From the NCBI RefSeq assembly GCF_019469265.1, contig NZ_CP048268.1, forward strand, positions 651,501-715,500: DNA of 64,000 nt, read 5' to 3'. Source of the stretch: Lactobacillus panisapium. Lineage in GTDB: Bacteria; Bacillota; Bacilli; Lactobacillales; Lactobacillaceae. The notes under the pieces were generated by a model that had not been told where the DNA came from, searched no databases, and was given only the letters and a program-made list of their open reading frames with translations. This document shows, in pieces, positions 1-64,000 of the stretch (position 1 is the stretch's first letter; each line of letters starts with the position of its first letter). A program made the translations under genes and the position numbers.

Positions 1-1
1 T

Positions 2-1273
2 GAAATTTCAAAAGAGCGCATAATTGGTAAATCTAAGGATCTTTTTGGAGATAAGGTATACTCAGACTTAGGTACTAAATTAGTGGGGGCGGTGGCTAAT
101 ACTGATAATACTGACTTTGAGTCAGCTACTAAAACCATTTCAAAACAAATTAATGGCTCATTAAATAAGGAAGTTATTAACCGTGTGGCAGAAGATTATA
201 GCTTGACTAAGCGGGAATCGATAAAGCAGGAAAAGCAGATTGAAAAAGAAACCGAGCAAGCTCTTAGTAAAATTGCAGCTGAATTTAACAATCAAAAGGA
301 TATTGCTGAGGTTACATACAAGAAGGAACAAAAAGCTGCACGTGATCAAGCAGAACTAAATGAGGCTAAGTTCAAATACGAAACTGCAGTTCAGGATATT
401 GTTGACAACTTTAGTAGAAAAATGCAGGATCATGTAAAACGAACCGTTGAAGAAGTTCCAACTAAGGTCATAGAACGTGTTGAAAAGAATGAAGAGGAAA
501 AGCGGATCTGTAATGTTGAAGAGGATGCACGAGCACACTTGCGTGGCTTTTCTCGGACAATCCCTAGTTTTATCATGGCATACGGCGATAAGAACCTGAC
601 ACTACAGAACTTTGATAACTATACGGAAGATGACGTATTCAAAGAAGTAACTGGCATTACTGAAGATCAATTTCGGTTTCTGCGTGATGGTGGAGATTAT
701 GTGGATGCTGAAACTAATAAAAGTAAACATTTTGATGGTCACTTATTTGATGAAGTAGTTTTTAACGATTCAATACAACAATTCTTAAAGAAGAAAAATC
801 AGCTAAGCAATTACTTCGAAGATAATAGCAAAGAAGATATTTTCGATTACATTCCACCTCAAAAAACTAATCAGATTTTCACCCCTAAAGCTATAGTGAA
901 GCATATGGTGGACGACTTAGAGACTAATAATCCTGGTATTTTTGATGATCCTGATAAGACCTTTGCAGATCTATATATGAAGTCTGGATTATACATTACA
1001 GAAATTGTAAGGAGACTCTTTCGTAGTAAGAAAATGAGGCAGCTTTTTCCAGATGACCACGATCGAATAAAGCATATTATGGAGAATCAAGTCTATGGCT
1101 TTGCCCCAACTCGAATCATTTACTTAATCGCAACTAACTACATTTTTGGATTTGATGAAGGATTAAAAGATTCATCAATGGAGAAGAATTTTAAACAAAT
1201 CGATGCTGCTAAATATGCGCAGGAAGGTACGTTACAAGAAGTAGTACAACGTGAATTTGGGAAGGGCGATTAA
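2..1273 (+). CDS. Restriction helicase/N6-methylase-type protein, C-terminal part (cut by window start)
   Basis: The reading frame is open from base 2, so the gene begins before the window; the first ATG-like codon inside is not its start. The visible part starts with a charged, probably coiled-coil stretch (Lys/Glu rich). It then has an N6-adenine methylase-like fold: QIFTPKAIVKHMVDDLE, the AdoMet motif I equivalent DLYMKSGLYITEIVRRLF, and QVYGFAPTRIIYLIATNYI. No NPPY motif follows before the stop. This arrangement is known from large single-chain DEAD-box helicase/methylase restriction proteins; the helicase half would lie upstream, outside the window. Whether the whole gene is intact cannot be told. 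It sits directly before a wrecked DUF262 gene, which suggests a decaying defence region. Family placement is moderately sure; the exact R-M type is not known. Confidence 0.5.
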   Translation, partial: EISKERIIGKSKDLFGDKVYSDLGTKLVGAVANTDNTDFESATKTISKQINGSLNKEVINRVAEDYSLTKRESIKQEKQIEKETEQALSKIAAEFNNQKDIAEVTYKKEQKAARDQAELNEAKFKYETAVQDIVDNFSRKMQDHVKRTVEEVPTKVIERVEKNEEEKRICNVEEDARAHLRGFSRTIPSFIMAYGDKNLTLQNFDNYTEDDVFKEVTGITEDQFRFLRDGGDYVDAETNKSKHFDGHLFDEVVFNDSIQQFLKKKNQLSNYFEDNSKEDIFDYIPPQKTNQIFTPKAIVKHMVDDLETNNPGIFDDPDKTFADLYMKSGLYITEIVRRLFRSKKMRQLFPDDHDRIKHIMENQVYGFAPTRIIYLIATNYIFGFDEGLKDSSMEKNFKQIDAAKYAQEGTLQEVVQREFGKGD

Positions 1274-1280
1274 TGATAGT

Positions 1281-2714
1281 ATATACTTATTTAATTTCCT
1301 AGGAAGTGGTAAGACAATTTTTGAAATTCCCGTTTGTCAGCGGAATTATTAATGGGAAAAGGATCAATATAAACAGCTATTTAATGATTTGACTGTCGTT
1401 GCACAAAATAATAGTGATCATTTTATTGGTGGAATCGTTTATGTTTCTGAGACTGGTAATAAGTTGAGCCATATTTATCGTATCATTGATGGCCAGCAGC
1501 GCCTTACGAGTTTAACGTTGTTATTAAAAGCATTATCAGATGTTGACGAACAAGATAAAGCCAAAATCGAGGAAGAATACTTAACTAATAAGTACTTGGA
1601 TGATAATAGTCATTTAAAGCTAAAGCCAGTCGAACATGATTATGAAGCCTTTTATTCTGTAATGAACGAAATGACTGACTTTAATAAGCCTTAGAAGGTC
1701 CATTGATAATTATCAGCTTTTCCAAAAGTTAATCAGAGATAGTAATATTGATAGTTCTGAGCTTTATGAAGCGATGAATCACTTTAATATGGTATATATT
1801 GAGCTGAGTAATGATCCTAATGAAGAAAACCCCCAGATTATTTTTGAAATTTTGAACTCTACTGGGGTTTCATTGTCACCATATGAGTTAGTTCGAAATA
1901 TTCTTTTAATGAAGCTAGATTCGCGGCAACAATCTGAACTCTATAAGAAGTATTGGGTTAAGATTGAGCTCATGTTTGCAACCAAAACTTTTGCTGAGTT
2001 CATCTAGCATTATTTAGTTGTTAAAACACATGTGTCAGTTAAAAAGAACGGCATATACAGTAGCTATAAGGACTACTTTTTTCAAAAGGACTAAGTTCTG
2101 AAAAGGCTTTATCTGATCTTTTGAAGTTTGCTAATTACTATTATCAAATACCGAATCATAAATCTAATGATTATGACTTCAATAAAATATTAGAGCATGT
2201 CAATGTAATGGACAGTAAGGTTGTATTTCCTTATCTGATGTTATTAATGGATTTAGTGAATTCTGATGAAATTAAGCAAGAAGAAGCTAATAAGTTGGCA
2301 CATATTTTGGAAGGTTACTTGTTCCGATTAAAGGTATGTCAAATGCCAACACATGATTTAAATAAAATTGTTGTACGACTTTTTGATCTAACAAGGATAG
2401 ATGGCAATTTAAGAATCAGATTATTTAGATTCTTGAAGGCAAACTTCCCAAGTGATCACAAACTGTTAGATATTTTGACAGAAGTGAACCTTTACTATCA
2501 GAGAAATCATTTGGCAAAGTTATCGCTAGTGATCCTTGAAGAACATCGAACCAAAGAAATAATTAATTTTGATGATGTTCAAGTCGAACATATTATGCCT
2601 CAAAGACTTAATGCAAAATGGCGACTTCAAGTTGCTAATGTTGATAAAGTCAAAGAACAGTATTGTGATACGCTTGGTAATCTGATTCTCTGTGATCCAA
2701 ATGCCAATTGTTAA
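1281..2714 (+). pseudogene. DUF262/DUF1524 (GmrSD-like) restriction protein, multiply broken
   Basis: Pieces in several frames line up in order as one DUF262-DUF1524 protein. The N-terminal part shows FEIPVCQRNY, then an in-frame TAA at 1350-1352, then WEKDQYKQLFNDL and the DUF262 signature IDGQQRLTSL. A frameshift near 1690 moves to the frame of SIDNYQLFQKLIRDSNID and the FEILNSTGVSLSPYELVRN block. A second in-frame stop (TAG, 1.98-2.01 kb) interrupts FI/HYLVVK, a second frameshift follows near 2.09 kb, and the last piece carries the HNH-like DUF1524 motif VEHIMPQ before ending early at 2714. Intact relatives are type IV-like restriction enzymes acting on modified DNA. With at least four lesions it should be inactive. 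Confidence 0.8.
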
Positions 2715-3043
2715 TTCATAGACAGGTGTGGATGATGTCCAGGTCCCAGCAAGTACAGAATTATCTGATAGAATAAGAAAAGACTTGAGGAAACATCGTT
2801 TTAAATTTGTTGGCTATATCATGATTTATGCCATAATGAAATCGGTTTGAGTAACTAATGATTGTTTGCTTTCATGTGTTTTTAGTGATTAATTGATCGT
2901 TTAATTCTATATCAAATAGAATGTAATAATATTCATGTCGGGTTGATGATAAATTTAAAAATATTATTTGTATGAATCGTATTTAGATATAGAGGGCGAT
3001 TAAGGGCAATGATAAAAAAATTAAATTATTATATCATTATATA
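2715..3043. other. Gap with a short coding-like remnant and very AT-rich DNA
   Basis: No intact gene is seen. Bases 2747-2848 read as an open frame (beginning PASTELSDRIRKDLRKHR) that may be the worn tail of the DUF1524 gene. The rest, from about 2850, is very AT-rich and leads into the promoter of the next operon. Confidence 0.4.
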
Positions 3044-3072
3044 TTGTTATTTTACTTTTTGTATTATATAAT
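3044..3072 (+). promoter_or_regulatory. Sigma-A promoter of the three-gene island operon
   Basis: TTGTTA at 3044-3049, a 17-base spacer and TATAAT at 3067-3072. It lies about 40 bases before the first start codon, which has the ribosome site AGGGGGT at 3102-3108. Another TATAAT at 3090-3095 is too close to the start codon to be preferred. Confidence 0.6.
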
Positions 3073-3112
3073 TTAAATGTAAATCGATATATAATACTAG
3101 TAGGGGGTAAAA

Positions 3113-4078
3113 ATGACAAAATTTGAAATGAGCATAGCTAACTTTAACTTAACATACGGTAAAGAGGAAAGACCAATGTTAGAACAATTTACAGATCTTG
3201 TTTATCCTGCATTTTGTTCTGACATAATTAGAACCTATGAAAATTCAAATTACTTTTTTATGAATACTGAATTGATTGATACAGTAAATGGTTTGGCTTT
3301 AAAGGGAATTTTAGTAAATAATACAGAAGTTGATATTAATTCGAAATATAATAGTAAAACTCGTAAACTAAGTAGCGCAAATGAAGTCTATTCATCAGCT
3401 CCATATTCTTTATTCTATATCTTTCTAAAAAATCATAGAATGATATATGTTAAAAATCAAAAAGTAAGTCCTTTGTTAGGAACATTCAATCAAACTGCTA
3501 AGTATGTACTACACCAGTTTAGAAAAAATGAAAATGAAAAAAGAAAAAAGATGAGACAGGAACTGCTTCCAGACTTTAATTTGAATGTTATGGGAATACC
3601 AAGTAGCAATGACTTGATGACAGAATTGAATAAAGTTGAAAAAATAAGCAAACTAAATCTGAGATTTTATCCATTAAACGGAGAAGACATTTATGAAACC
3701 AGTGAAGTTACACAAAGACTATTACAATCAATGTATGAAAGTAGAAAATTCTCTGGATCTAAAACAGGAAATGCTTCGTTTAATTCCCCCAAAGATAAAG
3801 AAAATGTTGCAAAAATGGTGTCAGAAGTAGGGGGTACTGCTGATGCAACTATAGAAGCAAAAAGCAGAGATGGTAGCTCAATAAAAATAAAAACTAATAA
3901 TGTTTCTCAAAAACTAAGGTTAGTTACTGAAGACGAATCGAATCAGATAACTGAACATGAAAGTGAGGTCTTAAAAAAGGCAACATCAATTCCAGAGATA
4001 ACCAGAGTCTCTGATAGAAACTCAGAGATTTATAAAAAATTAAAAAACAGTCTAAAGGCTTTACTTAAACATGACTAG
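3113..4078 (+). CDS. Soluble protein of uncertain family, first gene of the island operon (gene A)
   Basis: 321 residues, no signal peptide or membrane helix. The N-terminal half (about 1-140) looks folded, with alternating strands and a conserved-looking block SAPYSLFYIFLKNHRMIYV near residues 95-115; its layout recalls DUF4747-type proteins of bacterial defence neighbourhoods, but this is an impression, not a firm match. The middle (residues about 135-150) is a Lys/Arg/Glu-rich helix, and the C-terminal third is polar, Ser/Thr/Lys-rich and probably partly flexible. The ATG follows a strong AGGGGGT ribosome site. The next gene starts 18 bases downstream, so A, B and C form one operon. Base composition is much more AT-rich than in the metabolic genes after 6 kb, suggesting transfer. 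No catalytic motif is recognised. Confidence 0.7.
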   Translation: MTKFEMSIANFNLTYGKEERPMLEQFTDLVYPAFCSDIIRTYENSNYFFMNTELIDTVNGLALKGILVNNTEVDINSKYNSKTRKLSSANEVYSSAPYSLFYIFLKNHRMIYVKNQKVSPLLGTFNQTAKYVLHQFRKNENEKRKKMRQELLPDFNLNVMGIPSSNDLMTELNKVEKISKLNLRFYPLNGEDIYETSEVTQRLLQSMYESRKFSGSKTGNASFNSPKDKENVAKMVSEVGGTADATIEAKSRDGSSIKIKTNNVSQKLRLVTEDESNQITEHESEVLKKATSIPEITRVSDRNSEIYKKLKNSLKALLKHD

Positions 4079-4096
4079 CAATGATAAGAGTGAAAA

Positions 4097-4729
4097 ATGA
4101 ACGAAAAAAATAAGTATTTAGATGAACTCAAAGAACTAAATTCTATACGTGATTCTACTACTTTAGTTAAAAAGAGTTTTCTTTATTTGCTTCCTAAGAA
4201 AGGAAAGAATTTTAAAAAACAGTGTATAAAATTAGTTATTATAACTGTTTTTTCAATTTTTATAGTTTACTTTATTTCTCAATCAGGATACCAAATTACT
4301 AAGTTAAAAAATGTTATTTCACTTATTAATAACATTGATTTAGTACTTTTAGGTATTATATTTACAGGTTTTTCGGTATTTCAGGTTTTAATGAATCATG
4401 ATGTTACAAAGATGCTAATATCATATGATAATAGTAAAAGTAGATCTTTCGTAGAGCTTAATAAATCATATTATTATTTAATGACAGATTATGGATTAAA
4501 TATTTTTATAAATTATGTTTTATTATTGATACTGAATGTAATTCCTAAGTCTTGGATTAATTTTGCTGTACTCCATGCAGTTTGCTGTTTAAGCGTATTC
4601 CTGGTTTTTTATTTAGTAACATCGTGTTTGATAATATATGAGCTCAAATATTTTTTATTTAATTTATACTCTGTATATGTGTTAAGATCATCAGTAGACT
4701 TTTGTAAAAATGATGAAGAGGACAGCTAA
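4097..4729 (+). CDS. Four-helix membrane protein, second gene of the island operon (gene B)
   Basis: 210 residues. A basic cytoplasmic N-terminus of about 40 residues (KKGKNFKKQ) is followed by four hydrophobic helices at about 42-62, 80-98, 132-150 and 154-181, and a short acidic tail (NDEEDS). Both ends are predicted inside. No known transporter or enzyme motif is seen. Size and topology are like KwaA, the membrane subunit of the Kiwa defence system, but sequence homology was not established. It follows gene A by 18 bases with a weak GAGTG ribosome site and overlaps gene C by one base (TAATG), which implies coupled translation with gene C. The neighbourhood suggests a membrane-bound partner of a DNA-binding protein. 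Confidence 0.75.
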   Translation: MNEKNKYLDELKELNSIRDSTTLVKKSFLYLLPKKGKNFKKQCIKLVIITVFSIFIVYFISQSGYQITKLKNVISLINNIDLVLLGIIFTGFSVFQVLMNHDVTKMLISYDNSKSRSFVELNKSYYYLMTDYGLNIFINYVLLLILNVIPKSWINFAVLHAVCCLSVFLVFYLVTSCLIIYELKYFLFNLYSVYVLRSSVDFCKNDEEDS

Positions 4730-5712
4730 TGAAATTGCAAAATGCATTAATTCATATTTTGGATAAGGAATCAGGCAACTTGATTTTATCACAATCACAA
4801 TTAAGCCTTGATAATAAAATTATTACTAATTATATATTAAAATTAATAAAAAAATTTGAACGTAGTGAATATATAGAAGATTTTGTTACGTCATCACCTA
4901 TACTTCTTCAGTACAATAAAACTGACTTTGAGAATTTCTCTAGTAAAATAGCTAATATTTTTTTTAAATCTATTAAAGATAGAGAAATGATACCAGGAGG
5001 AGATTTGCTTTTTTTTAGGGCAAAAGATAACGATGATAATAGTTTATTTGGTTTCTTTAAATTAGATTATAGCAGTGAATATCTACATAATATTATCTAT
5101 AATAGCAATATACTTAAAAATGATATTATTTTGAATAGGACTGTTTTACCTTCTGTAAGAAAAAAAATTAATGAAGGAGTTATGGTATATAACAATCATA
5201 AAATTGCAATAAGAAGCAAAACATATACTGATAATCAGGGAAGTTGGAACTTTTTAAAAGATGTTTTGAAAATGAAAAAAAAACCAAAAAAAATATCTGA
5301 AACTCTTAACGAAATAAAAGATATAGTTTATGAAACTTCGACTGATTTTGGAGAAAATGAGTTAAATGTTGATATAAATTTGAAGAATGCAATACATGAG
5401 AGCATGCAGATGGAAAATACCGTTGATAATGGATTTATAGCCGATCAAGTGTTTATGGACAATGAAACGGCAAAGGCTGAATTTAAATCAAAATTAAATT
5501 TGAATGGAATTGAAGAAGTTATAAAAGTTCCTAATTCTCATGTGTTTGATAAAAAGTATAGTAAACAGAAAATAGTATTAGACAATGGGATAACAATTAC
5601 GATTCCAACAGAACTAATAAAAAATAAAGATATCGTAGAATTTAAAACCAATATTGATGGAACCACTTCAGTTATACTGAAAAACACATCTTGGATAAAG
5701 AATAAATTTTGA
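4729..5712 (+). CDS. NdpA/YejK-type nucleoid-associated protein, third gene of the island operon (gene C)
   Basis: 327 residues. The N-terminus (ALIHILDKESGNLILSQSQL), the middle (GGDLLFFRAKDND followed by LFGFFKLDY) and the C-terminal block (LDNGITITIP, then VEFKTNIDGTTSVILKN) match the family of 37-kDa nucleoid-associated proteins (NdpA/YejK, PF04245) as I know it. E. coli YejK binds DNA; Gram-positive members are often found in mobile or defence regions with no known role. The length is normal for the family. The start overlaps the stop of gene B by one base. The gene is as AT-rich as A and B. It may be the DNA-sensing or DNA-acting part of a three-protein system with a soluble and a membrane partner; that role is inference. 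Confidence 0.75.
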   Translation: MKLQNALIHILDKESGNLILSQSQLSLDNKIITNYILKLIKKFERSEYIEDFVTSSPILLQYNKTDFENFSSKIANIFFKSIKDREMIPGGDLLFFRAKDNDDNSLFGFFKLDYSSEYLHNIIYNSNILKNDIILNRTVLPSVRKKINEGVMVYNNHKIAIRSKTYTDNQGSWNFLKDVLKMKKKPKKISETLNEIKDIVYETSTDFGENELNVDINLKNAIHESMQMENTVDNGFIADQVFMDNETAKAEFKSKLNLNGIEEVIKVPNSHVFDKKYSKQKIVLDNGITITIPTELIKNKDIVEFKTNIDGTTSVILKNTSWIKNKF

Positions 5713-5842
5713 TTATAGTAATAAAGTAAATGGTTATGAATCTGAACCTGAATATGTATATGATAGCATCTTAAAGTCTGTAAACGATCGTTGCTCCAAG
5801 GTTAAGAAACCGGCGCTGCTCTTAGTAAATTTGCGATCCTGA
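5711..5842 (+). pseudogene. Possible remnant of a further island gene
   Basis: Just after gene C, in another frame, 43 codons stay open to a TGA at 5840 and read like real protein (YESEPEYVYDSILKSVND, later KKPALLLVNLRS). There is no start codon with a ribosome site. It may be a gene fragment left by deletion. Nothing clear is seen from 5843 to 6089. Confidence 0.25.
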
Positions 5843-6089
5843 GTTTTAACTTTGAAAGATTGTTTGATGACTACAACTATACTCAAAGAGCTTGAAAAGT
5901 ACTGTTCAGAAGAGAACAATACTATCAAAAATAATTCAAGCGATAGGAAAAATTGAATTGGTATGTTGGATAACTTGAATTTACAGTGAGTCTTAATCCT
6001 GTTATTCTAACTTTAGTATTAAATTAAGGTATCATTTATAGAAGTGCTATCCGTTAATAGCTTCAACATCATACTACCGGACTTAAAAA

Positions 6090-7298
6090 ATGACCAATAC
6101 AATTAAATATTACCTTTATACAGCCTTTAAAAATACACGCTTTTCCCGCATAATCAGCGTGTTATTTGTTGTTCAAATTTTAAAACTAAATTTAGTGCAA
6201 TTTTCACTGTTAGAATCAATTTATATGTTTGCCCAGTTTTTCTCAGAAATTCCTAGTGGTATTTTGGGCGACATGTTTCAAAATAAGAAAGTGGTGCTTG
6301 CAGGTCTATTGGTCTCAGTGCTAACGCCACTAATAACAATTTCTGCGCTTTTTCTACCAAAGGACCTGGTTTTCCCAGTTTTGGTACTTTCTTTTGGGCT
6401 GGAAGGAATAGCCAATGCTTTAACCAGTGGTGCTGATGATGCTTTATTTTATGAGGGGATCCGCAACGATGGTGCAGAAAACAGTTACGGCAAAATCCGC
6501 GGGAATATGCAATTGATTAGCTCAATTATTCTCGGGTTAGCCACGGCCGTTGGTGGGTATTTATTTACCCTTAATGTCAAAATGCCGTACCTCTTTCAGT
6601 CATTGTTTTTACTCGGAGCAATTTCCATCATCGCTGTCACAAAAGAACAGAAAAAGATTGCGACATCTGAAAATGAAGCAAAAGAATCATATTCGAGCAT
6701 GTTAAAAAGTATTTTGTCAGTTTTCAAAGATATGGTTCATTCGCCAAACATTCTTTTTTTGTTTATTTTTATGATTATCATCACAGCCGTTGTCAATGCG
6801 ATTTTTATGCTGCTACCCAATTATCTTTCCCAGTTGGGTTTCGATGCATCCGCAAACGGCAGCGTCTTTATGTTGTTTAGCTTTGCGGGTGGGCTAGTAG
6901 CCACACAGGCATATCGTTTAATTAAATTAAAGTTTTCAACGCTAACAATTTTAATCGCCAGTATATTATTAGTTTCAACTGGGCTGCAATTGCAGAGCAA
7001 CAAGTATTTCTTTTTGCTAGGTGCCGGCTTACTTTATATTACGTTAGATATTTTAGATCCGGTGGTCATGCAAATGCTAAACTTGTGGGTTGGCGATCAG
7101 TCTCGTGCAACTTTTATTTCTGGCTTGTCCTTTGCCACCAGTTTAGTCACGATGATCATCAATCCAATTATTGGGGCAATTGTGCAAAGTTACGGGACAA
7201 TTATTATGCTAACTTCAACTACGGTTATTACAGTTGTGCTGATTGGCATTGCATATGTCTTAATTTTACGAACCAAGGGGGATTCCAGTCATGAATAA
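6090..7298 (+). CDS. MFS transporter, drug-efflux-like
   Basis: 402 residues with about 12 hydrophobic helices. The loop between helices 2 and 3 carries the MFS signature (SEIPSGILGDMFQNKKVVLAG), and a long cytoplasmic loop near residues 180-210 divides the two six-helix halves. It belongs to the major facilitator superfamily; the substrate cannot be read from sequence, and a drug or metabolite exporter is the usual assignment. No strong ribosome site is seen before the ATG. The 3' end overlaps the next gene by eight bases, with that gene's ribosome site (AGGGGG) inside this gene, so the two are co-translated. Normal chromosomal base composition resumes here, marking the right edge of the AT-rich island. 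Confidence 0.8.
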   Translation: MTNTIKYYLYTAFKNTRFSRIISVLFVVQILKLNLVQFSLLESIYMFAQFFSEIPSGILGDMFQNKKVVLAGLLVSVLTPLITISALFLPKDLVFPVLVLSFGLEGIANALTSGADDALFYEGIRNDGAENSYGKIRGNMQLISSIILGLATAVGGYLFTLNVKMPYLFQSLFLLGAISIIAVTKEQKKIATSENEAKESYSSMLKSILSVFKDMVHSPNILFLFIFMIIITAVVNAIFMLLPNYLSQLGFDASANGSVFMLFSFAGGLVATQAYRLIKLKFSTLTILIASILLVSTGLQLQSNKYFFLLGAGLLYITLDILDPVVMQMLNLWVGDQSRATFISGLSFATSLVTMIINPIIGAIVQSYGTIIMLTSTTVITVVLIGIAYVLILRTKGDSSHE

Positions 7299-7779
7299 AA
7301 TAGAAACTTTACGTTACCTTGATCAGCATCAGATTAATTATGAAAAAATTGATCATCCAGCTGTTTTCAATATGGCCGATTTAGCTAATTTACATTTGCC
7401 TCATCCCGAAGCCGATGCGAAAAACTTATTTATTCGCGACGACCAAAAAAAGCATTACTATTTACTGACGGTTAAGGGCAATAAAAAAGTTAACCTGCAG
7501 CAATTTCGCCAAAAATTTGGCACGCGGCGGTTAACTTTTGCTTCACCAGAAGATTTAAAAAAGTTTTTACAAGTCACGCCTGGCTCTGTCACGCCCTTAT
7601 CGTTACTAAATAATGCAATTGTAGAGATTCCACTATACTTGGATGCTTATTTTTTGAAGCAGCCTCTTATTGGCATGCATCCCAATGACAACACAGCAAC
7701 TATCTGGCTTAATAGTGGTGACTTGATTAACTTGATTAAAGCACATGGCAATCCTGTCCATTTAGTTGATTTTGCTTAA
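7291..7779 (+). CDS. prdX: ProX/PrdX-type aminoacyl-tRNA deacylase (YbaK/EbsC fold)
   Basis: 162 residues, a single YbaK/ProRS-editing domain. Family features visible are the N-terminal DHPAVF segment, a Lys-rich strand with the conserved lysine (YLLTVKGNKKVNL), the GSVTPLSLLN loop that frames the active site, and the C-terminal HPNDNTATIWL block. Stand-alone members hydrolyse mischarged Ala-tRNA(Pro), protecting translation in the cytoplasm. The length is typical. The gene overlaps the MFS gene by eight bases. A 14-base gap separates it from the convergent RpiR gene, without an obvious terminator. Family assignment is firm; the exact mischarged tRNA is inferred from the family. Confidence 0.85.
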   Translation: MNKIETLRYLDQHQINYEKIDHPAVFNMADLANLHLPHPEADAKNLFIRDDQKKHYYLLTVKGNKKVNLQQFRQKFGTRRLTFASPEDLKKFLQVTPGSVTPLSLLNNAIVEIPLYLDAYFLKQPLIGMHPNDNTATIWLNSGDLINLIKAHGNPVHLVDFA

Positions 7780-7793
7780 ACCGACTAAATTAG

Positions 7794-8612
7794 TTAGATT
7801 TCTTTTTTCAGGATTTCAACTAAAACCTTTTCTTTTAGTTCCTGGCTATCGACTTTAGTCGTGATTTCATATCCGCGAGCAAGAACATCACATAAATATA
7901 ACTGCGACACTTGGCCAGCAACAGTGCCAACGCTACTAAATTCACTCACAGCGGTTTGGAGCTGAACGTCTCCAAGTTCCGCAATTGGGGAGTTAAGATC
8001 ATTCGAAATAGTAATGATTTTAGCTCCATTTTTTTTGGCAAATTTTAGGGAATCGTAAGTATCTTTTGTATGGCCTGAAAGGGATAAGCCAACAACAACA
8101 TCTTTTGGGCCGAGTAGTGAACTGATCTGAACCTGAATATGCGGATCACTTTCTGCGTGGGCAATTAATCCGATTCTTAGCCAGGTCTTGGCAAAATCGT
8201 TGGCGGATTCGCCCGAATGCCCGACACCAAACAAATAAACCTGTTTAGCTTGAGCTAACAAATTAGTCGCTTTATGCAGATTGGCGCTAGTCAGCAGGCT
8301 TTCGGTTTTTTTAATTGAATCGATTAGCATCTTGGCACTATCAGTATAAAATTCGCTGGGAGTCGAAGTTAACTCAGTGGTTTTGGTTAAAGACTCTTGG
8401 GCCAGAAAAATTTTTAGCTTGGCAAAACCAGTAAAACCCAATTTCTTACAGAGACGAATAATTGTTGCATCACTGGTATTAGTGGCTTTTCCTAAAGATT
8501 TAATCGAGTCATAAATTACGTGTTCAGAATGGGTGGCAATGTAATTGGCCAGTTTGATTTCCGATTTAGTTAAGTTGTCTTTATTTTGGTTAAATAGCTG
8601 AATGAAGTTCAT
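7794..8612 (-). CDS. MurR/RpiR-family transcriptional regulator
   Basis: 272 residues. The N-terminal HTH_6 domain (about 1-77) contains the recognition helix region TSDATIIRLCKKLGFTGFAKLK. The C-terminal SIS domain (about 105-240) has GVGHSGESANDFAKTW and the sugar-phosphate loop SLSGHTKDT. SIS regulators sense phosphosugars. It is divergent to nanE and the EIICBA gene, so it probably controls amino-sugar use in response to ManNAc-6-P or GlcNAc-6-P. The minus-strand promoter has an extended -10 (TGTTATAAT) at about 8645-8653. A cre-like palindrome and an inverted repeat lie in the shared 137-base divergent region. Confidence 0.9.
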   Translation of the reverse strand: MNFIQLFNQNKDNLTKSEIKLANYIATHSEHVIYDSIKSLGKATNTSDATIIRLCKKLGFTGFAKLKIFLAQESLTKTTELTSTPSEFYTDSAKMLIDSIKKTESLLTSANLHKATNLLAQAKQVYLFGVGHSGESANDFAKTWLRIGLIAHAESDPHIQVQISSLLGPKDVVVGLSLSGHTKDTYDSLKFAKKNGAKIITISNDLNSPIAELGDVQLQTAVSEFSSVGTVAGQVSQLYLCDVLARGYEITTKVDSQELKEKVLVEILKKEI

Positions 8613-8660
8613 TTTTTAAACTCTTTCTTGATTATGTCTAAATTATAACAGTTTTTTTCT

Positions 8661-8674
8661 GGCAATCGATTGCA
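8661..8674 (+). promoter_or_regulatory. Cre (CcpA) site in the rpiR-nanE divergent region
   Basis: GGCAATCGATTGCA fits TGNNANCGNTNNCA except at the first base and contains a perfect 12-base palindrome (8662-8673). It overlaps the -35 of the nanE promoter, so CcpA binding should repress. Confidence 0.55.
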
Positions 8675-8698
8675 ATTACCGGTTAAAGATAATATGAT
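8670..8698 (+). promoter_or_regulatory. Promoter of nanE-EIICBA
   Basis: TTGCAA (8670-8675), a 17-base spacer and TATGAT (8693-8698). Transcription would begin near 8705, just before the inverted repeat at 8714-8739. Confidence 0.55.
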
Positions 8699-8713
8699 TG
8701 TTTTTGGAGGAAA

Positions 8714-8739
8714 ACTTCAAAATTTATAACTTTTGAAGT
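8714..8739. promoter_or_regulatory. Inverted repeat, probable RpiR operator, in the nanE leader
   Basis: ACTTCAAAA and TTTTGAAGT form a perfect 9-base inverted repeat around an 8-base spacer. It lies just downstream of the inferred nanE transcription start and 11 bases before the ATG. A repressor bound here would block transcription; as RNA it would instead be a weak hairpin near the start codon. A GGAGG at 8706-8710 is about 40 bases before the ATG, too far to serve it. Confidence 0.5.
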
Positions 8740-8749
8740 AATAATACGA

Positions 8750-9445
8750 ATGAAGAAAAACAAATTTGCTAAACAGGTTCACGGAGGACTGATTATTTCA
8801 TGTCAGGCACTACCAGGGGAGCCGCTATATACCAAAAAGGGAGGAGTGATGCCTTTAATGGCACGAGCTGCTGAACAAGCAGGTGCAGTTGGAATTCGTG
8901 CCAATAGTATTCGTGATATTAAGGAAATCAAGGCCGCAGTTAATTTGCCGATAATCGGGATTATTAAACAAGACTATCCGCCTGAGAAGCCATATATCAC
9001 GCCAACAATGAAAGAAGTAGATAAGTTAGTTGAAACAGGGGTTGAGGTTGTTGCGTTTGATTGCACTTTAAGAGCGCGACATGATGGAAAAACAATCAAC
9101 GAATTTATTACTGAAGTGAAAAGGAAATATCCGGAACAATTATTAATGGCAGATATTTCTAATTTTGACGAAGCAAAAAATGCATATGAGTGTGGGATGG
9201 ATTTTGTCGGCACAACACTTGCCGGTTATACCGAAGAAAGTGTCAACGTACCGGGACCGGATTATGAGTTGATTAAGAAAATTGTTGCGGCGAAGATACC
9301 GCTAATTGCAGAAGGAAAAATTCATACTCCGGCCGAACTGAAAAAAGTGATAGAGCTTGACCCGGTAGGAATCGTAGTTGGAGGTGCGATTACTAGACCG
9401 CTTCAGATTGCTAAAACATTTACTGAGGTGTTCAAGCAGAAATAA
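8750..9445 (+). CDS. nanE: N-acetylmannosamine-6-phosphate 2-epimerase NanE
   Basis: 231 residues, a TIM-barrel protein of normal family length. It shows the NanE N-terminus ([18 protein letters not shown]), the catalytic lysine region [12 protein letters not shown] (Lys73), VVAFDCTLR, and the phosphate loop [11 protein letters not shown] near the end. It converts ManNAc-6-P to GlcNAc-6-P in the cytoplasm. The chosen ATG gives the standard N-terminus even though no good ribosome site precedes it. The PTS gene begins 13 bases downstream, so both form one operon. No sialic acid lyase or NagA/NagB is nearby, which suggests the operon handles ManNAc imported as the 6-phosphate, with later steps elsewhere. 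Confidence 0.93.
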
Positions 9446-9458
9446 GAAGGAGAGAAAA

Positions 9459-11537
9459 ATGACTAAAAAGAATAGATTGGCGGCAACCGGCCAGTGGTTT
9501 TCGCAATTAGGACAAGCTTTTATGCTCCCAATTGCGATCTTACCAGTTGCTGGGTTGCTTTTAGGACTAGGGGGTGCATTAACAAATGATGCTGCAATAG
9601 CGGCTTTCCCGGTATTAAACCAAGTTTGGCTACAGGATATCTTAAAAATTATGAATTTTGCTGGGAACGCTGTTTTCAGCAATCTCGCATTAATTTTTTC
9701 AATTGGATTAGCAGTTGGCTTGGCAAAAGGTGACAAAGGAACGGCTGGCTTAGCTGGTGGTGTTGCTTATTTGGTTTATACCGCTACAATATCAGGCTTA
9801 TTACAGATCTTTAATTCCAAAAATACGATTGATACTGGTGTTTTGGGAGCAATCGTTATTGGCTCTGTCGTTGCTTATCTGCATAATCATTATCGCAAAA
9901 TTCAGTTGCCGCAATTTTTGGGCTTCTTCGGTGGTTCAAGGTTTGTTCCTATCATATCTTCAATTGCTGCTATTTTTATTGGAGCGATCTTTTACTTGAT
10001 TTGGCCGCCCATTCAGGGTTGGTTGACTGCGGCTGGTCATGCGATTGCACAAATGGGCAGTTTTGGTAGTTTTCTATATGGCTTCTTGTTAAGATTAACC
10101 GGTGCAGTTGGCTTGCACCACACAATTTATCCAATGTTTTGGTATACCGCTTTAGGTGGAACAGCGAAAGTGGCCGGAAAAACAGTTGTTGGAGCACAAA
10201 ATATCTTTTTTGCCCAATTAGCTGATCCCAATTTTCATGGTCTGTTTACCTACGGTACACGCTTTTTTGCTGGGCGCTTTGCCACGATGATGTTCGGCTT
10301 GCCTGGTGCAGCTTTAGCAATGTACTTTTGTCTGCCGAAAGCTAATCGTAAACAAGATGGCGGGCTCTATCTTTCAGGTGGTTTAACCTCATTTTTAACC
10401 GGAATTACTGAACCGCTCGAATACTCTTTCTTGTTTGTCGCACCCTGGTTGTATGTGATTCATTCATTCCTAGATGGCTGTTCTTTTTATTTTGCCGACA
10501 TTATGAATATTAGAATTGGTAATTCTTTTTCGGGCGGCTTAATTGATTACTTGCTCTTTGGCGTTTTGCAAGGAAAAGATAAAACTAATTGGCCAAATGT
10601 CTTACTCATAGGAATTATTTGGTTCTGTTTGTACTTTGTTGTGTTTACTTTTTGTATTAAAAAGTTTCACGTCAATATTCCGGGAATGCAGGAAACAAAA
10701 GCTACTGTTGATAAGGAAAATTCATCTACTACATTAACACAAGATAATTTAACTACAGAAGCTGGTCAAATTATAACCGCTTTGGGTGGCAGGCAAAATA
10801 TTAAAACTATTTCTGCTTGTGCTACGAGATTAAGAATTGCCTTAAATGATAATTCAAAGATTGATGAAGAAGTCTTCAAGACGCTTGGCTCACCCGGCAT
10901 TTTGCGCGTTGCGGGTGGCGTGCAGGCAATTTTTGGAGCTAAAGCGGATTTATATAGTCAGGAAATTAATGACTTGTTGTCGCAACCTGCTTCAGCGTCT
11001 TCAGCCGTTTCGGCAGCTAAGGATATTAAGCCAGTTAAGCCGGTCAATAATTCAGGGGAAGATGGCTATTCTAAATGTTACTTTACGGCTCCGGTAAACG
11101 GCACTTTTATTCCGTTAGAACAAGTTGATGATGAAGTGTTTTCTAAGAAAATGATGGGCGAAGGGTACGCAATCGAACCTACAAGTACAACTATTTATAG
11201 CCCTATCAAGGGGCAAATTATTTCTATTTTTGCTACCAAACACGCTCTTGGAATCAAAACGGCGGCCGGACTTGAAGTTTTGCTCCACTTAGGAATTGAT
11301 ACGGTTGACCTTAACGGTAAGCCATTTACCATTAAGGTCCATGAAGGTGATCAAGTAACAACTTCGACCGAACTAGCACAAATGGATTTAGCGCAAATAA
11401 AGGATGCAGGTAAAAAAGCAACAGTAATCGTTGCCGTCACGAATTCGGCTGAACACTTAACTAAGGGAAGGTCTTTAGTCAAAGAACAAGCAGAAGTAGC
11501 TGCTCAGTCCAAAGTCTATGAGGTATTGCTAAAGTAA
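9459..11537 (+). CDS. PTS transporter EIICBA, glucose/N-acetylhexosamine type (probable amino-sugar permease)
   Basis: 692 residues from the ATG at 9459, chosen because AGAAGGAGAG directly precedes it; an upstream in-frame start would overlap nanE. Domains in order are EIIC (about 1-405, membrane helices, with the glucose-family motif GITEPLEYSF), EIIB (about 425-510, phospho-Cys454 in SACATRLR) and EIIA of the Crr type (about 540-690, phospho-His610 in VLLHLGIDTV, GEGYAIEP upstream). It takes phosphate from HPr and imports a sugar as its 6-phosphate. Being in an operon with nanE and opposite an RpiR regulator, its substrate is probably N-acetylmannosamine or a related amino sugar; this is inferred from context only. 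Confidence 0.88.
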   Translation: MTKKNRLAATGQWFSQLGQAFMLPIAILPVAGLLLGLGGALTNDAAIAAFPVLNQVWLQDILKIMNFAGNAVFSNLALIFSIGLAVGLAKGDKGTAGLAGGVAYLVYTATISGLLQIFNSKNTIDTGVLGAIVIGSVVAYLHNHYRKIQLPQFLGFFGGSRFVPIISSIAAIFIGAIFYLIWPPIQGWLTAAGHAIAQMGSFGSFLYGFLLRLTGAVGLHHTIYPMFWYTALGGTAKVAGKTVVGAQNIFFAQLADPNFHGLFTYGTRFFAGRFATMMFGLPGAALAMYFCLPKANRKQDGGLYLSGGLTSFLTGITEPLEYSFLFVAPWLYVIHSFLDGCSFYFADIMNIRIGNSFSGGLIDYLLFGVLQGKDKTNWPNVLLIGIIWFCLYFVVFTFCIKKFHVNIPGMQETKATVDKENSSTTLTQDNLTTEAGQIITALGGRQNIKTISACATRLRIALNDNSKIDEEVFKTLGSPGILRVAGGVQAIFGAKADLYSQEINDLLSQPASASSAVSAAKDIKPVKPVNNSGEDGYSKCYFTAPVNGTFIPLEQVDDEVFSKKMMGEGYAIEPTSTTIYSPIKGQIISIFATKHALGIKTAAGLEVLLHLGIDTVDLNGKPFTIKVHEGDQVTTSTELAQMDLAQIKDAGKKATVIVAVTNSAEHLTKGRSLVKEQAEVAAQSKVYEVLLK

Positions 11538-11603
11538 AAGCTGCCGCCATTATTCTAGCTAAAAAATATTAACCTAGATTGCAATTGTTTCCACTTTTTT
11601 ATA

Positions 11604-11632
11604 TTGACAAGCCGCATATAAGATGCTAAATT
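11604..11632 (+). promoter_or_regulatory. Promoter of the T-box leader
   Basis: TTGACA (11604-11609), a 17-base spacer and TAAATT (11627-11632). It drives the leader RNA in front of the amidohydrolase gene. Confidence 0.7.
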
Positions 11633-11639
11633 AAAAACT

Positions 11640-11912
11640 AATTAAATAATTTCATCTTGAAAAGCAGAGTAATTATCATGGTAACCAATAAAGAGAGCTG
11701 GCAGTTGGTGAAAGCTAGCGGGTAACAGATAATGAACATGGGCTTCTATTTGATGACTGCTGGTGATAGTTAGCCAGCAGCGGAATTGCATCCGTTATTA
11801 TTGCAAGCTATTGTTAGATAGCTAGTGAGATTTATTACGTGAGTAATAAATAAAGTTAAAGGTGGTAACGCGAAGCACTCGTCCTTATTGAAGGAACGGG
11901 TGCTTTTTAATT
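11640..11912 (+). ncRNA. T-box riboswitch, Met (ATG) specifier inferred
   Basis: Stem I can be paired: ATTATC (11672-11677) right after the S-turn AGTA (11668-11671) pairs with GATAAT (11728-11733). The distal AGAGAG and GGTGAAAGC motifs are present. The loop after the stem reads GAAC-ATG-G, so by comparison with known leaders, where GAA plus one base precedes the codon, the specifier is ATG (Met, 11738-11740); a CAT (His) register one base earlier cannot be excluded. The conserved T-box AAGGTGGTAACGCG is at 11859-11872. Uncharged tRNA binding should favour the antiterminator and so expression of the amidohydrolase. Confidence 0.88.
11873..11912 (+). terminator. Terminator arm of the T-box leader
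   Basis: AAGCAC..CGTCCTT pairs with AAGGAACG..GTGCTT, followed by a T run. It is the alternative to the antiterminator formed with the T-box sequence. Confidence 0.85.
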
Positions 11913-11931
11913 TGTTTTTGGAGGTATTTAA

Positions 11932-13116
11932 ATGACCAAAACTGTCTTTACTAACGTAAATTTGTTTGATGGAGTAACTGACCATATTCGTCCTAACACT
12001 TATTTGGTGGTTGATGATGAAACTGGCAAAATTGTTGAAGTTGGAACAAACACTGAACCTGAAGCTGATAAAACGGTTGACTTACAAAATAAGTATGTCA
12101 TGCCGGGACTGATCAATTGTCATACTCATATCATTATGGATCCCTTGACCGCAGATGGCGGGACTGAAACCGGTGAAGTAGCAGCAGTTATTCGCGCATT
12201 AAGCAATTTGCATGATTTGTTAAAATCTGGTGTTACCTATATTCGTGAATGTGGCAGCACGTTTGATATTGACATTGAATTGAGCAAGCTCATTAAAGAG
12301 GGCAAAATAACGAGGGTGCCAGAAATTATGCCATCAGGTCGCCCATATTCAATGACTGGCGGACATGGTGATCAACCTAATTTTGGTCACTTGGTTGATT
12401 CGCCAGATGAAATGCGCAAGGCTGTCCGCCAGGGCTTAAAGAAGGGTGCCAAGGCAATTAAAGTTATGGCAACTGGTGGTGTAATGACAGAAAACGACTT
12501 TATGGATGATCCGCAACTAAGTGAAGAAGAAATCCACGTTGCAGTTGAAGAAGCCCACCATAAGGGATTAATCGTTGCAGCCCATGCTGAGGGCAATCCC
12601 GGAATTTTAAACGCAATTAAGGCTGGCGTTGACAGTATTGAGCATGGTTTTTATGTAAATGATGAAGAAATCAAGTTAATGCTTGAAAAAGGGACCTACT
12701 TAACGCCAACTATAGTTGGTGCCTGGGCATTTATTGAGTATGCACCTGGTAAAATTCCTGAATGGGAAATGGCTAAAATTGCGGCGGCTTGGAAGGATCT
12801 GCGCGGTAATATTACTCATGCCAAAAATGCTGGTGTGCCAATTACCTTAGGAACCGATGCCGGAACGCCATTTAATGATTTTAAGATGACGCCTGAAGAA
12901 CTGCCATTATTGGTAGAACAAGGTTTTACCAATTTGGAAGCTTTACAAACGAGCTTGAATTCGGCTAAATTGATGAAAATTGACGATGAGTACGGCACGC
13001 TTGAAGAAGGAAAATTTGCTGACTTCTTAGTTTTAGATGAAAATCCGCTAGAAAAGATTAGCGCAGTTGTCCAAAAAGACAAGGCTGTCTACAAAAAAGG
13101 TAGTCGTGCATATTAA
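11932..13116 (+). CDS. Metal-dependent amidohydrolase (imidazolonepropionase/Xaa-Pro dipeptidase-like)
   Basis: 394 residues, an amidohydrolase-superfamily TIM barrel with its small beta domain. Metal and catalytic residues are all present: His64 and His66 in NCHTHI, the carboxylatable Lys177 in IKVMATGG, His218 in AAHAEG, His238 in SIEHGF and Asp309 in GTDAGTP. Relatives hydrolyse acyl-amino acids, X-Pro dipeptides or related amides. It has a strong ribosome site (TTGGAGGT) and is the only gene after the T-box leader, so its expression should follow the charging of one tRNA, most probably tRNA-Met. A role in releasing an amino acid from a peptide or N-acyl form is inferred. No histidine-degradation genes are near, which argues against a true HutI. 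Confidence 0.85.
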   Translation: MTKTVFTNVNLFDGVTDHIRPNTYLVVDDETGKIVEVGTNTEPEADKTVDLQNKYVMPGLINCHTHIIMDPLTADGGTETGEVAAVIRALSNLHDLLKSGVTYIRECGSTFDIDIELSKLIKEGKITRVPEIMPSGRPYSMTGGHGDQPNFGHLVDSPDEMRKAVRQGLKKGAKAIKVMATGGVMTENDFMDDPQLSEEEIHVAVEEAHHKGLIVAAHAEGNPGILNAIKAGVDSIEHGFYVNDEEIKLMLEKGTYLTPTIVGAWAFIEYAPGKIPEWEMAKIAAAWKDLRGNITHAKNAGVPITLGTDAGTPFNDFKMTPEELPLLVEQGFTNLEALQTSLNSAKLMKIDDEYGTLEEGKFADFLVLDENPLEKISAVVQKDKAVYKKGSRAY

Positions 13117-13153
13117 ATTTAAGCAAAACTATTGCTTTTACGAACAAGTGTTT

Positions 13154-13159
13154 TATAAT
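13154..13159 (+). promoter_or_regulatory. Possible -10 of the flavin-binding protein gene
   Basis: TATAAT about 55 bases before the next ATG; no good -35 was found. If used, the hairpin at 13163-13193 would lie in its leader. Confidence 0.3.
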
Positions 13160-13162
13160 AAA

Positions 13163-13193
13163 AAGAAGCTACTTACATAAGTAACTTCTTTTT
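13163..13193 (+). terminator. Terminator after the amidohydrolase
   Basis: AAGAAG-TACTTA pairs with TAAGTA-CTTCTT, followed by TTT. Confidence 0.75.
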
Positions 13194-13213
13194 GTTGTTT
13201 AGGAGGAGAAAAA

Positions 13214-13585
13214 ATGGAACAAAAGTTTTTAGACGTGATGAATGATGAAGGTCCTGTAACAATCGTTACTGTCAATGCTAATCCAGCTGGTGTTGTTAAC
13301 ACCTGGATGTCATACGTCAAAATTGATGAAGACGATAATTGCCTCTATATCCCGGCTGCTGGGATGCACAGTATTGAAGAAGATTTTGCCGATGACAATA
13401 CCGTTTTATTGACAATGGGCTCGAAAAAAGTTGAGGGAACAGCTGGTCCTGGTGCTGGTTTTCATGTTTCAGGAACTGGCGAATTTTTGAGTGAAGGTTC
13501 TGAATTTACCGCAATGAAGGAACGTTTTCCATGGATTCGTAAGATCTTAAAGGTTAATGTTGACCAAATAACTCAAAAAATCTAG
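13214..13585 (+). CDS. Pyridoxamine 5'-phosphate oxidase-like (split-barrel FMN-binding) protein
   Basis: 123 residues, one split beta-barrel domain. Visible family features are the N-terminal strand GPVTIVTVNANPAGVVNTWMSYV, the NTVLLTMGSKKVEGTAGPGAGFHVSGTGEF segment read as two adjoining blocks, and a C-terminal WIRKILKVNVDQI strand. Such small proteins bind FMN or a deazaflavin and are mostly of unknown substrate. The ATG follows GGAGGAG. It stands alone between a terminator and the dehydrogenase gene. The biological reaction is unknown. Confidence 0.75.
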   Translation: MEQKFLDVMNDEGPVTIVTVNANPAGVVNTWMSYVKIDEDDNCLYIPAAGMHSIEEDFADDNTVLLTMGSKKVEGTAGPGAGFHVSGTGEFLSEGSEFTAMKERFPWIRKILKVNVDQITQKI

Positions 13586-13732
13586 TTTGAGCCGGTTGCA
13601 AGTCATGTTGCGGTAAGCAGAGTTTTAATTAAAGTTAAATTATGCTTTTTATTTAAATAAATCTTTAATTTGTTACTAATTTTAGATAAAATGGTAACTA
13701 TATTAATTTATCCAAAAAAGGAGGATTTATGA

Positions 13733-14734
13733 ATGAAAGCATTACTTTACAATATGACGCCGGAACAAAAGGTTTATGTCGATGAATGGAATAAAGAACA
13801 TCCTGATGATGATCTTGAAACAACCAATGATGAACTAGAAGCCGGGACAGTTGAACAAGCCAAAGGTTTTGATGTTGTTAGTGTCTTACAGATTTTTGAC
13901 ATTAATGATGAAGAAGTTTACCAAAAGTTGGCTTCCTATGGCATTAATCACATTGCTTTGAGGTCAGTTGGCTTTAATATTATTAACTTTGATTACGCTC
14001 ACAAATATCATATTCTGATTACAAATACGCCTGCATATTCGCCAAGAGCTGTGGCAGAGAACACTTTGACATCTGCAATGTACTTATTGCGCAAGTGGGG
14101 TCCAATTCTAAAAAATGAAAAGGAAGATTTGAATTTTATTCGTGAAGCAAGTTTAATGAGCGATGAAATCTACAATCAAACAGTTGGTATTATTGGAGTT
14201 GGCCGAATTGGTACTGCTGTGGCTGAAATGTTTCATGCTCTTGGTGCCCGGGTAATTGGCTACGACTTAATTGAAAATCCAGCAAACGAAGCATTCCTTA
14301 AATACACTGATTTCGATACTGTGATTAAAGAAGCTGATATTTTAACCCTGCATACGCCACTTGAACCTGAAATTGAAAATATGATTAGTGCTAAGCAATT
14401 CAAGGAAATGAAGAATACTGCCTATTTGATTAACGCTGCGCGGGGCCCACTAGTTAATACGCACGATTTAATTGCCGCATTACAAAATCAGGAAATTGCT
14501 GGTGCTTCACTTGATGTCATGACGGGTGAGGAAGAAATTGTGATGAAAAAGTTTACCTCTATTTCCGAATTACCTGAAGATTACCGCGAATTGGTAAAAA
14601 TGCCTAATGTCGTTTTCACACCTCATTCAGCATACTACACCAAGACTTCGGTTAAGAATATGATTAAGCAAAGCATGACCGATGCTAAGCGCGTTTTAAA
14701 CGGGCAAAAACCAGTTTATCCCGTTGAAGACTAA
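13733..14734 (+). CDS. D-2-hydroxyacid dehydrogenase (D-lactate/D-hydroxyisocaproate family)
   Basis: 333 residues, normal for the family. It has the N-terminal substrate domain with ALRSVGFNIINFDYA, the NAD-binding glycine motif GIIGVGRIGTAV (about 150-161), the catalytic arginine in NAARGPLVN and the catalytic histidine in FTPHSAYYT. The TPHxAYYT form is typical of Lactobacillus D-LDH and D-HicDH. It reduces a 2-keto acid to the D-hydroxyacid with NADH in the cytoplasm. The start was chosen at 13733 with AAAAGGAGG before it; an ATG four bases earlier is out of frame. Which 2-keto acid is preferred cannot be told: the N-terminal domain differs enough from classic LdhD that a branched-chain or other keto acid is possible. 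Confidence 0.88.
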   Translation: MKALLYNMTPEQKVYVDEWNKEHPDDDLETTNDELEAGTVEQAKGFDVVSVLQIFDINDEEVYQKLASYGINHIALRSVGFNIINFDYAHKYHILITNTPAYSPRAVAENTLTSAMYLLRKWGPILKNEKEDLNFIREASLMSDEIYNQTVGIIGVGRIGTAVAEMFHALGARVIGYDLIENPANEAFLKYTDFDTVIKEADILTLHTPLEPEIENMISAKQFKEMKNTAYLINAARGPLVNTHDLIAALQNQEIAGASLDVMTGEEEIVMKKFTSISELPEDYRELVKMPNVVFTPHSAYYTKTSVKNMIKQSMTDAKRVLNGQKPVYPVED

Positions 14735-14751
14735 GTAACTAACTGTTAAGA

Positions 14752-14785
14752 AAATGACTAGCCACAAAAGGCTGGTCATTTTTTT
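14752..14785 (+). terminator. Terminator after the D-hydroxyacid dehydrogenase
   Basis: AATGAC-AGCC pairs with GGCT-GTCATT, followed by seven T. Confidence 0.85.
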
Positions 14786-14829
14786 GCTGATTTGCTAGTT
14801 GTTGGATATATCAATTGCTTGCGGAATAT

Positions 14830-14838
14830 TGTTATAAT
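14830..14838 (+). promoter_or_regulatory. Extended -10 promoter of the GH25-like gene
   Basis: TGTTATAAT, an extended -10 (TGN plus TATAAT at 14833-14838), lies about 30 bases before the ATG. No strong -35 is visible. Confidence 0.5.
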
Positions 14839-14868
14839 GGATTAGCAGATAAAGAGCTGGAGGTAAAG

Positions 14869-15576
14869 ATGAAAAGGTTTCATCATAAATACACGTTACC
14901 AGCAATTATATTGCTGCTAATGGTTGCAATTGGCTTACTGATTACTGGCACGTTAAATATTCGCAATCAAACAACTTTGCCTGCGAATTCTAATTCAAGT
15001 GCAATTGGTGTAGAGCTAAATCAAAATTTTGGTTACATTGACTTACATGAGTTGCAATCAAATGGGATCTCTTTCGTCTACTTGAGAAGTACCCAGGGTC
15101 GCTCCTATTTTGATGATGATTATTTATCTTACCGTGACCAAGTTTTGGGAACAAAATTAGCTTTCGGAACTAGTATTTTTTATAGTAATGAATCCACTCC
15201 GACGGAACATTACCAATATTTTATGAAAAAGGTAGGCATGAATACAGGGAGTCTGCCAATTTTGATTGAACCTGCAGTTAATGACCGCAGCATTCGTTAT
15301 ATAAAGCAAATGGCTCAGTTTACCCGCATGTTAACCGCACAAGGGAAAAGAGTAATGGTTGAGGTCGAAATAAAGTATAAAAAGTATTTTCCCCAGAATG
15401 TTCTTTTTATTACCTCAGGTAAAAAAGCCCCTAATAAATTGCAGTATTCATTTTGGCGCTATACCAATAACGGTCGCGTTAAAGGGGTCAAGGGACTTGA
15501 AGATGGCATAACCATGTTAGCTTATAATGGCTCAGTATCACAATATAAACAGAAATATGGACAGTTGACACAATAA
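14869..15576 (+). CDS. GH25-like membrane-anchored protein, catalytic residues apparently lost
   Basis: 235 residues from the ATG at 14869, chosen for the ribosome site CTGGAGG; the in-frame TTG further upstream overlaps the promoter. Residues 9-28 form a signal anchor. The rest follows the GH25 muramidase pattern: GVELNQNFGYIDLHEL, GISFVYLRSTQG and the C-terminal FWRYTNNGRVKGV. In GH25 the first strand reads GxDvS and the active strand PVLDVE; here these are GVEL (Glu49) and PILIEP (130-135), so the catalytic Asp-x-Glu pair is not kept. It may be a non-catalytic wall-binding protein. It overlaps the helicase gene by one base (TAATG). Confidence 0.7.
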   Translation: MKRFHHKYTLPAIILLLMVAIGLLITGTLNIRNQTTLPANSNSSAIGVELNQNFGYIDLHELQSNGISFVYLRSTQGRSYFDDDYLSYRDQVLGTKLAFGTSIFYSNESTPTEHYQYFMKKVGMNTGSLPILIEPAVNDRSIRYIKQMAQFTRMLTAQGKRVMVEVEIKYKKYFPQNVLFITSGKKAPNKLQYSFWRYTNNGRVKGVKGLEDGITMLAYNGSVSQYKQKYGQLTQ

Positions 15577-16808
15577 TGAAAACAGAAATTAAATCTACAT
15601 TGACAAAATTAGGCCTAACAGAGCCTACATTAATTCAGACGCGAACCAGTCAGTTAATACTTGACGGCACTAGTCTGATCGCGCTTGCTAAAACTGGTAC
15701 GGGAAAAACATTGGCGTATTCGTTACCAGCTTTAGAGCGAATCGAGCAGAAAAAACCAAATAGCTTGGTAATCATTGCTCCAACCACAGAACTGGCCGTG
15801 CAGATTCGCCATGCGATCAATCCCTTTATTCATGCACTAGGTTTAACTGGCATCACCTTAGTTGGTGCGGGAAACCGTAAAAGGCAAGAAGATAATTTAA
15901 AGAAAAAACATCCAGAAGTGGTTGTTGCTACGCCCGGAAGATTTTTTGATTTTTATTCAAGCAACCGAATTAAAACTGAACAAATCCAAACGCTAGTCAT
16001 TGATGAAGCTGATGATATTTTAGAATTTAGCAAAATGGAGCTCCTTAGCTCTTTAGGGCAGAATATGCCAGCTACTTCGCAAATTTTATTATTTGGTGCC
16101 ACTGAATCAGAAATCACGCAAAATGCTGCTAAGCTGTTTGACCGGGAGTTTGTCCTCGTTGATGTACGCTCTGAGCAAACAACTACGGTGCAAAATTATT
16201 TTTTACAAATTGACAATGCTCATAAAATCGACTTTGTTCAGCGCTTAATGCGCCTGGAACATTTCAAGGGAATTTTGTTCTTTGATTCGAACCAGACACT
16301 GATGCGTTTTGCGGGAATTCTTGCTCACACCAAAACTAAATTTGGTTTATTAGCAAATGAATTTGGCAAACAAAAAAGGGAACAGGCACTGCTCGATTTT
16401 AGAGCTGGTCGAAGTAAGCTCTTGCTTGCAACTGATCTAGCTGCGCGTGGTTTGGATATACCTGGCGTTACTTACGTTATTAACTACGATATTCCTAGCG
16501 AAACCAACACTTATTTACACCGGGCAGGCAGAACCGGAAGAATGGGTGCTAGAGGTTTTGTTGTTACCTTGGGTGATGACCATGATCAGCGTGATTTAAG
16601 AAAATTGTTAGAAGAAACGGTGCAAATTACGCGAGTTTACTTTGCAGGCAATAAGTTAGTGACAAGGCAACCTGAAAAAAAGCCCGTTATTGCTAAAAGT
16701 GGGGGCAATAAGGCTGGTCAAAGTGAACTGGCTAAAAAGAAAAAACATAAGAAACGGCGCAACAAAAATAAGGGTTATCACCCGCATTATTTAAAGAAGA
16801 AGGAGTAA
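15576..16808 (+). CDS. DEAD-box RNA helicase
   Basis: 410 residues, cytoplasmic. Helicase motifs in order are Walker A AKTGTGKT (about residue 35), PTTELA (motif Ia), TPGRFFDF (Ib), the DEAD box VIDEADDI, GAT in place of SAT (motif III), then in the second RecA domain LLATDLAARGLDIPGV and HRAGRTGRMG (VI). The tail from about 370 is strongly basic (KKKKHKKRRNKNK) and should bind RNA. Likely roles are ribosome assembly or mRNA unwinding, often important in the cold. There is no clear ribosome site, so translation probably depends on the overlapping GH25-like gene. The ribosome site of the next gene is inside the basic tail. Confidence 0.92.
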   Translation: MKTEIKSTLTKLGLTEPTLIQTRTSQLILDGTSLIALAKTGTGKTLAYSLPALERIEQKKPNSLVIIAPTTELAVQIRHAINPFIHALGLTGITLVGAGNRKRQEDNLKKKHPEVVVATPGRFFDFYSSNRIKTEQIQTLVIDEADDILEFSKMELLSSLGQNMPATSQILLFGATESEITQNAAKLFDREFVLVDVRSEQTTTVQNYFLQIDNAHKIDFVQRLMRLEHFKGILFFDSNQTLMRFAGILAHTKTKFGLLANEFGKQKREQALLDFRAGRSKLLLATDLAARGLDIPGVTYVINYDIPSETNTYLHRAGRTGRMGARGFVVTLGDDHDQRDLRKLLEETVQITRVYFAGNKLVTRQPEKKPVIAKSGGNKAGQSELAKKKKHKKRRNKNKGYHPHYLKKKE

Positions 16809-16810
16809 AA

Positions 16811-18139
16811 ATGAGTCGATTAGTTGCTTGGTTAGAGGACTATCTTTTGCCTTTGGCAAATAAATTGGGTCAGACTACCTGGCTGGTTGCCTTGCGCGAC
16901 GCCTTTGTTTCGGTAATGCCGATCACTATTGCCGGCTCAATTGCGGTTCTAGTTAAAAGCTTAATCGAAGCTGCCAAAATCAACTTGGGATGGAAAACAT
17001 TTGCTTGGATAATGCAGCCATTAATGCTAGTTAGTGATGTGGTTTGGCGTGGGACTTTTGCTTTATTTGCCTTATTTTTGTCAATGTCATTAGGCTATCA
17101 TTTAGCCAAAAGCATGGAGGTAGATCCAATTGCGGGTGCGATTGTTTCGCTGTCATCGTTAGCGATGAGTATTGCCAACCTAACTAAATATCACATAGGT
17201 GGAAAAATGGTTTTACTCCATCATTCCTTTGATATTTCCCAGTTCTCGACGACCGGAATTTTTACCGCCATTTTATTTGGAACAATTGGTGTTTCAATTT
17301 TTGCACTTTGTGTAAAAGCTCGTTTTAAACTTAATCTAACGACAACCTTGCCCTATGCAGAACAGATGGCACTGGATTCACTAATTCCAGCAATCATTGC
17401 TATTTTTTGTGTGGGAATGATTAATTTTGCTTTTCAAACTATTACCGGGACCTTTTTTGGCAATTGGCTGCTGCATTCCATTCAAACGCCGCTAGTAAAA
17501 CTAGGCCAGGGCTTTGGCATGGTACTTTTGGTGACTTTATTAGTGCAGGTTTTTGCCTTTTTCGGCATTAATGGCTTAGGAGTGTGGGCGCCACTACTTG
17601 ATTCTATTTGGCTGACAGCACAAAATGTTAACGTAACCGCGGTGCGTAACGGTAAACCAGCTTCTTTTATTTGGGTTCGCGGTTCCTTTGATTCTTTTGC
17701 TTGGTTTGGTGGCGCTGGCGGCACCTTAATGTTAATTGTGGCAATTTTGCTTTTTTCAAAAAGAAGTGATTACCGCACTATTGCTAAAGTGGCCCTTGCT
17801 CCGGGTGTTTTTAACATTAATGAGCCGATTGTCTTGGGCTTACCAGTTGTTTTGAACCCAGTTTATTTCATCCCGTTTGTTTTAGCACCGGTTGTCAACG
17901 TTGCGTTTTCATATTGGGTAACTTTAATGGGACTAGTTAACCCGGTTCAAGCGGCTGTGCCTGGAATCGTGCCCCCGATTATCGGACCATTTTTGGCCTG
18001 TAATTATGATTGGCGTGCCATCGTTTTGTGTATTGTTAACATGCTTATTGCTCTGGCAATTTGGACGCCTTTTGTTTTCGCGGCTGATAAAATTGCCGAC
18101 ACTAACAATCCAGAACCATATTTTACACGGCAATATTAA
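16811..18139 (+). CDS. PTS EIIC, lactose/cellobiose (CelB) family
   Basis: 442 residues with about ten hydrophobic helices. Family signs are SVMPITIAGSIAVLVKS near the start, GLGVWAPLLDSIW, SFDSFAWFGGAGGTL, and the substrate-loop APGVFNINEPIVLGLPVVLNP. This family imports beta-glucosides, cellobiose, chitobiose or lactose as phosphates. No EIIA, EIIB or phospho-glycosidase is adjacent, so it must use partners encoded elsewhere. It starts two bases after the helicase stop with AGAAGGAG as ribosome site. An operon with a helicase and a GH25-like protein is unusual; the substrate is unknown. Confidence 0.88.
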   Translation: MSRLVAWLEDYLLPLANKLGQTTWLVALRDAFVSVMPITIAGSIAVLVKSLIEAAKINLGWKTFAWIMQPLMLVSDVVWRGTFALFALFLSMSLGYHLAKSMEVDPIAGAIVSLSSLAMSIANLTKYHIGGKMVLLHHSFDISQFSTTGIFTAILFGTIGVSIFALCVKARFKLNLTTTLPYAEQMALDSLIPAIIAIFCVGMINFAFQTITGTFFGNWLLHSIQTPLVKLGQGFGMVLLVTLLVQVFAFFGINGLGVWAPLLDSIWLTAQNVNVTAVRNGKPASFIWVRGSFDSFAWFGGAGGTLMLIVAILLFSKRSDYRTIAKVALAPGVFNINEPIVLGLPVVLNPVYFIPFVLAPVVNVAFSYWVTLMGLVNPVQAAVPGIVPPIIGPFLACNYDWRAIVLCIVNMLIALAIWTPFVFAADKIADTNNPEPYFTRQY

Positions 18140-18192
18140 TTACTAAAAAAATTGGCTTTTATCAATTAAATTTGGTAAAGTTAATTTACTAC

Positions 18193-18265
18193 GACCCTGT
18201 AGTTCATCTGGATAGAACAATGGTCTCCTAAACCGTAGAGGTGAGTTCGAATCTCACCGGGGTCA
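18193..18265 (+). tRNA. tRNA-Arg (anticodon CCU)
   Basis: Cloverleaf reads directly: acceptor GACCCTG with CGGGGTC, D stem GTTC/GAAC, anticodon stem ATGGT/ACCGT with loop CTCCTAA (anticodon CCT in DNA), T arm GTGAG-TTCGAAT-CTCAC, discriminator A. CCA is not encoded. It reads AGG codons. Confidence 0.95.
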
Positions 18266-18286
18266 TTACTTACAAAAGATAAGCGA

Positions 18287-18320
18287 TAAACTGAATTTAT
18301 TAAAAATTCAGTTTTTTTGT
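18287..18320 (+). terminator. Terminator after tRNA-Arg
   Basis: AAACTGAATTT pairs with AAATTCAGTTT, followed by a T run. Confidence 0.85.
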
Positions 18321-18412
18321 ACTAAATTTTCTCATCATGCAAAGCAATTGATCAATTTTTTAATCTATGCTGCTTAAAAACTGCTGAATTTAATTGATCT
18401 ACCTCAAAATGC

Positions 18413-18467
18413 AAAAATGCTCCCACTAATTGAGTCTGAAATCTCAATTGTGTGGGGGCATTTTTTA
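18413..18467. terminator. Large bidirectional terminator
   Basis: AAATGC-CCCAC..ATTGAG pairs with CTCAAT..GTGGG-GCATTT, with T runs on both strands. It mainly serves the minus-strand GntR gene. Confidence 0.8.
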
Positions 18468-18504
18468 TTTAATAAAAAGCTATTACTTAAAGCATTTTCT
18501 AAAG

Positions 18505-19189
18505 TTAGATGTTGGTATTTGTAAAGTAATCGGGAAACTCAGCAATTACGGCCTTTTCCTCTTCTAGTGCACGTTCTAAATGCCGTTTAGTGAATTGAGC
18601 AACTTGCTTAACATCGTTTTTTAAAACGGCTTTTAAAATATTTTCGTGATCGGTGATTAATTCGTTTAAGGAAAGCTGGTTAACAATCAGGCTTAAAAAG
18701 CGATACCGATCAAATTGAACGTTGATCGTTTTAATCCAACTCCAAACTTCCTCGTGGTTAGTTAGTTGGTAAAAAAAGTGATGAAATTCATTGTCTAAGT
18801 CTAGAAATAAATTTAGATCTTCAATAGTCATTGCCTTATCTTGATTTTGTAGATTTATTTCAAGTGAAATTCTTTCAGAATCTGACATGGTGATCTCTGC
18901 TGCTTGTTTCATAATTTCCTGTTCAATGCTAGTTCTGACAAACCTTGCATCCCGTACAGCTTTTAGATCAATTTTAGAAATATATGTCCCAGATTGGGGA
19001 ATAATATCGATTAACTGTTCTTGTCTTAGCCGCAATAGAGCTTCTCTAATAGGAGTTCGACCAATTTTTAAATCAGCTGCAATTATTTTTTCCGATATCC
19101 GACTTCCAGGTTTATAAATCGTCTTAATAATTTTTTGAGAAATCAGGTCATAAGCCTTGATCCGTTAAATTGCTTTGTCGTTTAAGCAT
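18505..19189 (-). pseudogene. GntR/FCD-family regulator, frameshifted near its start
   Basis: The C-terminal FCD domain and the HTH (KIGRTPIREALLRLRQ) are open and similar to the intact regulator at 27450 (shared PQSGTYISKI). Upstream of the HTH, no start codon exists in this frame before a stop. The likely start is ATG at 19189-19187; its frame reads MLKRQSNLTDQ and then, if one G at 19155-19156 is removed, continues as AYDLISQKIIKTIYKPGS. So a one-base insertion splits start from body. It would be the local regulator of the divergent reductase gene, sensing a uronate or hexonate through its FCD domain. It is either inactive, rescued by slippage or an unusual start, or a sequencing error. 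Confidence 0.7.
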
Positions 19190-19326
19190 CTATGCGTTGT
19201 CACATACCTTTCATCAATGAGTTCTACTTCAAATGGGTTTATTTAATTTATTAGTATAGCACTAATAGCGGGGTTCTTGGTAAATGTCTCTGAGTCAGAA
19301 AAGCTAATTTTACGCCAAAAAAGCGC

Positions 19327-19355
19327 TTGCTTTTATAAAAATAAGCGCTTACAAT
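19327..19355 (+). promoter_or_regulatory. Promoter of the first reductase gene with overlapping cre
   Basis: TTGCTT (19327-19332), a 17-base spacer and TACAAT (19350-19355). A cre, read on the minus strand as TGTAAGCGCTTATT (19340-19353), covers the spacer and the -10; it misses the consensus only at the last two bases. Confidence 0.65.
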
Positions 19356-19365
19356 GAAAACTAAC

Positions 19366-19391
19366 TAATATTTTAAAATATTAATATATCA
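19366..19391. promoter_or_regulatory. AT-rich palindrome, probable GntR operator
   Basis: A perfect 18-base palindrome (TAATATTTTAAAATATTA, 19366-19383) runs into TAATATATCA, the element also found at 28347-28356. It lies just downstream of the promoter, as at the other two uronate promoters. Confidence 0.5.
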
Positions 19392-19412
19392 GTTTTAAGG
19401 AAGGAATTAGCT

Positions 19413-21062
19413 ATGTTCAAATTATCTGATAATTATCTGGCAAAAGATAATTTATTTGGTAAATCTGGTGTCAGAGTCCCGCAATATGATCAGGCCTCTA
19501 TGAAAATGAATACCAGCAAGCACCCAATTTGGGTTCATTTCGGTGGTGGCAACTTATTTAGAGCTTTTCATGCTGTGATTGCTCAAGAATTACTTAATGA
19601 AAATGAATTGAAAAGCGGCATTATCGTCGCTGAAACTTATGATCCTGAAGTCATTTCAAAGATTTATCAAAAATGTGGCGGTCGCCATTTGAGCGTTGTG
19701 ATGAAATCTGATAACACGCTTGAAAAGGAGCTGATTGCCAGTATTGCACAGGCGATTTACTGCAACAAGACTAGCCAAGAAGGCTGGCAGCAAATGGCGC
19801 AGATTTTTGAAAATCCTTCACTGCAGCTAGTCACTTTTTCTTTTACGGAGAAGGGCTACAAGTTAGATGATGGCAACGGCAATTTAACTAGTAATGCAAA
19901 AGCGGATATGCAAAACGATCCCGAAGAAGCAGTGACAAACATGGGAATAATTGCCAGACTGCTTTATCGCCGGTATTTAGCAGGGCAATATCCAATTGCA
20001 CTAGTGTCCACGGATAATTTTTCCCAAAATGGTTTGGAATTACAGCAGGAGATTATGAAAATTGCTAATGGCTGGCGAGAAAATAAGCAGGTTGATCAGG
20101 GCTTCATTACTTATTTAGAGAATGAAAGGTTAGTGTCATTTCCGTGGACAATGATTGACCGCATTACTCCTAATCCATCGCTGTCCGTTGGTTGCCGATT
20201 AAAAGCAGAAGGATTTGAGGATAGTGCGTTAGTTCATACCAAAAAGGGTACTAATATTGCAACTTTTACCAATACAGAAGAAACCCATTATCTAGTAATT
20301 GAAGACAACTTTCCCAATGGTCGGCCTTGCCTTGAGAAAGCGGGAGTGATTATGACTGACCAGCAAACAGTAAATGATGCGGACCAAATGAAGGTAACTG
20401 CTTGTTTAAACCCGTTGCATACCTCTTTAGCAATCATAGGGTGTCTATTAGGGTATGACACAATTGCAACGGAAATGCAGGATGAAGATTTGAAGCGTTT
20501 CATTGTCAATTTAGGCTACGGAGAAGACTTGCCTGTCGTGCGTGATCCTCAAATTATTAATCCTCGCAAATTTATTAGTGAATTAATCACTAAGCGGCTG
20601 CCGAACAAAAATATTCCTGATACACCGCAAAGAATTGCTAGTGATACTTCACAAAAAATCGCGATTAGATTTGGTGTAACTATTCAGCATTATGTTACCA
20701 ATCCGAATTTAGATGTTAAGCAATTACGTTTTATTCCATTTATATTAGCAGCTTGGTGTAGGTATCTAATGGCGATTGATGACGAAAGCAAACAGTTTAC
20801 TCCTAGCCCGGATCCATTATATCAGCAGTTGCATTCGCAGGTTGCTGCAATCAAATTAGGTGATTCTAATCAAGATAAAGTGCACCAGGCATTGGCACCA
20901 ATTTTAACGAACCAAGAAATTTTTGGTAACAACTTAATTGAAATTGGCTTGGGAGAAATCATTGAGCGAGATTTTTTACAACTAATTAGGGAAAAAGGAG
21001 CAGTTAGACAGGAATTACACCATTTAGTCACACAGCATAGTTATGCGTTGCGGGACCACTAA
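19413..21062 (+). CDS. Fructuronate/tagaturonate reductase-type dehydrogenase (mannitol dehydrogenase family), paralogue 1
   Basis: 549 residues, a long-chain NAD-dependent polyol dehydrogenase. It has the N-terminal nucleotide-binding block VHFGGGNLFRAFHA, ALVSTDNFSQNG, the FPWTMIDRITPNPS segment with conserved catalytic-domain residues, NDADQMKVTACLNPLHTS with the active lysine, and PNKNIPDTPQRIASDTSQKI. It closely resembles the second copy at 25628-27259, including long identical stretches. Family members reduce fructuronate to mannonate or tagaturonate to altronate. It stands first before a hexonate-type dehydrogenase and transporter, so it may work in a different branch from copy 2, but no altronate dehydratase is present. 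Ribosome site AAGGAAGG. Confidence 0.85.
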   Translation: MFKLSDNYLAKDNLFGKSGVRVPQYDQASMKMNTSKHPIWVHFGGGNLFRAFHAVIAQELLNENELKSGIIVAETYDPEVISKIYQKCGGRHLSVVMKSDNTLEKELIASIAQAIYCNKTSQEGWQQMAQIFENPSLQLVTFSFTEKGYKLDDGNGNLTSNAKADMQNDPEEAVTNMGIIARLLYRRYLAGQYPIALVSTDNFSQNGLELQQEIMKIANGWRENKQVDQGFITYLENERLVSFPWTMIDRITPNPSLSVGCRLKAEGFEDSALVHTKKGTNIATFTNTEETHYLVIEDNFPNGRPCLEKAGVIMTDQQTVNDADQMKVTACLNPLHTSLAIIGCLLGYDTIATEMQDEDLKRFIVNLGYGEDLPVVRDPQIINPRKFISELITKRLPNKNIPDTPQRIASDTSQKIAIRFGVTIQHYVTNPNLDVKQLRFIPFILAAWCRYLMAIDDESKQFTPSPDPLYQQLHSQVAAIKLGDSNQDKVHQALAPILTNQEIFGNNLIEIGLGEIIERDFLQLIREKGAVRQELHHLVTQHSYALRDH

Positions 21063-21418
21063 AAGGAGGCGATCAAGGAAAAAACTACTTGCTAAAATGC
21101 TTTCTTAATGCAGTTGTTCCAATTTGGCGAAAAGAGCACGACATTATATGACTATTTGTTTGCTTAATCTAATGCTTTTACCTATGTGAGTATCATTATT
21201 AGCTAAAATTGCTGTGAATACGCGTAAAACTTCACCTTACTATTTTTACTTATTATAGACAGTGATTCTAATGAAAATGGCCATTAGAGTGTTTTAGCAA
21301 TGAACTAAAAATTAGTTAAAAATCGTAGAGCTGTTTTTAAGCTCAAGGCAAATTGTTTTTACCAGAGTCAAGAAAACAGCTGGGAAATTGTTAAAAATAC
21401 TTTTTTAAGGAGGATATT
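21063..21418. other. Intergenic stretch with an orphan ribosome site
   Basis: AAAAGGAGG follows the reductase stop directly but no reading frame starts behind it, as if a gene had been deleted. The rest has many stops in all frames. The promoter of the next gene should lie in the last 150 bases; I could not fix it. Confidence 0.35.
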
Positions 21419-22441
21419 ATGTTAGCAGTTCGTGTATATGGTAAAGAAGATATGAGAGTCGTTGATGTGCCTAAACCAACAATTGATAACCCAACAGATA
21501 TTATTGTTAAGGTCAAAGCCGTCGGCATCTGTGGGAGTGATAAAGCAATTTACAATGGTTCAAATCCATTCGTTGAACTTCCACGGGTAATGGGACATGA
21601 ATTTGTTGGTGAAATCGCCGAAACGGGTAAAGAAGTTACTGAATTTACAATTGGTGATCATGTGGTAGTGGAGCCAATTAGTTATGACGGTAAATGCTAT
21701 GCTTGCAGACAGCATATGCCTAACGCTTGCGCCAATTTAAAAGTATTGGGTGTGCACCAAGACGGTGGTATGCAGGAATATATTAAAGTGCCAGCAAAGC
21801 AACTTCATCACATTAATAAGAGTGTTCCTTGGACAACAGCGGTTCTTTCAGAACCATATACGATTGCAGGTAATGCAACAACTAGAGGTGAAGTTGGCTT
21901 AAGTAAAACAGTTGTGATTCAGGGCGCAGGTACTATTGGACAATTATCTTTAAAAGTTGCAAAAGCCAAGGGTGCCAATGTTTTGATTTCGGATGTTGCC
22001 CAAGAAAAATTAGCTTTTGCAAAAGAAAATGGTGCTGATGAGATTGTTAACGTTAAAAATGAAGATTTAGTTGAAAAAGTTAAGCAATGGACTAATGGGG
22101 CAATGGCAAATGTTGTTATTGATGCGGTTGGAGCACCTTCAACTTTCAAGTCATGTTTAGAGATAGCCGGTGTGGCAGGACGAGTTGTGCCAATGGGGTT
22201 CTCAACTGCACCGGTAACAATTACCCAACAGCCAATTATGCAGAAGCAATTGACTATCTGTGGTTCGCGGCACCAAACTTTTCAGTTTGAACCAATAATT
22301 CATGCCATTGAAGACAACAAATTGGGCGATGATGGCATGGTAAACCAGAAGTTTAATATTAAAGATGCTCAAAAAGCAATGGATTTAATGAATAATGATC
22401 CAGACAAAGCGAGAAAGATTGTTCTTTTATTCGATAACTAG
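21419..22441 (+). CDS. Zinc-dependent alcohol dehydrogenase, hexonate 5-dehydrogenase-like
   Basis: 340 residues, medium-chain dehydrogenase. It keeps the catalytic zinc motif CGSDKAIYN with GHEFVGE, the structural zinc-type loop CYACRQHMPNAC (reduced cysteine set), and the NAD-binding GAGTIGQLSL. The block VLGVHQDGGMQEYIKVP resembles E. coli YjjN (LgoD), which oxidises L-galactonate to tagaturonate. With a uronate reductase upstream and an organic-acid transporter downstream, oxidation of an imported hexonate (L-galactonate or L-gulonate) to a keto-uronate is a reasonable guess. Galactitol- or sorbitol-type substrates are the alternative. Ribosome site AAGGAGG. Confidence 0.8.
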   Translation: MLAVRVYGKEDMRVVDVPKPTIDNPTDIIVKVKAVGICGSDKAIYNGSNPFVELPRVMGHEFVGEIAETGKEVTEFTIGDHVVVEPISYDGKCYACRQHMPNACANLKVLGVHQDGGMQEYIKVPAKQLHHINKSVPWTTAVLSEPYTIAGNATTRGEVGLSKTVVIQGAGTIGQLSLKVAKAKGANVLISDVAQEKLAFAKENGADEIVNVKNEDLVEKVKQWTNGAMANVVIDAVGAPSTFKSCLEIAGVAGRVVPMGFSTAPVTITQQPIMQKQLTICGSRHQTFQFEPIIHAIEDNKLGDDGMVNQKFNIKDAQKAMDLMNNDPDKARKIVLLFDN

Positions 22442-22470
22442 GCTAATTAATTGTAGTAATGGTAAATTTA

Positions 22471-22500
22471 TTGGCACATTCAAGTAAGCGCTTTTATAAG
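22471..22500 (+). promoter_or_regulatory. Promoter of the MHS transporter with overlapping cre
   Basis: TTGGCA (22471-22476), an 18-base spacer and TATAAG (22495-22500). The cre-like AGTAAGCGCTTTTA (22483-22496) covers the spacer and touches the -10; it differs from consensus at two positions. CcpA should repress. Confidence 0.5.
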
Positions 22501-22519
22501 CTACTTTTAGAGGATAAAA

Positions 22520-23959
22520 ATGGATAAACAAAATAAAGAGGTAACAATCGATAATAAAGAAATTATCAAAGTCACTGCAAGTGGGTGGCTAGGAACAGCA
22601 ATGGAATTTATGGACTTCCAGCTTTACTCACTTGCAGCTGCAATCGTTTTTAATGAAATCTTTTTTGATAATGAAGATCCTTCCATGGCCTTGATAATGG
22701 CAATGGGAACTTATGGCGCCGGTTATTGTGCAAGACTGCTAGGTGCCTGGTTTTTTGGTAGGCTAGGAGACAGAATTGGCCGTAGGGATGTCCTGTTTTT
22801 CACTATTGCCTTGATGGGAATAGCTTCAACTGGCATCGGATTTTTACCAACATATGCTCAAGTAGGTATTTTAGCCCCAATCGGATTAGTAATTCTAAGG
22901 ATCATTCAGGGATTCGGTGCTGGTGCAGAAATTAGTGGTGCTGGCATCATGACAGTTGAATTTGCGAAAAAAGAGAGCCGGGGATTTGTCGGTAGTTTCG
23001 TCTGCTTGGGCACTTCCACCGGAACACTAATTGCCAATGGCATTTGGACAATAATTTTAACGCATTGCACTCATGCACAACTGCTAACATGGGGTTGGAG
23101 AATACCGTTCTATGCTTCATTTGTGGTTATGATTGCTGCCATTTTAATTCGACTTTTTATTAAAGAGAGTCCAGTAATGGCACAAAAAAAGAAAGAATTG
23201 GCTCAATTACGCGAAGAATTAGCAGAACAAGCAGAAAAAGACCCAAGCAACAAGGAAAATGAAGAACAAGCTCTGAAAAAAGCTGAGCATACTAATTTTA
23301 AATCTTCGATGAAGAACTTTGTTTTAGCTGGTGGGTTAAGATTTGGTCAGGCCGGTAACAGTGGTCTAATGCAAACATATTTAGCAGCTTTTCTTGTCAC
23401 TTATCTTTCTGTTGCGCGAACTGTTCCAACTGATGCCAATATGATTGCATCAATCATTTCGTTTTTCACTATTCCTTTTGTCGGTTGGCTAGGAGATAAG
23501 TTTGGTAGAAGAACGATGTACCTAATTTTATCGGGCGCGATGGCAATATTTGCTATCCCAATGATGCTATTAATTAGTACTAGAAACACTCTGTTAATTA
23601 CAATCGCCATGATTATCGGGTTAAATGTTGGTGTGCAAGATTTATTTGCCCTGGAGAATATCATGATTCCTGAACTGTTTGGATCGCTTCACCGGATGAC
23701 TTTTTCATCATTAGCAAAAGAGATTGCTGGTCTTTTTGCTACCGGATTTGGCCCGGTGATAGCTGCCTCGCTGGTAGGAATGGCTCTGGGGAGTTGGTGG
23801 CCACTGGCACTGATGATGATCTTCTTTTCAGCAGTAACTTTTATCAGTGCTTGGCTATCGCCTAACACAAATAATCGTGATTTAAACGATTTGAATGATC
23901 CGGTAATAGATCGTCATGGTAAAAAGCGGCATTTCAATGAAACTAACGAGACGGTTTGA
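22520..23959 (+). CDS. MFS transporter, metabolite:H+ symporter (MHS) family
   Basis: 479 residues with 12 predicted helices. Helix 1 and the loop after helix 2 show the MHS pattern (GTAMEFMDFQLYSLAAAIVF, then GAWFFGRLGDRIGRRDVLF). Helix 4-5 has RIIQGFGAGAEISGAG, and the second half repeats WLGDKFGRRTM. A charged cytoplasmic loop (KKKELAQLREELAEQAEKD) separates the halves. MHS proteins bring in organic acids such as shikimate, citrate or sugar acids with protons. It lies next to the hexonate-type dehydrogenase and has its own cre-controlled promoter, so sugar-acid uptake is the likely job. Confidence 0.87.
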   Translation: MDKQNKEVTIDNKEIIKVTASGWLGTAMEFMDFQLYSLAAAIVFNEIFFDNEDPSMALIMAMGTYGAGYCARLLGAWFFGRLGDRIGRRDVLFFTIALMGIASTGIGFLPTYAQVGILAPIGLVILRIIQGFGAGAEISGAGIMTVEFAKKESRGFVGSFVCLGTSTGTLIANGIWTIILTHCTHAQLLTWGWRIPFYASFVVMIAAILIRLFIKESPVMAQKKKELAQLREELAEQAEKDPSNKENEEQALKKAEHTNFKSSMKNFVLAGGLRFGQAGNSGLMQTYLAAFLVTYLSVARTVPTDANMIASIISFFTIPFVGWLGDKFGRRTMYLILSGAMAIFAIPMMLLISTRNTLLITIAMIIGLNVGVQDLFALENIMIPELFGSLHRMTFSSLAKEIAGLFATGFGPVIAASLVGMALGSWWPLALMMIFFSAVTFISAWLSPNTNNRDLNDLNDPVIDRHGKKRHFNETNETV

Positions 23960-24010
23960 TAAAAAGTTGATCGTAGTCTCTAAAATACTTTGTAAATAAG
24001 AAAATAAATT

Positions 24011-24043
24011 AACCTCATGGTTCAACTAACTATGAGGTTATTT
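24011..24043 (+). terminator. Terminator after the MHS transporter
   Basis: AACCTCAT pairs with ATGAGGTT, followed by a short T-rich tail. Confidence 0.7.
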
Positions 24044-24399
24044 ATGTGGGTAAAACTATTGCGCATAAGCCTGACTACTAGTCAAAATTCGCCATCTTTT
24101 GCCGTAAATTAAGCTGGTCGTGGCGAGTTAGGGCGTTTTTGAATACCCATCATTAAATCCTTAGTAATAGGCACTAGGAACTAATCACTCAAGCTGCTAA
24201 CAACTTTTAAGGTATTATCAAAGAAACAGGTATGAATTATTGAGAAGTGAAACCACCTTGTACCAGGTATCCAGACGAAGAAAGCTAATCATAATTAATT
24301 TGTAATTGCTCACTATCTTGAGCTGGAACCTTGTTTTAGTTCTCGTTACTAAGAAATGATTTTTGAAGGAGAAATCTTTACTTAAAAATGCGTATAAAA
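24044..24399. other. Gene-free stretch between convergent genes
   Basis: No intact frame is seen. A ribosome-site-like GAAGGAG near 24366 has no gene behind it, and short open pieces around 24190-24240 have no recognisable product. It may be worn-out coding DNA. Confidence 0.3.
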
Positions 24400-24400
24400 A

Positions 24401-24456
24401 ATCCTGACGACGGAATACCTAGAAGGGAAATGTTGAATGATATTCATCGTCAGGAT
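24401..24456 (-). terminator. Terminator of the uxuB-uxuA operon
   Basis: A perfect 10-base inverted repeat, ATCCTGACGA and TCGTCAGGAT, with a 36-base loop; on the minus strand it is followed by TTTTTAT. It lies 66 bases past the uxuA stop. Confidence 0.65.
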
Positions 24457-24521
24457 TGATTAGAAATAGTTTTTAGTTTATGAGATGGTTTTTGATTATC
24501 TAAAAAAGGGGAAGTATTTTA

Positions 24522-25598
24522 TTATCGATGGTCTTTATTGATAGCCTCCCATAAGCCGTTAAGGTAGTTAATGCTCAATGCACGATCATATAGGCCATAT
24601 CCAGGACGGCCATTTTCATGCCAAATATCACGACCATGATCTGGACGAATATAGCCCTGATAATCATTGTCATATAATGCTTTCATTATTTCGTACATGT
24701 CTAATGAACCTTCACTGGATAATGCAGCTGATTCATGGAAGTCACCGTCATCGTTTATAAATTTAATGTTTCGTCCATGAATAAAGAAGACACGATCTTT
24801 AGCTGCAAATTCACGGATAATTGCGGGAACATCATTTTGCGGATTTTCACCTAAACTACCACAGCAAATGGTAAATCCATTGTATGGGGATTCGTGTAGC
24901 TGTTCAATTTTAAGCATATCATCTCGATTCTTATATATTCTTGGTAAGCCAAACAATTCACGTGGTGGGTCGTCAGGGTGCATAGCCATTCGAACATCGT
25001 ACTTTTCGCAAACAGGAATAATTGCATCTAAGAAATATTTTAGATTGGCTGTTAATTTTTCAGTATCGACATCTTTATACGCTGTCATCAGACGTTTAAT
25101 CTCAGCCATACGTTCAGGTTCCCATCCAGCTTGGACATAACCGTTTGAATTTTTTTGCATTGCATCCGCAATACTTTGCGGATCATCGGTAAGGTATTTT
25201 TGCTCAAAAGCCATTGCCGTTGAACCATCAGGTAAAAGATAATGTAAGTCAGTTCTAACCCAATCGAAGACAGGCATGAAGTTATAACAAATAACCTTAA
25301 CACCATATTCGGCTAAATTACGGATTGTTTCAATATAGTTTTCAATGTACTGGTCTCTGGTTGGCAGACCAATTTTGATATCATCGTGAATGTTAACAGA
25401 TTCAATCACTTCAAGCTTTAAGCCAGCTGCTTCGACCTCATCTTTTAGGTGTTTGATTTGGTCCTTCGGCCAAACCTCGCCGGCTGGTATGTCAAACAGA
25501 GTACCAACAACTTGAGAAACGCCAGGAATCTGCCGAATATCTGATAGGGTGATGGAATCGTTATTGTCGCCGTACCAGCGAAATCCCATGTTTTTCAT
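24522..25598 (-). CDS. uxuA: Mannonate dehydratase UxuA
   Basis: 358 residues, TIM barrel of the UxuA family. Visible features are MGFRWYGDNNDSITLSDIRQ cut at the start, LKLEVIESVNIHDDIK, CYNFMPVFDWVRTDL, the metal-site histidine region MAMHPDDPPRELFGLPRI, TICCGSLGEN, VFFIHGRNI and the C-terminal IRPDHGRDIWHENG. It dehydrates D-mannonate to 2-keto-3-deoxygluconate in the cytoplasm. It is the second gene of an operon with uxuB, 29 bases behind it. KDG kinase and KDPG aldolase, needed next, are not in this window. Confidence 0.95.
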   Translation of the reverse strand: MKNMGFRWYGDNNDSITLSDIRQIPGVSQVVGTLFDIPAGEVWPKDQIKHLKDEVEAAGLKLEVIESVNIHDDIKIGLPTRDQYIENYIETIRNLAEYGVKVICYNFMPVFDWVRTDLHYLLPDGSTAMAFEQKYLTDDPQSIADAMQKNSNGYVQAGWEPERMAEIKRLMTAYKDVDTEKLTANLKYFLDAIIPVCEKYDVRMAMHPDDPPRELFGLPRIYKNRDDMLKIEQLHESPYNGFTICCGSLGENPQNDVPAIIREFAAKDRVFFIHGRNIKFINDDGDFHESAALSSEGSLDMYEIMKALYDNDYQGYIRPDHGRDIWHENGRPGYGLYDRALSINYLNGLWEAINKDHR

Positions 25599-25627
25599 AA
25601 TTAAACTTCTTTCTTTAATTTGTCTTG

Positions 25628-27259
25628 TTATTTTTTGTTTTTAACTGTTTCATGCAGCGTCTTGCGAACAGCATGTTTGCCAGCAATTAACTGTTTAAAG
25701 TAGTCTTCGACTATATCGCCGAGCCCAATTTGATACAAATCATTGCCAAAAATACTCTTGTTAGCCAAAATTGGCTTAAGGGCTTGATGAATTTTAGCTT
25801 GATCATCGTCACTTAAGTTGATTCCTGCCACATATGACTTAAGGTTATCTAGTAGTGGATCAGGGCTTTGAGTAAATTCGTTGCCATTATCATCTATTCC
25901 CATTAAATAGCGACACCATCCCGCCAAAACTAGTGGGATAAATTCAAGGCTTGTAACATCAAGTTGAGGGTCATCAAGATAATGTTGAATGGTAACGCCA
26001 TAGCGAATAGCAATCTTTTGGGATGTATCACTAGCAATTCTTTGTGGCGTATCAGGAATATTTTTATTTGGTAAACGCATAGTAATGAGCTCATCAATAA
26101 ATTTCTTGGGATTAATAATCTTAGGATCTTTTACTACCGGTAAATCTTCCTTATATCCTAGGGCTTTAATTAAACCTAATAAATCATCATCTGTTAGTTC
26201 ATCGGCAATTGACGTATAGTCTAAAAGATTACCGTAAATTGCCAAAGCAGTGTGTAAAGGATTCAAACAAGCCGTTACCTTCATTTGGTCTGCATCATTA
26301 ACGGTTTCGCGGTCAGTTAAAATTACGCCAGCTTTTTCAAGCTGAGGCCGACCATTAGGGAAATTATCTTCGATTACCAGATAATGCGTTTTTTCTGTAT
26401 TGCCAAATGGAGCAATGTTTGTATGTTTTTTGGTGTGCAGAATCGTAGTATCAGCAAATCCACTGCTCTTTAATCTATCTGCAACGCTTTGAGCAGGATT
26501 AGGGGTAATCCGATCAATCATTGTCCAAGGAAAAGAAACTTTTTTTGGATCTTTAAGGTACGCAATAAACTCCTGGTCAACAAAGCCATTCTTAAGCCAA
26601 CCTTCAGCAACGCGCAAAACTTCTGTTTCTAACTTTAAGCCGTTTTGCGAAAAGTTATCAGTTGAAACCATTGCAATTGGTAATTTGCCTGCATTGTATC
26701 TAGCATAAAGCAGGTGAGCAATAGCCCCCATATTTGTTTTAGGCTTTTCTGGTCCGTTTTGAATATCTTCCTTAGCAGCCTGAGTTAGCGCTCCACTAAC
26801 ATCAGTTAGAGCGTAACCTTTCTCGGTAATTGAGAAAGTAGCAAATTGCAAGGATGGTTTGGTAAAAATTTCAGTTAGCCGGTTCCAGCCCTTTTCGCTG
26901 GCTTGATTAAAGTAAACTGCTTCACCAACACTAGCCAAAAGTTCTTTCTCCAAGCTACCATCACTGTTCATTACAACCCGCAAGATACGATTATGGTAGG
27001 CATTATAAATTTTCTCAATTACTTCATCATCATATGTTTCTGCGATTGTAACACCGCTAGTCAACTCATGATTATTTATAAGATCTTGAGCGATTTTTGC
27101 ATGAAAACAGCGAAATAAATTACCACCTCCAAAATGAACCCATACAGGTTTTTCTTTAGTTGAGTTGGAGATTTTTGATTGGTCAAACTTTGGTATTGCA
27201 ATAGTTTGAGTTGAAAAATCAGCACTTTTAGCTAAATAGTCGTCATTTAAACTAAGCAC
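25628..27259 (-). CDS. uxuB: Fructuronate reductase UxuB (mannitol dehydrogenase family), paralogue 2
   Basis: 543 residues, same architecture as the copy at 19413: VHFGGGNLFRCFHA, AMVSTDNFSQNG, FPWTMIDRITPNPA, NDADQMKVTACLNPLHTA and PNKNIPDTPQRIASDTSQKI. It reduces D-fructuronate to D-mannonate with NADH. Being in one operon with uxuA it is the better candidate of the two for the mannonate route. Both copies are about 50 residues longer than E. coli UxuB. It is read from a cre-overlapped promoter at 27317-27345, divergent from the GntR regulator gene. The ribosome site AAGGAGG lies before the ATG. Confidence 0.92.
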   Translation of the reverse strand: MLSLNDDYLAKSADFSTQTIAIPKFDQSKISNSTKEKPVWVHFGGGNLFRCFHAKIAQDLINNHELTSGVTIAETYDDEVIEKIYNAYHNRILRVVMNSDGSLEKELLASVGEAVYFNQASEKGWNRLTEIFTKPSLQFATFSITEKGYALTDVSGALTQAAKEDIQNGPEKPKTNMGAIAHLLYARYNAGKLPIAMVSTDNFSQNGLKLETEVLRVAEGWLKNGFVDQEFIAYLKDPKKVSFPWTMIDRITPNPAQSVADRLKSSGFADTTILHTKKHTNIAPFGNTEKTHYLVIEDNFPNGRPQLEKAGVILTDRETVNDADQMKVTACLNPLHTALAIYGNLLDYTSIADELTDDDLLGLIKALGYKEDLPVVKDPKIINPKKFIDELITMRLPNKNIPDTPQRIASDTSQKIAIRYGVTIQHYLDDPQLDVTSLEFIPLVLAGWCRYLMGIDDNGNEFTQSPDPLLDNLKSYVAGINLSDDDQAKIHQALKPILANKSIFGNDLYQIGLGDIVEDYFKQLIAGKHAVRKTLHETVKNKK

Positions 27260-27298
27260 GTCAATAAAATCCTCCTTAGTAAGTATGTTTTTGATTAA

Positions 27299-27315
27299 GA
27301 TATACTAATATATTA
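27299..27315. promoter_or_regulatory. Probable GntR operator at the uxuB promoter
   Basis: GATATACTAATATATTA; its first 15 bases are identical to the element at 28340-28354 before the transporter operon. It sits just downstream of the uxuB promoter and within the divergent gntR-uxuB region. Confidence 0.6.
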
Positions 27316-27316
27316 C

Positions 27317-27345
27317 AATGTAAGCGAATTCTTAGACTTTGTCAA
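27317..27345 (-). promoter_or_regulatory. Promoter of uxuB-uxuA with overlapping cre
   Basis: On the minus strand, TTGACA (27345-27340), a 17-base spacer and TACATT (27322-27317). A cre-like TGTAAGCGAATTCT (27319-27332, plus strand) overlaps the -10. Confidence 0.65.
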
Positions 27346-27449
27346 TAACAAATCTAAGATTTTTATTTTATTGCTCCTGATAAATAAGAAAAAGTAGTAT
27401 TATTGTAATTAAAGAATCTAATATATTGGAGAGGTCACCGATTATAGCA

Positions 27450-28112
27450 ATGATTTCAAGCATGAAGGAAAAAGTTTATAATACTATTTTACAAAGAATT
27501 ATTAGCTTGGCATATTTACCAGGTGAGAAAATATCGGAGAAAAATTTAAGTGAAGAATTAAATATCGGTAGGACACCAATCAGAGAAGCAATACTGCAAT
27601 TAAGAGAAGAGGGATTAATTAAATCGGTCCCGCAGTCCGGTACATATATTTCGAAAATTAATTTACAAAAGGCGAAAGATGCACGATTTTTGCGGGAAAG
27701 TGTTGAGACCAAAATTATCCAAGAATCTATTGCTAAGCTCAATGAATATGATCTAATGGTTTTACAGCAAATTATTGACAGGCAGAAGTTAGAAGTAAGA
27801 ACGACTCATGATGATATGAGATTTTTCGAATTAGATGAGCAATTTCATCATTACTTTTATAAGGCAACGGGAAGAGACCAGGTGTGGCGCTGGTTGCAAA
27901 TGAGTAATATGCAGCTAAATCGTTTTCGGGTACTGCGTCTTCGTAGTAAGAGCTTATCTTGGGAAACTTTAGTTGATGAGCATGAAGAACTTCTTGAGGC
28001 GGTAACTGAAAAGAAGACTAGCAAAGCCACAAAGCTTATTTCCAGTCATTTGCATCGGATGTTGACTGAGGAACCGACTTTACGCCAGGATTACGCTGAT
28101 TATTTTGAATAA
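27450..28112 (+). CDS. GntR/FCD-family regulator of the uronate genes
   Basis: 220 residues from the ATG at 27450. A TTG at 27426 is in frame, but the GGAGAGG at 27428-27434 would then lie inside the gene; a third option is the ATG at 27462. The winged helix (about 5-70) has GEKISEKNLSEELNIGRTPIREAILQLREEG; the FCD ligand domain (about 85-215) has conserved metal-site residues in LDEQFHHYFYKATG and HEELLEAV and SSHLHRM. It resembles the frameshifted regulator at 18505. It is divergent from uxuBA, with a palindromic operator between them, so it very likely represses uxuBA and the uxaT-E-C operon until a uronate or keto-uronate binds. Confidence 0.9.
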   Translation: MISSMKEKVYNTILQRIISLAYLPGEKISEKNLSEELNIGRTPIREAILQLREEGLIKSVPQSGTYISKINLQKAKDARFLRESVETKIIQESIAKLNEYDLMVLQQIIDRQKLEVRTTHDDMRFFELDEQFHHYFYKATGRDQVWRWLQMSNMQLNRFRVLRLRSKSLSWETLVDEHEELLEAVTEKKTSKATKLISSHLHRMLTEEPTLRQDYADYFE

Positions 28113-28140
28113 TTTTTAGTAAAATAGCATTTTTAAAAGA

Positions 28141-28178
28141 CTGATTTATGATTTTAAGTCATAAGTCAGCCTTTTTTA
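28141..28178 (+). terminator. Terminator after the GntR gene
   Basis: CTGATTTATGA pairs with TCATAAGTCAG (one G-T pair), followed by CCTTTTTT. Confidence 0.75.
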
Positions 28179-28297
28179 TTTCATTATTTTGATAATTTAA
28201 TTACACCGCAGCCATAAAATAAAAAAATTAGAAACTGGTAAACATTACTGACACTAGGCATGATACTAAATAAAGCAAACAAAAAATAATTTTTGTG

Positions 28298-28326
28298 TTG
28301 ACAGTTAAATTCTTAAGACATATGAT
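28298..28326 (+). promoter_or_regulatory. Promoter of the transporter-uxaE-uxaC operon
   Basis: TTGACA (28298-28303), a 17-base spacer and TATGAT (28321-28326). The leader before the first ATG is about 170 bases. Confidence 0.75.
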
Positions 28327-28339
28327 GAAACCGATTACA
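28326..28339 (+). promoter_or_regulatory. Cre site of the transporter-uxaE-uxaC operon
   Basis: TGAAACCGATTACA matches the cre consensus TGWAANCGNTNWCA at every position. It covers the expected transcription start, so CcpA should repress this operon when better sugars are present. Confidence 0.85.
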
Positions 28340-28356
28340 GATATACTAATATATCA
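28340..28356. promoter_or_regulatory. Probable GntR operator of the transporter-uxaE-uxaC operon
   Basis: GATATACTAATATATCA, with GATATA and TATATC as perfect half-sites around CTAA. It follows the cre site without a gap and matches the element at 27299. Confidence 0.65.
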
Positions 28357-28503
28357 TTGATGGAACTGAGATTTAAGTCGCATGTGTTAACAACCGTTTT
28401 AGTTTTGACCACTGTTTACTTTACTTCTCAAGGACATAGCAGCTACAAAAAAAGTTTAGTTAACTCTTTTTTGCATAGCGAAAATTTAATATGGAGGTGT
28501 GTA

Positions 28504-29952
28504 ATGGAAAGCATTAATTCAGATGATACTTCAGAAAATTCAAAAAAAGATAGTCAGAACCTGGTAAATGATTCTTCCAAACAAATACCTGTCTACCAAA
28601 AGATCGCTTATGGTTTTGGTGATTTTGGCAATGGTTTTATGTTTGATTTGGGCCAGTCTTATCTAACTAAGTTTTGGATAGATGGAGTCGGAATTGGTGC
28701 GGGTGTTGTCGGTGGTATTTTTGCTTTTACAAAAATTTTTGACGCATTTATGGATCCAATCGCTGGATCAGTTGTTGATAACCGAAAGCATATTGGAAAA
28801 CGTGGTAAATTTCGACCGTTTATGATGGTTTCTGCCATTATTCTAGGCGTTTTAACGGTTTTAACTTTTACGATGCCAAATAATCTGACGATGACGCAAA
28901 AGATTATTTACGCTTATGCGGCTTATATGATTTGGGGCTTAACGTATTCGTTTACTAATGATCCGTATGGTTCATTGGCTTCAGTTATGTCACGCAATTC
29001 ACAAGATCGCAGTTTTATGGCGACCACCCGGCAAATTGGCTCTGTCGGAGCCCAGTTTATTGCGGGAGTAGCTTTTATCCCACTGACAGTAATGATTGGT
29101 GGTAGCAATCAGAAAAAAGGATATTTCTTTGCCTCACTCATTTTTGCGATTATTGGCGTCTTAATGTTTGCAATTTGTTACTTTGGCACAAGAGAGAATG
29201 TTCACGTTAACCGAAAAAAGTCAGCGCAAAAAGAAGGCTTTAAGGATTACTTTAGGGTTATTTTCAAAAATGGACCTTTAGGCGCAATTATCCTAATGAC
29301 GCTGTTCACTATTTCAGCGATGAATACCAATAATCAGATGATGGTTTTTTATGCCGAATATAATTTAGGCAACATTGGCCTGCAGCCACTTATTAATGCA
29401 ATCATGATGGGTTGCTCAATTGTTGGTGTTTTTATGATTCCTTTCCTTACCAAACATTTTGGCCAAAAAAAGACTGCGATGTGCAGTTTTATCATCGGAG
29501 CCGTTGCTAATTTGTTGAACTTTATTTTACCCAACAATGTCGTGACTTTTATTATCTTGGTAACAATTGGTTACACGGCACTAGCAATTCCTAACGGAAT
29601 AACCTGGGCAATGGTTTCAAATGCAATTGACTACGGTGAATGGCGTTCTGGTACGCGTAAGGAAGGTATAACATATGCCGCTTTCAATTTCTCGCGCAAA
29701 ATAGCCCAGTCTCTAGCTGCACTTGTTTCTTCAGGTGTGTTGGCCTTGACTGGTTATGTTGCTAATGCTCCCCAAACGGCGAGTGCTTTACAGGGTATCA
29801 AGGCAGCAATGACTTTATATCCAGGTGTTTGCCTACTTTTAGCAGCAGTAGTTATTGGTTTCTTATATAAATTAGATGATAAAAAATTCGCCCAAATTGC
29901 TGATGACCTAGATCATGGTCGTTGGGAAGGCGGAAAAATTAGTGATAACTAA
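28504..29952 (+). CDS. GPH-family (glycoside-pentoside-hexuronide) cation symporter, probable hexuronate importer
   Basis: 482 residues from the ATG at 28504, chosen for the ribosome site ATGGAGGTG; an in-frame codon at 28357 would place the operator inside the gene. A polar N-terminal extension of about 40 residues precedes 12 helices. GPH signatures are IAYGFGDFGNGFMFDLGQSY read over its first helix, FDAFMDPIAGSVVDNRKH, KRGKFRPFM and NDPYGSLASVMSRNSQDR. Such carriers import sugars with H+ or Na+. As first gene before uxaE and uxaC it should import galacturonate and/or glucuronate, or short uronides. Confidence 0.9.
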   Translation: MESINSDDTSENSKKDSQNLVNDSSKQIPVYQKIAYGFGDFGNGFMFDLGQSYLTKFWIDGVGIGAGVVGGIFAFTKIFDAFMDPIAGSVVDNRKHIGKRGKFRPFMMVSAIILGVLTVLTFTMPNNLTMTQKIIYAYAAYMIWGLTYSFTNDPYGSLASVMSRNSQDRSFMATTRQIGSVGAQFIAGVAFIPLTVMIGGSNQKKGYFFASLIFAIIGVLMFAICYFGTRENVHVNRKKSAQKEGFKDYFRVIFKNGPLGAIILMTLFTISAMNTNNQMMVFYAEYNLGNIGLQPLINAIMMGCSIVGVFMIPFLTKHFGQKKTAMCSFIIGAVANLLNFILPNNVVTFIILVTIGYTALAIPNGITWAMVSNAIDYGEWRSGTRKEGITYAAFNFSRKIAQSLAALVSSGVLALTGYVANAPQTASALQGIKAAMTLYPGVCLLLAAVVIGFLYKLDDKKFAQIADDLDHGRWEGGKISDN

Positions 29953-29983
29953 AAATTAAGAATAAGAAATGGAGAATAAAATA

Positions 29984-31579
29984 ATGGATTTAAATAAATT
30001 ATTAGGCGATGTTAAACAGATTTTACAAGCAAATGGTAAATATGATGGCTTAACGAATAAAGAAATTTATGTTCCTTCCATTCAAGTTGATCGACGGAAT
30101 GTTTACTTTATCCTTCACCACATGGGCTCAAATGGAATTATGCAAAAGAGTTTAGTTGCTTATGAAAATCGGTTGACGGCAACAGATTTTGAAGCGGAAG
30201 AGTCATTAACAGATGTTGATTCAACTTTACTAGTTGGTCGTCTGAATGAAAGAAATAATAAGGCACTATCTAAACGTTTCCTTTGGATGAGACCAACTTC
30301 AAGACGCAACTACAAATATTCTTTCGGTCTTGGTGATCGGTTAGGCAATGCTTCTAATGCTCATATTAGATTGTTTAAGGGTCGTAATGTTATGCCAGTT
30401 TTAGCACAGCAATCGATTCGTGAACTAACTTTAATGAACAGAACCAATACAGATGTCTTTTTATCTGCAGCATGGGCCGTGTTTGAAGAAGGCTTTACTT
30501 ATGGTTGGGGTGCTGATGGTGACCACGTTAAAACTCCTTATGAAGTTGACTATGCAGTTAAGATTGGTTGCTCGATCATTACGCTAGATTTAACGGAAGT
30601 AGTTAATAATAAGGCGGTTAACTTAAGTGATGAAGAATTAGACCGCCAGTTTAATGCATTAGATCCAGCCCAAATTAAGTATTTCAATGAGGCATACCTA
30701 AACAAGACCTTTGATCTTGGCAATGGTTATTCTGTTAAATTTAGTAAACATGATGTTGAAGAGTCAGTTTTAACGTTTTATGACGCTATTCTGTTCGCTA
30801 TTAATGTTTATAACAAATATATCGTGCCGTATAATTTGGACCTTGAAATTTCAATGGATGAAACGCCTTATCGAACAACCAATGCCAACCACTACTTCTT
30901 TGCTAATGAATTGAAACAACGTGGTATTACACCAACTTCTTTAGCACCAAGATTTGTTGGTGAATTTCAAAAGGCAATTGATTATATCGGTGATCCAAAG
31001 GAATTTGAAGAAGATTACAAGATTCACGAAGCAATCGCAGAACACTTTGGCTATCGCTTAAGTATTCACTCAGGCTCTGATAAGCTATCTGTTTATGAAA
31101 TTATTGGTAGGATTTCGAAAAAGAATGGCTGGCATGTTAAGACAGCAGGTACTAACTGGTTAGAGGCACTCAGGGTAATTGCACATAAGGATCCAAAATT
31201 TATGGTCGAATTATACAAGTTTGCCTACGAAAATCTGGATGCCGTAAAGGACTTCTATGTCTTTAACGCTCAAACAGATGGTACGGCTCCAAAACCTGAG
31301 GATATTAATCCTGATAATGTCAATGAATTGCTAAACAATGATGATTCAAGACAAATTTTACACACTATGTTTGGTCCAATTATGAACTTGAAACATAATT
31401 ATCATTATGTTTACCGCGATAAATTCTGGGATATCTTACTTAAGAATCAGGATCTTTATGACAAGTACTTGAATATTCATATTGCAGAGCATTTAGACTT
31501 ATTGCAAGGAGTAGTTAAGACTAAGCAAGAAGCTCTCGACAAGAACGAGCCTAAAACAGATATTTCAAAGGAAAAGTAA
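29984..31579 (+). CDS. uxaE: Tagaturonate epimerase UxaE
   Basis: 531 residues from the ATG at 29984; the ATG at 29969 is in frame, but AATGGAG then fits as ribosome site for the second. The family (UxaE, first described in Thermotoga) shows GLGDRLGNASNAHIRLF, a metal-binding region around YGWGADGDHVKTPYEVD, LEISMDETPYRTT, IHEAIAEHFGYRLSIHSGSDK and MFGPIMNLKHNYHYVYRDKF. It converts D-tagaturonate to D-fructuronate, so galacturonate can join the glucuronate branch without altronate enzymes. This fits the absence of an altronate dehydratase here. It is 31 bases after the transporter and 37 before uxaC. Confidence 0.9.
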   Translation: MDLNKLLGDVKQILQANGKYDGLTNKEIYVPSIQVDRRNVYFILHHMGSNGIMQKSLVAYENRLTATDFEAEESLTDVDSTLLVGRLNERNNKALSKRFLWMRPTSRRNYKYSFGLGDRLGNASNAHIRLFKGRNVMPVLAQQSIRELTLMNRTNTDVFLSAAWAVFEEGFTYGWGADGDHVKTPYEVDYAVKIGCSIITLDLTEVVNNKAVNLSDEELDRQFNALDPAQIKYFNEAYLNKTFDLGNGYSVKFSKHDVEESVLTFYDAILFAINVYNKYIVPYNLDLEISMDETPYRTTNANHYFFANELKQRGITPTSLAPRFVGEFQKAIDYIGDPKEFEEDYKIHEAIAEHFGYRLSIHSGSDKLSVYEIIGRISKKNGWHVKTAGTNWLEALRVIAHKDPKFMVELYKFAYENLDAVKDFYVFNAQTDGTAPKPEDINPDNVNELLNNDDSRQILHTMFGPIMNLKHNYHYVYRDKFWDILLKNQDLYDKYLNIHIAEHLDLLQGVVKTKQEALDKNEPKTDISKEK

Positions 31580-31616
31580 ATCAGCTAGCAACTAGTCAAG
31601 GAGGTTCTAAGCTACT

Positions 31617-33029
31617 ATGAGTTTGTTAAATAAAGATTTTTTACTGGAAAATAATCTTGCTAAGACACTTTTTCATGATTATGCCCAAAAAATGCCGATT
31701 ATTGATTTTCATTGCCATTTGAACCCAGAAGAAATCTACGAAAATAAGAATTATCCAAATATTACTCGGATTTGGCTCAATGAAGGTACTTATGGTGATC
31801 ATTATAAGTGGCGCTTGATGAGAGCAAATGGCGTGGATGAAAAGTATATTACTGGAGATGGCGACGAATATCAAAAATTTTTTGAATGGGCAAAAACAAT
31901 TGAGAAATCTTATGGTAATCCACTCTACGAATGGACACATTTGGAACTGCGGCGTTTCTTTAAGATTGATGACGAATTGACAGAAGAATCTGCGCCTAAA
32001 ATTTGGCAAGAGGCTAATCGGTTGCTTCAAACAGAGCAATTTAAACCTAGAAATTTAATTAAAAATTCTAATGTCAAGGTGGTCTGTACAACCGATGATC
32101 CAGCATCGGAATTGAAGTATCACAAATTGTTGAAAAAAGAAGAAAAACAAAATGGTTTTAAGACACTTCCTGCTATGCGGCCAGATAAGCTTATCCAAAT
32201 TGATCGCGGAGAATATGGCGAATACTTGGAAACTTTAAGTAAGGTTTCGGGTGTAAAAATTAGCAAATTTAGCGATATTGTTGCTGCTTTGCATCAACGC
32301 TTCGAGTTCTTTACTCAAATGGGTGGCAGACTATCAGATCATTCATTAGTTAAATTTCATTTTAATGAAGCTAGTGAAGAAAAGCTGGATGAAATTGTGC
32401 AAAAGGGTATTAACAATGCACCTCTTAAGCAAGAAGAAATTGATCAGTATTTAACAATGCTGCTTGAAAAATTAATGGAATTAAATAATGAATTTGATTG
32501 GACAATGCAGTTTCATATTAATTCTAATCGTGATTTGAATCACCCGATGTTTGAAAAAATCGGTCCTGATACTGGTTATGATGCTGTTGGTACCCAACCT
32601 GACATTGTTGCTCAGTTTACTAAGTTATTCACCAAAATGCAGGATACCGACCAGATTCCGCGTACGATTTTTTATTCATTAAATAATAACGACTGGATGG
32701 AATTGGCAACAATGATGGGTTGCTTCCAAGGTGGAACTAAGCAAAAACTGCAGCTTGGTGCCGGCTGGTGGTTTAACGACACTGCTGAAGGAATTGAAAA
32801 CCAATTACGAACTTTTGCGCAACAAAGTTTGTTGCCAAACTTTGTCGGAATGCTCACGGATTCAAGAAGTTTCTTATCGTACCCGCGCCATGAATACTTC
32901 AGACGGGTATTATGTAATTTCTATGGCAAGTTGGCTGAACAAGGAAGAGTTCCTGATAATCCAGAAAAATTAGGAAAAATTGTCCAAGATATTTCTTACA
33001 ATAATGCCAAAAATTATTTTAATTTCTAA
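31617..33029 (+). CDS. uxaC: Uronate isomerase UxaC
   Basis: 470 residues, an amidohydrolase-fold isomerase of normal length. Motifs are [13 protein letters not shown] with the metal histidines, [23 protein letters not shown] in two blocks, [29 protein letters not shown] and [20 protein letters not shown]. It interconverts D-glucuronate/D-fructuronate and D-galacturonate/D-tagaturonate in the cytoplasm. It is the third gene of the transporter-uxaE-uxaC operon, with ribosome site AAGGAGG. No clear terminator follows in the 216-base gap before the pectinase gene, so read-through is possible. Confidence 0.95.
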
Positions 33030-33245
33030 AAATGATTGATTTAGTCTTAGTAACTCTTGAAAACAACTCAAAATTAAGTGCTTTTCTGTAATTGACAGAT
33101 ATTTTTACATTAAGTCGACTTAACTTCATCATGAGGTCTAATGAATGCTGTAAATCAACTGAATAAGACAGCTAGCCACTTTCAAACTAGCGATTAAAAC
33201 ACTTTTATTGATCAAACATACTTTAAATAAAAGGGGACATCATAA

Positions 33246-34640
33246 GTGAACTTTTTGAAAAAGATTGTACAATTTCTGGGAATGATTGCAATTGGATTTT
33301 TAATGACCGGTACTAATAACGTTGCTGCTAAAAAAGTGACGAATAACAATGTAATTACCATAACAAGGCAAAACGTAAGGAAAAAAGATGCTACGACAAC
33401 TATTCAAGCGGCAATAAATAAAGTGGCAGTACATGGTGGAGGAAAAGTAACAATAGCGGCTGGAACTTATCACGTAAAATACCTAAATTTAAGAAGCAAC
33501 CTAAATTTGCACCTTTGTAATGGTGCAAGAATAATCTTCTCAAACAAATTTGCCACTTTTCCAGCAATAAAAACGAGGTATGAAGGCACGGAAACTAAAA
33601 TGCGCCATCCCGATGTTTATGGTAACAATGTTCATCATGTTCAAATCACTGGTAACGGTACTTTAGATGGTAATGGGCAAGCTTGGTGGAGGATGTATCA
33701 GCAGGCAAAAAGTGGTCCTTTAAAAGGCAAATCATTTACACCTTATCAATATTCTCGTCCGTACTTAATTGCTTTTGATCATAGTTCTGAAATAAAAATT
33801 ACTGGTATTAAACTAATTAATTCTCCTACCTGGACAATTCATCCCCTTGAATGTAATGATGTTTTAATTCAAGGCGTTACAATTGATAATCCTTTAGATT
33901 CACCCAATACCGATGGGATTGATCCCGAATCATCCCAAAATGTAAAAATCCTAAATAATTCTATTAGCGATGGTGATGATTGCATTGCTATTAAGTCAGG
34001 AACAGAAAAAACAACGCAAAAAAGCCCGAGCCAAGACATTATTATTAGTAATAATATAATGAAACACGGTCATGGTGGCGTTGTCTTTGGTAGCGAAATG
34101 AGTGGTGGTATTGCAAATGTTGTGATTAGTAACAATGTCTTTGATCACACTGATCGCGGTATCAGGATGAAAACTAGACGTGGACGTGGTGGTCAGATTG
34201 AGAACATAACTGTGACAAATACTATTATGCAGTCTGTAATTACACCAATAGCAATTAATGAATATTATGGTAAAAGTGGGTCAGTTTCAGCAAATTATTT
34301 AACTAGTGAGAAACAACCTATTAATGAAAGTACACCATGTATTAAAAATATTACGATTTCAAATACTTTTGCTTCGGATGTTTCTGCTGTGGCCGGTTTT
34401 ATTTATGGCCTGCCAGAATCACCGGTCTCTGGCTTAACGATCACCAACTATTCAGTTACGATGCAGCCTAATGCAATTGCCAAGGCGCCAGAAATGATTG
34501 AACATAGTCAAAAATATGCGGCTGCGGGCTTTTGGCTTGAAAACACTGCAAACGTCAAAATGAATAATGTGACACTTCAGGGTTCAAATACGGGAATGTT
34601 CAGTCATAATCAAAATAATTCTGGTCTAAGTGTTAAATAG
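33246..34640 (+). CDS. Secreted GH28 polygalacturonase
   Basis: 464 residues with a GTG start behind AAAAGGGG. Residues 1-28 are a Sec signal peptide (two Lys, a hydrophobic core, cleavage probably after NVAA). The rest is a right-handed beta helix with all four GH28 active-site segments: NTDG (Asp223), GDD (Asp244 and Asp245), GHG (His276) and RMK (Arg307, Lys309). It cleaves alpha-1,4 galacturonosyl bonds in pectin. There is no LPXTG or wall-binding domain, so it is released or only loosely held. The overall layout fits exo-acting bacterial forms. Position after uxaC and before a second GPH carrier links extracellular pectin cleavage to the uronate pathway. Confidence 0.92.
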   Translation: MNFLKKIVQFLGMIAIGFLMTGTNNVAAKKVTNNNVITITRQNVRKKDATTTIQAAINKVAVHGGGKVTIAAGTYHVKYLNLRSNLNLHLCNGARIIFSNKFATFPAIKTRYEGTETKMRHPDVYGNNVHHVQITGNGTLDGNGQAWWRMYQQAKSGPLKGKSFTPYQYSRPYLIAFDHSSEIKITGIKLINSPTWTIHPLECNDVLIQGVTIDNPLDSPNTDGIDPESSQNVKILNNSISDGDDCIAIKSGTEKTTQKSPSQDIIISNNIMKHGHGGVVFGSEMSGGIANVVISNNVFDHTDRGIRMKTRRGRGGQIENITVTNTIMQSVITPIAINEYYGKSGSVSANYLTSEKQPINESTPCIKNITISNTFASDVSAVAGFIYGLPESPVSGLTITNYSVTMQPNAIAKAPEMIEHSQKYAAAGFWLENTANVKMNNVTLQGSNTGMFSHNQNNSGLSVK

Positions 34641-34747
34641 TAAATTATTTTGCCGTACTGTTAACAAGAGTAATACTTAAAAAACTGCTTAAATTAAGAC
34701 AAATCATAGAGTAATGAATTTACCTTTAATTAGCAGGGGGAAGGAAT

Positions 34748-36253
34748 GTGAAGTTATTAGATAAAATTTCTAAACGAGTTTATACCAAACGAAAAGTAAC
34801 CACCAAAACTGCTATCGCCTACGGTATTTCAGACTTTATCGGTGGTGGCGGACAGACAATTATTGGTGCTTGGCTGTTATATTTCTACACTTCGTTTTGC
34901 AATTTAACGGCTACCCAAGGTGCAATTATTGTAGCAACTGGTAAAGTTGTTTCTGCAGTATTTGGCTTTATTCTTGGCGGGGTTTCGGATAATTTTTATC
35001 GAACTAAATTAGGTAAAAGATTTGGACGACGACATTTCTTCCTGTTTTTAGGTGCCCCATTTTTACTGGTATTTGCATTAATGTGGGTAGGCGGACTGAA
35101 TTTTTGGTATTACTTAGTTACTTTCTGTCTCTTTGATGTAGCAATAACCATTACGATTCCCTATGAAACTTTACCGACAGAAATGACTACAGACTTTAAT
35201 GAACGAACTAAATTATCTACGGTTAGAATGTTTTGCTCAGCAAGTGCCACCTTTCTGGCAACTTGGATACCAGGACAATTATTTAAAATTTTAGGACAAA
35301 ATAGTCCAATGCCATTTCTACTTATGGGGCTAATATTTACCACAATTTTTATCGTTTTTATTAATATCACAGCTTTTAATACGTGGGAAAAGCCTGTAAG
35401 CGAACTGGTTACGGCAGATAGTGAACAAGCAAAAAGGCCCAGGAAAGTTCTGTGGGAGGCGATCAAGTCTTATTTTGCAACTTTTAAAAATAAGAGTTTT
35501 CGAAAGCATTTAATAATCTACCTGTTTTCTTTTACGGGAAAAGATGTTTATAACACTACCTTCACTTATTATTGTGTTTATGTGCTTGGGGTGACCGCTA
35601 CTGTTGCTGCTAATATGTTGTCGCTATCAATTATTGGTTTAGTAACTTCTTTACTTGGCGGCTTATTAATTATTAAAATTGGACCACGCTGGCTTTATGT
35701 CGGTGCTTATTCAATCATGTTATTCATGCTGGCAGGATATTTTGTCCTTGGCAAGGTTCGCCCCGCAAATATTGTACTCTGGTTATTTATCATATCTTTG
35801 CTTTACCAAGTTGGCCGTTCACTGCTCGAATTTATTCCGTGGAATGTCTATCCCTTTATTCCTGATACTGATGAAATCGTCACGGGTGAAAATAGGGCAG
35901 GTGTCTTTGCCTCAGTGATGACCCTATTAAGAAACTTAACTGCTTCATTAGCAACCGTTCTAGTTGGTATGTTTTTAGATATGCATGGATTTGTCAAAAA
36001 TGCAACGGTTCAGTCGTTCGAAACTAGGAATGCTATATTATCAGCATTGGTAATTGGTGCTAGTGCATTAATTTTAGTAGCATTATTGACATCACTGACA
36101 TTTAAGTTAAATAAAAAGAATCATAAAATTATTGTTGATGAAATATCCCGCTTGAGAAATGGTGGTTCGAAATCCTTAGCTACTAAAGAAGTAAAGCAAG
36201 TTGTGAAAGAGTTGACTGGAACATCTTATGAAAAAATCAAATTGGGTAAATAA
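34748..36253 (+). CDS. GPH-family symporter, probable (oligo)galacturonide importer
   Basis: 501 residues with 12 predicted helices. The GTG at 34748 follows GGGGGAAGG; the overlapping ATG at 34746 is out of frame and stops at once. GPH features are TAIAYGISDFIGGGGQTIIG, GGVSDNFYRTKLGKRFGRRHF in two halves, PYETLPTEMTTDFNERTKLS and a C-terminal cytoplasmic tail of about 60 residues. It differs clearly from the carrier at 28504. Placed directly behind the secreted polygalacturonase it probably imports its products; TogT of plant pathogens is a GPH carrier with that role. Substrate is inferred. Confidence 0.88.
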   Translation: MKLLDKISKRVYTKRKVTTKTAIAYGISDFIGGGGQTIIGAWLLYFYTSFCNLTATQGAIIVATGKVVSAVFGFILGGVSDNFYRTKLGKRFGRRHFFLFLGAPFLLVFALMWVGGLNFWYYLVTFCLFDVAITITIPYETLPTEMTTDFNERTKLSTVRMFCSASATFLATWIPGQLFKILGQNSPMPFLLMGLIFTTIFIVFINITAFNTWEKPVSELVTADSEQAKRPRKVLWEAIKSYFATFKNKSFRKHLIIYLFSFTGKDVYNTTFTYYCVYVLGVTATVAANMLSLSIIGLVTSLLGGLLIIKIGPRWLYVGAYSIMLFMLAGYFVLGKVRPANIVLWLFIISLLYQVGRSLLEFIPWNVYPFIPDTDEIVTGENRAGVFASVMTLLRNLTASLATVLVGMFLDMHGFVKNATVQSFETRNAILSALVIGASALILVALLTSLTFKLNKKNHKIIVDEISRLRNGGSKSLATKEVKQVVKELTGTSYEKIKLGK

Positions 36254-36348
36254 AACATTTAATTCAGCCGCAACTTCTTCTTGTTTTAATTCATTAGCAA
36301 AAAGATAAGAAACTGCAAAATTAGTTTTATTATTTCAGCCAACGTAAA
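36254..36348. other. Intergenic stretch, no gene
   Basis: Nothing is recognised from 36254 to the terminator at 36349; the following 200 bases hold only the two hairpins listed separately and AT-rich DNA. Confidence 0.4.
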
Positions 36349-36386
36349 ATACGCGGCTCCAAGTTAGTTGGAGTCGTGTATTTTTA
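36349..36386 (+). terminator. Terminator at the end of the uronate locus
   Basis: AATACGCGGCTCCAA pairs with TTGGAGTCGTGTATT, followed by a T run. Confidence 0.85.
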
Positions 36387-36391
36387 TATCA

Positions 36392-36424
36392 AAAAAGTCT
36401 GATTTCCTTTTGGGAGATCAGACC
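36392..36424 (-). terminator. Terminator downstream of the DUF2188 gene
   Basis: GTCTGAT pairs with ATCAGAC; on the minus strand it is followed by six T. Confidence 0.65.
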
Positions 36425-36588
36425 ACATTACGAAAAATTTATTCGCTTTTGCTTGCACTAATATTTAAAGTTAACGCAAAATATATAAATAGAGTACTAA
36501 TTATAGTTCTAATCCACTAATATAAATGGATTTTAAGCGGTAATATTATTGTCAATAGATAGAATTGTTTGTAAGATTAATCGGTTAT

Positions 36589-36825
36589 TTAACCTTTTTT
36601 ATAAGGATCATCATGGCCATAAGAATTCTTTAAGTTGATTTTGCCGTCCCGTTTTTGGCTAATTAACTCAGTTTTTTCTTTTTTGGCACGTTCTTTGGCA
36701 AATTCTAATGCATCATCTTTACGATCAAATATTTTTAAAGGTTTTTCTTCACCAGCGATCTTAACAGCCCATTGATCACCGTGAGTTGTAACCCAAACAT
36801 TTTTTGTAACTTCTTCTTTACTCAT
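36589..36825 (-). CDS. DUF2188 small protein
   Basis: 78 residues from the ATG at 36825, chosen because AGAGGTGA precedes it at good distance; an in-frame codon at 36846 has none. The single DUF2188 domain shows VWVTTHGDQWAVKIAGEEKP, then IFDRKDDALEFAKERAKKEK and the closing SQKRDGKI. The family is found widely in bacteria as a small two-strand, one-helix protein of unknown function, sometimes linked to stress. It is monocistronic. Its leader from 36826 to about 36870 is AT-rich. Confidence 0.8.
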   Translation of the reverse strand: MSKEEVTKNVWVTTHGDQWAVKIAGEEKPLKIFDRKDDALEFAKERAKKEKTELISQKRDGKINLKNSYGHDDPYKKG

Positions 36826-37243
36826 TTTATTCACCTCTTTTCGCACTTTCTACCGTGATTATACAACAGAAATATTTTTAAGAGTTAAATGATGCATATT
36901 GAAAATATGTTTACTTTTTCATTCTGCTGCAAAAATTACTAAAGACGATATTTGTTAACAAGACAATAAATACCGCAAAAGTAGTTTCTTCTGCGGTATA
37001 GAGCTTAAGTTAATGTGAGTTTGCCGATTTTTTCTCTGTGTTAAGAATAGATGGCTGTTAACGGATTAAAAGATACACATCAAAATTAGTATCAATTTCA
37101 TCCCTGGCATTGCGCTATTATGCAATAATTGTGAACTTAGCAAAGCAATTTCCTCATATTGCGTAATCATTTATAAAAATTGCTGGTTATAGATCACAAC
37201 CTTAATTTCATTAGCACAAAGAGTGCCAGTAATATTAAGAATT
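36826..37243. other. Intergenic stretch with one hairpin
   Basis: No gene is seen. ATACCGCA (36970-36977) and TGCGGTAT (36992-36999) form a perfect hairpin; it has only a weak T run on the minus strand, where it could end transcription from the small membrane protein gene. Confidence 0.4.
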
Positions 37244-37432
37244 TTAGGCAAGTGGTGAACGAAAAAGGCGGTACATGATAACTGCAATCAAACAAAAGAC
37301 AACTATTGCTGCAATAAATAACTGAAGACGACTTTTACGTGTTTTACGTACATCAAAACTGAAAACTAAGCAAAAGGCAGCAACTACAATTAGTGGTGCA
37401 GTTCCAAATAGTAAAACCGAATTAACTCCCAT
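37244..37432 (-). CDS. Small two-helix membrane protein, unknown
   Basis: 62 residues. Two hydrophobic segments at about 5-27 and 37-56 flank a basic hinge (DVRKTRKSRLQ), and the C-terminus is short and basic. A GGTGAAAAA ribosome site precedes the ATG at proper distance, which supports it as a gene. No family was recognised. Confidence 0.5.
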   Translation of the reverse strand: MGVNSVLLFGTAPLIVVAAFCLVFSFDVRKTRKSRLQLFIAAIVVFCLIAVIMYRLFRSPLA

Positions 37433-37527
37433 TTTTTCACCAACTTTTATTTTTATGATAATTAAACCACATCGGCTTGAGTTTTTCTTGTCAAATTAAT
37501 ATGATTAATATAGAAAAGGAGGATCTT

Positions 37528-38670
37528 ATGACCAAAATTAAAGTAATGCTGGTTTTTGGCACAAGGCCAGAAGCAATCAAAATGGCGCCTTTAGTACTTA
37601 AATTAAAAGCGGATAATCGCTTTGATGAAATAACGGTTGTAACTGCTCAACACCGAGAAATGCTTGATCAGGTTCTGAACATTTTTAAAATAACACCTGA
37701 TTATGATTTTAATATTATGAAAAAAAATCAAACCCTTGAAGGAGTTACAGCAAAAGTTTTGCTTGATCTTACTGATGTGATTAAAAAAGAAGATCCTGAT
37801 ATTGTGCTGGTTCACGGTGATACAACTACTAGTTTTGCTGCAAGTTTAGCTAGTTTTTATCAACAGCGGCCAATTGGCCACGTTGAAGCGGGGCTAAGAA
37901 CATGGAATAAGTATTCACCGTTTCCTGAGGAAATGAACCGGCAAATGACAGATGATCTAGCCGATTTATATTTTGCGCCGACTAAGCTCAGTAAAGAAAA
38001 CTTATTAAAGGAAAATCACAAGGCAGATAATATCTTTATAACTGGGAACACGGCAATTGATGCTTTGCATGAGACGGTTCAGGCCGATTATCATCACGAG
38101 GTCCTTGATTTAATCGAGCCAAAGCACAAAATAATTTTAGTAACAATGCATCGACGTGAAAATCAGGGCGAACCAATGCGGCGCGTCTTTAAGGTAATGC
38201 GTGATGTGGTTGACAGTCACAATGACGTCGAGATAATTTATCCGGTTCATATGTCGCCTAAAGTTCAGTCGGTAGCAAAGGAAATACTGGGCAATGATCC
38301 CCACATTCATTTAATCCCACCGCTTGACGTTGTTGATTTTCATAACTTAGCTAAACGGAGCTATTTCATTATGACTGATTCGGGCGGAGTTCAAGAAGAA
38401 GCTCCTGCTTTGAATAAACCGGTTCTGGTTTTACGTGATACAACGGAGCGTCCAGAAGGGGTTAAAGCGGGTACCTTAAAACTAGTGGGCACGCAAGTTG
38501 ATGCTGTCCGTTCTGCTATGCTTGAATTACTTGAAAATAAAACTGCTTATAATCAGATGGCCAATGCCAAGAATCCTTATGGTGATGGTCATGCCTCCGA
38601 GCGCATTATGGAAGATATTGCTTATTACTTTTCTGATCATAAAAATAAGCGTCCAAGGGATTTTACTTAA
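37528..38670 (+). CDS. wecB: UDP-N-acetylglucosamine 2-epimerase (non-hydrolysing)
   Basis: 380 residues from the ATG at 37528, which follows AAAAGGAGG; an in-frame TTG at 37477 lacks one. Family motifs are MLVFGTRPEAIKMAPLV, VTAQHREMLDQ, VHGDTTTSFAASLA, VGHVEAGLRT-type GHVEAGLRTWNKYSPFPEEMN in two blocks, TMHRRENQGEPM and the substrate loop TDSGGVQEEAPAL. It interconverts UDP-GlcNAc and UDP-ManNAc, which supplies ManNAc for wall teichoic acid linkage or other surface glycans. It is monocistronic with a strong terminator. Confidence 0.95.
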   Translation: MTKIKVMLVFGTRPEAIKMAPLVLKLKADNRFDEITVVTAQHREMLDQVLNIFKITPDYDFNIMKKNQTLEGVTAKVLLDLTDVIKKEDPDIVLVHGDTTTSFAASLASFYQQRPIGHVEAGLRTWNKYSPFPEEMNRQMTDDLADLYFAPTKLSKENLLKENHKADNIFITGNTAIDALHETVQADYHHEVLDLIEPKHKIILVTMHRRENQGEPMRRVFKVMRDVVDSHNDVEIIYPVHMSPKVQSVAKEILGNDPHIHLIPPLDVVDFHNLAKRSYFIMTDSGGVQEEAPALNKPVLVLRDTTERPEGVKAGTLKLVGTQVDAVRSAMLELLENKTAYNQMANAKNPYGDGHASERIMEDIAYYFSDHKNKRPRDFT

Positions 38671-38693
38671 ATCAGAGAATTTATTTAAAATAA

Positions 38694-38736
38694 AAAAACT
38701 GCTGAGTCACTTCACAATGACGCTCAGCAGTTTTTT
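38694..38736. terminator. Bidirectional terminator between wecB and gtrA
   Basis: AAAAAACTGCTGAG pairs with CTCAGCAGTTTTTT. Confidence 0.9.
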
Positions 38737-38776
38737 ATTGCCTATTTTGAACCTAATTAATGGGTCTCAACGACTT

Positions 38777-39310
38777 TTAATTGTCCTTTTTATTTTGATG
38801 AGTCTGTATTCTTTTTTTAGCCCGTTCAATCATAGTTGTTTCCTGTGCTTGAAAAACAGAGCGCGTCGTCAAATAATTGAAAATTCCGACTAAAATTTGG
38901 TCAATAATTTTAACTAAGAGCGCGTTGAGTTTTAACCAAGATAGACCAACCAGCATGATTAAACTGTCCGGAATTAGACTAATAATCCGGTAGGTAAAGA
39001 ATACGAGTAATTTTTGCCAAGTTGAATGCTCCAAATCAACGTTATTAGTAAAGACCGCTTTTTGATTAAAAACAAAAGATGCCAGATTTGAAATTACAAA
39101 AGCAATCGTATTGGAAATTAAAACTGGGCTATGCAAGTACTTATGTAATACCATGAAGGCTACAGTATTAATTAGCGCAGCAATAAAGCCAAAAAACATA
39201 TAAACGAATAAGTTTCGGTGCCTTTTGACTAAATGTTGTCCTAAACGATGAATTGTTGGATCAGCTGTGGAATTAAACTTGGATGTATTATCGTTTTTTT
39301 CTTTAATCAT
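38777..39310 (-). CDS. GtrA-family membrane protein
   Basis: 177 residues with four helices at about 35-57, 64-86, 103-123 and 130-150. GtrA features are YMFFGFIAALINTVAFMVLH, IAFVISNLASFVFNQKAVF (the conserved Asn and FxFN-like pattern) and the C-terminal NYLTTRSVF. The family helps flip undecaprenyl-linked sugars for surface polysaccharides. The ATG lies within the 3' end of the flavodoxin gene (8-base overlap), so both are in one operon. A basic tail follows the last helix. Confidence 0.85.
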   Translation of the reverse strand: MIKEKNDNTSKFNSTADPTIHRLGQHLVKRHRNLFVYMFFGFIAALINTVAFMVLHKYLHSPVLISNTIAFVISNLASFVFNQKAVFTNNVDLEHSTWQKLLVFFTYRIISLIPDSLIMLVGLSWLKLNALLVKIIDQILVGIFNYLTTRSVFQAQETTMIERAKKRIQTHQNKKDN

Positions 39311-39749
39311 TTAATTGATCAGCCATTTCCTTTGCGGCGTTGTCAATTGCAGAAATTGCCTCATCATCAGGTGCATTTTCGATAGTTACCGGTTTGGTAA
39401 CTTCTGTTGCTCCAACTTGTTTAAACATTTTTTCAAAATCAAAAACATTTTCACAGAAATGGTCGGCATATACCATGTCTCCACTACCCATGACGGCGAA
39501 GTACTTACCGCTTAAATCTAGTTCCTTTAGTTGCTCATAAAAATCGGCAACATCATCGGTCATTTTACCCTCGCCATATGTGTAGGTGACAAAGATGCAC
39601 AATTCACTTGCTAAATAATCACTAGCATCTGTGAATTCTGCTTCACTGGTTTCGACATCAAAGCCCAGATCTTGTAAGTCTTCTTCCAAGATATCTGCCA
39701 TATCGGCATCGTTACCAGTCATACTAGCATAGACAATTCTAGCCTTCAT
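39303..39749 (-). CDS. Flavodoxin
   Basis: 148 residues from the ATG at 39749, which follows GGAGAAGG; an upstream in-frame start would add a basic extension unlike flavodoxins. The FMN phosphate loop is YASMTGNDADMADIL, the second loop FVTYTYGEGKMTDDV and the third VMGSGDMVYADHFCENV. The protein is acidic, as usual for the family. It carries single electrons to partner enzymes in the cytoplasm. Transcribed divergently from map and translated together with gtrA. Confidence 0.92.
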   Translation of the reverse strand: MKARIVYASMTGNDADMADILEEDLQDLGFDVETSEAEFTDASDYLASELCIFVTYTYGEGKMTDDVADFYEQLKELDLSGKYFAVMGSGDMVYADHFCENVFDFEKMFKQVGATEVTKPVTIENAPDDEAISAIDNAAKEMADQLND

Positions 39750-39844
39750 CCTTCTCCATACCTTTCTTATTTTTTTGCTTATCACAATATTATACATAAT
39801 TTCACCGTCTTGATGAAATTCTTTAGTAAAGTTTTAAAAAACGC

Positions 39845-39850
39845 TATAAT
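39845..39850 (+). promoter_or_regulatory. -10 element of map
   Basis: TATAAT with a possible weak -35 (TTTAGT, 39822-39827) 17 bases upstream. Confidence 0.45.
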
Positions 39851-39889
39851 GTTAGTAAATATCATTTTACTAAGAGGAGAAGTTTAATT

Positions 39890-40717
39890 TTGATTACAAT
39901 TAAATCCGTTCGTGAACTTAAAGGTATGCAGGCTTCAGGCCGTTTACTGGCGTCAATGTTTGAGGGCCTTCGGGATGTGATTAAGCCAGGAATTACAACT
40001 TGGAAAATCGAGGAGTTCTGCCAAGAATTTGTCAAAAAACGGGGCGGACGATTGTCAGAGCAAGGCTTTGAAGGTTACAAATACGGCACGTGCATCTCAG
40101 TTAACGATCAAATTGCGCATGCAACCCCGCGTAAAGATACCATCCTAAACGAAGGTGACTTAGTAAAAGTTGATGTCACCTGCAATCTTAATGGCTTCGA
40201 AACTGATTCTTGTACTACATATGCCGTAGGCAAGATTTCGGATGCGGATCGTGACCTTATGGAAACAACCAAAAAAGCTATGTATCTTGGAATTGACCAA
40301 GCCGTCGTAGGCAACCGAATTGGTGATATTGGTGCGGTGATTCAACATTACGTTGAAGATGAACATCATTACGGTGATGTTAAGGAGCTAGTTGGTCACG
40401 GCATCCAGCCAAGCATCCATGAAGATCCTGAAGTACCGCATTGGGGTAAAGCAGGACACGGATTGCGCTTGCGTGAAGGTATGACTATTACCGTTGAACC
40501 AATGGTTGAAGCGGGAGGCGATTGGCGCATTGAACAAAAAACGGTTGCTGATCCAAATGATGATTGGGTATTTTATGCAACTCCAGATGGTTCAAAGTCA
40601 GCGCAATTTGAGCACACCTTTGCAATCACTAAAGATGGTCCCAAAATTTTGACTTTACAAAAACCTTATGACGGTTACGAAAAGTATTTACCACATTTTG
40701 ATGAAATGGATGACTAA
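39890..40717 (+). CDS. map: Methionine aminopeptidase, type I
   Basis: 275 residues. The start is TTG at 39890, with AGAGGAGAAG eight to ten bases before; no in-frame ATG gives the usual N-terminus. All five metal ligands are seen: Asp in VKVDVTC, Asp in FETDSC, His in LVGHGIQ, Glu in TVEPMVE and Glu in QFEHTFA, and the catalytic His region is HEDPEVPHW. It removes the initiator Met from new proteins in the cytoplasm. The C-terminus has an extra 20-residue tail (KPYDGYEKYLPHFDEMDD). yihY follows after five bases. Confidence 0.95.
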   Translation: MITIKSVRELKGMQASGRLLASMFEGLRDVIKPGITTWKIEEFCQEFVKKRGGRLSEQGFEGYKYGTCISVNDQIAHATPRKDTILNEGDLVKVDVTCNLNGFETDSCTTYAVGKISDADRDLMETTKKAMYLGIDQAVVGNRIGDIGAVIQHYVEDEHHYGDVKELVGHGIQPSIHEDPEVPHWGKAGHGLRLREGMTITVEPMVEAGGDWRIEQKTVADPNDDWVFYATPDGSKSAQFEHTFAITKDGPKILTLQKPYDGYEKYLPHFDEMDD

Positions 40718-40722
40718 ATTGA

Positions 40723-41646
40723 ATGGGTAGAAAAATCGGCGCAGCCAAACAACGTATCTCTTTGTTTTACAAGACAGTTTCTGCTAAATTTACGCAAGGC
40801 GAAGTCTTAACTAGCGCAATTGCAATTGCTTATTATGTGCTGTTTTCAATTTTTCCGTTAATCATTATTATTGGAAACATTTTACCCCTTTTTCGGATTA
40901 ATACGGCACCTATTGCTAGTTACCTTAAGTTGATTTTTCCTGATCGAATTGCGGGATTCATTATGCCAATTATTGATTCTTTGTTAAAAAGCAATTCTAC
41001 AGGGTACATTTCGTTTGGTATTTTGCTTGCCCTTTGGTCGGTATCTTCTCTTGTTAATGCGATTCGAATAGGGATGAATCGAATCTATGGCGTACGTGAC
41101 ATTGAATTACGTCAGAAATGGCAGGTAACTGTTTGGACGCGTTCCATTACCATTATGTTGACCAACCTGATGATTTTGGTTTTTGCTTTACTTAGTTTAA
41201 CTTTGATTTTTGGTCAGCAAGTACTTGAATTCTTGCGACCGATTTTTTCTTTTTCAGTAGGTGAGATTGAAAAGGTCTTTAACTACCGTTACCCGGTGAT
41301 TGGGATCATCTTGATCAGTGCTTTATACTATTTAAATTATTTTTTACCAAACATAAAACTAAAGAAAAGGGTTATCTGGCCAGGAGTTTTTACGACTCTA
41401 ATTGGTTGGCTAATTTTATCTTGGCTGTTTAGTTATTATTTACATAACTTCCACATTAGCTGGGAAAATTACGGAATAATCGGGACCTTTATTATTTTCA
41501 TGTTATGGCTTAATATTTCTTCTATCCTCTTTTTGCTTGGAACTTGTGTTAATGCTGCAATTGTGACGATAAACTATGGTCAAGTGCAGTATTCGGTAGG
41601 ACATTTAGCTGAATATGTGCAAAGAAAGCGCCACCGGAAAGACTAG
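40723..41646 (+). CDS. YihY/BrkB-family membrane protein
   Basis: 307 residues with six to seven hydrophobic helices. The family pattern begins AIAIAYYVLFSIFPLIIIIGN, then ALWSVSSLVNAIRIGMNRIYGV, the periplasmic-type turn YLNYFLPN and the C-terminal NYGIIGTFIIFMLWLNISS. The YihY/UPF0761 group was once called ribonuclease BN in error; its role is not settled. The basic ends are cytoplasmic. It is translated with map, five bases apart. Confidence 0.88.
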   Translation: MGRKIGAAKQRISLFYKTVSAKFTQGEVLTSAIAIAYYVLFSIFPLIIIIGNILPLFRINTAPIASYLKLIFPDRIAGFIMPIIDSLLKSNSTGYISFGILLALWSVSSLVNAIRIGMNRIYGVRDIELRQKWQVTVWTRSITIMLTNLMILVFALLSLTLIFGQQVLEFLRPIFSFSVGEIEKVFNYRYPVIGIILISALYYLNYFLPNIKLKKRVIWPGVFTTLIGWLILSWLFSYYLHNFHISWENYGIIGTFIIFMLWLNISSILFLLGTCVNAAIVTINYGQVQYSVGHLAEYVQRKRHRKD

Positions 41647-41707
41647 ATTCTTCCAGTTTAATTTGCTATATTAGGTTTTAGGAATTTTAAAAGAAAGTGT
41701 ATAAGGT

Positions 41708-42604
41708 ATGAAAGTAAGGAAAGCGATTATTCCTGCTGCAGGACTTGGTACGCGGTTTATGCCAGTTACCAAGGCGATGCCAAAGGAAATGTTGCCAATC
41801 GTAGATAAGCCGACAATTCAGTTTATCGTTGAAGAAGCAAAAAAGTCCGGGATTGAAGATATTTTAATTGTGACCGGAAAGAACAAGCGCTCCATTGAAG
41901 ATCATTTTGATTCGAATCCTGAGCTTGAGCAAAACTTGCAGGAAAAGGGTAAAACCGGCCTGTTAAAGATGTCGCAGGCGATCACCCATCTTGGAATTAA
42001 TATTTATTACACTAGACAGCCATATCCAGCTGGTCTGGGCGATGCAATTGCCCGGGGTCGCAGCTTTGTTGGGGACGAGCCTTTTGTTGTAATGCTGGGC
42101 GATGACCTAATGATGGACAAAGAGCCGCTTACTAAACAATTGATTAATCGCTACAATGAAACTCACGCCTCGACCATTGCGGTAATGCCTGTTCCGCATG
42201 AGGAAGTTTCGAAATATGGCGTTATTGAACCTGATAATGAAATTATGCCTGGACTAATTAACGTTAAGTCATTTGTTGAAAAGCCTGCAATTGACCAAGC
42301 ACCAAGTGACTATGCGATTATTGGCAGGTATTTATTAACTCCTGAAATCTTTGCAATACTTGCGGAACAAAAGCCTGATAAGGGCGGTGAAATTCAATTA
42401 ACCGATGCCATTGATACCATGAATAAGACACAACGCGTCTTTGCCCATGTCTTTAAGGGTGTACGGCATGATGTCGGGAATAAAGAAAATTATCTGGAGA
42501 CCTCAATTGAATATGGTTTGCAACACCCTGAGACTAAAGACCAGTTGCGGCAATACATTATTGACTTAGGGAAAAAGCTGCAGGCACAAAATAAGAAAAA
42601 ATAA
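41708..42604 (+). CDS. galU: UTP-glucose-1-phosphate uridylyltransferase GalU
   Basis: 298 residues. Nucleotidyltransferase signature [24 protein letters not shown] in two parts, [33 protein letters not shown] (metal-binding Asp pair) and the substrate segment [12 protein letters not shown]. It makes UDP-glucose for glycolipids, teichoic acid decoration and exopolysaccharide. The length is normal. It is alone, with a terminator behind. Confidence 0.95.
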
Positions 42605-42622
42605 TTAAATAACAAAATATTG

Positions 42623-42650
42623 GAAACCACTGCAAAGTGGTTTCTTTTTT
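42623..42650 (+). terminator. Terminator after galU
   Basis: GAAACCACT pairs with AGTGGTTTC, followed by six T. Confidence 0.9.
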
Positions 42651-42744
42651 AGGTAAAATTTTTCTAAATCTAATTCGATTTACTACTTTTAACTAGCAAA
42701 TTTAGGTATTATGCAACTTGAATATTTTGCTAGGAGAATAACTA

Positions 42745-43896
42745 ATGAAAGATATTTATGTTGTTGCTGCTAAAAGAACGCCGTTTGGTCGTTATCGTGG
42801 CTTATGGAATGATCAAGATGCAACCAGTTTAGGTGAACTCGCTCTAATTGAAACCCTTAAAAGCATTAATTTGGATCCCCAAAAGCTTGATGCTTTATTC
42901 ATGGGTAATGTTTTAGGGGCTGGCTTAGGGCAAAATATGGCGCGCCAAGTCGCTTTGGACGCTGGTATGAAAGAAACAAGCAGCAGTGTTACTGTTAATG
43001 AGGTTTGCGGTTCGAGCTTAAAAGCTGTGCGCTTAGCCCAGGGCCAAATGGTCATGGGTGATTTTGATTTAGTCGCAGTTGGTGGAGCCGAAAGTATGAC
43101 GAATGCTGTTTATTTTGCGCAAGATAAATCTGGGCAGAATATGAAAAGCGAGATGCTTACTAACGGATTAACCGATGCCTTTTCAGGGATGCCAATGGGG
43201 TTAACAGCGGAAAATATTGCTGAAAAATGCCACATTTCAAGAACAGAAATGGATGAATTTAGTTTGCGGTCTCACCAAAAAGCGGTTGCTGCAAGAAAGA
43301 ACGGCTATTTTGATCATGAGCTAATTAAGGCGGATTCTAACAGTGAACGAATTGTTTATGATGAAAATATTCGCCCAGATACTAATATGGCGGCTTTGAG
43401 TAAGTTAAAGCCAGTATTTAAAGAAAATGGTTTAGTTACTGCTGGCAATGCATCCCCGTTAAGCGATGGAGCCAGCATGATAATTTTGGCAACGGCTGCC
43501 AAGGTGGAAGAATTGGGCTTGAAACCATTGGCTCGTCTTGGTGCCTTTGCTGAATCAGGCAATGACCCAGCATACATGGGCTTTGCACCTTATTTTGCCG
43601 TGCAGAAGCTGCTTAAGGAAACGACCAGTCAGATCGAAGATTTCGATATTATTGAGTTAAATGAAGCATTTGCTGGTCAATGTGTTGCACTCGAAAAAGC
43701 CTTGGCAATTCCAGCGGATAAGTTGAATATTGCTGGGGGAGCAATTGCATTAGGCCATCCACTAGCCGCAACGGGAACCCGAATTCTAGGAACAGCGATT
43801 AACGCTTTGGAACATGTGAAGGGTAAAAGAGCTTTGGTAACCTTGTGCATTGGTGGAGGTCAAGCAATTGCTTGCGAATTAACTAGAGATTTTTAA
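42745..43896 (+). CDS. Acetyl-CoA acetyltransferase (thiolase), mevalonate pathway
   Basis: 383 residues. The nucleophilic cysteine is in VNEVCGSSLKA (about residue 88), the general-base histidine in GGAIALGHPLAATGTR and the second cysteine in LVTLCIGGGQAIA. It joins two acetyl-CoA to acetoacetyl-CoA. First gene of a three-gene operon with HMG-CoA reductase and synthase, which is the usual upper mevalonate operon of lactobacilli; the pathway supplies isoprenoids such as undecaprenyl phosphate. Ribosome site AGGAGAA. Confidence 0.95.
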   Translation: MKDIYVVAAKRTPFGRYRGLWNDQDATSLGELALIETLKSINLDPQKLDALFMGNVLGAGLGQNMARQVALDAGMKETSSSVTVNEVCGSSLKAVRLAQGQMVMGDFDLVAVGGAESMTNAVYFAQDKSGQNMKSEMLTNGLTDAFSGMPMGLTAENIAEKCHISRTEMDEFSLRSHQKAVAARKNGYFDHELIKADSNSERIVYDENIRPDTNMAALSKLKPVFKENGLVTAGNASPLSDGASMIILATAAKVEELGLKPLARLGAFAESGNDPAYMGFAPYFAVQKLLKETTSQIEDFDIIELNEAFAGQCVALEKALAIPADKLNIAGGAIALGHPLAATGTRILGTAINALEHVKGKRALVTLCIGGGQAIACELTRDF

Positions 43897-43897
43897 A

Positions 43898-45130
43898 ATG
43901 ACGAAGTTTTATGAATTATCCCCTGAAAAAAGACGCGCGCTTTTATCTCAGGAAGGCATCGAATTAGACGAGATTGAGCCAACTGTATTACACGAACTCG
44001 ATCAATTGAGTGAAAATGTTATCGGACAATTACGTCTGCCAGTGGGTGTCGTCCAAAATTTACTCGTAAATAACAAAAGTTATTTAGTTCCCATGGTAAC
44101 TGAGGAGCCTTCGGTTGTTGCTGCAGCCAATCACGGGGCAAATCTTTTTGCTCAAAATCACGGAGTCAAGGCGCACAGTCAGCGTGACGGCATCTATGGT
44201 CAGATAGTTTTGCAAGAGAATTCGGGTTTTGTGCAAGCTAATTTACAAAGAGAGTTGCCTAATTTAATTGCTAAGGCAAATACTAAATTTCACAGTTTGG
44301 TTGCTCATGGCGGCGGAGTCCGCCAAATTGATGTGCAAGAAACTACCGGACAACTGGTTTTTTTAAGAGTATTAGTTGATCCGGCGGAGTCAATGGGTGC
44401 AAACCGTGTTAATTCAATTTTAGAATTTATGGCGGGCGAATTGAGCAGCTTTCCCGGGATAAGCTGTAAGCTTTTTGCAATACTATCTAATTATCCGAGT
44501 CAATTTACTGAAGCCAAAGTTGAATTGGATGTAGCTACAGTTGGTGGCGTTGCTACGGCCAAACGCATAGCATTATTAAGTCAAATTGGCGAAGTTGATC
44601 CTTATCGTGCCGTGACTAATAACAAGGGCATTATGAATGGTGTCGACGGAGTATTACTGGCAACAGGTAATGATGTTCGCGCAATTGAAGCTGCCTGCGG
44701 AGTCTGGGCTAATAACAAAGGCCATTACCAGAGTCTCAGTAAATGGACAGTCGAAAATGACAAATTGCTTGGAAAAATTGCGTTACCCTTAGCAATCGGA
44801 ACAGTTGGTGGCTCCATCAGCGCCCGCAAGGATGTTCAACAAAACTTTCGGCTTTTGGGTAAGCATATTTCAAGTGCGGAATTGGCGAATGTGATTGCTG
44901 CAATCGGCTTGGCCAATAATCTGGCCGCTCTTTTAGCAATTGCGACTAAGGGAATTCAAGCAGGTCATATGAAATTACAAGCCAGAAACATCGTTGCTAA
45001 TTTGGAGGCAACTGCAGAAGAAAAAGAGCAGGTAAAGGAAAGAATGTCTGCTGCAAATAAGTATTCTGTAAGTGATGCTAAATGTTTTTTGGCTAAGATA
45101 AGAGAGGAAAATAATGCAAGTAGGAATTGA
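43898..45130 (+). CDS. mvaA: Hydroxymethylglutaryl-CoA reductase (degradative/class II type)
   Basis: 410 residues, class II HMG-CoA reductase length. Visible features are the ENVIGQLRLPVGVV active-site segment, EEPSVVAAANHGANL, DPAESMGANRVNSILEFM, the nucleotide-binding region DVATVGGVATAKR and GTVGGSISARKD. It reduces HMG-CoA to mevalonate. It begins one base after the thiolase stop with no strong ribosome site, so translation is coupled. Its last 17 bases overlap mvaS. Confidence 0.95.
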   Translation: MTKFYELSPEKRRALLSQEGIELDEIEPTVLHELDQLSENVIGQLRLPVGVVQNLLVNNKSYLVPMVTEEPSVVAAANHGANLFAQNHGVKAHSQRDGIYGQIVLQENSGFVQANLQRELPNLIAKANTKFHSLVAHGGGVRQIDVQETTGQLVFLRVLVDPAESMGANRVNSILEFMAGELSSFPGISCKLFAILSNYPSQFTEAKVELDVATVGGVATAKRIALLSQIGEVDPYRAVTNNKGIMNGVDGVLLATGNDVRAIEAACGVWANNKGHYQSLSKWTVENDKLLGKIALPLAIGTVGGSISARKDVQQNFRLLGKHISSAELANVIAAIGLANNLAALLAIATKGIQAGHMKLQARNIVANLEATAEEKEQVKERMSAANKYSVSDAKCFLAKIREENNASRN

Positions 45131-46277
45131 CAGAATTGGTTTTTATACGCCGAATAAATACGTTGATATGGTTGATTTAGCACATGCTCGCGGTGAAGAT
45201 CCCAATAAATTTTTAATTGGAATTGGGCAAAGTAAAATGAGCGTTGCGGACCAGACGCAAGATGCCGTTTCAATGGGGATTAATGCTACTCTGCAGTATC
45301 TTGATCAAATTGAACGCAACAATGTTGGGTTATTAATTATTGGAACTGAAAGTGGTGTTGATCAATCAAAGTCAGCGTCATTATTTGTGAAAAGTGCGCT
45401 TAAGCTTAACCCAGATGTTCGCACTTTTGAAGTTAAAGAAGCGTGTTTTGGTATGACCGCTGGAATTATGATTGCACGTGACTATGTTCGACTTCATCCG
45501 CATCATAGTGCGCTTGTTATTGGTAGTGATATTGCGCGCTATGGTGTCAAAACCGGCGGTGAGGTCACTCAAGGAGCTGGCAGCGTCAGTATGCTAATCA
45601 AGGCTGAACCGCAAATATTGGCATTAGAAGATGGTCATAGTGCATACAGTGCAGATATCAATGACTTCTGGCGTCCCAATGATTCGGCCGTGGCCCTCGT
45701 TAATGGCAAGTATTCAAAAGAAGTTTACTTGGACTTTTTCCAGCGTACTTTTAAATCCTATCAAGAAAAAACAGGAATAAAGACAAGCGCATTCTCGGCC
45801 CTAATTTATCATTTACCATTTGTTAAGATGGGTTATAAGGCCAATCAACTTGCAATCACAGGGCAGGACGCAAGTACGACCAAGCACTTAGAAGAAAACT
45901 TTACGGCTTCAGCTAAATATAGTCGTGAAGTTGGTAACATATATACGGCCTCGCTTTATTTAAGTCTGTTAAGTTTGCTTGAAAATGGTTCGCTTGAACC
46001 TGAGGCATTAGTAGGACTATTTTCGTATGGGTCAGGTGCGATGGGCGAATTTTATGCTGGTCGCGTTGTGGCTGACTATCAAAATGTCTTAGACGCAAAT
46101 GCTACCCAACAAATGCTTAAGCGGCGGCAAAAGCTTACCATCGCCGATTATGAACAAATTTTTAATGAGGCATTGGTTTTGCCGCAAGATAATATTGAAC
46201 TTAATAGTGACGAAGAGCCCGGTTACTGGTATTTTGCCGGGACAAAAGATCACGTCCGGCAATACAAGCAAAAATAA
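45114..46277 (+). CDS. mvaS: Hydroxymethylglutaryl-CoA synthase
   Basis: 387 residues, bacterial HMG-CoA synthase. It opens with VGIDRIGFYTPNKYVD; the catalytic cysteine is in EVKEACFGMTAG, the acid-base region is VIGSDIARYG, a catalytic His is in IYHLPFVKMG, and GLFSYGSGAMGEFY is the C-terminal signature. It condenses acetyl-CoA and acetoacetyl-CoA. The ATG overlaps the end of mvaA by 17 bases, with AGAGAGGA as ribosome site inside mvaA. Confidence 0.95.
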   Translation: MQVGIDRIGFYTPNKYVDMVDLAHARGEDPNKFLIGIGQSKMSVADQTQDAVSMGINATLQYLDQIERNNVGLLIIGTESGVDQSKSASLFVKSALKLNPDVRTFEVKEACFGMTAGIMIARDYVRLHPHHSALVIGSDIARYGVKTGGEVTQGAGSVSMLIKAEPQILALEDGHSAYSADINDFWRPNDSAVALVNGKYSKEVYLDFFQRTFKSYQEKTGIKTSAFSALIYHLPFVKMGYKANQLAITGQDASTTKHLEENFTASAKYSREVGNIYTASLYLSLLSLLENGSLEPEALVGLFSYGSGAMGEFYAGRVVADYQNVLDANATQQMLKRRQKLTIADYEQIFNEALVLPQDNIELNSDEEPGYWYFAGTKDHVRQYKQK

Positions 46278-46336
46278 CGTGGTGCTTGGATTTAAACGCT
46301 AAAAATTAATGTAATAAACAACAGCAGTTGTCAAAT

Positions 46337-46371
46337 AAAAACCGCCTTGCCACAAAAGCAAAGCGGTTTTT
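46337..46371. terminator. Bidirectional terminator between mvaS and the next gene
   Basis: AAAAACCGC-TTGC pairs with GCAA-GCGGTTTTT. It overlaps the stop codon of the minus-strand gene. Confidence 0.85.
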
Positions 46372-46654
46372 ATGTCAGTTTAATTAAATTGTTTTCGGGA
46401 ACAATTTGAATGCCGTAAACATTAATTCTTTCTTGCTGGTCAATGATATATAACGGAATATTGCGACCGTGAAGGTTTTTAACCAGTTTGGTCATTTTGG
46501 CTTTAGTCATCGGCTTTTGACCAGGATAAAGTAAGCATGCACTGCTTGAAATTTTAAGTTTTGCCAAGGGTTTGATTTGCTGATGAACTGTTAAAAAGAT
46601 GTTGATTTGATCATTCAAATCATTGGTGAGTTGCAATAAATCTATTAATCTCAT
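46370..46654 (-). CDS. Small conserved-looking protein, unknown
   Basis: 94 residues from the ATG at 46654; AGGA lies nine bases before it, while the ATG three codons upstream would be too close to that site. The protein is a mix of helix and strand (LIDLLQLTNDLNDQINIFLTV, then IPLYIIDQQERINVYGIQIVPE over the end), has no membrane helix and no motif I know. The coding-like composition and good ribosome site support it. Divergent from the hydrolase gene. Confidence 0.55.
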   Translation of the reverse strand: MRLIDLLQLTNDLNDQINIFLTVHQQIKPLAKLKISSSACLLYPGQKPMTKAKMTKLVKNLHGRNIPLYIIDQQERINVYGIQIVPENNLIKLT

Positions 46655-46684
46655 TATAGTCATTCCTATACAACTTAAAAGTGT

Positions 46685-46690
46685 TATACT
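46685..46690 (+). promoter_or_regulatory. -10 element of the alpha/beta hydrolase gene
   Basis: TATACT about 40 bases before the chosen TTG start; no convincing -35 was fixed. Confidence 0.4.
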
Positions 46691-46726
46691 ATTGATATTA
46701 ATTTTTTGAAAAAGGTGGCTTTATCG

Positions 46727-47683
46727 TTGAAACAATTAAAGCACAAAAAGCTTTTGCTTGCACTGATCGTTATCATTTTGCTAATTTGCATCGGATTTGT
46801 TAGTGCAGGATTTTATTTCTTTAAAGTGGCTTGTGTGCCTGGTCCCAAGAGCTTCTTAAGTTCTTCAAGTAGCAAACTGACTAAGTCGGATCCACTTTAT
46901 CATGAAAAGAAATGGTTTAGAGATTCTACGAAACAAAAGTGGCATATTAAATCAGCAGATGGGCAGTACCAGTTAACGGCAAATTACCTTCCATGTCATA
47001 ATTCTAACAAAACAGTAGTTGTTTTACCGGGTTATATGGATACAAAAGAAGATATGGGTGAGTATGATGCACTATTTCACAAAATGGGGTATAACACGTT
47101 AACGCCTGATCCACGTTCTCAGGGACAGAGCCAGGGAAAATATATCGGTTATGGCTGGCCTGAAAAGAATGATGTAAAAAAATGGATTGAATTTCTTTTA
47201 CAGAAGAAAGGCCAACAACAGCAAATTGTTGTTTACGGTCTAAGTATGGGTGCTGCTACCGCGATGATGGTTAGCGGACTAAAGCTTCCGCACCAAGTAA
47301 AGGCTTTTGTCGAGGACTGTGGTTATACCAGCGTAAAGGATGAAATTGAGCACGAGGCAAAGGCTTTGTATAATATGCCAGCTTTTCCACGTTTTCCTTT
47401 AGTTGAAATCCTAAGCGGTATTAATAAAATGAAGGTTGGCTATTTTATGAAAGATGGTTCAAGCATCACTCAGCTCCACAAAAATCACCGGCCAATGCTA
47501 TTTATTCACGGTGATCGAGATAAATTTGTTCCAACAGAAATGGTGTACCAAAATTATCGTGCGACAAGAGGTCCCAAGAAGTTATGGATAGCAGCGGATT
47601 CTGCTCATGCCAAGTCTTTTGCCAATCATCCCAAGGCATATCGTAAACATATTGAGAACTTTTTAACAAAGTACGTTAAATAA
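46727..47683 (+). CDS. Membrane-anchored alpha/beta hydrolase
   Basis: 318 residues from the TTG at 46727, which follows AAAGGTGG by eight bases; a TTG at 46706 has no such site. Residues about 7-33 are a signal anchor, so the enzyme faces outside. The fold is alpha/beta hydrolase: VVVLPGYMDTKEDM, nucleophile Ser in VYGLSMGAATAM, acid Asp in FIHGDRDKFVP and His in DSAHAKSF. Relatives include BAAT/DPP-like esterases and peptidases of lactobacilli such as cinnamoyl-type or general esterases. The substrate is unknown. Confidence 0.85.
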   Translation: MKQLKHKKLLLALIVIILLICIGFVSAGFYFFKVACVPGPKSFLSSSSSKLTKSDPLYHEKKWFRDSTKQKWHIKSADGQYQLTANYLPCHNSNKTVVVLPGYMDTKEDMGEYDALFHKMGYNTLTPDPRSQGQSQGKYIGYGWPEKNDVKKWIEFLLQKKGQQQQIVVYGLSMGAATAMMVSGLKLPHQVKAFVEDCGYTSVKDEIEHEAKALYNMPAFPRFPLVEILSGINKMKVGYFMKDGSSITQLHKNHRPMLFIHGDRDKFVPTEMVYQNYRATRGPKKLWIAADSAHAKSFANHPKAYRKHIENFLTKYVK

Positions 47684-47694
47684 CAGGCAAAAAC

Positions 47695-47724
47695 TTTGCA
47701 AGCGTTTGCACAAACTGCTATGAT
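47695..47724 (+). promoter_or_regulatory. Promoter with embedded cre but no gene behind it
   Basis: TTTGCA (47695-47700), an 18-base spacer and TATGAT (47719-47724). TGCAAGCGTTTGCA at 47697-47710 fits TGNAANCGNTNNCA fully and covers the -35 and spacer. No open frame of substance follows before the terminator at 47945. Confidence 0.5.
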
Positions 47725-47944
47725 GTAATTGTGGTTAGGGGTAATGACGTAAACAAGGTTTTATCTCCATAATTTGTATATTGTCAAAGTAAAGTAAAAA
47801 ATATGTAATGATATAATTTAATTTTTCTATAGTTTGGAAAATTAGTGATTTTCAAAGATAAATGTTGGCTGCTCAGACCGCTATTAATATCAGTCATTAT
47901 TTACCATTGTATCTACAACACAGTAATATGCCTCATCCACTAAC
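47725..47944 (+). other. Possible small RNA or decayed gene
   Basis: About 220 bases between a cre-controlled promoter and a strong terminator, without a believable coding frame (many stops; the first ATG is followed by ACG TAA). It could be a non-coding RNA or what is left of a gene. A second TATAAT-like element lies near 47813. Confidence 0.3.
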
Positions 47945-47978
47945 AAAAATAGTTGTCGCATTGCGACAACTATTTTTT
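47945..47978. terminator. Bidirectional terminator
   Basis: AAAAATAGTTGTCGCA pairs with TGCGACAACTATTTTT. It serves the minus-strand methyltransferase gene and anything read from the left. Confidence 0.9.
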
Positions 47979-47989
47979 ATTCGCTGATT

Positions 47990-49366
47990 TTAGCGCAAGG
48001 TTAATTTAACGACACATTCACAACGCGGAGTTTGTGGCAGCATATCAACATTTTCGATTAACCGCACGTTATAAGCTTCACTAAGTAAAACTAAATCCTG
48101 GGCTAAAGTTGAAGGATTACAAGAAATATACACAAACGTTTTAGGTTTAACCTTGAGTAAAGTCTTAATTAACCGTTTAGCCAGACCAGTTCTTGGCGGG
48201 TCGACGATTAAAGCATCAATTGGAACACCATTTTGCTCTAATTCAGGTAGTACCTTTTCGACACTTCCCTGAATATAATTAGCATTTTTTAGATGGTTCA
48301 ATTCAACGTTATGATTGGCATCAGCAACCGCCTCGCCAATAGTTTCGATTCCGATAACTTGCTTAACTTGGTCTGCCGCTAATATTCCTAACGTGCCAAC
48401 GCCACTATAGGCATCAATTAAAGTGTCTTCAGGAGTTAAGTCTAAAAACTTGAGGGCTTTTGAATAAAGGGTGGCAGTTTGAACCGGATTTAGCTGAAAG
48501 AAGGCGCGCGGCGAAAGAGCAAATTGTTTACCTAATATTTCATCAATAATTTGGTTTTTGCCGGCAAGTTTTTCAGTCTTATTACCCCAGACTTGCGGAT
48601 TGCGCCAATCAGTCTCATTTTGGTAAACACTCACGACATTTGGTAATTTCATAATTTCACTGCTTAGTTCAAGCAAGTTTTTAATTTTATGACCAACAGT
48701 AATTAGTGTTACTTGAATTTCTTTAGTGGCTTGAGCTTGACGCACAACTATTGTTTTTAACCCATCAGTGTGGCGGTAAGGGTCTGCAATGGTAACATGC
48801 AAGCGCTCAGCTAATTCCTTAATTTGCCGTTCTGTTTTTTGCGTTGCCACGCTTTGAGTAGGCATAACTGGTAAGTCGTATAACTGGTGCGAGTTTGGCG
48901 CAAATAAACCCAATTTGGTTTTGCCGTGGTCGCGTTCAATTTGATATTGGGCCTTATTCCGGTAGTGCCAAGCATCAGGCGCTGGTATAGTCTTCTTAAC
49001 CTTATACTTGCTAAAACCGCGGGGATGATATTTTTTTAGTGCTTCTAGCACGTTGTCACGTTTAAATTCGAGTTGCTTGTCGTAAGATAGGTGAGCCAAT
49101 TCAAGTCCGCCGATTGCAGGATCAACCCTTTTAGGGTATGCTACTCGGTCGGGACTTTTTTCTTTAATTCGGACAAGCTCCGCTTCAATGTAGTGCGGGT
49201 ATTCCTTGTTAATTTTGGCTACTACTACTTCTTCAGGTAAAGCACCAGGAATAAAAATAATTTTCTTACGGTAATAGCCAATTCCTTCACCGTTTATTCC
49301 TAAGCGTTTAATAGTAATGATAACGTCTTTTTCTTTAGTTTCTTTTTGGTTAAATTTTCGGTACAT
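47990..49366 (-). CDS. 23S rRNA (uracil-5-)-methyltransferase, RlmCD/TrmA family
   Basis: 458 residues. A TRAM domain (about 12-70) binds RNA; the Rossmann methyltransferase half has IDAYSGVGTLGILAAD for AdoMet, the PxxG-type loop DALIVDPPRTGL and the catalytic cysteine in YISCNPSTLAQDL. FQLNPVQTATLY is a further family block. It puts a methyl group on C5 of uridine in 23S rRNA (U747/U1939 in RlmCD of B. subtilis) in the cytoplasm. The Fe-S cysteines of RlmD are not apparent. Monocistronic, divergent from recX. Confidence 0.92.
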   Translation of the reverse strand: MYRKFNQKETKEKDVIITIKRLGINGEGIGYYRKKIIFIPGALPEEVVVAKINKEYPHYIEAELVRIKEKSPDRVAYPKRVDPAIGGLELAHLSYDKQLEFKRDNVLEALKKYHPRGFSKYKVKKTIPAPDAWHYRNKAQYQIERDHGKTKLGLFAPNSHQLYDLPVMPTQSVATQKTERQIKELAERLHVTIADPYRHTDGLKTIVVRQAQATKEIQVTLITVGHKIKNLLELSSEIMKLPNVVSVYQNETDWRNPQVWGNKTEKLAGKNQIIDEILGKQFALSPRAFFQLNPVQTATLYSKALKFLDLTPEDTLIDAYSGVGTLGILAADQVKQVIGIETIGEAVADANHNVELNHLKNANYIQGSVEKVLPELEQNGVPIDALIVDPPRTGLAKRLIKTLLKVKPKTFVYISCNPSTLAQDLVLLSEAYNVRLIENVDMLPQTPRCECVVKLTLR

Positions 49367-49492
49367 TCTTTTTCTTTCTACAATTAAAACGTTAAAATGA
49401 TAACAATTTATTGTACTACCTAAGAAAAGTTTTTAGCAAGAATGAAAGAAATTTGCTAGCATGGACATAGACTAATAGAAAGGTGAACCAAC

Positions 49493-50308
49493 ATGCCAAT
49501 AATTACTAAGGTTAGCAGCCAAAAACGTCCTGGACGCTATAACATTTTTTTGGATGGTAAATATGCATTTTCAGCCAGTGAGCAAACCGTTGCGGAATAT
49601 GTGCTCTTAAAGGGGCAGGAACTAACTCCGGAAAAAATAGCAGAAGTTAAGCAATATGATGCAGATGCCAAGGCTACTAATTTAGCTTCACGGTATTTAA
49701 ATTACGAGCCGCGAACGGTCTTTGAGGTTTTGCAATATTTACAGCAACATCAAATTGATGATGAACCTGCACAAAATGCAGTGGCTCAACTGACCGAAAT
49801 GGGCTTTTTAGATGATCAAAAATATGTCGAATTAACCATCAGGCAAAATCTGCGCATAGGAACCGACGGCCCGCTGAGTTTAACGCAAAAACTGTTGAAA
49901 AAGGGAGTGGATCCCGAACTAATTCAGGTAGGGTTAGACGAAATTGCCGATGAAGAGTGGCAAGATGCAGGAATGCGAGTCTTAAAGTCAATGAAAAGCA
50001 AGGTGGGGAAGCTGGCTCAGCGCGAACTTGAGCGCAAAATGCGTACGAAACTTATGAGTCATGGTTTTTCTAGTGCATTGGCCGGGGAAATTATTGCCAG
50101 TCTTGATCTTGAACAAAATGATGAGGAACAATTAGAAGCGCTAAAAAAGCAAGGCGTGAAAGCTTATAAGCGCTTTCGTCGTTTACCAGAAAGTGAGCGT
50201 CAAGCAAAAATGCGGAATTATTTGTTTACACATGGCTTTTCTAGTAGTGAAATTGATGCCTTTTTAGCGGGAGAGATTATTCCGCTTGATGAATTAGCTG
50301 AATATTAG
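49493..50308 (+). CDS. recX: Recombination regulator RecX
   Basis: 271 residues, the long form typical of lactobacilli. It is built of three-helix RecX repeats: YLNYEPRTVFEVLQYLQQHQ, then LTEMGFLDDQKYVELTIRQNL, and later KAYKRFRRLPESERQAKMRNYLFTHGFSSSEID in pieces. The N-terminal 50 residues form a small beta domain (RYNIFLDGKYAFSASE). RecX binds RecA filaments and limits strand exchange. Ribosome site AAAGGTGAA. The next small gene starts nine bases on. Confidence 0.92.
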   Translation: MPIITKVSSQKRPGRYNIFLDGKYAFSASEQTVAEYVLLKGQELTPEKIAEVKQYDADAKATNLASRYLNYEPRTVFEVLQYLQQHQIDDEPAQNAVAQLTEMGFLDDQKYVELTIRQNLRIGTDGPLSLTQKLLKKGVDPELIQVGLDEIADEEWQDAGMRVLKSMKSKVGKLAQRELERKMRTKLMSHGFSSALAGEIIASLDLEQNDEEQLEALKKQGVKAYKRFRRLPESERQAKMRNYLFTHGFSSSEIDAFLAGEIIPLDELAEY

Positions 50309-50316
50309 GAGTACTT

Positions 50317-50793
50317 ATGCAAAAATTACAAGAAGAAATTACCTTTGTTGGCCGTCCTTTTTCTGATCAAATGATTGATGAGCAAAAGACATATAATAAC
50401 TGCAACATCGAGCTTGAACAAGATCAGCAGTTTCAACAATTTTTAACGGATAATGAACTAACCAATCGTAGTAGCATGGTAGTTTTTGGACCAGAAAATT
50501 TCATGTACTGGTATGGCGTGCTCACATCAGAAGTAACTGAGCTGCCACAAGGATTAATGAAATTTACGCTCCCTAAGGCTCAGGTAGCGGTTGAGGAACG
50601 GGAACAGCAAAATCAATCCTTCTTTGCCCAGCCCTTAAACATGGTGATTCCGCAGTTTCTTCAAACTGTGCGCGAACAAGGAATTCAAACATATGAAAAC
50701 CCTGGGGACAGTTTGACACCTTATTTTGTACAAAAGCTTGATTTAGAAACAAAAAAACTGACCCAGATGCTCTATTTGGAAGTCAGTCAGTAG
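50317..50793 (+). CDS. Hypothetical protein downstream of recX
   Basis: 158 residues, soluble, acidic, rich in Gln. No motif is recognised. Segments such as EITFVGRPFSDQMIDEQKTY, SMVVFGPENFMYWYGVLTS and LMKFTLPKAQVAVEE suggest a mixed alpha/beta fold, possibly a ligand-binding fold of the SRPBCC or effector-binding kind, but I cannot support a name. It is translated with recX (nine-base gap, AGGAG ribosome site) and ends three bases before the convergent membrane protein gene. Confidence 0.7.
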   Translation: MQKLQEEITFVGRPFSDQMIDEQKTYNNCNIELEQDQQFQQFLTDNELTNRSSMVVFGPENFMYWYGVLTSEVTELPQGLMKFTLPKAQVAVEEREQQNQSFFAQPLNMVIPQFLQTVREQGIQTYENPGDSLTPYFVQKLDLETKKLTQMLYLEVSQ

Positions 50794-50796
50794 ATA

Positions 50797-51258
50797 TTAA
50801 TGCTGTTTAGGGTCGATTGACAGATTATCATATTCAACATAAGCGCCCAAGCAGGTTGATAATAGCATGATTAAAAAAACAATGCCCACGGATTTACCAA
50901 CAATTTGGTCTAGGGTAAGAAAAGCACGCACGACGAAAGTGGCGGCAAAACAAAGAATAAAATCTAAGATAACGTTTGCCATTTGCAAAAGAGGGCGCCT
51001 TCTAATACTGAAGAAACGTAAAAGCTGCTTTAAAATACCATCATCAACTTCAACAGCTAATAGGTCAACTGGACGCTGGATTGTGGCTTTAATTGCAAAC
51101 ATAATTAAGGCGCCAACGAAAGCCCCAATAGAAGTTCTAAATAAGTCAGCTGAGTGCAGGACTAAAGCATTATAGCCAATTCCAATTATCGTGAGGCTGC
51201 ACAAGTAGGGGATTAAAAGTAAAAAGGTAAAAACAAGTAAGACATGACTTTTTTTCAT
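50797..51258 (-). CDS. Four-helix membrane protein, unknown
   Basis: 153 residues with hydrophobic segments at about 5-29, 43-60, 92-111 and 121-139 and a cytoplasmic basic loop (LRFFSIRRRPLL). Strands and loops carry no enzyme or transporter motif known to me. It lies alone on the minus strand between recX and the corC-like gene and has no terminator of its own visible. Confidence 0.65.
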   Translation of the reverse strand: MKKSHVLLVFTFLLLIPYLCSLTIIGIGYNALVLHSADLFRTSIGAFVGALIMFAIKATIQRPVDLLAVEVDDGILKQLLRFFSIRRRPLLQMANVILDFILCFAATFVVRAFLTLDQIVGKSVGIVFLIMLLSTCLGAYVEYDNLSIDPKQH

Positions 51259-51311
51259 TAAATAAACCTCATTTCTTACGTGCTATTCTAACATATCATG
51301 TGAGTACATGA

Positions 51312-51317
51312 TATAAT
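51312..51317 (+). promoter_or_regulatory. -10 element of the corC-prfC operon
   Basis: TATAAT about 45 bases before the start codon; no good -35 match. Confidence 0.4.
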
Positions 51318-51359
51318 GTTGATATTAAATTTGTTATTTAAAGAAAGAGAGAAATTAAT

Positions 51360-52229
51360 ATGGCTAGCGACCCTGACAAGGGGAATTTATTTAATTTGTT
51401 AAAAAATAAATTTTCCCCTGCAAGTGATGAAGAAACTAAAGAGCATTTAACAGCGGAAATTAAAAACTTACACGATAATCACAAAGTAAGCGATACAGAA
51501 TTTTCAATGTTAAACAATGTTTTGGACTTCCAGGGACGAATGGTTCGTGAAGTCATGGTGCCACGAATCGATGCTTTTATGGTAGATTATGGTGACAGCT
51601 TGCAAGATAACCTCAAGGAAATCTTGCGCGAGCCTTATTCGCGGATTCCTGTCTATCAACAAGACAAGGATAAAATTATTGGCGTTATTCACATTAGAAC
51701 TGTTTTACGCAAGGCCTGGGAAAAGGGCTTTGCCAATATTACTTACCAAGATGTAATGAATCCACCGCTCTTTGCGCCAGAAACAACAGACTTAAGTGAA
51801 TTGTTAGTTGAAATGCAACAAACGCAGCAACAGTTGGCAATTTTAACAGATGAATATGGTGGTGTTGTTGGTATTGCCACAATTGAAGACTTAATTGAAG
51901 AGATTGTGGGCAATATTGATGATGAAGTTGATCATACGGAAGTTTTATCTGAAAAGATTGCACCTAATAAGTATGTAATTTATGGTAAAATGCCCCTTGA
52001 TGACTTTAATGATCAATTTGGAACCGATCTAGAAATGGAAGACGTTGACACGATTGCTGGTTATATGATTACCAAGTTAGGAATTATCCCAGCTAAAGGT
52101 GAAAAACTGTCTGTCAAATTAGATAACGGAATGGTATTGACAACACGCAGAATGATGCGGTCAAGACTACTCACTGTCTTATTAACCATACCGGATAAAG
52201 GGCAAAAGGAAGAAGAGCAGAAAAATTAA
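51360..52229 (+). CDS. CBS-domain protein of the HlyC/CorC family (no membrane part)
   Basis: 289 residues. A pair of CBS domains spans about 55-190 ([18 protein letters not shown], then [19 protein letters not shown] and [28 protein letters not shown]), followed by the small CorC_HlyC domain (about 205-280). The DUF21 membrane part of longer relatives is absent, as in CorC proper. Such proteins bind adenosine nucleotides and are linked to Mg/Co export; the role is not proved for the short forms. It overlaps prfC by one base (TAATG). Confidence 0.85.
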
Positions 52230-53800
52230 TGAGTGAACAACTAACGGATAAAGTTAATAAAAGAAGAACATTTGCTATCATTTCGCACCCTGATGCAGGG
52301 AAAACTACGATAACGGAGCAAATGCTTCTTTTTGGTGGTGTAATTCGCAGTGCTGGTACGGTTAAGGCACGTAAAACCGGTCATTATGCGACTAGTGACT
52401 GGATGGAAATTGAAAAGCAGCGTGGTATTTCGGTTACGAGTTCTGTTATGCAGTTCGAGTACGACGGTAAAAGAATTAATATTCTTGATACCCCAGGACA
52501 CGAGGATTTTTCTGAAGACACGTACCGGACATTAATGGCGGTTGATTCTGCCGTAATGGTAATTGACTCTGCCAAGGGTATCGAACCGCAAACAAAGAAA
52601 CTGTTCAAGGTCGTTAAACAGCGTGGCATTCCCATTTTTACATTTATGAATAAACTTGATCGTGATGGTCGGCCACCGCTAGATCTGATTGCTGAACTTG
52701 AAGACCTTCTTGGAATTGAAGGAGTGGCAATGAATTGGCCAATTGGTTCAGGTCAAACACTTCAAGGATTATATGACCTTGCAAACAATCAAGTTGAACT
52801 GTATCACAAAGATGGTCCAGATCGTTTTTTGCCTTTAGATCAAGATGGTAATCTTGCAGAAGATGAACCACTTAGTCAAAATCCGCAATTCCAGGATACG
52901 CTTGGAGAAGTTGAACTTATCAAAGAAGCAGGTAACACTTTTGACCTTGCTAAAATTATCAAAGGTGATCAAACCCCTGTCTTCTTTGGTTCAGCTTTAA
53001 CCAATTTTGGGGTTGAAACTTTCCTTAAGAGCTTTGTAAAATTAGCTCCGGCTCCGCAAGAGCACGTTGTTAATGAAGATCAAACGCTTGCGCCAGATGA
53101 CGAAGAATTTTCTGGTTTTGTTTTCAAAATTCAGGCTAATATGAATCCCAATCACCGGGATCGGATTGCTTTCATTAGAATTGGTAGCGGTGAATTTCAA
53201 AAGGGGCTTGATGTCACTTTAGCCAGAACGGGGAAGCCAATCCGGTTGAATAATGCAACTGAATTTATGTCAAGTGAACGTGTCCAAGTCTCTGATGCAG
53301 TGGCTGGTGATATCGTCGGCTTATACGATACTGGCAACTTTCAAATTGGAGATAGTATTTATGCTGGCAAGAATAAAATTGTCTATCCTCCTTTGCCAGA
53401 ATTTACTCCCGAGCTTTTTGTGCGGGTAACTGCTAAGAACGTAATGAAACAAAAGTCATTCCACAAGGGAATGACACAATTGGTTCAAGAGGGGGCAATT
53501 CAGCTTTACCGTAATTATCAAACTGACGAGTACATTTTAGGTGCCGTTGGTCAATTGCAGTTTGAAGTATTCAAATTCAGAATGAAAAACGAATATAATT
53601 CCGAAGTGGAATTAAATAGTTTAGGCCACCGGGTTGCCCGTTGGATAGATCCAGACCAGCTAGATCCTGCCATGTCGAATAGCCGGAACTTATTGGTTAA
53701 AGATCGGTATGATCAACCACTATTCTTATTTGAAAATCAGTTTGCTGAACGCTTTTTCCAAGACAAGTATCCAGATGTAAAACTAACAGAAAAATTGTAA
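52229..53800 (+). CDS. prfC: Peptide chain release factor 3
   Basis: 523 residues, translational GTPase. G motifs: [11 protein letters not shown] (P-loop), the switch I region [21 protein letters not shown] in two parts, [14 protein letters not shown], and [12 protein letters not shown] (NKxD). Domain 2 and the RF3-specific C-terminal domain ([36 protein letters not shown]) follow. It recycles RF1 and RF2 from the ribosome after termination. The start overlaps the corC-like stop by one base. A strong terminator follows. Confidence 0.96.
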
Positions 53801-53802
53801 AC

Positions 53803-53832
53803 AAAAAAGAGAGACATTCGTCTCTCTTTTTT
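53803..53832. terminator. Bidirectional terminator between prfC and the DUF1827 gene
   Basis: AAAAAAGAGAGAC pairs with GTCTCTCTTTTTT around ATTC. Confidence 0.9.
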
Positions 53833-54112
53833 ACTTGTCAATATGAATTTCGATTAAGTGTTGACTTTTGTCGAAGGTTACCACGTACGAAGGATCTTGC
53901 TCTTTGATTAATCGCTTAATTACAAATTCTGCTTCTTCCTTACGTATACGACGATCGTGGTTCTCCAAGGCAATTCCGATCGCATCATTACTTTCGGTAT
54001 AGATGACAGAAGTATTGCCTAATGAATAAACTTTGACATAATTAACATTAGTCGAATTCAATTGACTGTGAACTAGATCCTTATAACTATTGGTTACATC
54101 TATTAAATGCAT
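53831..54112 (-). CDS. DUF1827-family small protein
   Basis: 93 residues from the ATG at 54112; the GTG three codons upstream overlaps the ribosome site ACGGGTG. It matches the DUF1827 family of Lactobacillales: MHLIDVTNSYKDLVHSQL at the start, VYSLGNTSVIYTES, KEEAEFVIKRLI and the closing VVTFDKSQHLIEIHI. The function is unknown. It lies 113 bases before the end of clpE on the same strand. Confidence 0.8.
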   Translation of the reverse strand: MHLIDVTNSYKDLVHSQLNSTNVNYVKVYSLGNTSVIYTESNDAIGIALENHDRRIRKEEAEFVIKRLIKEQDPSYVVTFDKSQHLIEIHIDK

Positions 54113-54234
54113 GGATTTCACCCGTTTCTTCTAGTAGTTCTTAATTTAGTATAACGCTATTTTAAACAATTTTCTCTATTAAAAAATAATATTTATTGTA
54201 ATTTATCCAAAACTACTAGCTTAAATTAAAGTAA

Positions 54235-56439
54235 TTAATCTTCGTCTGTTGCGCTATGCACAGATTCGGCATTATCTTGTTCACTAATTGTGATTTGCTT
54301 ATCTGAGACACTGGCCAAAAGATTTTTAGCAGCTGGGTGATCTAGCTTATAATCAGCGACTTTATCTTCGATTTCTTCTTGAATAATTCGCCGTAAAGGA
54401 CGTGCACCCATAGCAGGATTGTATCCATCTTCAACTAATTTTTCTTTAGCATCATCGGTAACAGTAATTTGCATTCCTTGATTCTTAACCATACTGTTAA
54501 CTTCATTTAGCATTAAGTTAACAATCTTGATTAAGTCTTCCTTAGATAATTCATTAAATTCAATGACATCATCTAGTCGGTTTAAAAATTCTGGTTTGAA
54601 GAATTGGCTCATTGAATTTCTAGCGGAGTCGGGATGTTCACTAGAATTTTCAGCAGCAAATCCGACACTGGTTTGTTTAATTCCTTGACCAGCATTAGAC
54701 GTCATAATAATGATGGTATCTTTAAAGGAAACCGTCCGTCCTTGTGAATCAGTTAAACGGCCATCATCCAAAATTTGCAAGAATAAGTTCATCACTGAAG
54801 GATCGGCTTTTTCAATTTCGTCTAATAAAATTAAACTATAAGGATTGCGCCGAACTCGTTCTGTTAGTTGACCTGCTTCTTCATAACCAACATAGCCAGG
54901 TGCTGATCCAATTAATTTTGAAACTGAGTATGATTCCATATATTCCGACATATCAAAACGAATCATAGCGTCTTCTGAACCAAACATTTGCTTGGCGAGT
55001 TGCTTAGCAAGCTCAGTTTTACCTACACCCGTTGGACCAACAAAGAGAAATGAACCAATAGGGCGGCCGGACTTGTTAAAGCCAATCCGATTTCTGCGAA
55101 TTGCGCGGGAAACCTTATCAACCGCCTTATCTTGACCAATTACATGTGCTTTTAGATTTGAAGCAAGATTTTGTAGTTGGCTTTCTTCTTGTTTTTGTAA
55201 GTCGCCAACAGGGATGCCTGTTTTTTCTTCGACAATTTTGTTCATGATCTTGCTAGTAATAATTGGTGACTTATCAGGATCGACTTTTTGATCTTTCATC
55301 TTATTGTATTTTTCGATTTGATCACGATAATAAGCAGCTTTTTCGTAGTCCTCATTTTTAAGAGAATCCTGCTTTAATTGCTGTGCAGCATCAATTCGTT
55401 CCTTCATTTTATCCTTATCAACATAAGGAATTGTCAAATTCATGCGAGAACCAGCTTCATCAAGTAAGTCGATAGCCTTGTCGGGCAAGAATCTATCTTG
55501 AATATAGCGCTCAGATAATTCAGCAGCAGCTTTGATTGCATCATCCGTGTAGTGAACATGGTGATAATCTTCGTAGCGCTTTTGAATTCCTTTTAAGATT
55601 TGAATAGTCTCCGCTACTGATGGTTCCTTAACATCAACGGGTTGGAACCGCCGAGCTAAAGCGGAATCTTTCTCAATTTCACGGTATTCTTTTAAGGTTG
55701 TTGCACCAACAAGCTGCAAGTCACCACGAGCCAGTGCGGGTTTAATAATATTTCCAGCGTCCATTCCACCTTCAGCATTACCAGCACCAACAATTTCATG
55801 AATCTCATCAATAAATAAAATGATGTCATCGTGATCTTGCAGTTCCTTGATAAGTTGCTGCATACGCTGTTCAAATTGGCCACGAATTCCGGTGCCTTGA
55901 ACAAGTGAAACAACATTTAATGAAATGATTCGTTTATCTTGTAATTTGGCTGGCACTGAACCGTCCACAATTTGTTGGGCCAAGCCCTCTACGACAGCAG
56001 TCTTACCAACACCAGCCTCACCAATTAAGACCGGGTTATTTTTGGTTCTTCTGTTTAAAATTTCAATGACACGCGCAATTTCTTTATCGCGACCAATGAC
56101 GGGATCAATTTTACCTTTTTTCGCTAATGCAGTTAAATCAGTACCGTATTGATCAAGTAGTGAGCGTCCATTTCCACCGTTATTTGGATTACCAGGATTA
56201 CCTGGGTTCATTCCCGGATTGTTAGGATTGCCATTCATTCCGTTATTGCCGTTACTAAAGTTAAATAAATCGTTAAAATCGCCAAAGAAACCATTATTAT
56301 CATTACTCATATTAATATTTCCTTGTTGTTGAAGTTCTTGATAGCATTGTTGACATAAATTAATTTCGCGGCTTTGCCCATTGACCTTTGCAAAAAGGTG
56401 AATTGAGGCAGGTCGCTTTTGACAGTTTTGACAAAGCAT
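54235..56439 (-). CDS. clpE: ATP-dependent Clp protease ATP-binding subunit ClpE
   Basis: 734 residues. The N-terminal zinc finger (Cys3, Cys6, Cys29, Cys32) is the ClpE mark. A low-complexity linker rich in Asn, Gly, Pro and Met spans about 44-92. AAA domain 1 has [13 protein letters not shown] and [14 protein letters not shown]; a UVR-like coiled middle ([24 protein letters not shown]) follows; AAA domain 2 has [14 protein letters not shown] and the sensor region. It unfolds proteins for ClpP during heat and other stress. A CIRCE element in front of it points to HrcA control. Confidence 0.95.
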
Positions 56440-56472
56440 TATGTTATACCGCCTTTCTTTTCAATGATTAAA

Positions 56473-56500
56473 TTATATAATTAGCACTCGCAATAATCAA
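56473..56500 (-). promoter_or_regulatory. Promoter of clpE
   Basis: On the minus strand TTGATT (56500-56495), a 16-base spacer and TATAAT (56478-56473); the CIRCE element covers the -35 and spacer. Confidence 0.6.
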
Positions 56501-56507
56501 GTGCTAA
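56481..56507. promoter_or_regulatory. CIRCE element (HrcA operator) of clpE
   Basis: TTAGCACTC, a 9-base spacer and AAGTGCTAA; only one base differs from the consensus GAGTGCTAA. No CtsR heptad repeat was seen. Confidence 0.9.
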
Positions 56508-56607
56508 AACTTAAAACCTTTTCTGTCGACATAGTAAATATGCTAAAATAAGCCTTAGCAATTTTTTTGCTAAGGATGGAATATGTTTTATAGAAACGGT
56601 GGTAAAG

Positions 56608-56790
56608 TTGGATTATCAAGAAATTCTGGAGCAGTTAGCAAATGGTGAATTGGATCATTATGAAGTTAAACCTGAAGAAGCGTTTGATTTTCAAGCTGCT
56701 TTAAGATCTTTTGGTAAAAGACAGAATATAACTGGAAAAGCCTTGCGAGGAGGCAAAATAGTTTACACGCAATCAAAGTCTGAACTTTAA
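56608..56790 (+). CDS. Small conserved-looking protein, unknown
   Basis: 60 residues from the TTG at 56608, seven bases behind GGTGG; the GTG at 56599 is the other option. The protein starts with a helix (YQEILEQLANGELDHYEVKP) and ends with a short GKALRGGKIVYTQ strand pair; it is soluble. It looks like a small helix-strand protein of lactobacilli; I know no function. It is divergent from clpE and 112 bases before ptsH, with no terminator between. Confidence 0.6.
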   Translation: MDYQEILEQLANGELDHYEVKPEEAFDFQAALRSFGKRQNITGKALRGGKIVYTQSKSEL

Positions 56791-56902
56791 TGATGTAAAC
56801 TGTTACATTTATGTTGTCTAATTCACAAAAAAATGATAGTCTAATACAGGAATAGGTATTTACTACCGGTTTGATTTTTTCAATTCAAAGGAGATATTTA
56901 TA

Positions 56903-57169
56903 ATGGAAAAACGCGATTTTCATGTTATTGCAGAAACAGGTATTCATGCTCGTCCAGCAACTTTGTTAGTTCAAGCTGCTTCAAAGTTTGGTTCAGACAT
57001 CAACCTTGAATACAATGGTAAGTCAGTTAACTTGAAGTCAATCATGGGTGTTATGTCACTTGGTGTTGGTAAGAATGCCGATGTTACTATTAGTGCTGAT
57101 GGTGATGACGAAAAAGACGCAATTGCTGCTATTTCTGAAACAATGAAAAAAGAGGGTTTGGCTGAATAA
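56903..57169 (+). CDS. ptsH: Phosphocarrier protein HPr
   Basis: 88 residues. The EI-phosphorylated histidine is His15 in [12 protein letters not shown] and the HPr kinase target is Ser46 in [11 protein letters not shown]. It passes phosphate from EI to all PTS EIIA domains, including the EIICBA encoded in this window, and as HPr(Ser-P) it is the CcpA co-factor that would act on the cre sites. It has ribosome site AAAGGAG and overlaps ptsI by one base. Confidence 0.98.
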
Positions 57170-58902
57170 TGACCAAGACATTAAAAGGAATTGCTGCAAG
57201 TGATGGTATTGCTGTAGCACCAGCCTATCTCTTGGTTGAACCTGATCTTACTTATACAAAGACGACAATTAGCGACGTTGACAGTGAATTGGCTCGTTAC
57301 AAAAAAGCAATTGAAGTTTCAACTGCAGAAGTTGAGCAAATTCGCGACAGCGCTAAAAAGAGCTTAGGTGAAGATGAAGCCCAAGTCTTTGAAGCACATT
57401 TGATGATTTTGAATGACCCTGAATTTACGGGTGCAATTGAAAATGAAATCAAGGAGCAAAAGATCAACAGCGAAGCTGCGTTAGATGAAACTGCTCAAAA
57501 ATTTATTACAATTTTTGAAGGAATGACTGATAACGCATATATGCAACAACGTGCTGCAGATGTTCGTGATGTTTCTAAGCGAATTATGGCGCACTTGCTT
57601 AACAAGGAATTGCCTAATCCTGCTTCAATTGATCATGAAGTTATCGTTGTTGCACACGACTTAACTCCAAGTGATACTGCGCAATTAAACAAAAAGTTTG
57701 TCAAAGGTTTTGTAACCGATATTGGTGGTCGGACTGCTCACTCAGCAATCATGGCTCGTTCATTAGAATTACCTGCTGTTGTCGGGACTGATTCAATTAC
57801 TAAGGACGTGACTAACGGTCAAAACTTAGTTGTTGATGGTTTGAACGGTGACGCTGTAATTGAACCAACTGATGAACAAGTAGCTGATTACAAGAAGAAG
57901 AGTGACGCTTTCTTAAAGCAAAAAGCTGAATGGGAAAAATTAAAGAATGAACCTTCAGTAACTGCTGACGGGAAGAAATTCACGATCGCTGCTAACATTG
58001 GTACTCCAAATGATATGGCTGGTGTAAATGCCAATGGTGCTGAAGCTGTTGGTTTATACAGAACAGAATTTTTGTACATGGATTCTAAAGATTTTCCAAC
58101 TGAGGAAGATCAATTCGAAGCCTATAAAGAAGTTATCGAAGGGATGCATGGCAAGCAAGTCATTATCAGAACCATGGATATCGGTGGTGACAAGCACCTC
58201 GATTACTGGGACTTACCTGAAGAAATGAACCCATTCTTGGGCGTACGTGCAATTAGACTGTCATTGCAAAATGAGGAAATCTTCCGGACACAGTTACGTG
58301 CTTTATTGCGTGCATCAGCATTCGGTAAGCTCGGAATTATGTTCCCAATGATTGGTACTTTAGCTGAATTGCGTAAAGCTAAGTCAATTTTGGCTGAAGA
58401 AAAAGATAAATTAACTAAGAAGGGCGTAAAGGTTGGCGAAAATCTTGAAGTAGGAATGATGATCGAAGTTCCTGCTGCTGCAGTTTTAGCTGATCAATTT
58501 GCCAAGGAAGTTGATTTCTTCTCAATCGGTACTAATGATTTGATTCAATACACAATGGCTGCTGATCGTGGAAATGATAATGTTTCTTACCTGTATCAAC
58601 CTGCCAATCCTTCAGTATTACGCTTAATTAAGCACACAATTGATGCTGCTCATGAAAATGGCATTTGGTGTGGCATGTGTGGTGAAGCCGCTGGCGACAA
58701 CACAATGTTCCCAATCTTGCTTTCAATGGGACTTGATGAGTATTCAATGAGTGCTACTTCGATTCTGCGAATCAGAAGTTTAATGAAGAAACTTAACACT
58801 GAGGACATTAAGGAATTAGCTAATAAAGCTTGTTTTGTTTCAGAAACTGCTGAAGAAAACGAGAAATTAGTTGACGAATTAATGAAAAAAGTGAATAATT
58901 AA
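57169..58902 (+). CDS. ptsI: PTS enzyme I
   Basis: 577 residues. It has the N-terminal HPr-binding domain ([16 protein letters not shown] at the start), the phospho-histidine segment [21 protein letters not shown], and the PEP-binding barrel with [29 protein letters not shown] read in parts, [15 protein letters not shown] and the active-site cysteine in [11 protein letters not shown]. It takes phosphate from PEP and gives it to HPr. It overlaps ptsH by one base, the usual ptsHI operon, and is closed by a terminator. Confidence 0.98.
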
Positions 58903-58914
58903 CTATGAAGAATG

Positions 58915-58951
58915 AAAGGGACGCATTAATAAATATTAATGGGCCCTTTTC
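58915..58951 (+). terminator. Terminator after ptsI
   Basis: AAAGGG-C-CATTAAT pairs with ATTAATG-G-CCCTTT, followed by T. Confidence 0.85.
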
Positions 58952-59039
58952 GTTTTCTTTACCTTTTCTTGAGGAAAAATTCACAGTTTATTCACTTTTA
59001 CAAGGTAACATGGAATTATAGATAGTATTACAAATATTG

Positions 59040-59068
59040 CTTACAAAAAGGAAGTAATATGATATAAT
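59040..59068 (+). promoter_or_regulatory. Promoter of spx
   Basis: CTTACA (59040-59045), a 17-base spacer and TATAAT (59063-59068). Confidence 0.6.
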
Positions 59069-59108
59069 ACGAGTATTGAAACAATGTGTTCAAAGGAGCG
59101 TGAATCAC

Positions 59109-59507
59109 ATGGTAAATTTATACATATCTCCAAGTTGTACCTCATGTCGTAAAGCCAAGGCTTGGCTAAGAAAGCATAATATTGATTTTAAGGAAAGAAA
59201 TATATTTTCTGAACCTTTAACCAAAGAGGAACTTATTCAGATTTTACGGATGACTGAGAACGGTACAGAAGAAATTATTTCTACACGTTCCAGAGCATTT
59301 CAACAATTAAAAGTTAATTTAGATGACTTATCGATTGATCAGCTACTGGATTTAGTGGAAAAGAATCCAAGCCTTCTAAGACGACCAATTATTATGGATG
59401 ACCGTCGTCTTCAAGTTGGATACAATGAAGATGAAATTAGACGGTTTTTGCCAAGAAAAGTACGGCGTCTTGAACTCGAAGAGATGCAAAAAATCGCTGA
59501 CTTATAA
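59109..59507 (+). CDS. spx: Transcriptional regulator Spx
   Basis: 132 residues from the ATG at 59109, the canonical Spx length, behind AAAGGAG; an in-frame TTG at 59076 would add a foreign tail. Features are the redox switch Cys10-x-x-Cys13 ([14 protein letters not shown]), ARS-C fold, the RPI motif ([10 protein letters not shown]) and the C-terminal [17 protein letters not shown]. Spx binds the alpha subunit of RNA polymerase and controls the thiol stress response. It is followed by mecA and, further on, by its own adaptor spxH, as in B. subtilis. Confidence 0.96.
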
Positions 59508-59525
59508 TAGGTTAAGCAGTGAAGA

Positions 59526-59558
59526 AAAAAGCGTTGGTTTTTTAAACTAACGCTTTTA
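59526..59558 (+). terminator. Terminator after spx
   Basis: AAAAGCGTT-GTT pairs with AAC-AACGCTTTT, then T-rich. Confidence 0.85.
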
Positions 59559-59615
59559 TTTTATTCGTAAAATACGCTACAATATAACAAAGGATCTGAT
59601 GGAGGTGAAGAACTC

Positions 59616-60329
59616 ATGCAAGTAGAACATATTAATGAAAATACTATCCGCGTGAGGATTAATAAAGCCGAGTTAGAAAAGCGCGGTTTAAAAGTTCTAG
59701 ATTTGCTGGGCGATAAAGACAAGATCCAACAATTCTTTTATTCAATTTTGGATGAAATTGATACTGACCATTCGTTTAGTCAAGATGCTCCCGTTACTTT
59801 TCAGGTAATGCCGAATAATGGTGGCTTAGATTTATTAATTACTAAGACTACTGAAAAGGATCGTGACAAGCTATCTAAGCTGTTTGAAAACGACTTTGGT
59901 GATTTGAAAAAAAGCAAAATTACTGACTCACGGCGCTCATTTCTTGATTTAGAAGATGATGACGCAAATAGTGCTGACACAAACGATTCTAACAAGCCAA
60001 AAGTTAAAAAAGATTTTTGGAAGTTGCAGAAAAAACAAGCTTACAGTTTTAATGATTTTAATGAAGTAACGGAACTTGCAGATAGCTTATTAGCCAGTGA
60101 TCTTTCTTCAAGCCTTTATTTTGAACGTGGGTTGTTTTATCTTGATTTAGCATTTACAGATGAAAATTACGTTGAAATTAAACCAGAAGATGCTTGGATT
60201 ATTGCTAACGAATACGGTACAAAAGTAAAAGCGACTGATATGGCTCGGGTTAGAACAACGGGTAAGTGTTTAATTGAACGTGATGCCCTTGGACAGTTAC
60301 GTCATTATTTTAGCCATTTGAAGCACTAA
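59616..60329 (+). CDS. mecA: Adaptor protein MecA
   Basis: 237 residues. The N-terminal substrate-binding domain starts QVEHINENTIRVRINKAELE; an acidic linker follows (DLEDDDANSADTNDSN); the C-terminal Clp-binding domain has FNDFNEVTELADSL, SSLYFERGLFYLDL and NEYGTKVKATDMARV. MecA hands targets such as ComK or Spx to ClpC-type unfoldases. It has GGAGGTGAAG as ribosome site and its own terminator. Confidence 0.95.
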   Translation: MQVEHINENTIRVRINKAELEKRGLKVLDLLGDKDKIQQFFYSILDEIDTDHSFSQDAPVTFQVMPNNGGLDLLITKTTEKDRDKLSKLFENDFGDLKKSKITDSRRSFLDLEDDDANSADTNDSNKPKVKKDFWKLQKKQAYSFNDFNEVTELADSLLASDLSSSLYFERGLFYLDLAFTDENYVEIKPEDAWIIANEYGTKVKATDMARVRTTGKCLIERDALGQLRHYFSHLKH

Positions 60330-60350
60330 TAATTTATTTGAATAAAAAGT

Positions 60351-60378
60351 AAAAGGCAAGTGAATCTTGCCTTTTTTT
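60351..60378 (+). terminator. Terminator after mecA
   Basis: AAAGGCAAG pairs with CTTGCCTTT, followed by T. Confidence 0.9.
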
Positions 60379-60403
60379 GCGTACTTAATAATGGGTGAAA
60401 ATT

Positions 60404-61252
60404 ATGTATGCAGCTTTTTGGAATAATAAATTAGTGACCGCAATTGATGAAGCAGAAAAAGTGAAAAATGCACTAGTTAAAAAGAAGAAAAATCATTATT
60501 TTTGTCCGCATTGCTCTCAAGAAGTGCAGTTAGTGGTAAAGGCTGGTACTGCTTATTTTAGGCATCAACCAGGAGAGGTTAATTTGGCTGGAGAAAAAGA
60601 TGAGCATGCACGAAGTAAGAACCTACTAAAAATTGCTCTTATGCAGGCAAAATTCAGTGCGCAAACAGAGGTAACTTTGGCTTCTGGTCAACTAAGGGCA
60701 GACGTTTTAGCAAGTCCCAGGTTGGCATTTGAAGTCCAATGTGCGCCTTTAAGCGAAGCAGAATTTAATCATCGCCATCTCTTATACAGGCAAAATGGAA
60801 TTAAAGATATTTGGCTAGTAGGCAAACGGCATTATTTAACGCGAGAAATAAAAAAGTCACAACTTATTTTCTTTCGTGAAAATAAGTTGTGGCATAATTA
60901 TTATTTTGAAATTAACCCTTATCAAAAAATTTTACGGTTAAAGTTTAACGTCCAACGTGAGCCTTTAACTAACCTTATCCAGTATCAGTCAACGAATTTT
61001 GCTTTAAGTAAAAGTGGACTACGGCAATTGTGGCACTTTCAGCCACAATTAATCACTTATAACGTTAACCCGCGAGCACAAAAAAGCTACTTGCAAACAC
61101 AAATAATGCAAAAAAGCACTAAAGGCTTGCGCATTGCTGCTCAACTTTACCAAAATCACCTGACAATTGATGATCTGCCTAATTGGGTTTATGAACGATT
61201 CAGACCAGTAAAGTCACCCGACAACATCACATTATTCTTACATCAAGCGTAA
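60404..61252 (+). CDS. coiA: Competence protein CoiA
   Basis: 282 residues from the ATG at 60404, eight bases behind GGTGAAAATT; a GTG at 60395 is within that site. CoiA features are the Cys pair FCPHCSQEVQL, the segment YFRHQPGE, HARSKNLLKIALMQ, the nuclease-like core VLASPRLAFEVQCAPLS with the conserved EVQ, and NGIKDIWLVGKRHYL. CoiA aids recombination of incoming DNA in competence. The position after mecA is conserved. Its last 15 bases overlap the end of the convergent spxH gene. Confidence 0.92.
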   Translation: MYAAFWNNKLVTAIDEAEKVKNALVKKKKNHYFCPHCSQEVQLVVKAGTAYFRHQPGEVNLAGEKDEHARSKNLLKIALMQAKFSAQTEVTLASGQLRADVLASPRLAFEVQCAPLSEAEFNHRHLLYRQNGIKDIWLVGKRHYLTREIKKSQLIFFRENKLWHNYYFEINPYQKILRLKFNVQREPLTNLIQYQSTNFALSKSGLRQLWHFQPQLITYNVNPRAQKSYLQTQIMQKSTKGLRIAAQLYQNHLTIDDLPNWVYERFRPVKSPDNITLFLHQA

Positions 61253-61873
61253 ATGTCGTGTTGGATAATAGCTATTTTCTTCTTTTGGTTCGTCAGGAAT
61301 TTGATTACAAGCACTATTTTTGAAAAGTGCAATTAACTTATCATGAGCTACAATTCCTTCAAGTAAAATTCCGTTATAATTACCACTTTCATTAAAAATA
61401 ATTGTTGTTGGTATATTCTTAACGTTAAATTTGCGGGCAAGATCTTTGTCTTGCTGAATGGAATCGTCAACGTATTTACTTATTTTAGAACTATTAATGC
61501 GATTAAAATCTAACCCTAAATCTAATGCTACCTGTTCAGGTAAATCCTGTGAGTAAACATTAAAATCGCCACTAACAGCTTTTTGTAAGCTAACTAAATA
61601 GCAACGTGCTTTTCTATTACCATATTCGAATTTAATTGCATGGTAATTACGTAATGCTTGATAAGAAGCCATTGTGTATTCCGGAATATCATTTATAATT
61701 TGTCCGCTAGTTTTTCTTCTAATGATGTCTTCTTTAATGACTTTCGAATTCGTAACGGGAATAAAATGAAAGCAGGAATTTATGTTGAGTTCGTCAATTG
61801 CGTCCTTGATTAATACTTCCGTATCATAACAATATAAACCAATGGGATTGACAAAAAGAAATATCTCAAACAT
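61238..61873 (-). CDS. spxH: Spx adaptor SpxH (YjbH), DsbA-like
   Basis: 211 residues, DsbA/thioredoxin-like fold without a signal peptide. The N-terminal strand FEIFLFVNPIGLYCYDTE stands where oxidoreductases carry CxxC; here only one cysteine remains. The cis-proline loop is NIPTTIIFNESG. It helps ClpXP degrade Spx in B. subtilis. The neighbourhood (spx, mecA, coiA, spxH, CYTH, relQ, nadK) is the same as in Bacillus, which supports the name. Ribosome site GGAGGAG. Its 3' end overlaps coiA convergently. Confidence 0.88.
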   Translation of the reverse strand: MFEIFLFVNPIGLYCYDTEVLIKDAIDELNINSCFHFIPVTNSKVIKEDIIRRKTSGQIINDIPEYTMASYQALRNYHAIKFEYGNRKARCYLVSLQKAVSGDFNVYSQDLPEQVALDLGLDFNRINSSKISKYVDDSIQQDKDLARKFNVKNIPTTIIFNESGNYNGILLEGIVAHDKLIALFKNSACNQIPDEPKEENSYYPTRHLRLM

Positions 61874-61967
61874 GATCAGGCTCCTCCATAACTTGATTAA
61901 TCTTGATTATTTAATTAAATATAACTCTACCAAATATCTATCCTATAACCAAAAAATATACTTTCAC

Positions 61968-62591
61968 TTACATTTTACCACGATGTTTGAAAGCGCGTGC
62001 AATTTTTGCTTGGTTTGTATTAGAAAAGTTTTGCACGATATGATACTTATCTTTTAATTTTGCTAGAACCGCTTTAATTAGCTCAGGATCAGGATTTTCA
62101 ATTTCTAATTCATAATCCTGATAACCGTCAGGGTATTGGCTTTTGTCAAAAGTTAACTCGCAATCTTGCGGACCAACTGCCAAAATTCGCTTGGTCTTAC
62201 TGTATGTTTGCAGGTGTAATTGACTAGCAGCAGCGAAATGACTTTGTAAAAAGTGACCGACATTTCCACTGAAAGAAATTTCTTGCCGCTGAGCACTTTG
62301 CTTTATAAGATTTTGGGCTTGTTCAAGTGGCAGTGAATCATTAATTTCTGTTGCCTCATGAAATTTTTGTTGGACTGGGTTTTGGTGCGGAACTTTGAGT
62401 GTCTGTTCCGCACTATTATCAAAGAGCCGGATCCGGCAGCTGATATTATTATCCTTTAGTAAGCCATTGTTTGTGTCAAAGTAATAATTTTCCTGGGTAA
62501 AGCAGGTTTTGATATTAAAATCACCACATAGTTGTTGGTAAACTTGTTCAGGCAAAATTATTTTAGCTTCGATTTCATTATTTTTTGACAT
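61968..62591 (-). CDS. CYTH-domain protein (YjbK-like triphosphate tunnel metalloenzyme)
   Basis: 207 residues, one CYTH domain. The N-terminal signature EIEAKIILP (ExExK) is present, followed by the tunnel strands CRIRLFDNSAEQTLKVPHQN, KTKRILAVGPQDCELTFDKSQYPDG in parts and the acidic YELEIENPD. Such enzymes hydrolyse triphosphates such as tripolyphosphate or thiamine triphosphate using Mg or Mn. It is transcribed with spxH, 94 bases apart, and is divergent from relQ. Confidence 0.9.
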   Translation of the reverse strand: MSKNNEIEAKIILPEQVYQQLCGDFNIKTCFTQENYYFDTNNGLLKDNNISCRIRLFDNSAEQTLKVPHQNPVQQKFHEATEINDSLPLEQAQNLIKQSAQRQEISFSGNVGHFLQSHFAAASQLHLQTYSKTKRILAVGPQDCELTFDKSQYPDGYQDYELEIENPDPELIKAVLAKLKDKYHIVQNFSNTNQAKIARAFKHRGKM

Positions 62592-62890
62592 CCGACTATC
62601 CTTTTCTTTTCATAAATATTGATCAAGGCTTGATTTTACGTTAAAACGTAATTTAGCTTTAACAAAAGATAGGCCCTCATCAAAAAGGTGCATTTTCATG
62701 TATCTATTATCAGATTTGAAAAAGTACAGGCGTGTTAAGCATCGTTTAGCTCAGCTTGCATTGTCAAAAACACGTAGTCTGTTTACTCTTATTATAATGC
62801 ATCAATGCTTACCATTTTGTACCTTTTTTACTTTAATAGTCAAAAAATTGGTTTGAAAAATAATAAAAAGGGACGATTAGGACTAATTTT
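62592..62890. other. Divergent intergenic region, left part
   Basis: No gene is clear. A 29-codon minus-strand frame (62610-62699) ends just before the CYTH gene but has no ribosome site. CGTGTT and AACACG form a 6-base inverted repeat near 62731-62774. TATAAT-like elements on both strands lie near 62793-62800. Confidence 0.3.
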
Positions 62891-62919
62891 TTGACACAGA
62901 TTAATAAATTTATCATAAT
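62891..62919 (+). promoter_or_regulatory. Distal promoter of relQ-nadK
   Basis: TTGACA (62891-62896), a 17-base spacer and CATAAT (62914-62919). It gives a leader of about 170 bases. A second, weaker pair (TTGCTA and TAAAAT, about 63040-63067) lies nearer the gene. Confidence 0.55.
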
Positions 62920-63096
62920 TTTAGATTATCGTTTATGTCGCGTTGCCTTAGTAGCAAAAAAAACAAAGAATACTGCAATCAAGGCATTTTGGTAAAAGCA
63001 AATACTTAACTTTTACATAATTAGCTTGTCTGAATGAAATTGCTATCATTTGTTTTATGTTAAAATGAATGTGCTGTAGAGAAAGGAATTATTTCT

Positions 63097-63726
63097 ATGA
63101 ATATTGACTGGGATAATTTTTTGTGGCCTTATAACGAGGCTGTTCGTGAATTAAAAGTAAAGTTTCGGTCCTTGCGTCAGAGTTTTTTGACTAAGGGTGA
63201 ACACTCGCCAATTGAATTTGTGGTTGGACGAGTAAAAACAGTAGATTCAATCAAAGAAAAAATGGAACGTCGTGTGATCAGTCCCGATGTAATTGAGACT
63301 GATATGCAGGACATTGCTGGCATTAGAATTGTTTGTCAATTTGTTGATGATATCTATAAAGTAGTTGATTTGATCCATGATCGAGATGACATGGAAGTCT
63401 TAGAAGAACGTGATTATGTTAAAAATGCTAAACCTTCAGGCTATCGCTCTTATCACATGGTTATTTCCTACACCGTTTATTTACCCGAAGGATCAAAAAA
63501 ATTATTAGCAGAAATCCAAATTAGAACTTTAGCAATGAACTTTTGGGCAACCGTTGAACACACCCTAAATTATAAATACCAGGGTTCCTACCCAGAAGAC
63601 ATTTCTAAAAGATTAAAGTCAACTGCAGAAACGGCTTATAAACTTGACGAGGAAATGTCCTTGATTAAAGATGAAGTTCAGGAAGCCCAAAAGATTTTTA
63701 CCAAAAATAAAGGTAAGGAAAAATAA
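63097..63726 (+). CDS. relQ: Small alarmone synthetase RelQ (GTP pyrophosphokinase)
   Basis: 209 residues, synthetase domain only, with no HD hydrolase or TGS/ACT regions. Core motifs are EFVVGRVKTVDSIKEKMER, DIAGIRIVCQFVDDIY, the G-loop-type AKPSGYRSYHMVISY and EIQIRTLAMNFWATVEHTLNYKY read in two blocks. It makes ppGpp/pppGpp in the cytoplasm. The short C-terminal helical part and position before nadK agree with RelQ (YjbM) rather than RelP. It overlaps nadK by one base. Ribosome site AAAGGAA. Confidence 0.93.
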   Translation: MNIDWDNFLWPYNEAVRELKVKFRSLRQSFLTKGEHSPIEFVVGRVKTVDSIKEKMERRVISPDVIETDMQDIAGIRIVCQFVDDIYKVVDLIHDRDDMEVLEERDYVKNAKPSGYRSYHMVISYTVYLPEGSKKLLAEIQIRTLAMNFWATVEHTLNYKYQGSYPEDISKRLKSTAETAYKLDEEMSLIKDEVQEAQKIFTKNKGKEK

Positions 63727-64000
63727 TGAGGATTACAATTGCTCATAATAATAATGCAGAAACGCTTAAGGTTGTGGCGCATTTAAAAAATGCCCTCGAA
63801 GTAAAGGAGGGCGTTGTTTTTGATGCTAAATATCCTGATGTTGTAATAACAGTCGGGGGTGATGGTACTCTAATCAATGCTTTCCATCGGTATGAAAATC
63901 AAATCAGTTCAATTCGATTTATTGGCATTCATACTGGTCATCTAGGTTTTTATACTGATTGGCAAGCTCAAGACGTTGATAAAATGGTCGATGCCCTTTT
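63726..64000 (+). CDS. nadK: NAD kinase, N-terminal part (cut by window end)
   Basis: The first 91 codons are present. The start MRITIAHNNNAETL, the nucleotide signature VVITVGGDGTLINAFHRY (GGDGT) and GIHTGHLGFYTDW (the substrate loop) are clear NAD kinase marks. It makes NADP from NAD and ATP. The ATG overlaps the relQ stop by one base, so both are co-translated. The remaining two thirds lie beyond the window. Confidence 0.95.
   Translation, partial: MRITIAHNNNAETLKVVAHLKNALEVKEGVVFDAKYPDVVITVGGDGTLINAFHRYENQISSIRFIGIHTGHLGFYTDWQAQDVDKMVDAL

Follow-up and report, generated by a model that had tools for sequence, protein, structure and literature searches.

The window, by which we mean the whole 64,000-nucleotide stretch of Lactobacillus panisapium DNA that was analysed, carries near its start three adjoining genes, here called A, B and C. 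The features of the locus are as follows:

1-1273, + strand: end of a ResIII-domain protein, whose start lies upstream of the window
1389-2714, + strand: broken GmrSD-type (DUF262/DUF1524) gene, in pieces
3044-3072, + strand: possible promoter (TTGTTA-17-TATAAT), within shuffle background
3113-4078, + strand: gene A, 321 aa, cytoplasmic protein of predicted RexA fold, proposed DNA-binding sensor
4097-4729, + strand: gene B, 210 aa, four-helix membrane protein, proposed RexB-like effector
4729-5712, + strand: gene C, 327 aa, NA37/NdpA/YejK-type protein, optional third gene

As the first-pass annotation had described, the three genes are tightly packed (18 bases separate A from B, and B overlaps C by 1 base in TAATG) and free of lesions, all being open reading frames on the same strand. 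They are also very AT-rich, with 24.3-28.3% GC in the three 1-kb blocks of 3001-6000 against 30.5-43.2% in the other 61 1-kb blocks. Because this stretch is the AT-richest of the window, its base composition suggests acquisition by horizontal transfer. Neither A nor C found a match at E 0.001 in the other 74 of the 75 genus genomes searched. The claim that the genes have their own promoter did not hold: a site was found at 3044-3072, but not above background, the region containing 27 promoter-like sites versus 23.3 (sd 4.8) in shuffles. The four helices assigned to B correspond to hydrophobic segments at residues 43-61, 80-98, 141-159 and 162-180, and no such segments were found in A and C. 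The NdpA-type assignment of C was likewise borne out by a full-length match above the curated Pfam NA37 cut-off (68.5 bits versus 24.6).

Upstream, a neighbouring restriction protein and a ruined DUF262/DUF1524 gene had been reported, and both are there. The reading frame at 2-1273 continues the ResIII-domain protein in frame, and the ruined gene consists of GmrSD pieces at 1389-1694, 1774-2007 and 2121-2714, of which the first and the last were covered by the domain search. In a stretch of the same genome that extends further upstream (L086, whose position 14502 is window position 1), an Eco57I-type methylase frame (L086:11419-12414) precedes the frame of the ResIII protein (L086:12418 onward). 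This methylase is the second of two frames at L086:10680-12414 that overlap by 8 bases; the first had no Pfam match, and the pair is perhaps another decayed gene. Two small adjoining frames at L086:6214-6848, judged by eye, have the looks of an antitoxin-toxin pair.

No significant match to A or B came from Pfam, NCBIfam, PADLOC or PHROGs, and neither a first contig scan of genomes nor viral scans with single proteins returned relatives. Residues 6-135 of A match a gene in Klebsiella P2-like phages and residues 4-128 a gene on a Salinivibrio plasmid; each of these is followed by a gene for a hydrophobic 201-210 aa protein that aligns to B at 20-22% identity. Profiles revealed two intact A-B-C sets, one in a different genus of the same family (Secundilactobacillus pentosiphilus, G287, L057) and one in a Bacillota genome without finer classification (G720, L071). 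Pattern scans added 24 loci from genomes and two sets from viruses, the first of 8 loci and the second of 18 more that were distinct. Merging of copies that share the last 150 residues of A resulted in 47 distinct A loci, corresponding to 40 clusters at 90% identity. Weak A matches in G643, G759 and G937 (E 1e-4 to 2e-3, no B match) had been dropped before this count. The locus L019 (G085), in which A in pieces is followed by B and no C, was left out because none of its A pieces scored better than E 0.34, and L004 and other Klebsiella phage records were uncounted because they are copies of L002.

In 44 of the 47 loci, B comes directly after A and in the same orientation. The three exceptions are L076, whose A is a short one of 227 aa, and two loci cut off by the end of the stretch, L056 with 0 and L065 with 114 bases remaining. 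A is in pieces at L055, L077 and L080. The A-B family extends over many Bacillota, P2-like phages, Collinsella (broken copies) and one archaeon-labelled contig. None of the members scanned matched a defence model, so the family would escape any scan that relies on such models.

We file A-B as RexAB-type because of the predicted fold of A, its partner and the position of that partner. The predicted fold of A is RexA-like, the RexA row coming from a second-look structure aligner; with Foldseek alone, nothing matched at E 0.001, and the 50 rows listed did not include 8twq. B is a four-helix membrane protein encoded directly downstream of A, and on the basis of this topology and position we propose that it is a RexB-like effector. 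Comparison of A with lambda RexA, Sbash and CarolAnn by hhalign remained under 1% probability and revealed no sequence link. Because the accepted RexA-Sbash pair, used as positive control, fails the same test, profile comparison to RexA proteins decides nothing. Of the members scanned, window A and five more had no DUF4747 match, and one remote A relative (L032) passed it. PF15931 had a single match in 199 phylum genomes, below its cut-off, and sequence searches of solved structures for A gave only doubtful rows. For B, the match to TMH4C4 (6m6z, E 4.4e-4) was disregarded, since it probably reflects the composition of membrane helices. Building on the gene anatomy, the predicted fold, the topology of B, the conservation of A-B and the identity and repeated place of C, and by analogy with studied systems, we consider it probable that A-B is a divergent RexAB-type phage exclusion pair with C as accessory.

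The first-pass annotation had instead suggested a membrane-linked system of Kiwa-like logic, with A as an extra component beside B and C. A membrane protein with a DNA-related partner is indeed present; a match to Kiwa was not found. The PADLOC library holds Kiwa models, and in the PADLOC check A and C matched nothing and B only CorA at E 6.1 (E up to 10). The weak KwaB fold row is at background level, tied with unrelated MHC-like rows, and Kiwa identity was rejected on these two results. The supposed division of components also fits poorly, since A is the constant partner of B (44 of 47 loci), whereas C is missing in 41. A Kiwa-like membrane supercomplex, in which B would be KwaA-like and C KwaB-like, is therefore hardly credible.

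Regarding genomic setting, phage-type genes were found in 28 of the 47 loci by a crude marker test, the reference proteins of which were picked by eye and supplied by 13 of the 28 positive loci. Six positives are close P2-like relatives, and L045, L067 and L074 are positive on an amidase or repressor-type match alone. In the same crude test, the roughly 7 kb around window A contained no marker, nor did 18 of the other 46 loci. Restriction or DISARM-like genes border A-B in some relatives. Several relatives adjoin a repressor, and lambda RexA modulates the CI-Cro switch apart from exclusion. A (and C) might accordingly bind DNA to bias prophage induction, with exclusion as a by-product. Such a lysogeny switch is very unlikely in our opinion, as the marker-free loci, the window copy among them, and the relatives beside restriction or DISARM-like genes argue against it.

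Individual loci illustrate the variety of settings. In Vagococcus allomyrinae (L031:487-8898, also L058), A-B is located between a large helicase/MZB-domain pair, which we take to be DISARM-like in looks, and a NOV_C protein; this setting is likely a defence island. A DpnII-MboI-type restriction domain protein of Clostridium yunnanense (L067:7664-9019) starts 53 bases after B and is a candidate for another third partner. In Selenomonas ruminantium, a trypsin-like peptidase gene (L030:5958-6794) ends 8 bases before A, and a repressor-type gene and an integrase-like gene are near. Klebsiella phage 4LV2017 has the gene order repressor, A, B, integrase, to be compared with lambda cI-rexA-rexB; its record leaves B (L002:7034-7639) unannotated and annotates the partner A. 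On the Klebsiella plasmid NZ_CP083056.1 (L004), which is conjugative, A is carried by a P2-like prophage near an annotated qnrS1.

C follows A-B in six loci (the window, L057, L071, L039, L040 and L078, an 8.4-kb contig labelled Methanimicrococcus, the label taken as given). Because it is absent from the other 41, C could be an unrelated passenger and A-B alone the unit, which is compatible with the RexAB-type reading of A-B. In a tree of 37 A proteins, several end branches of which are long, the window and L057 are neighbours (support 92/73), the C-bearing rows do not form one clade, and the well-supported branches cannot be explained by fewer than four gains or losses. The C label shows no more clustering on this tree than shuffled labels do, 103 of 500 shuffles being as low, as expected of a passenger. 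The same holds for NA37 elsewhere: it is present in 14 of 249 phylum genomes, the window's own included, and the 5 kb around each of 14 further NA37 loci, which belong to 13 genomes, contained no A or B relative (best matches A E 0.039, B E 0.46), so NA37 as a general A-B partner was rejected. Against a passenger stands the spacing of B and C in the six loci, from -20 to 59 bases, mostly overlaps (4 to 20 bases in four loci and 1 in the window, depending on the start codon taken). Moreover, a rare gene occupies one exact place in distant relatives, the other C sequences being 25-40% identical to window C; this place reflects repeated gain, or old presence and loss. Since the same order recurs in five loci besides the window, the co-occurrence of A, B and C, expected from the first look at the locus, is more than chance, and we hold the passenger reading to be fairly unlikely.

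Several observations concern C and its family. The Selenomonas genome G434 (L075) has a lone NA37 gene on contig 7 (L093) and A-B without C on contig 3 (L030); as they lie on different contigs, C could act from elsewhere there. Weak NA37 relatives at L099:3953-6007 and L100:4048-6041 are each followed by a same-strand gene of 320-328 aa, possibly forming a different two-gene NA37 module. A three-sequence C profile run against PDB sequences did not pick out YejK. At L039:7742-8173, an IrrE-like M78 peptidase gene begins two bases past the end of C; in phage Sejanus, an IrrE-like gene stands two genes after a RexA-like gene.

Lambda RexAB stops the virus by shutting down the infected cell. By analogy, soluble RexA-fold A would probably form a DNA-clasping dimer and react to phage DNA-protein complexes or to a phage protein. 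Activated A would then trigger the four-helix membrane protein B, which would damage membrane integrity, and the infected cell would stop before phage is made. C would be a recruited accessory, most likely tuning the trigger of A via DNA or via A itself, as co-sensor or brake. Every activity step is modelled on lambda, Sbash, CarolAnn and P. putida RexAB. A January 2026 paper (PMC12894663), which lists no more than five RexAB-like systems, describes the studied ones as follows: DNA is bound by the RexA-like protein, and the partner in the membrane is believed to injure it, so that the infected cell ceases to grow. The trigger may be a protein, because DNA binding of lambda RexA did not track with T4rII exclusion.

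Because mycobacteriophage Butters shows that roles can be reversed, one rival concerns B. There, gp30, the RexA-like protein, is active by itself and is kept in check by gp31; likewise, A could be the antiviral agent, which B, with C, only holds inactive at the membrane. The genomic anatomy would look identical. However, the membrane protein is taken as effector in four of the five RexAB-like systems counted (PMC12894663), and we regard the reversed arrangement as quite unlikely here. It is also conceivable, although unlikely, that C is the actual trigger sensor and the membrane effector fires upon phage attack on, or takeover of, the nucleoid. A nucleoid protein may then have been recruited, perhaps several times, as guard of chromosome state. 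If true, this would turn RexAB into a three-component system reading nucleoid integrity.

We thus return to a RexAB-type pair with an accessory C. RexAB exclusion goes back 70 years and its activation mode is still unsolved; recurrent addition of a nucleoid protein offers a direct handle on the trigger question, through systems with and without C. In the open-licence literature, we found no work treating RexA with NdpA, or any two of DUF4868, NdpA, KwaB and RexA, and none joining NdpA, nucleoid-associated and anti-phage. RexAB is a known kind of system, and A-B-C with its nucleoid protein would be a new form of this type, with putative activity.

Among known systems, lambda RexA-RexB is of the same type, although no sequence similarity is detectable in A. 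RexB of lambda has 144 aa and B 210 aa; lambda rexA-rexB lies beside a repressor and lacks an NA37 gene, whereas window A-B is not next to a repressor and has the extra gene. Sbash gp30/gp31, CarolAnn gp44/gp43 and Butters gp30/gp31, all of Actinobacteria phages, combine a cytoplasmic RexA-like protein with a 4-TM partner, and the available part of the source names no third gene, the neighbours being mostly annotated as hypothetical proteins. This group is the DUF4747/CarolAnn prophage system; Sbash and CarolAnn have no profile match to A, and the remote A relative passes DUF4747. The prophage-borne RexABpp of P. putida (PP_5643-5644) likewise consists of a divergent RexA-fold protein and a four-helix membrane protein, and its description as a two-gene gammaproteobacterial system sets it apart from A-B-C. 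E. coli YejK/NdpA belongs to the same NA37 family as C, which differs by being co-encoded with A-B. Kiwa KwaA-KwaB shares the general logic of a membrane protein with a DNA-related partner; here, in contrast, the constant partner of B has a predicted RexA fold. Taken together, A-B-C of this lactic-acid bacterium has the appearance of a remote relative of lambda RexAB, with an added protein of DNA-binding type.
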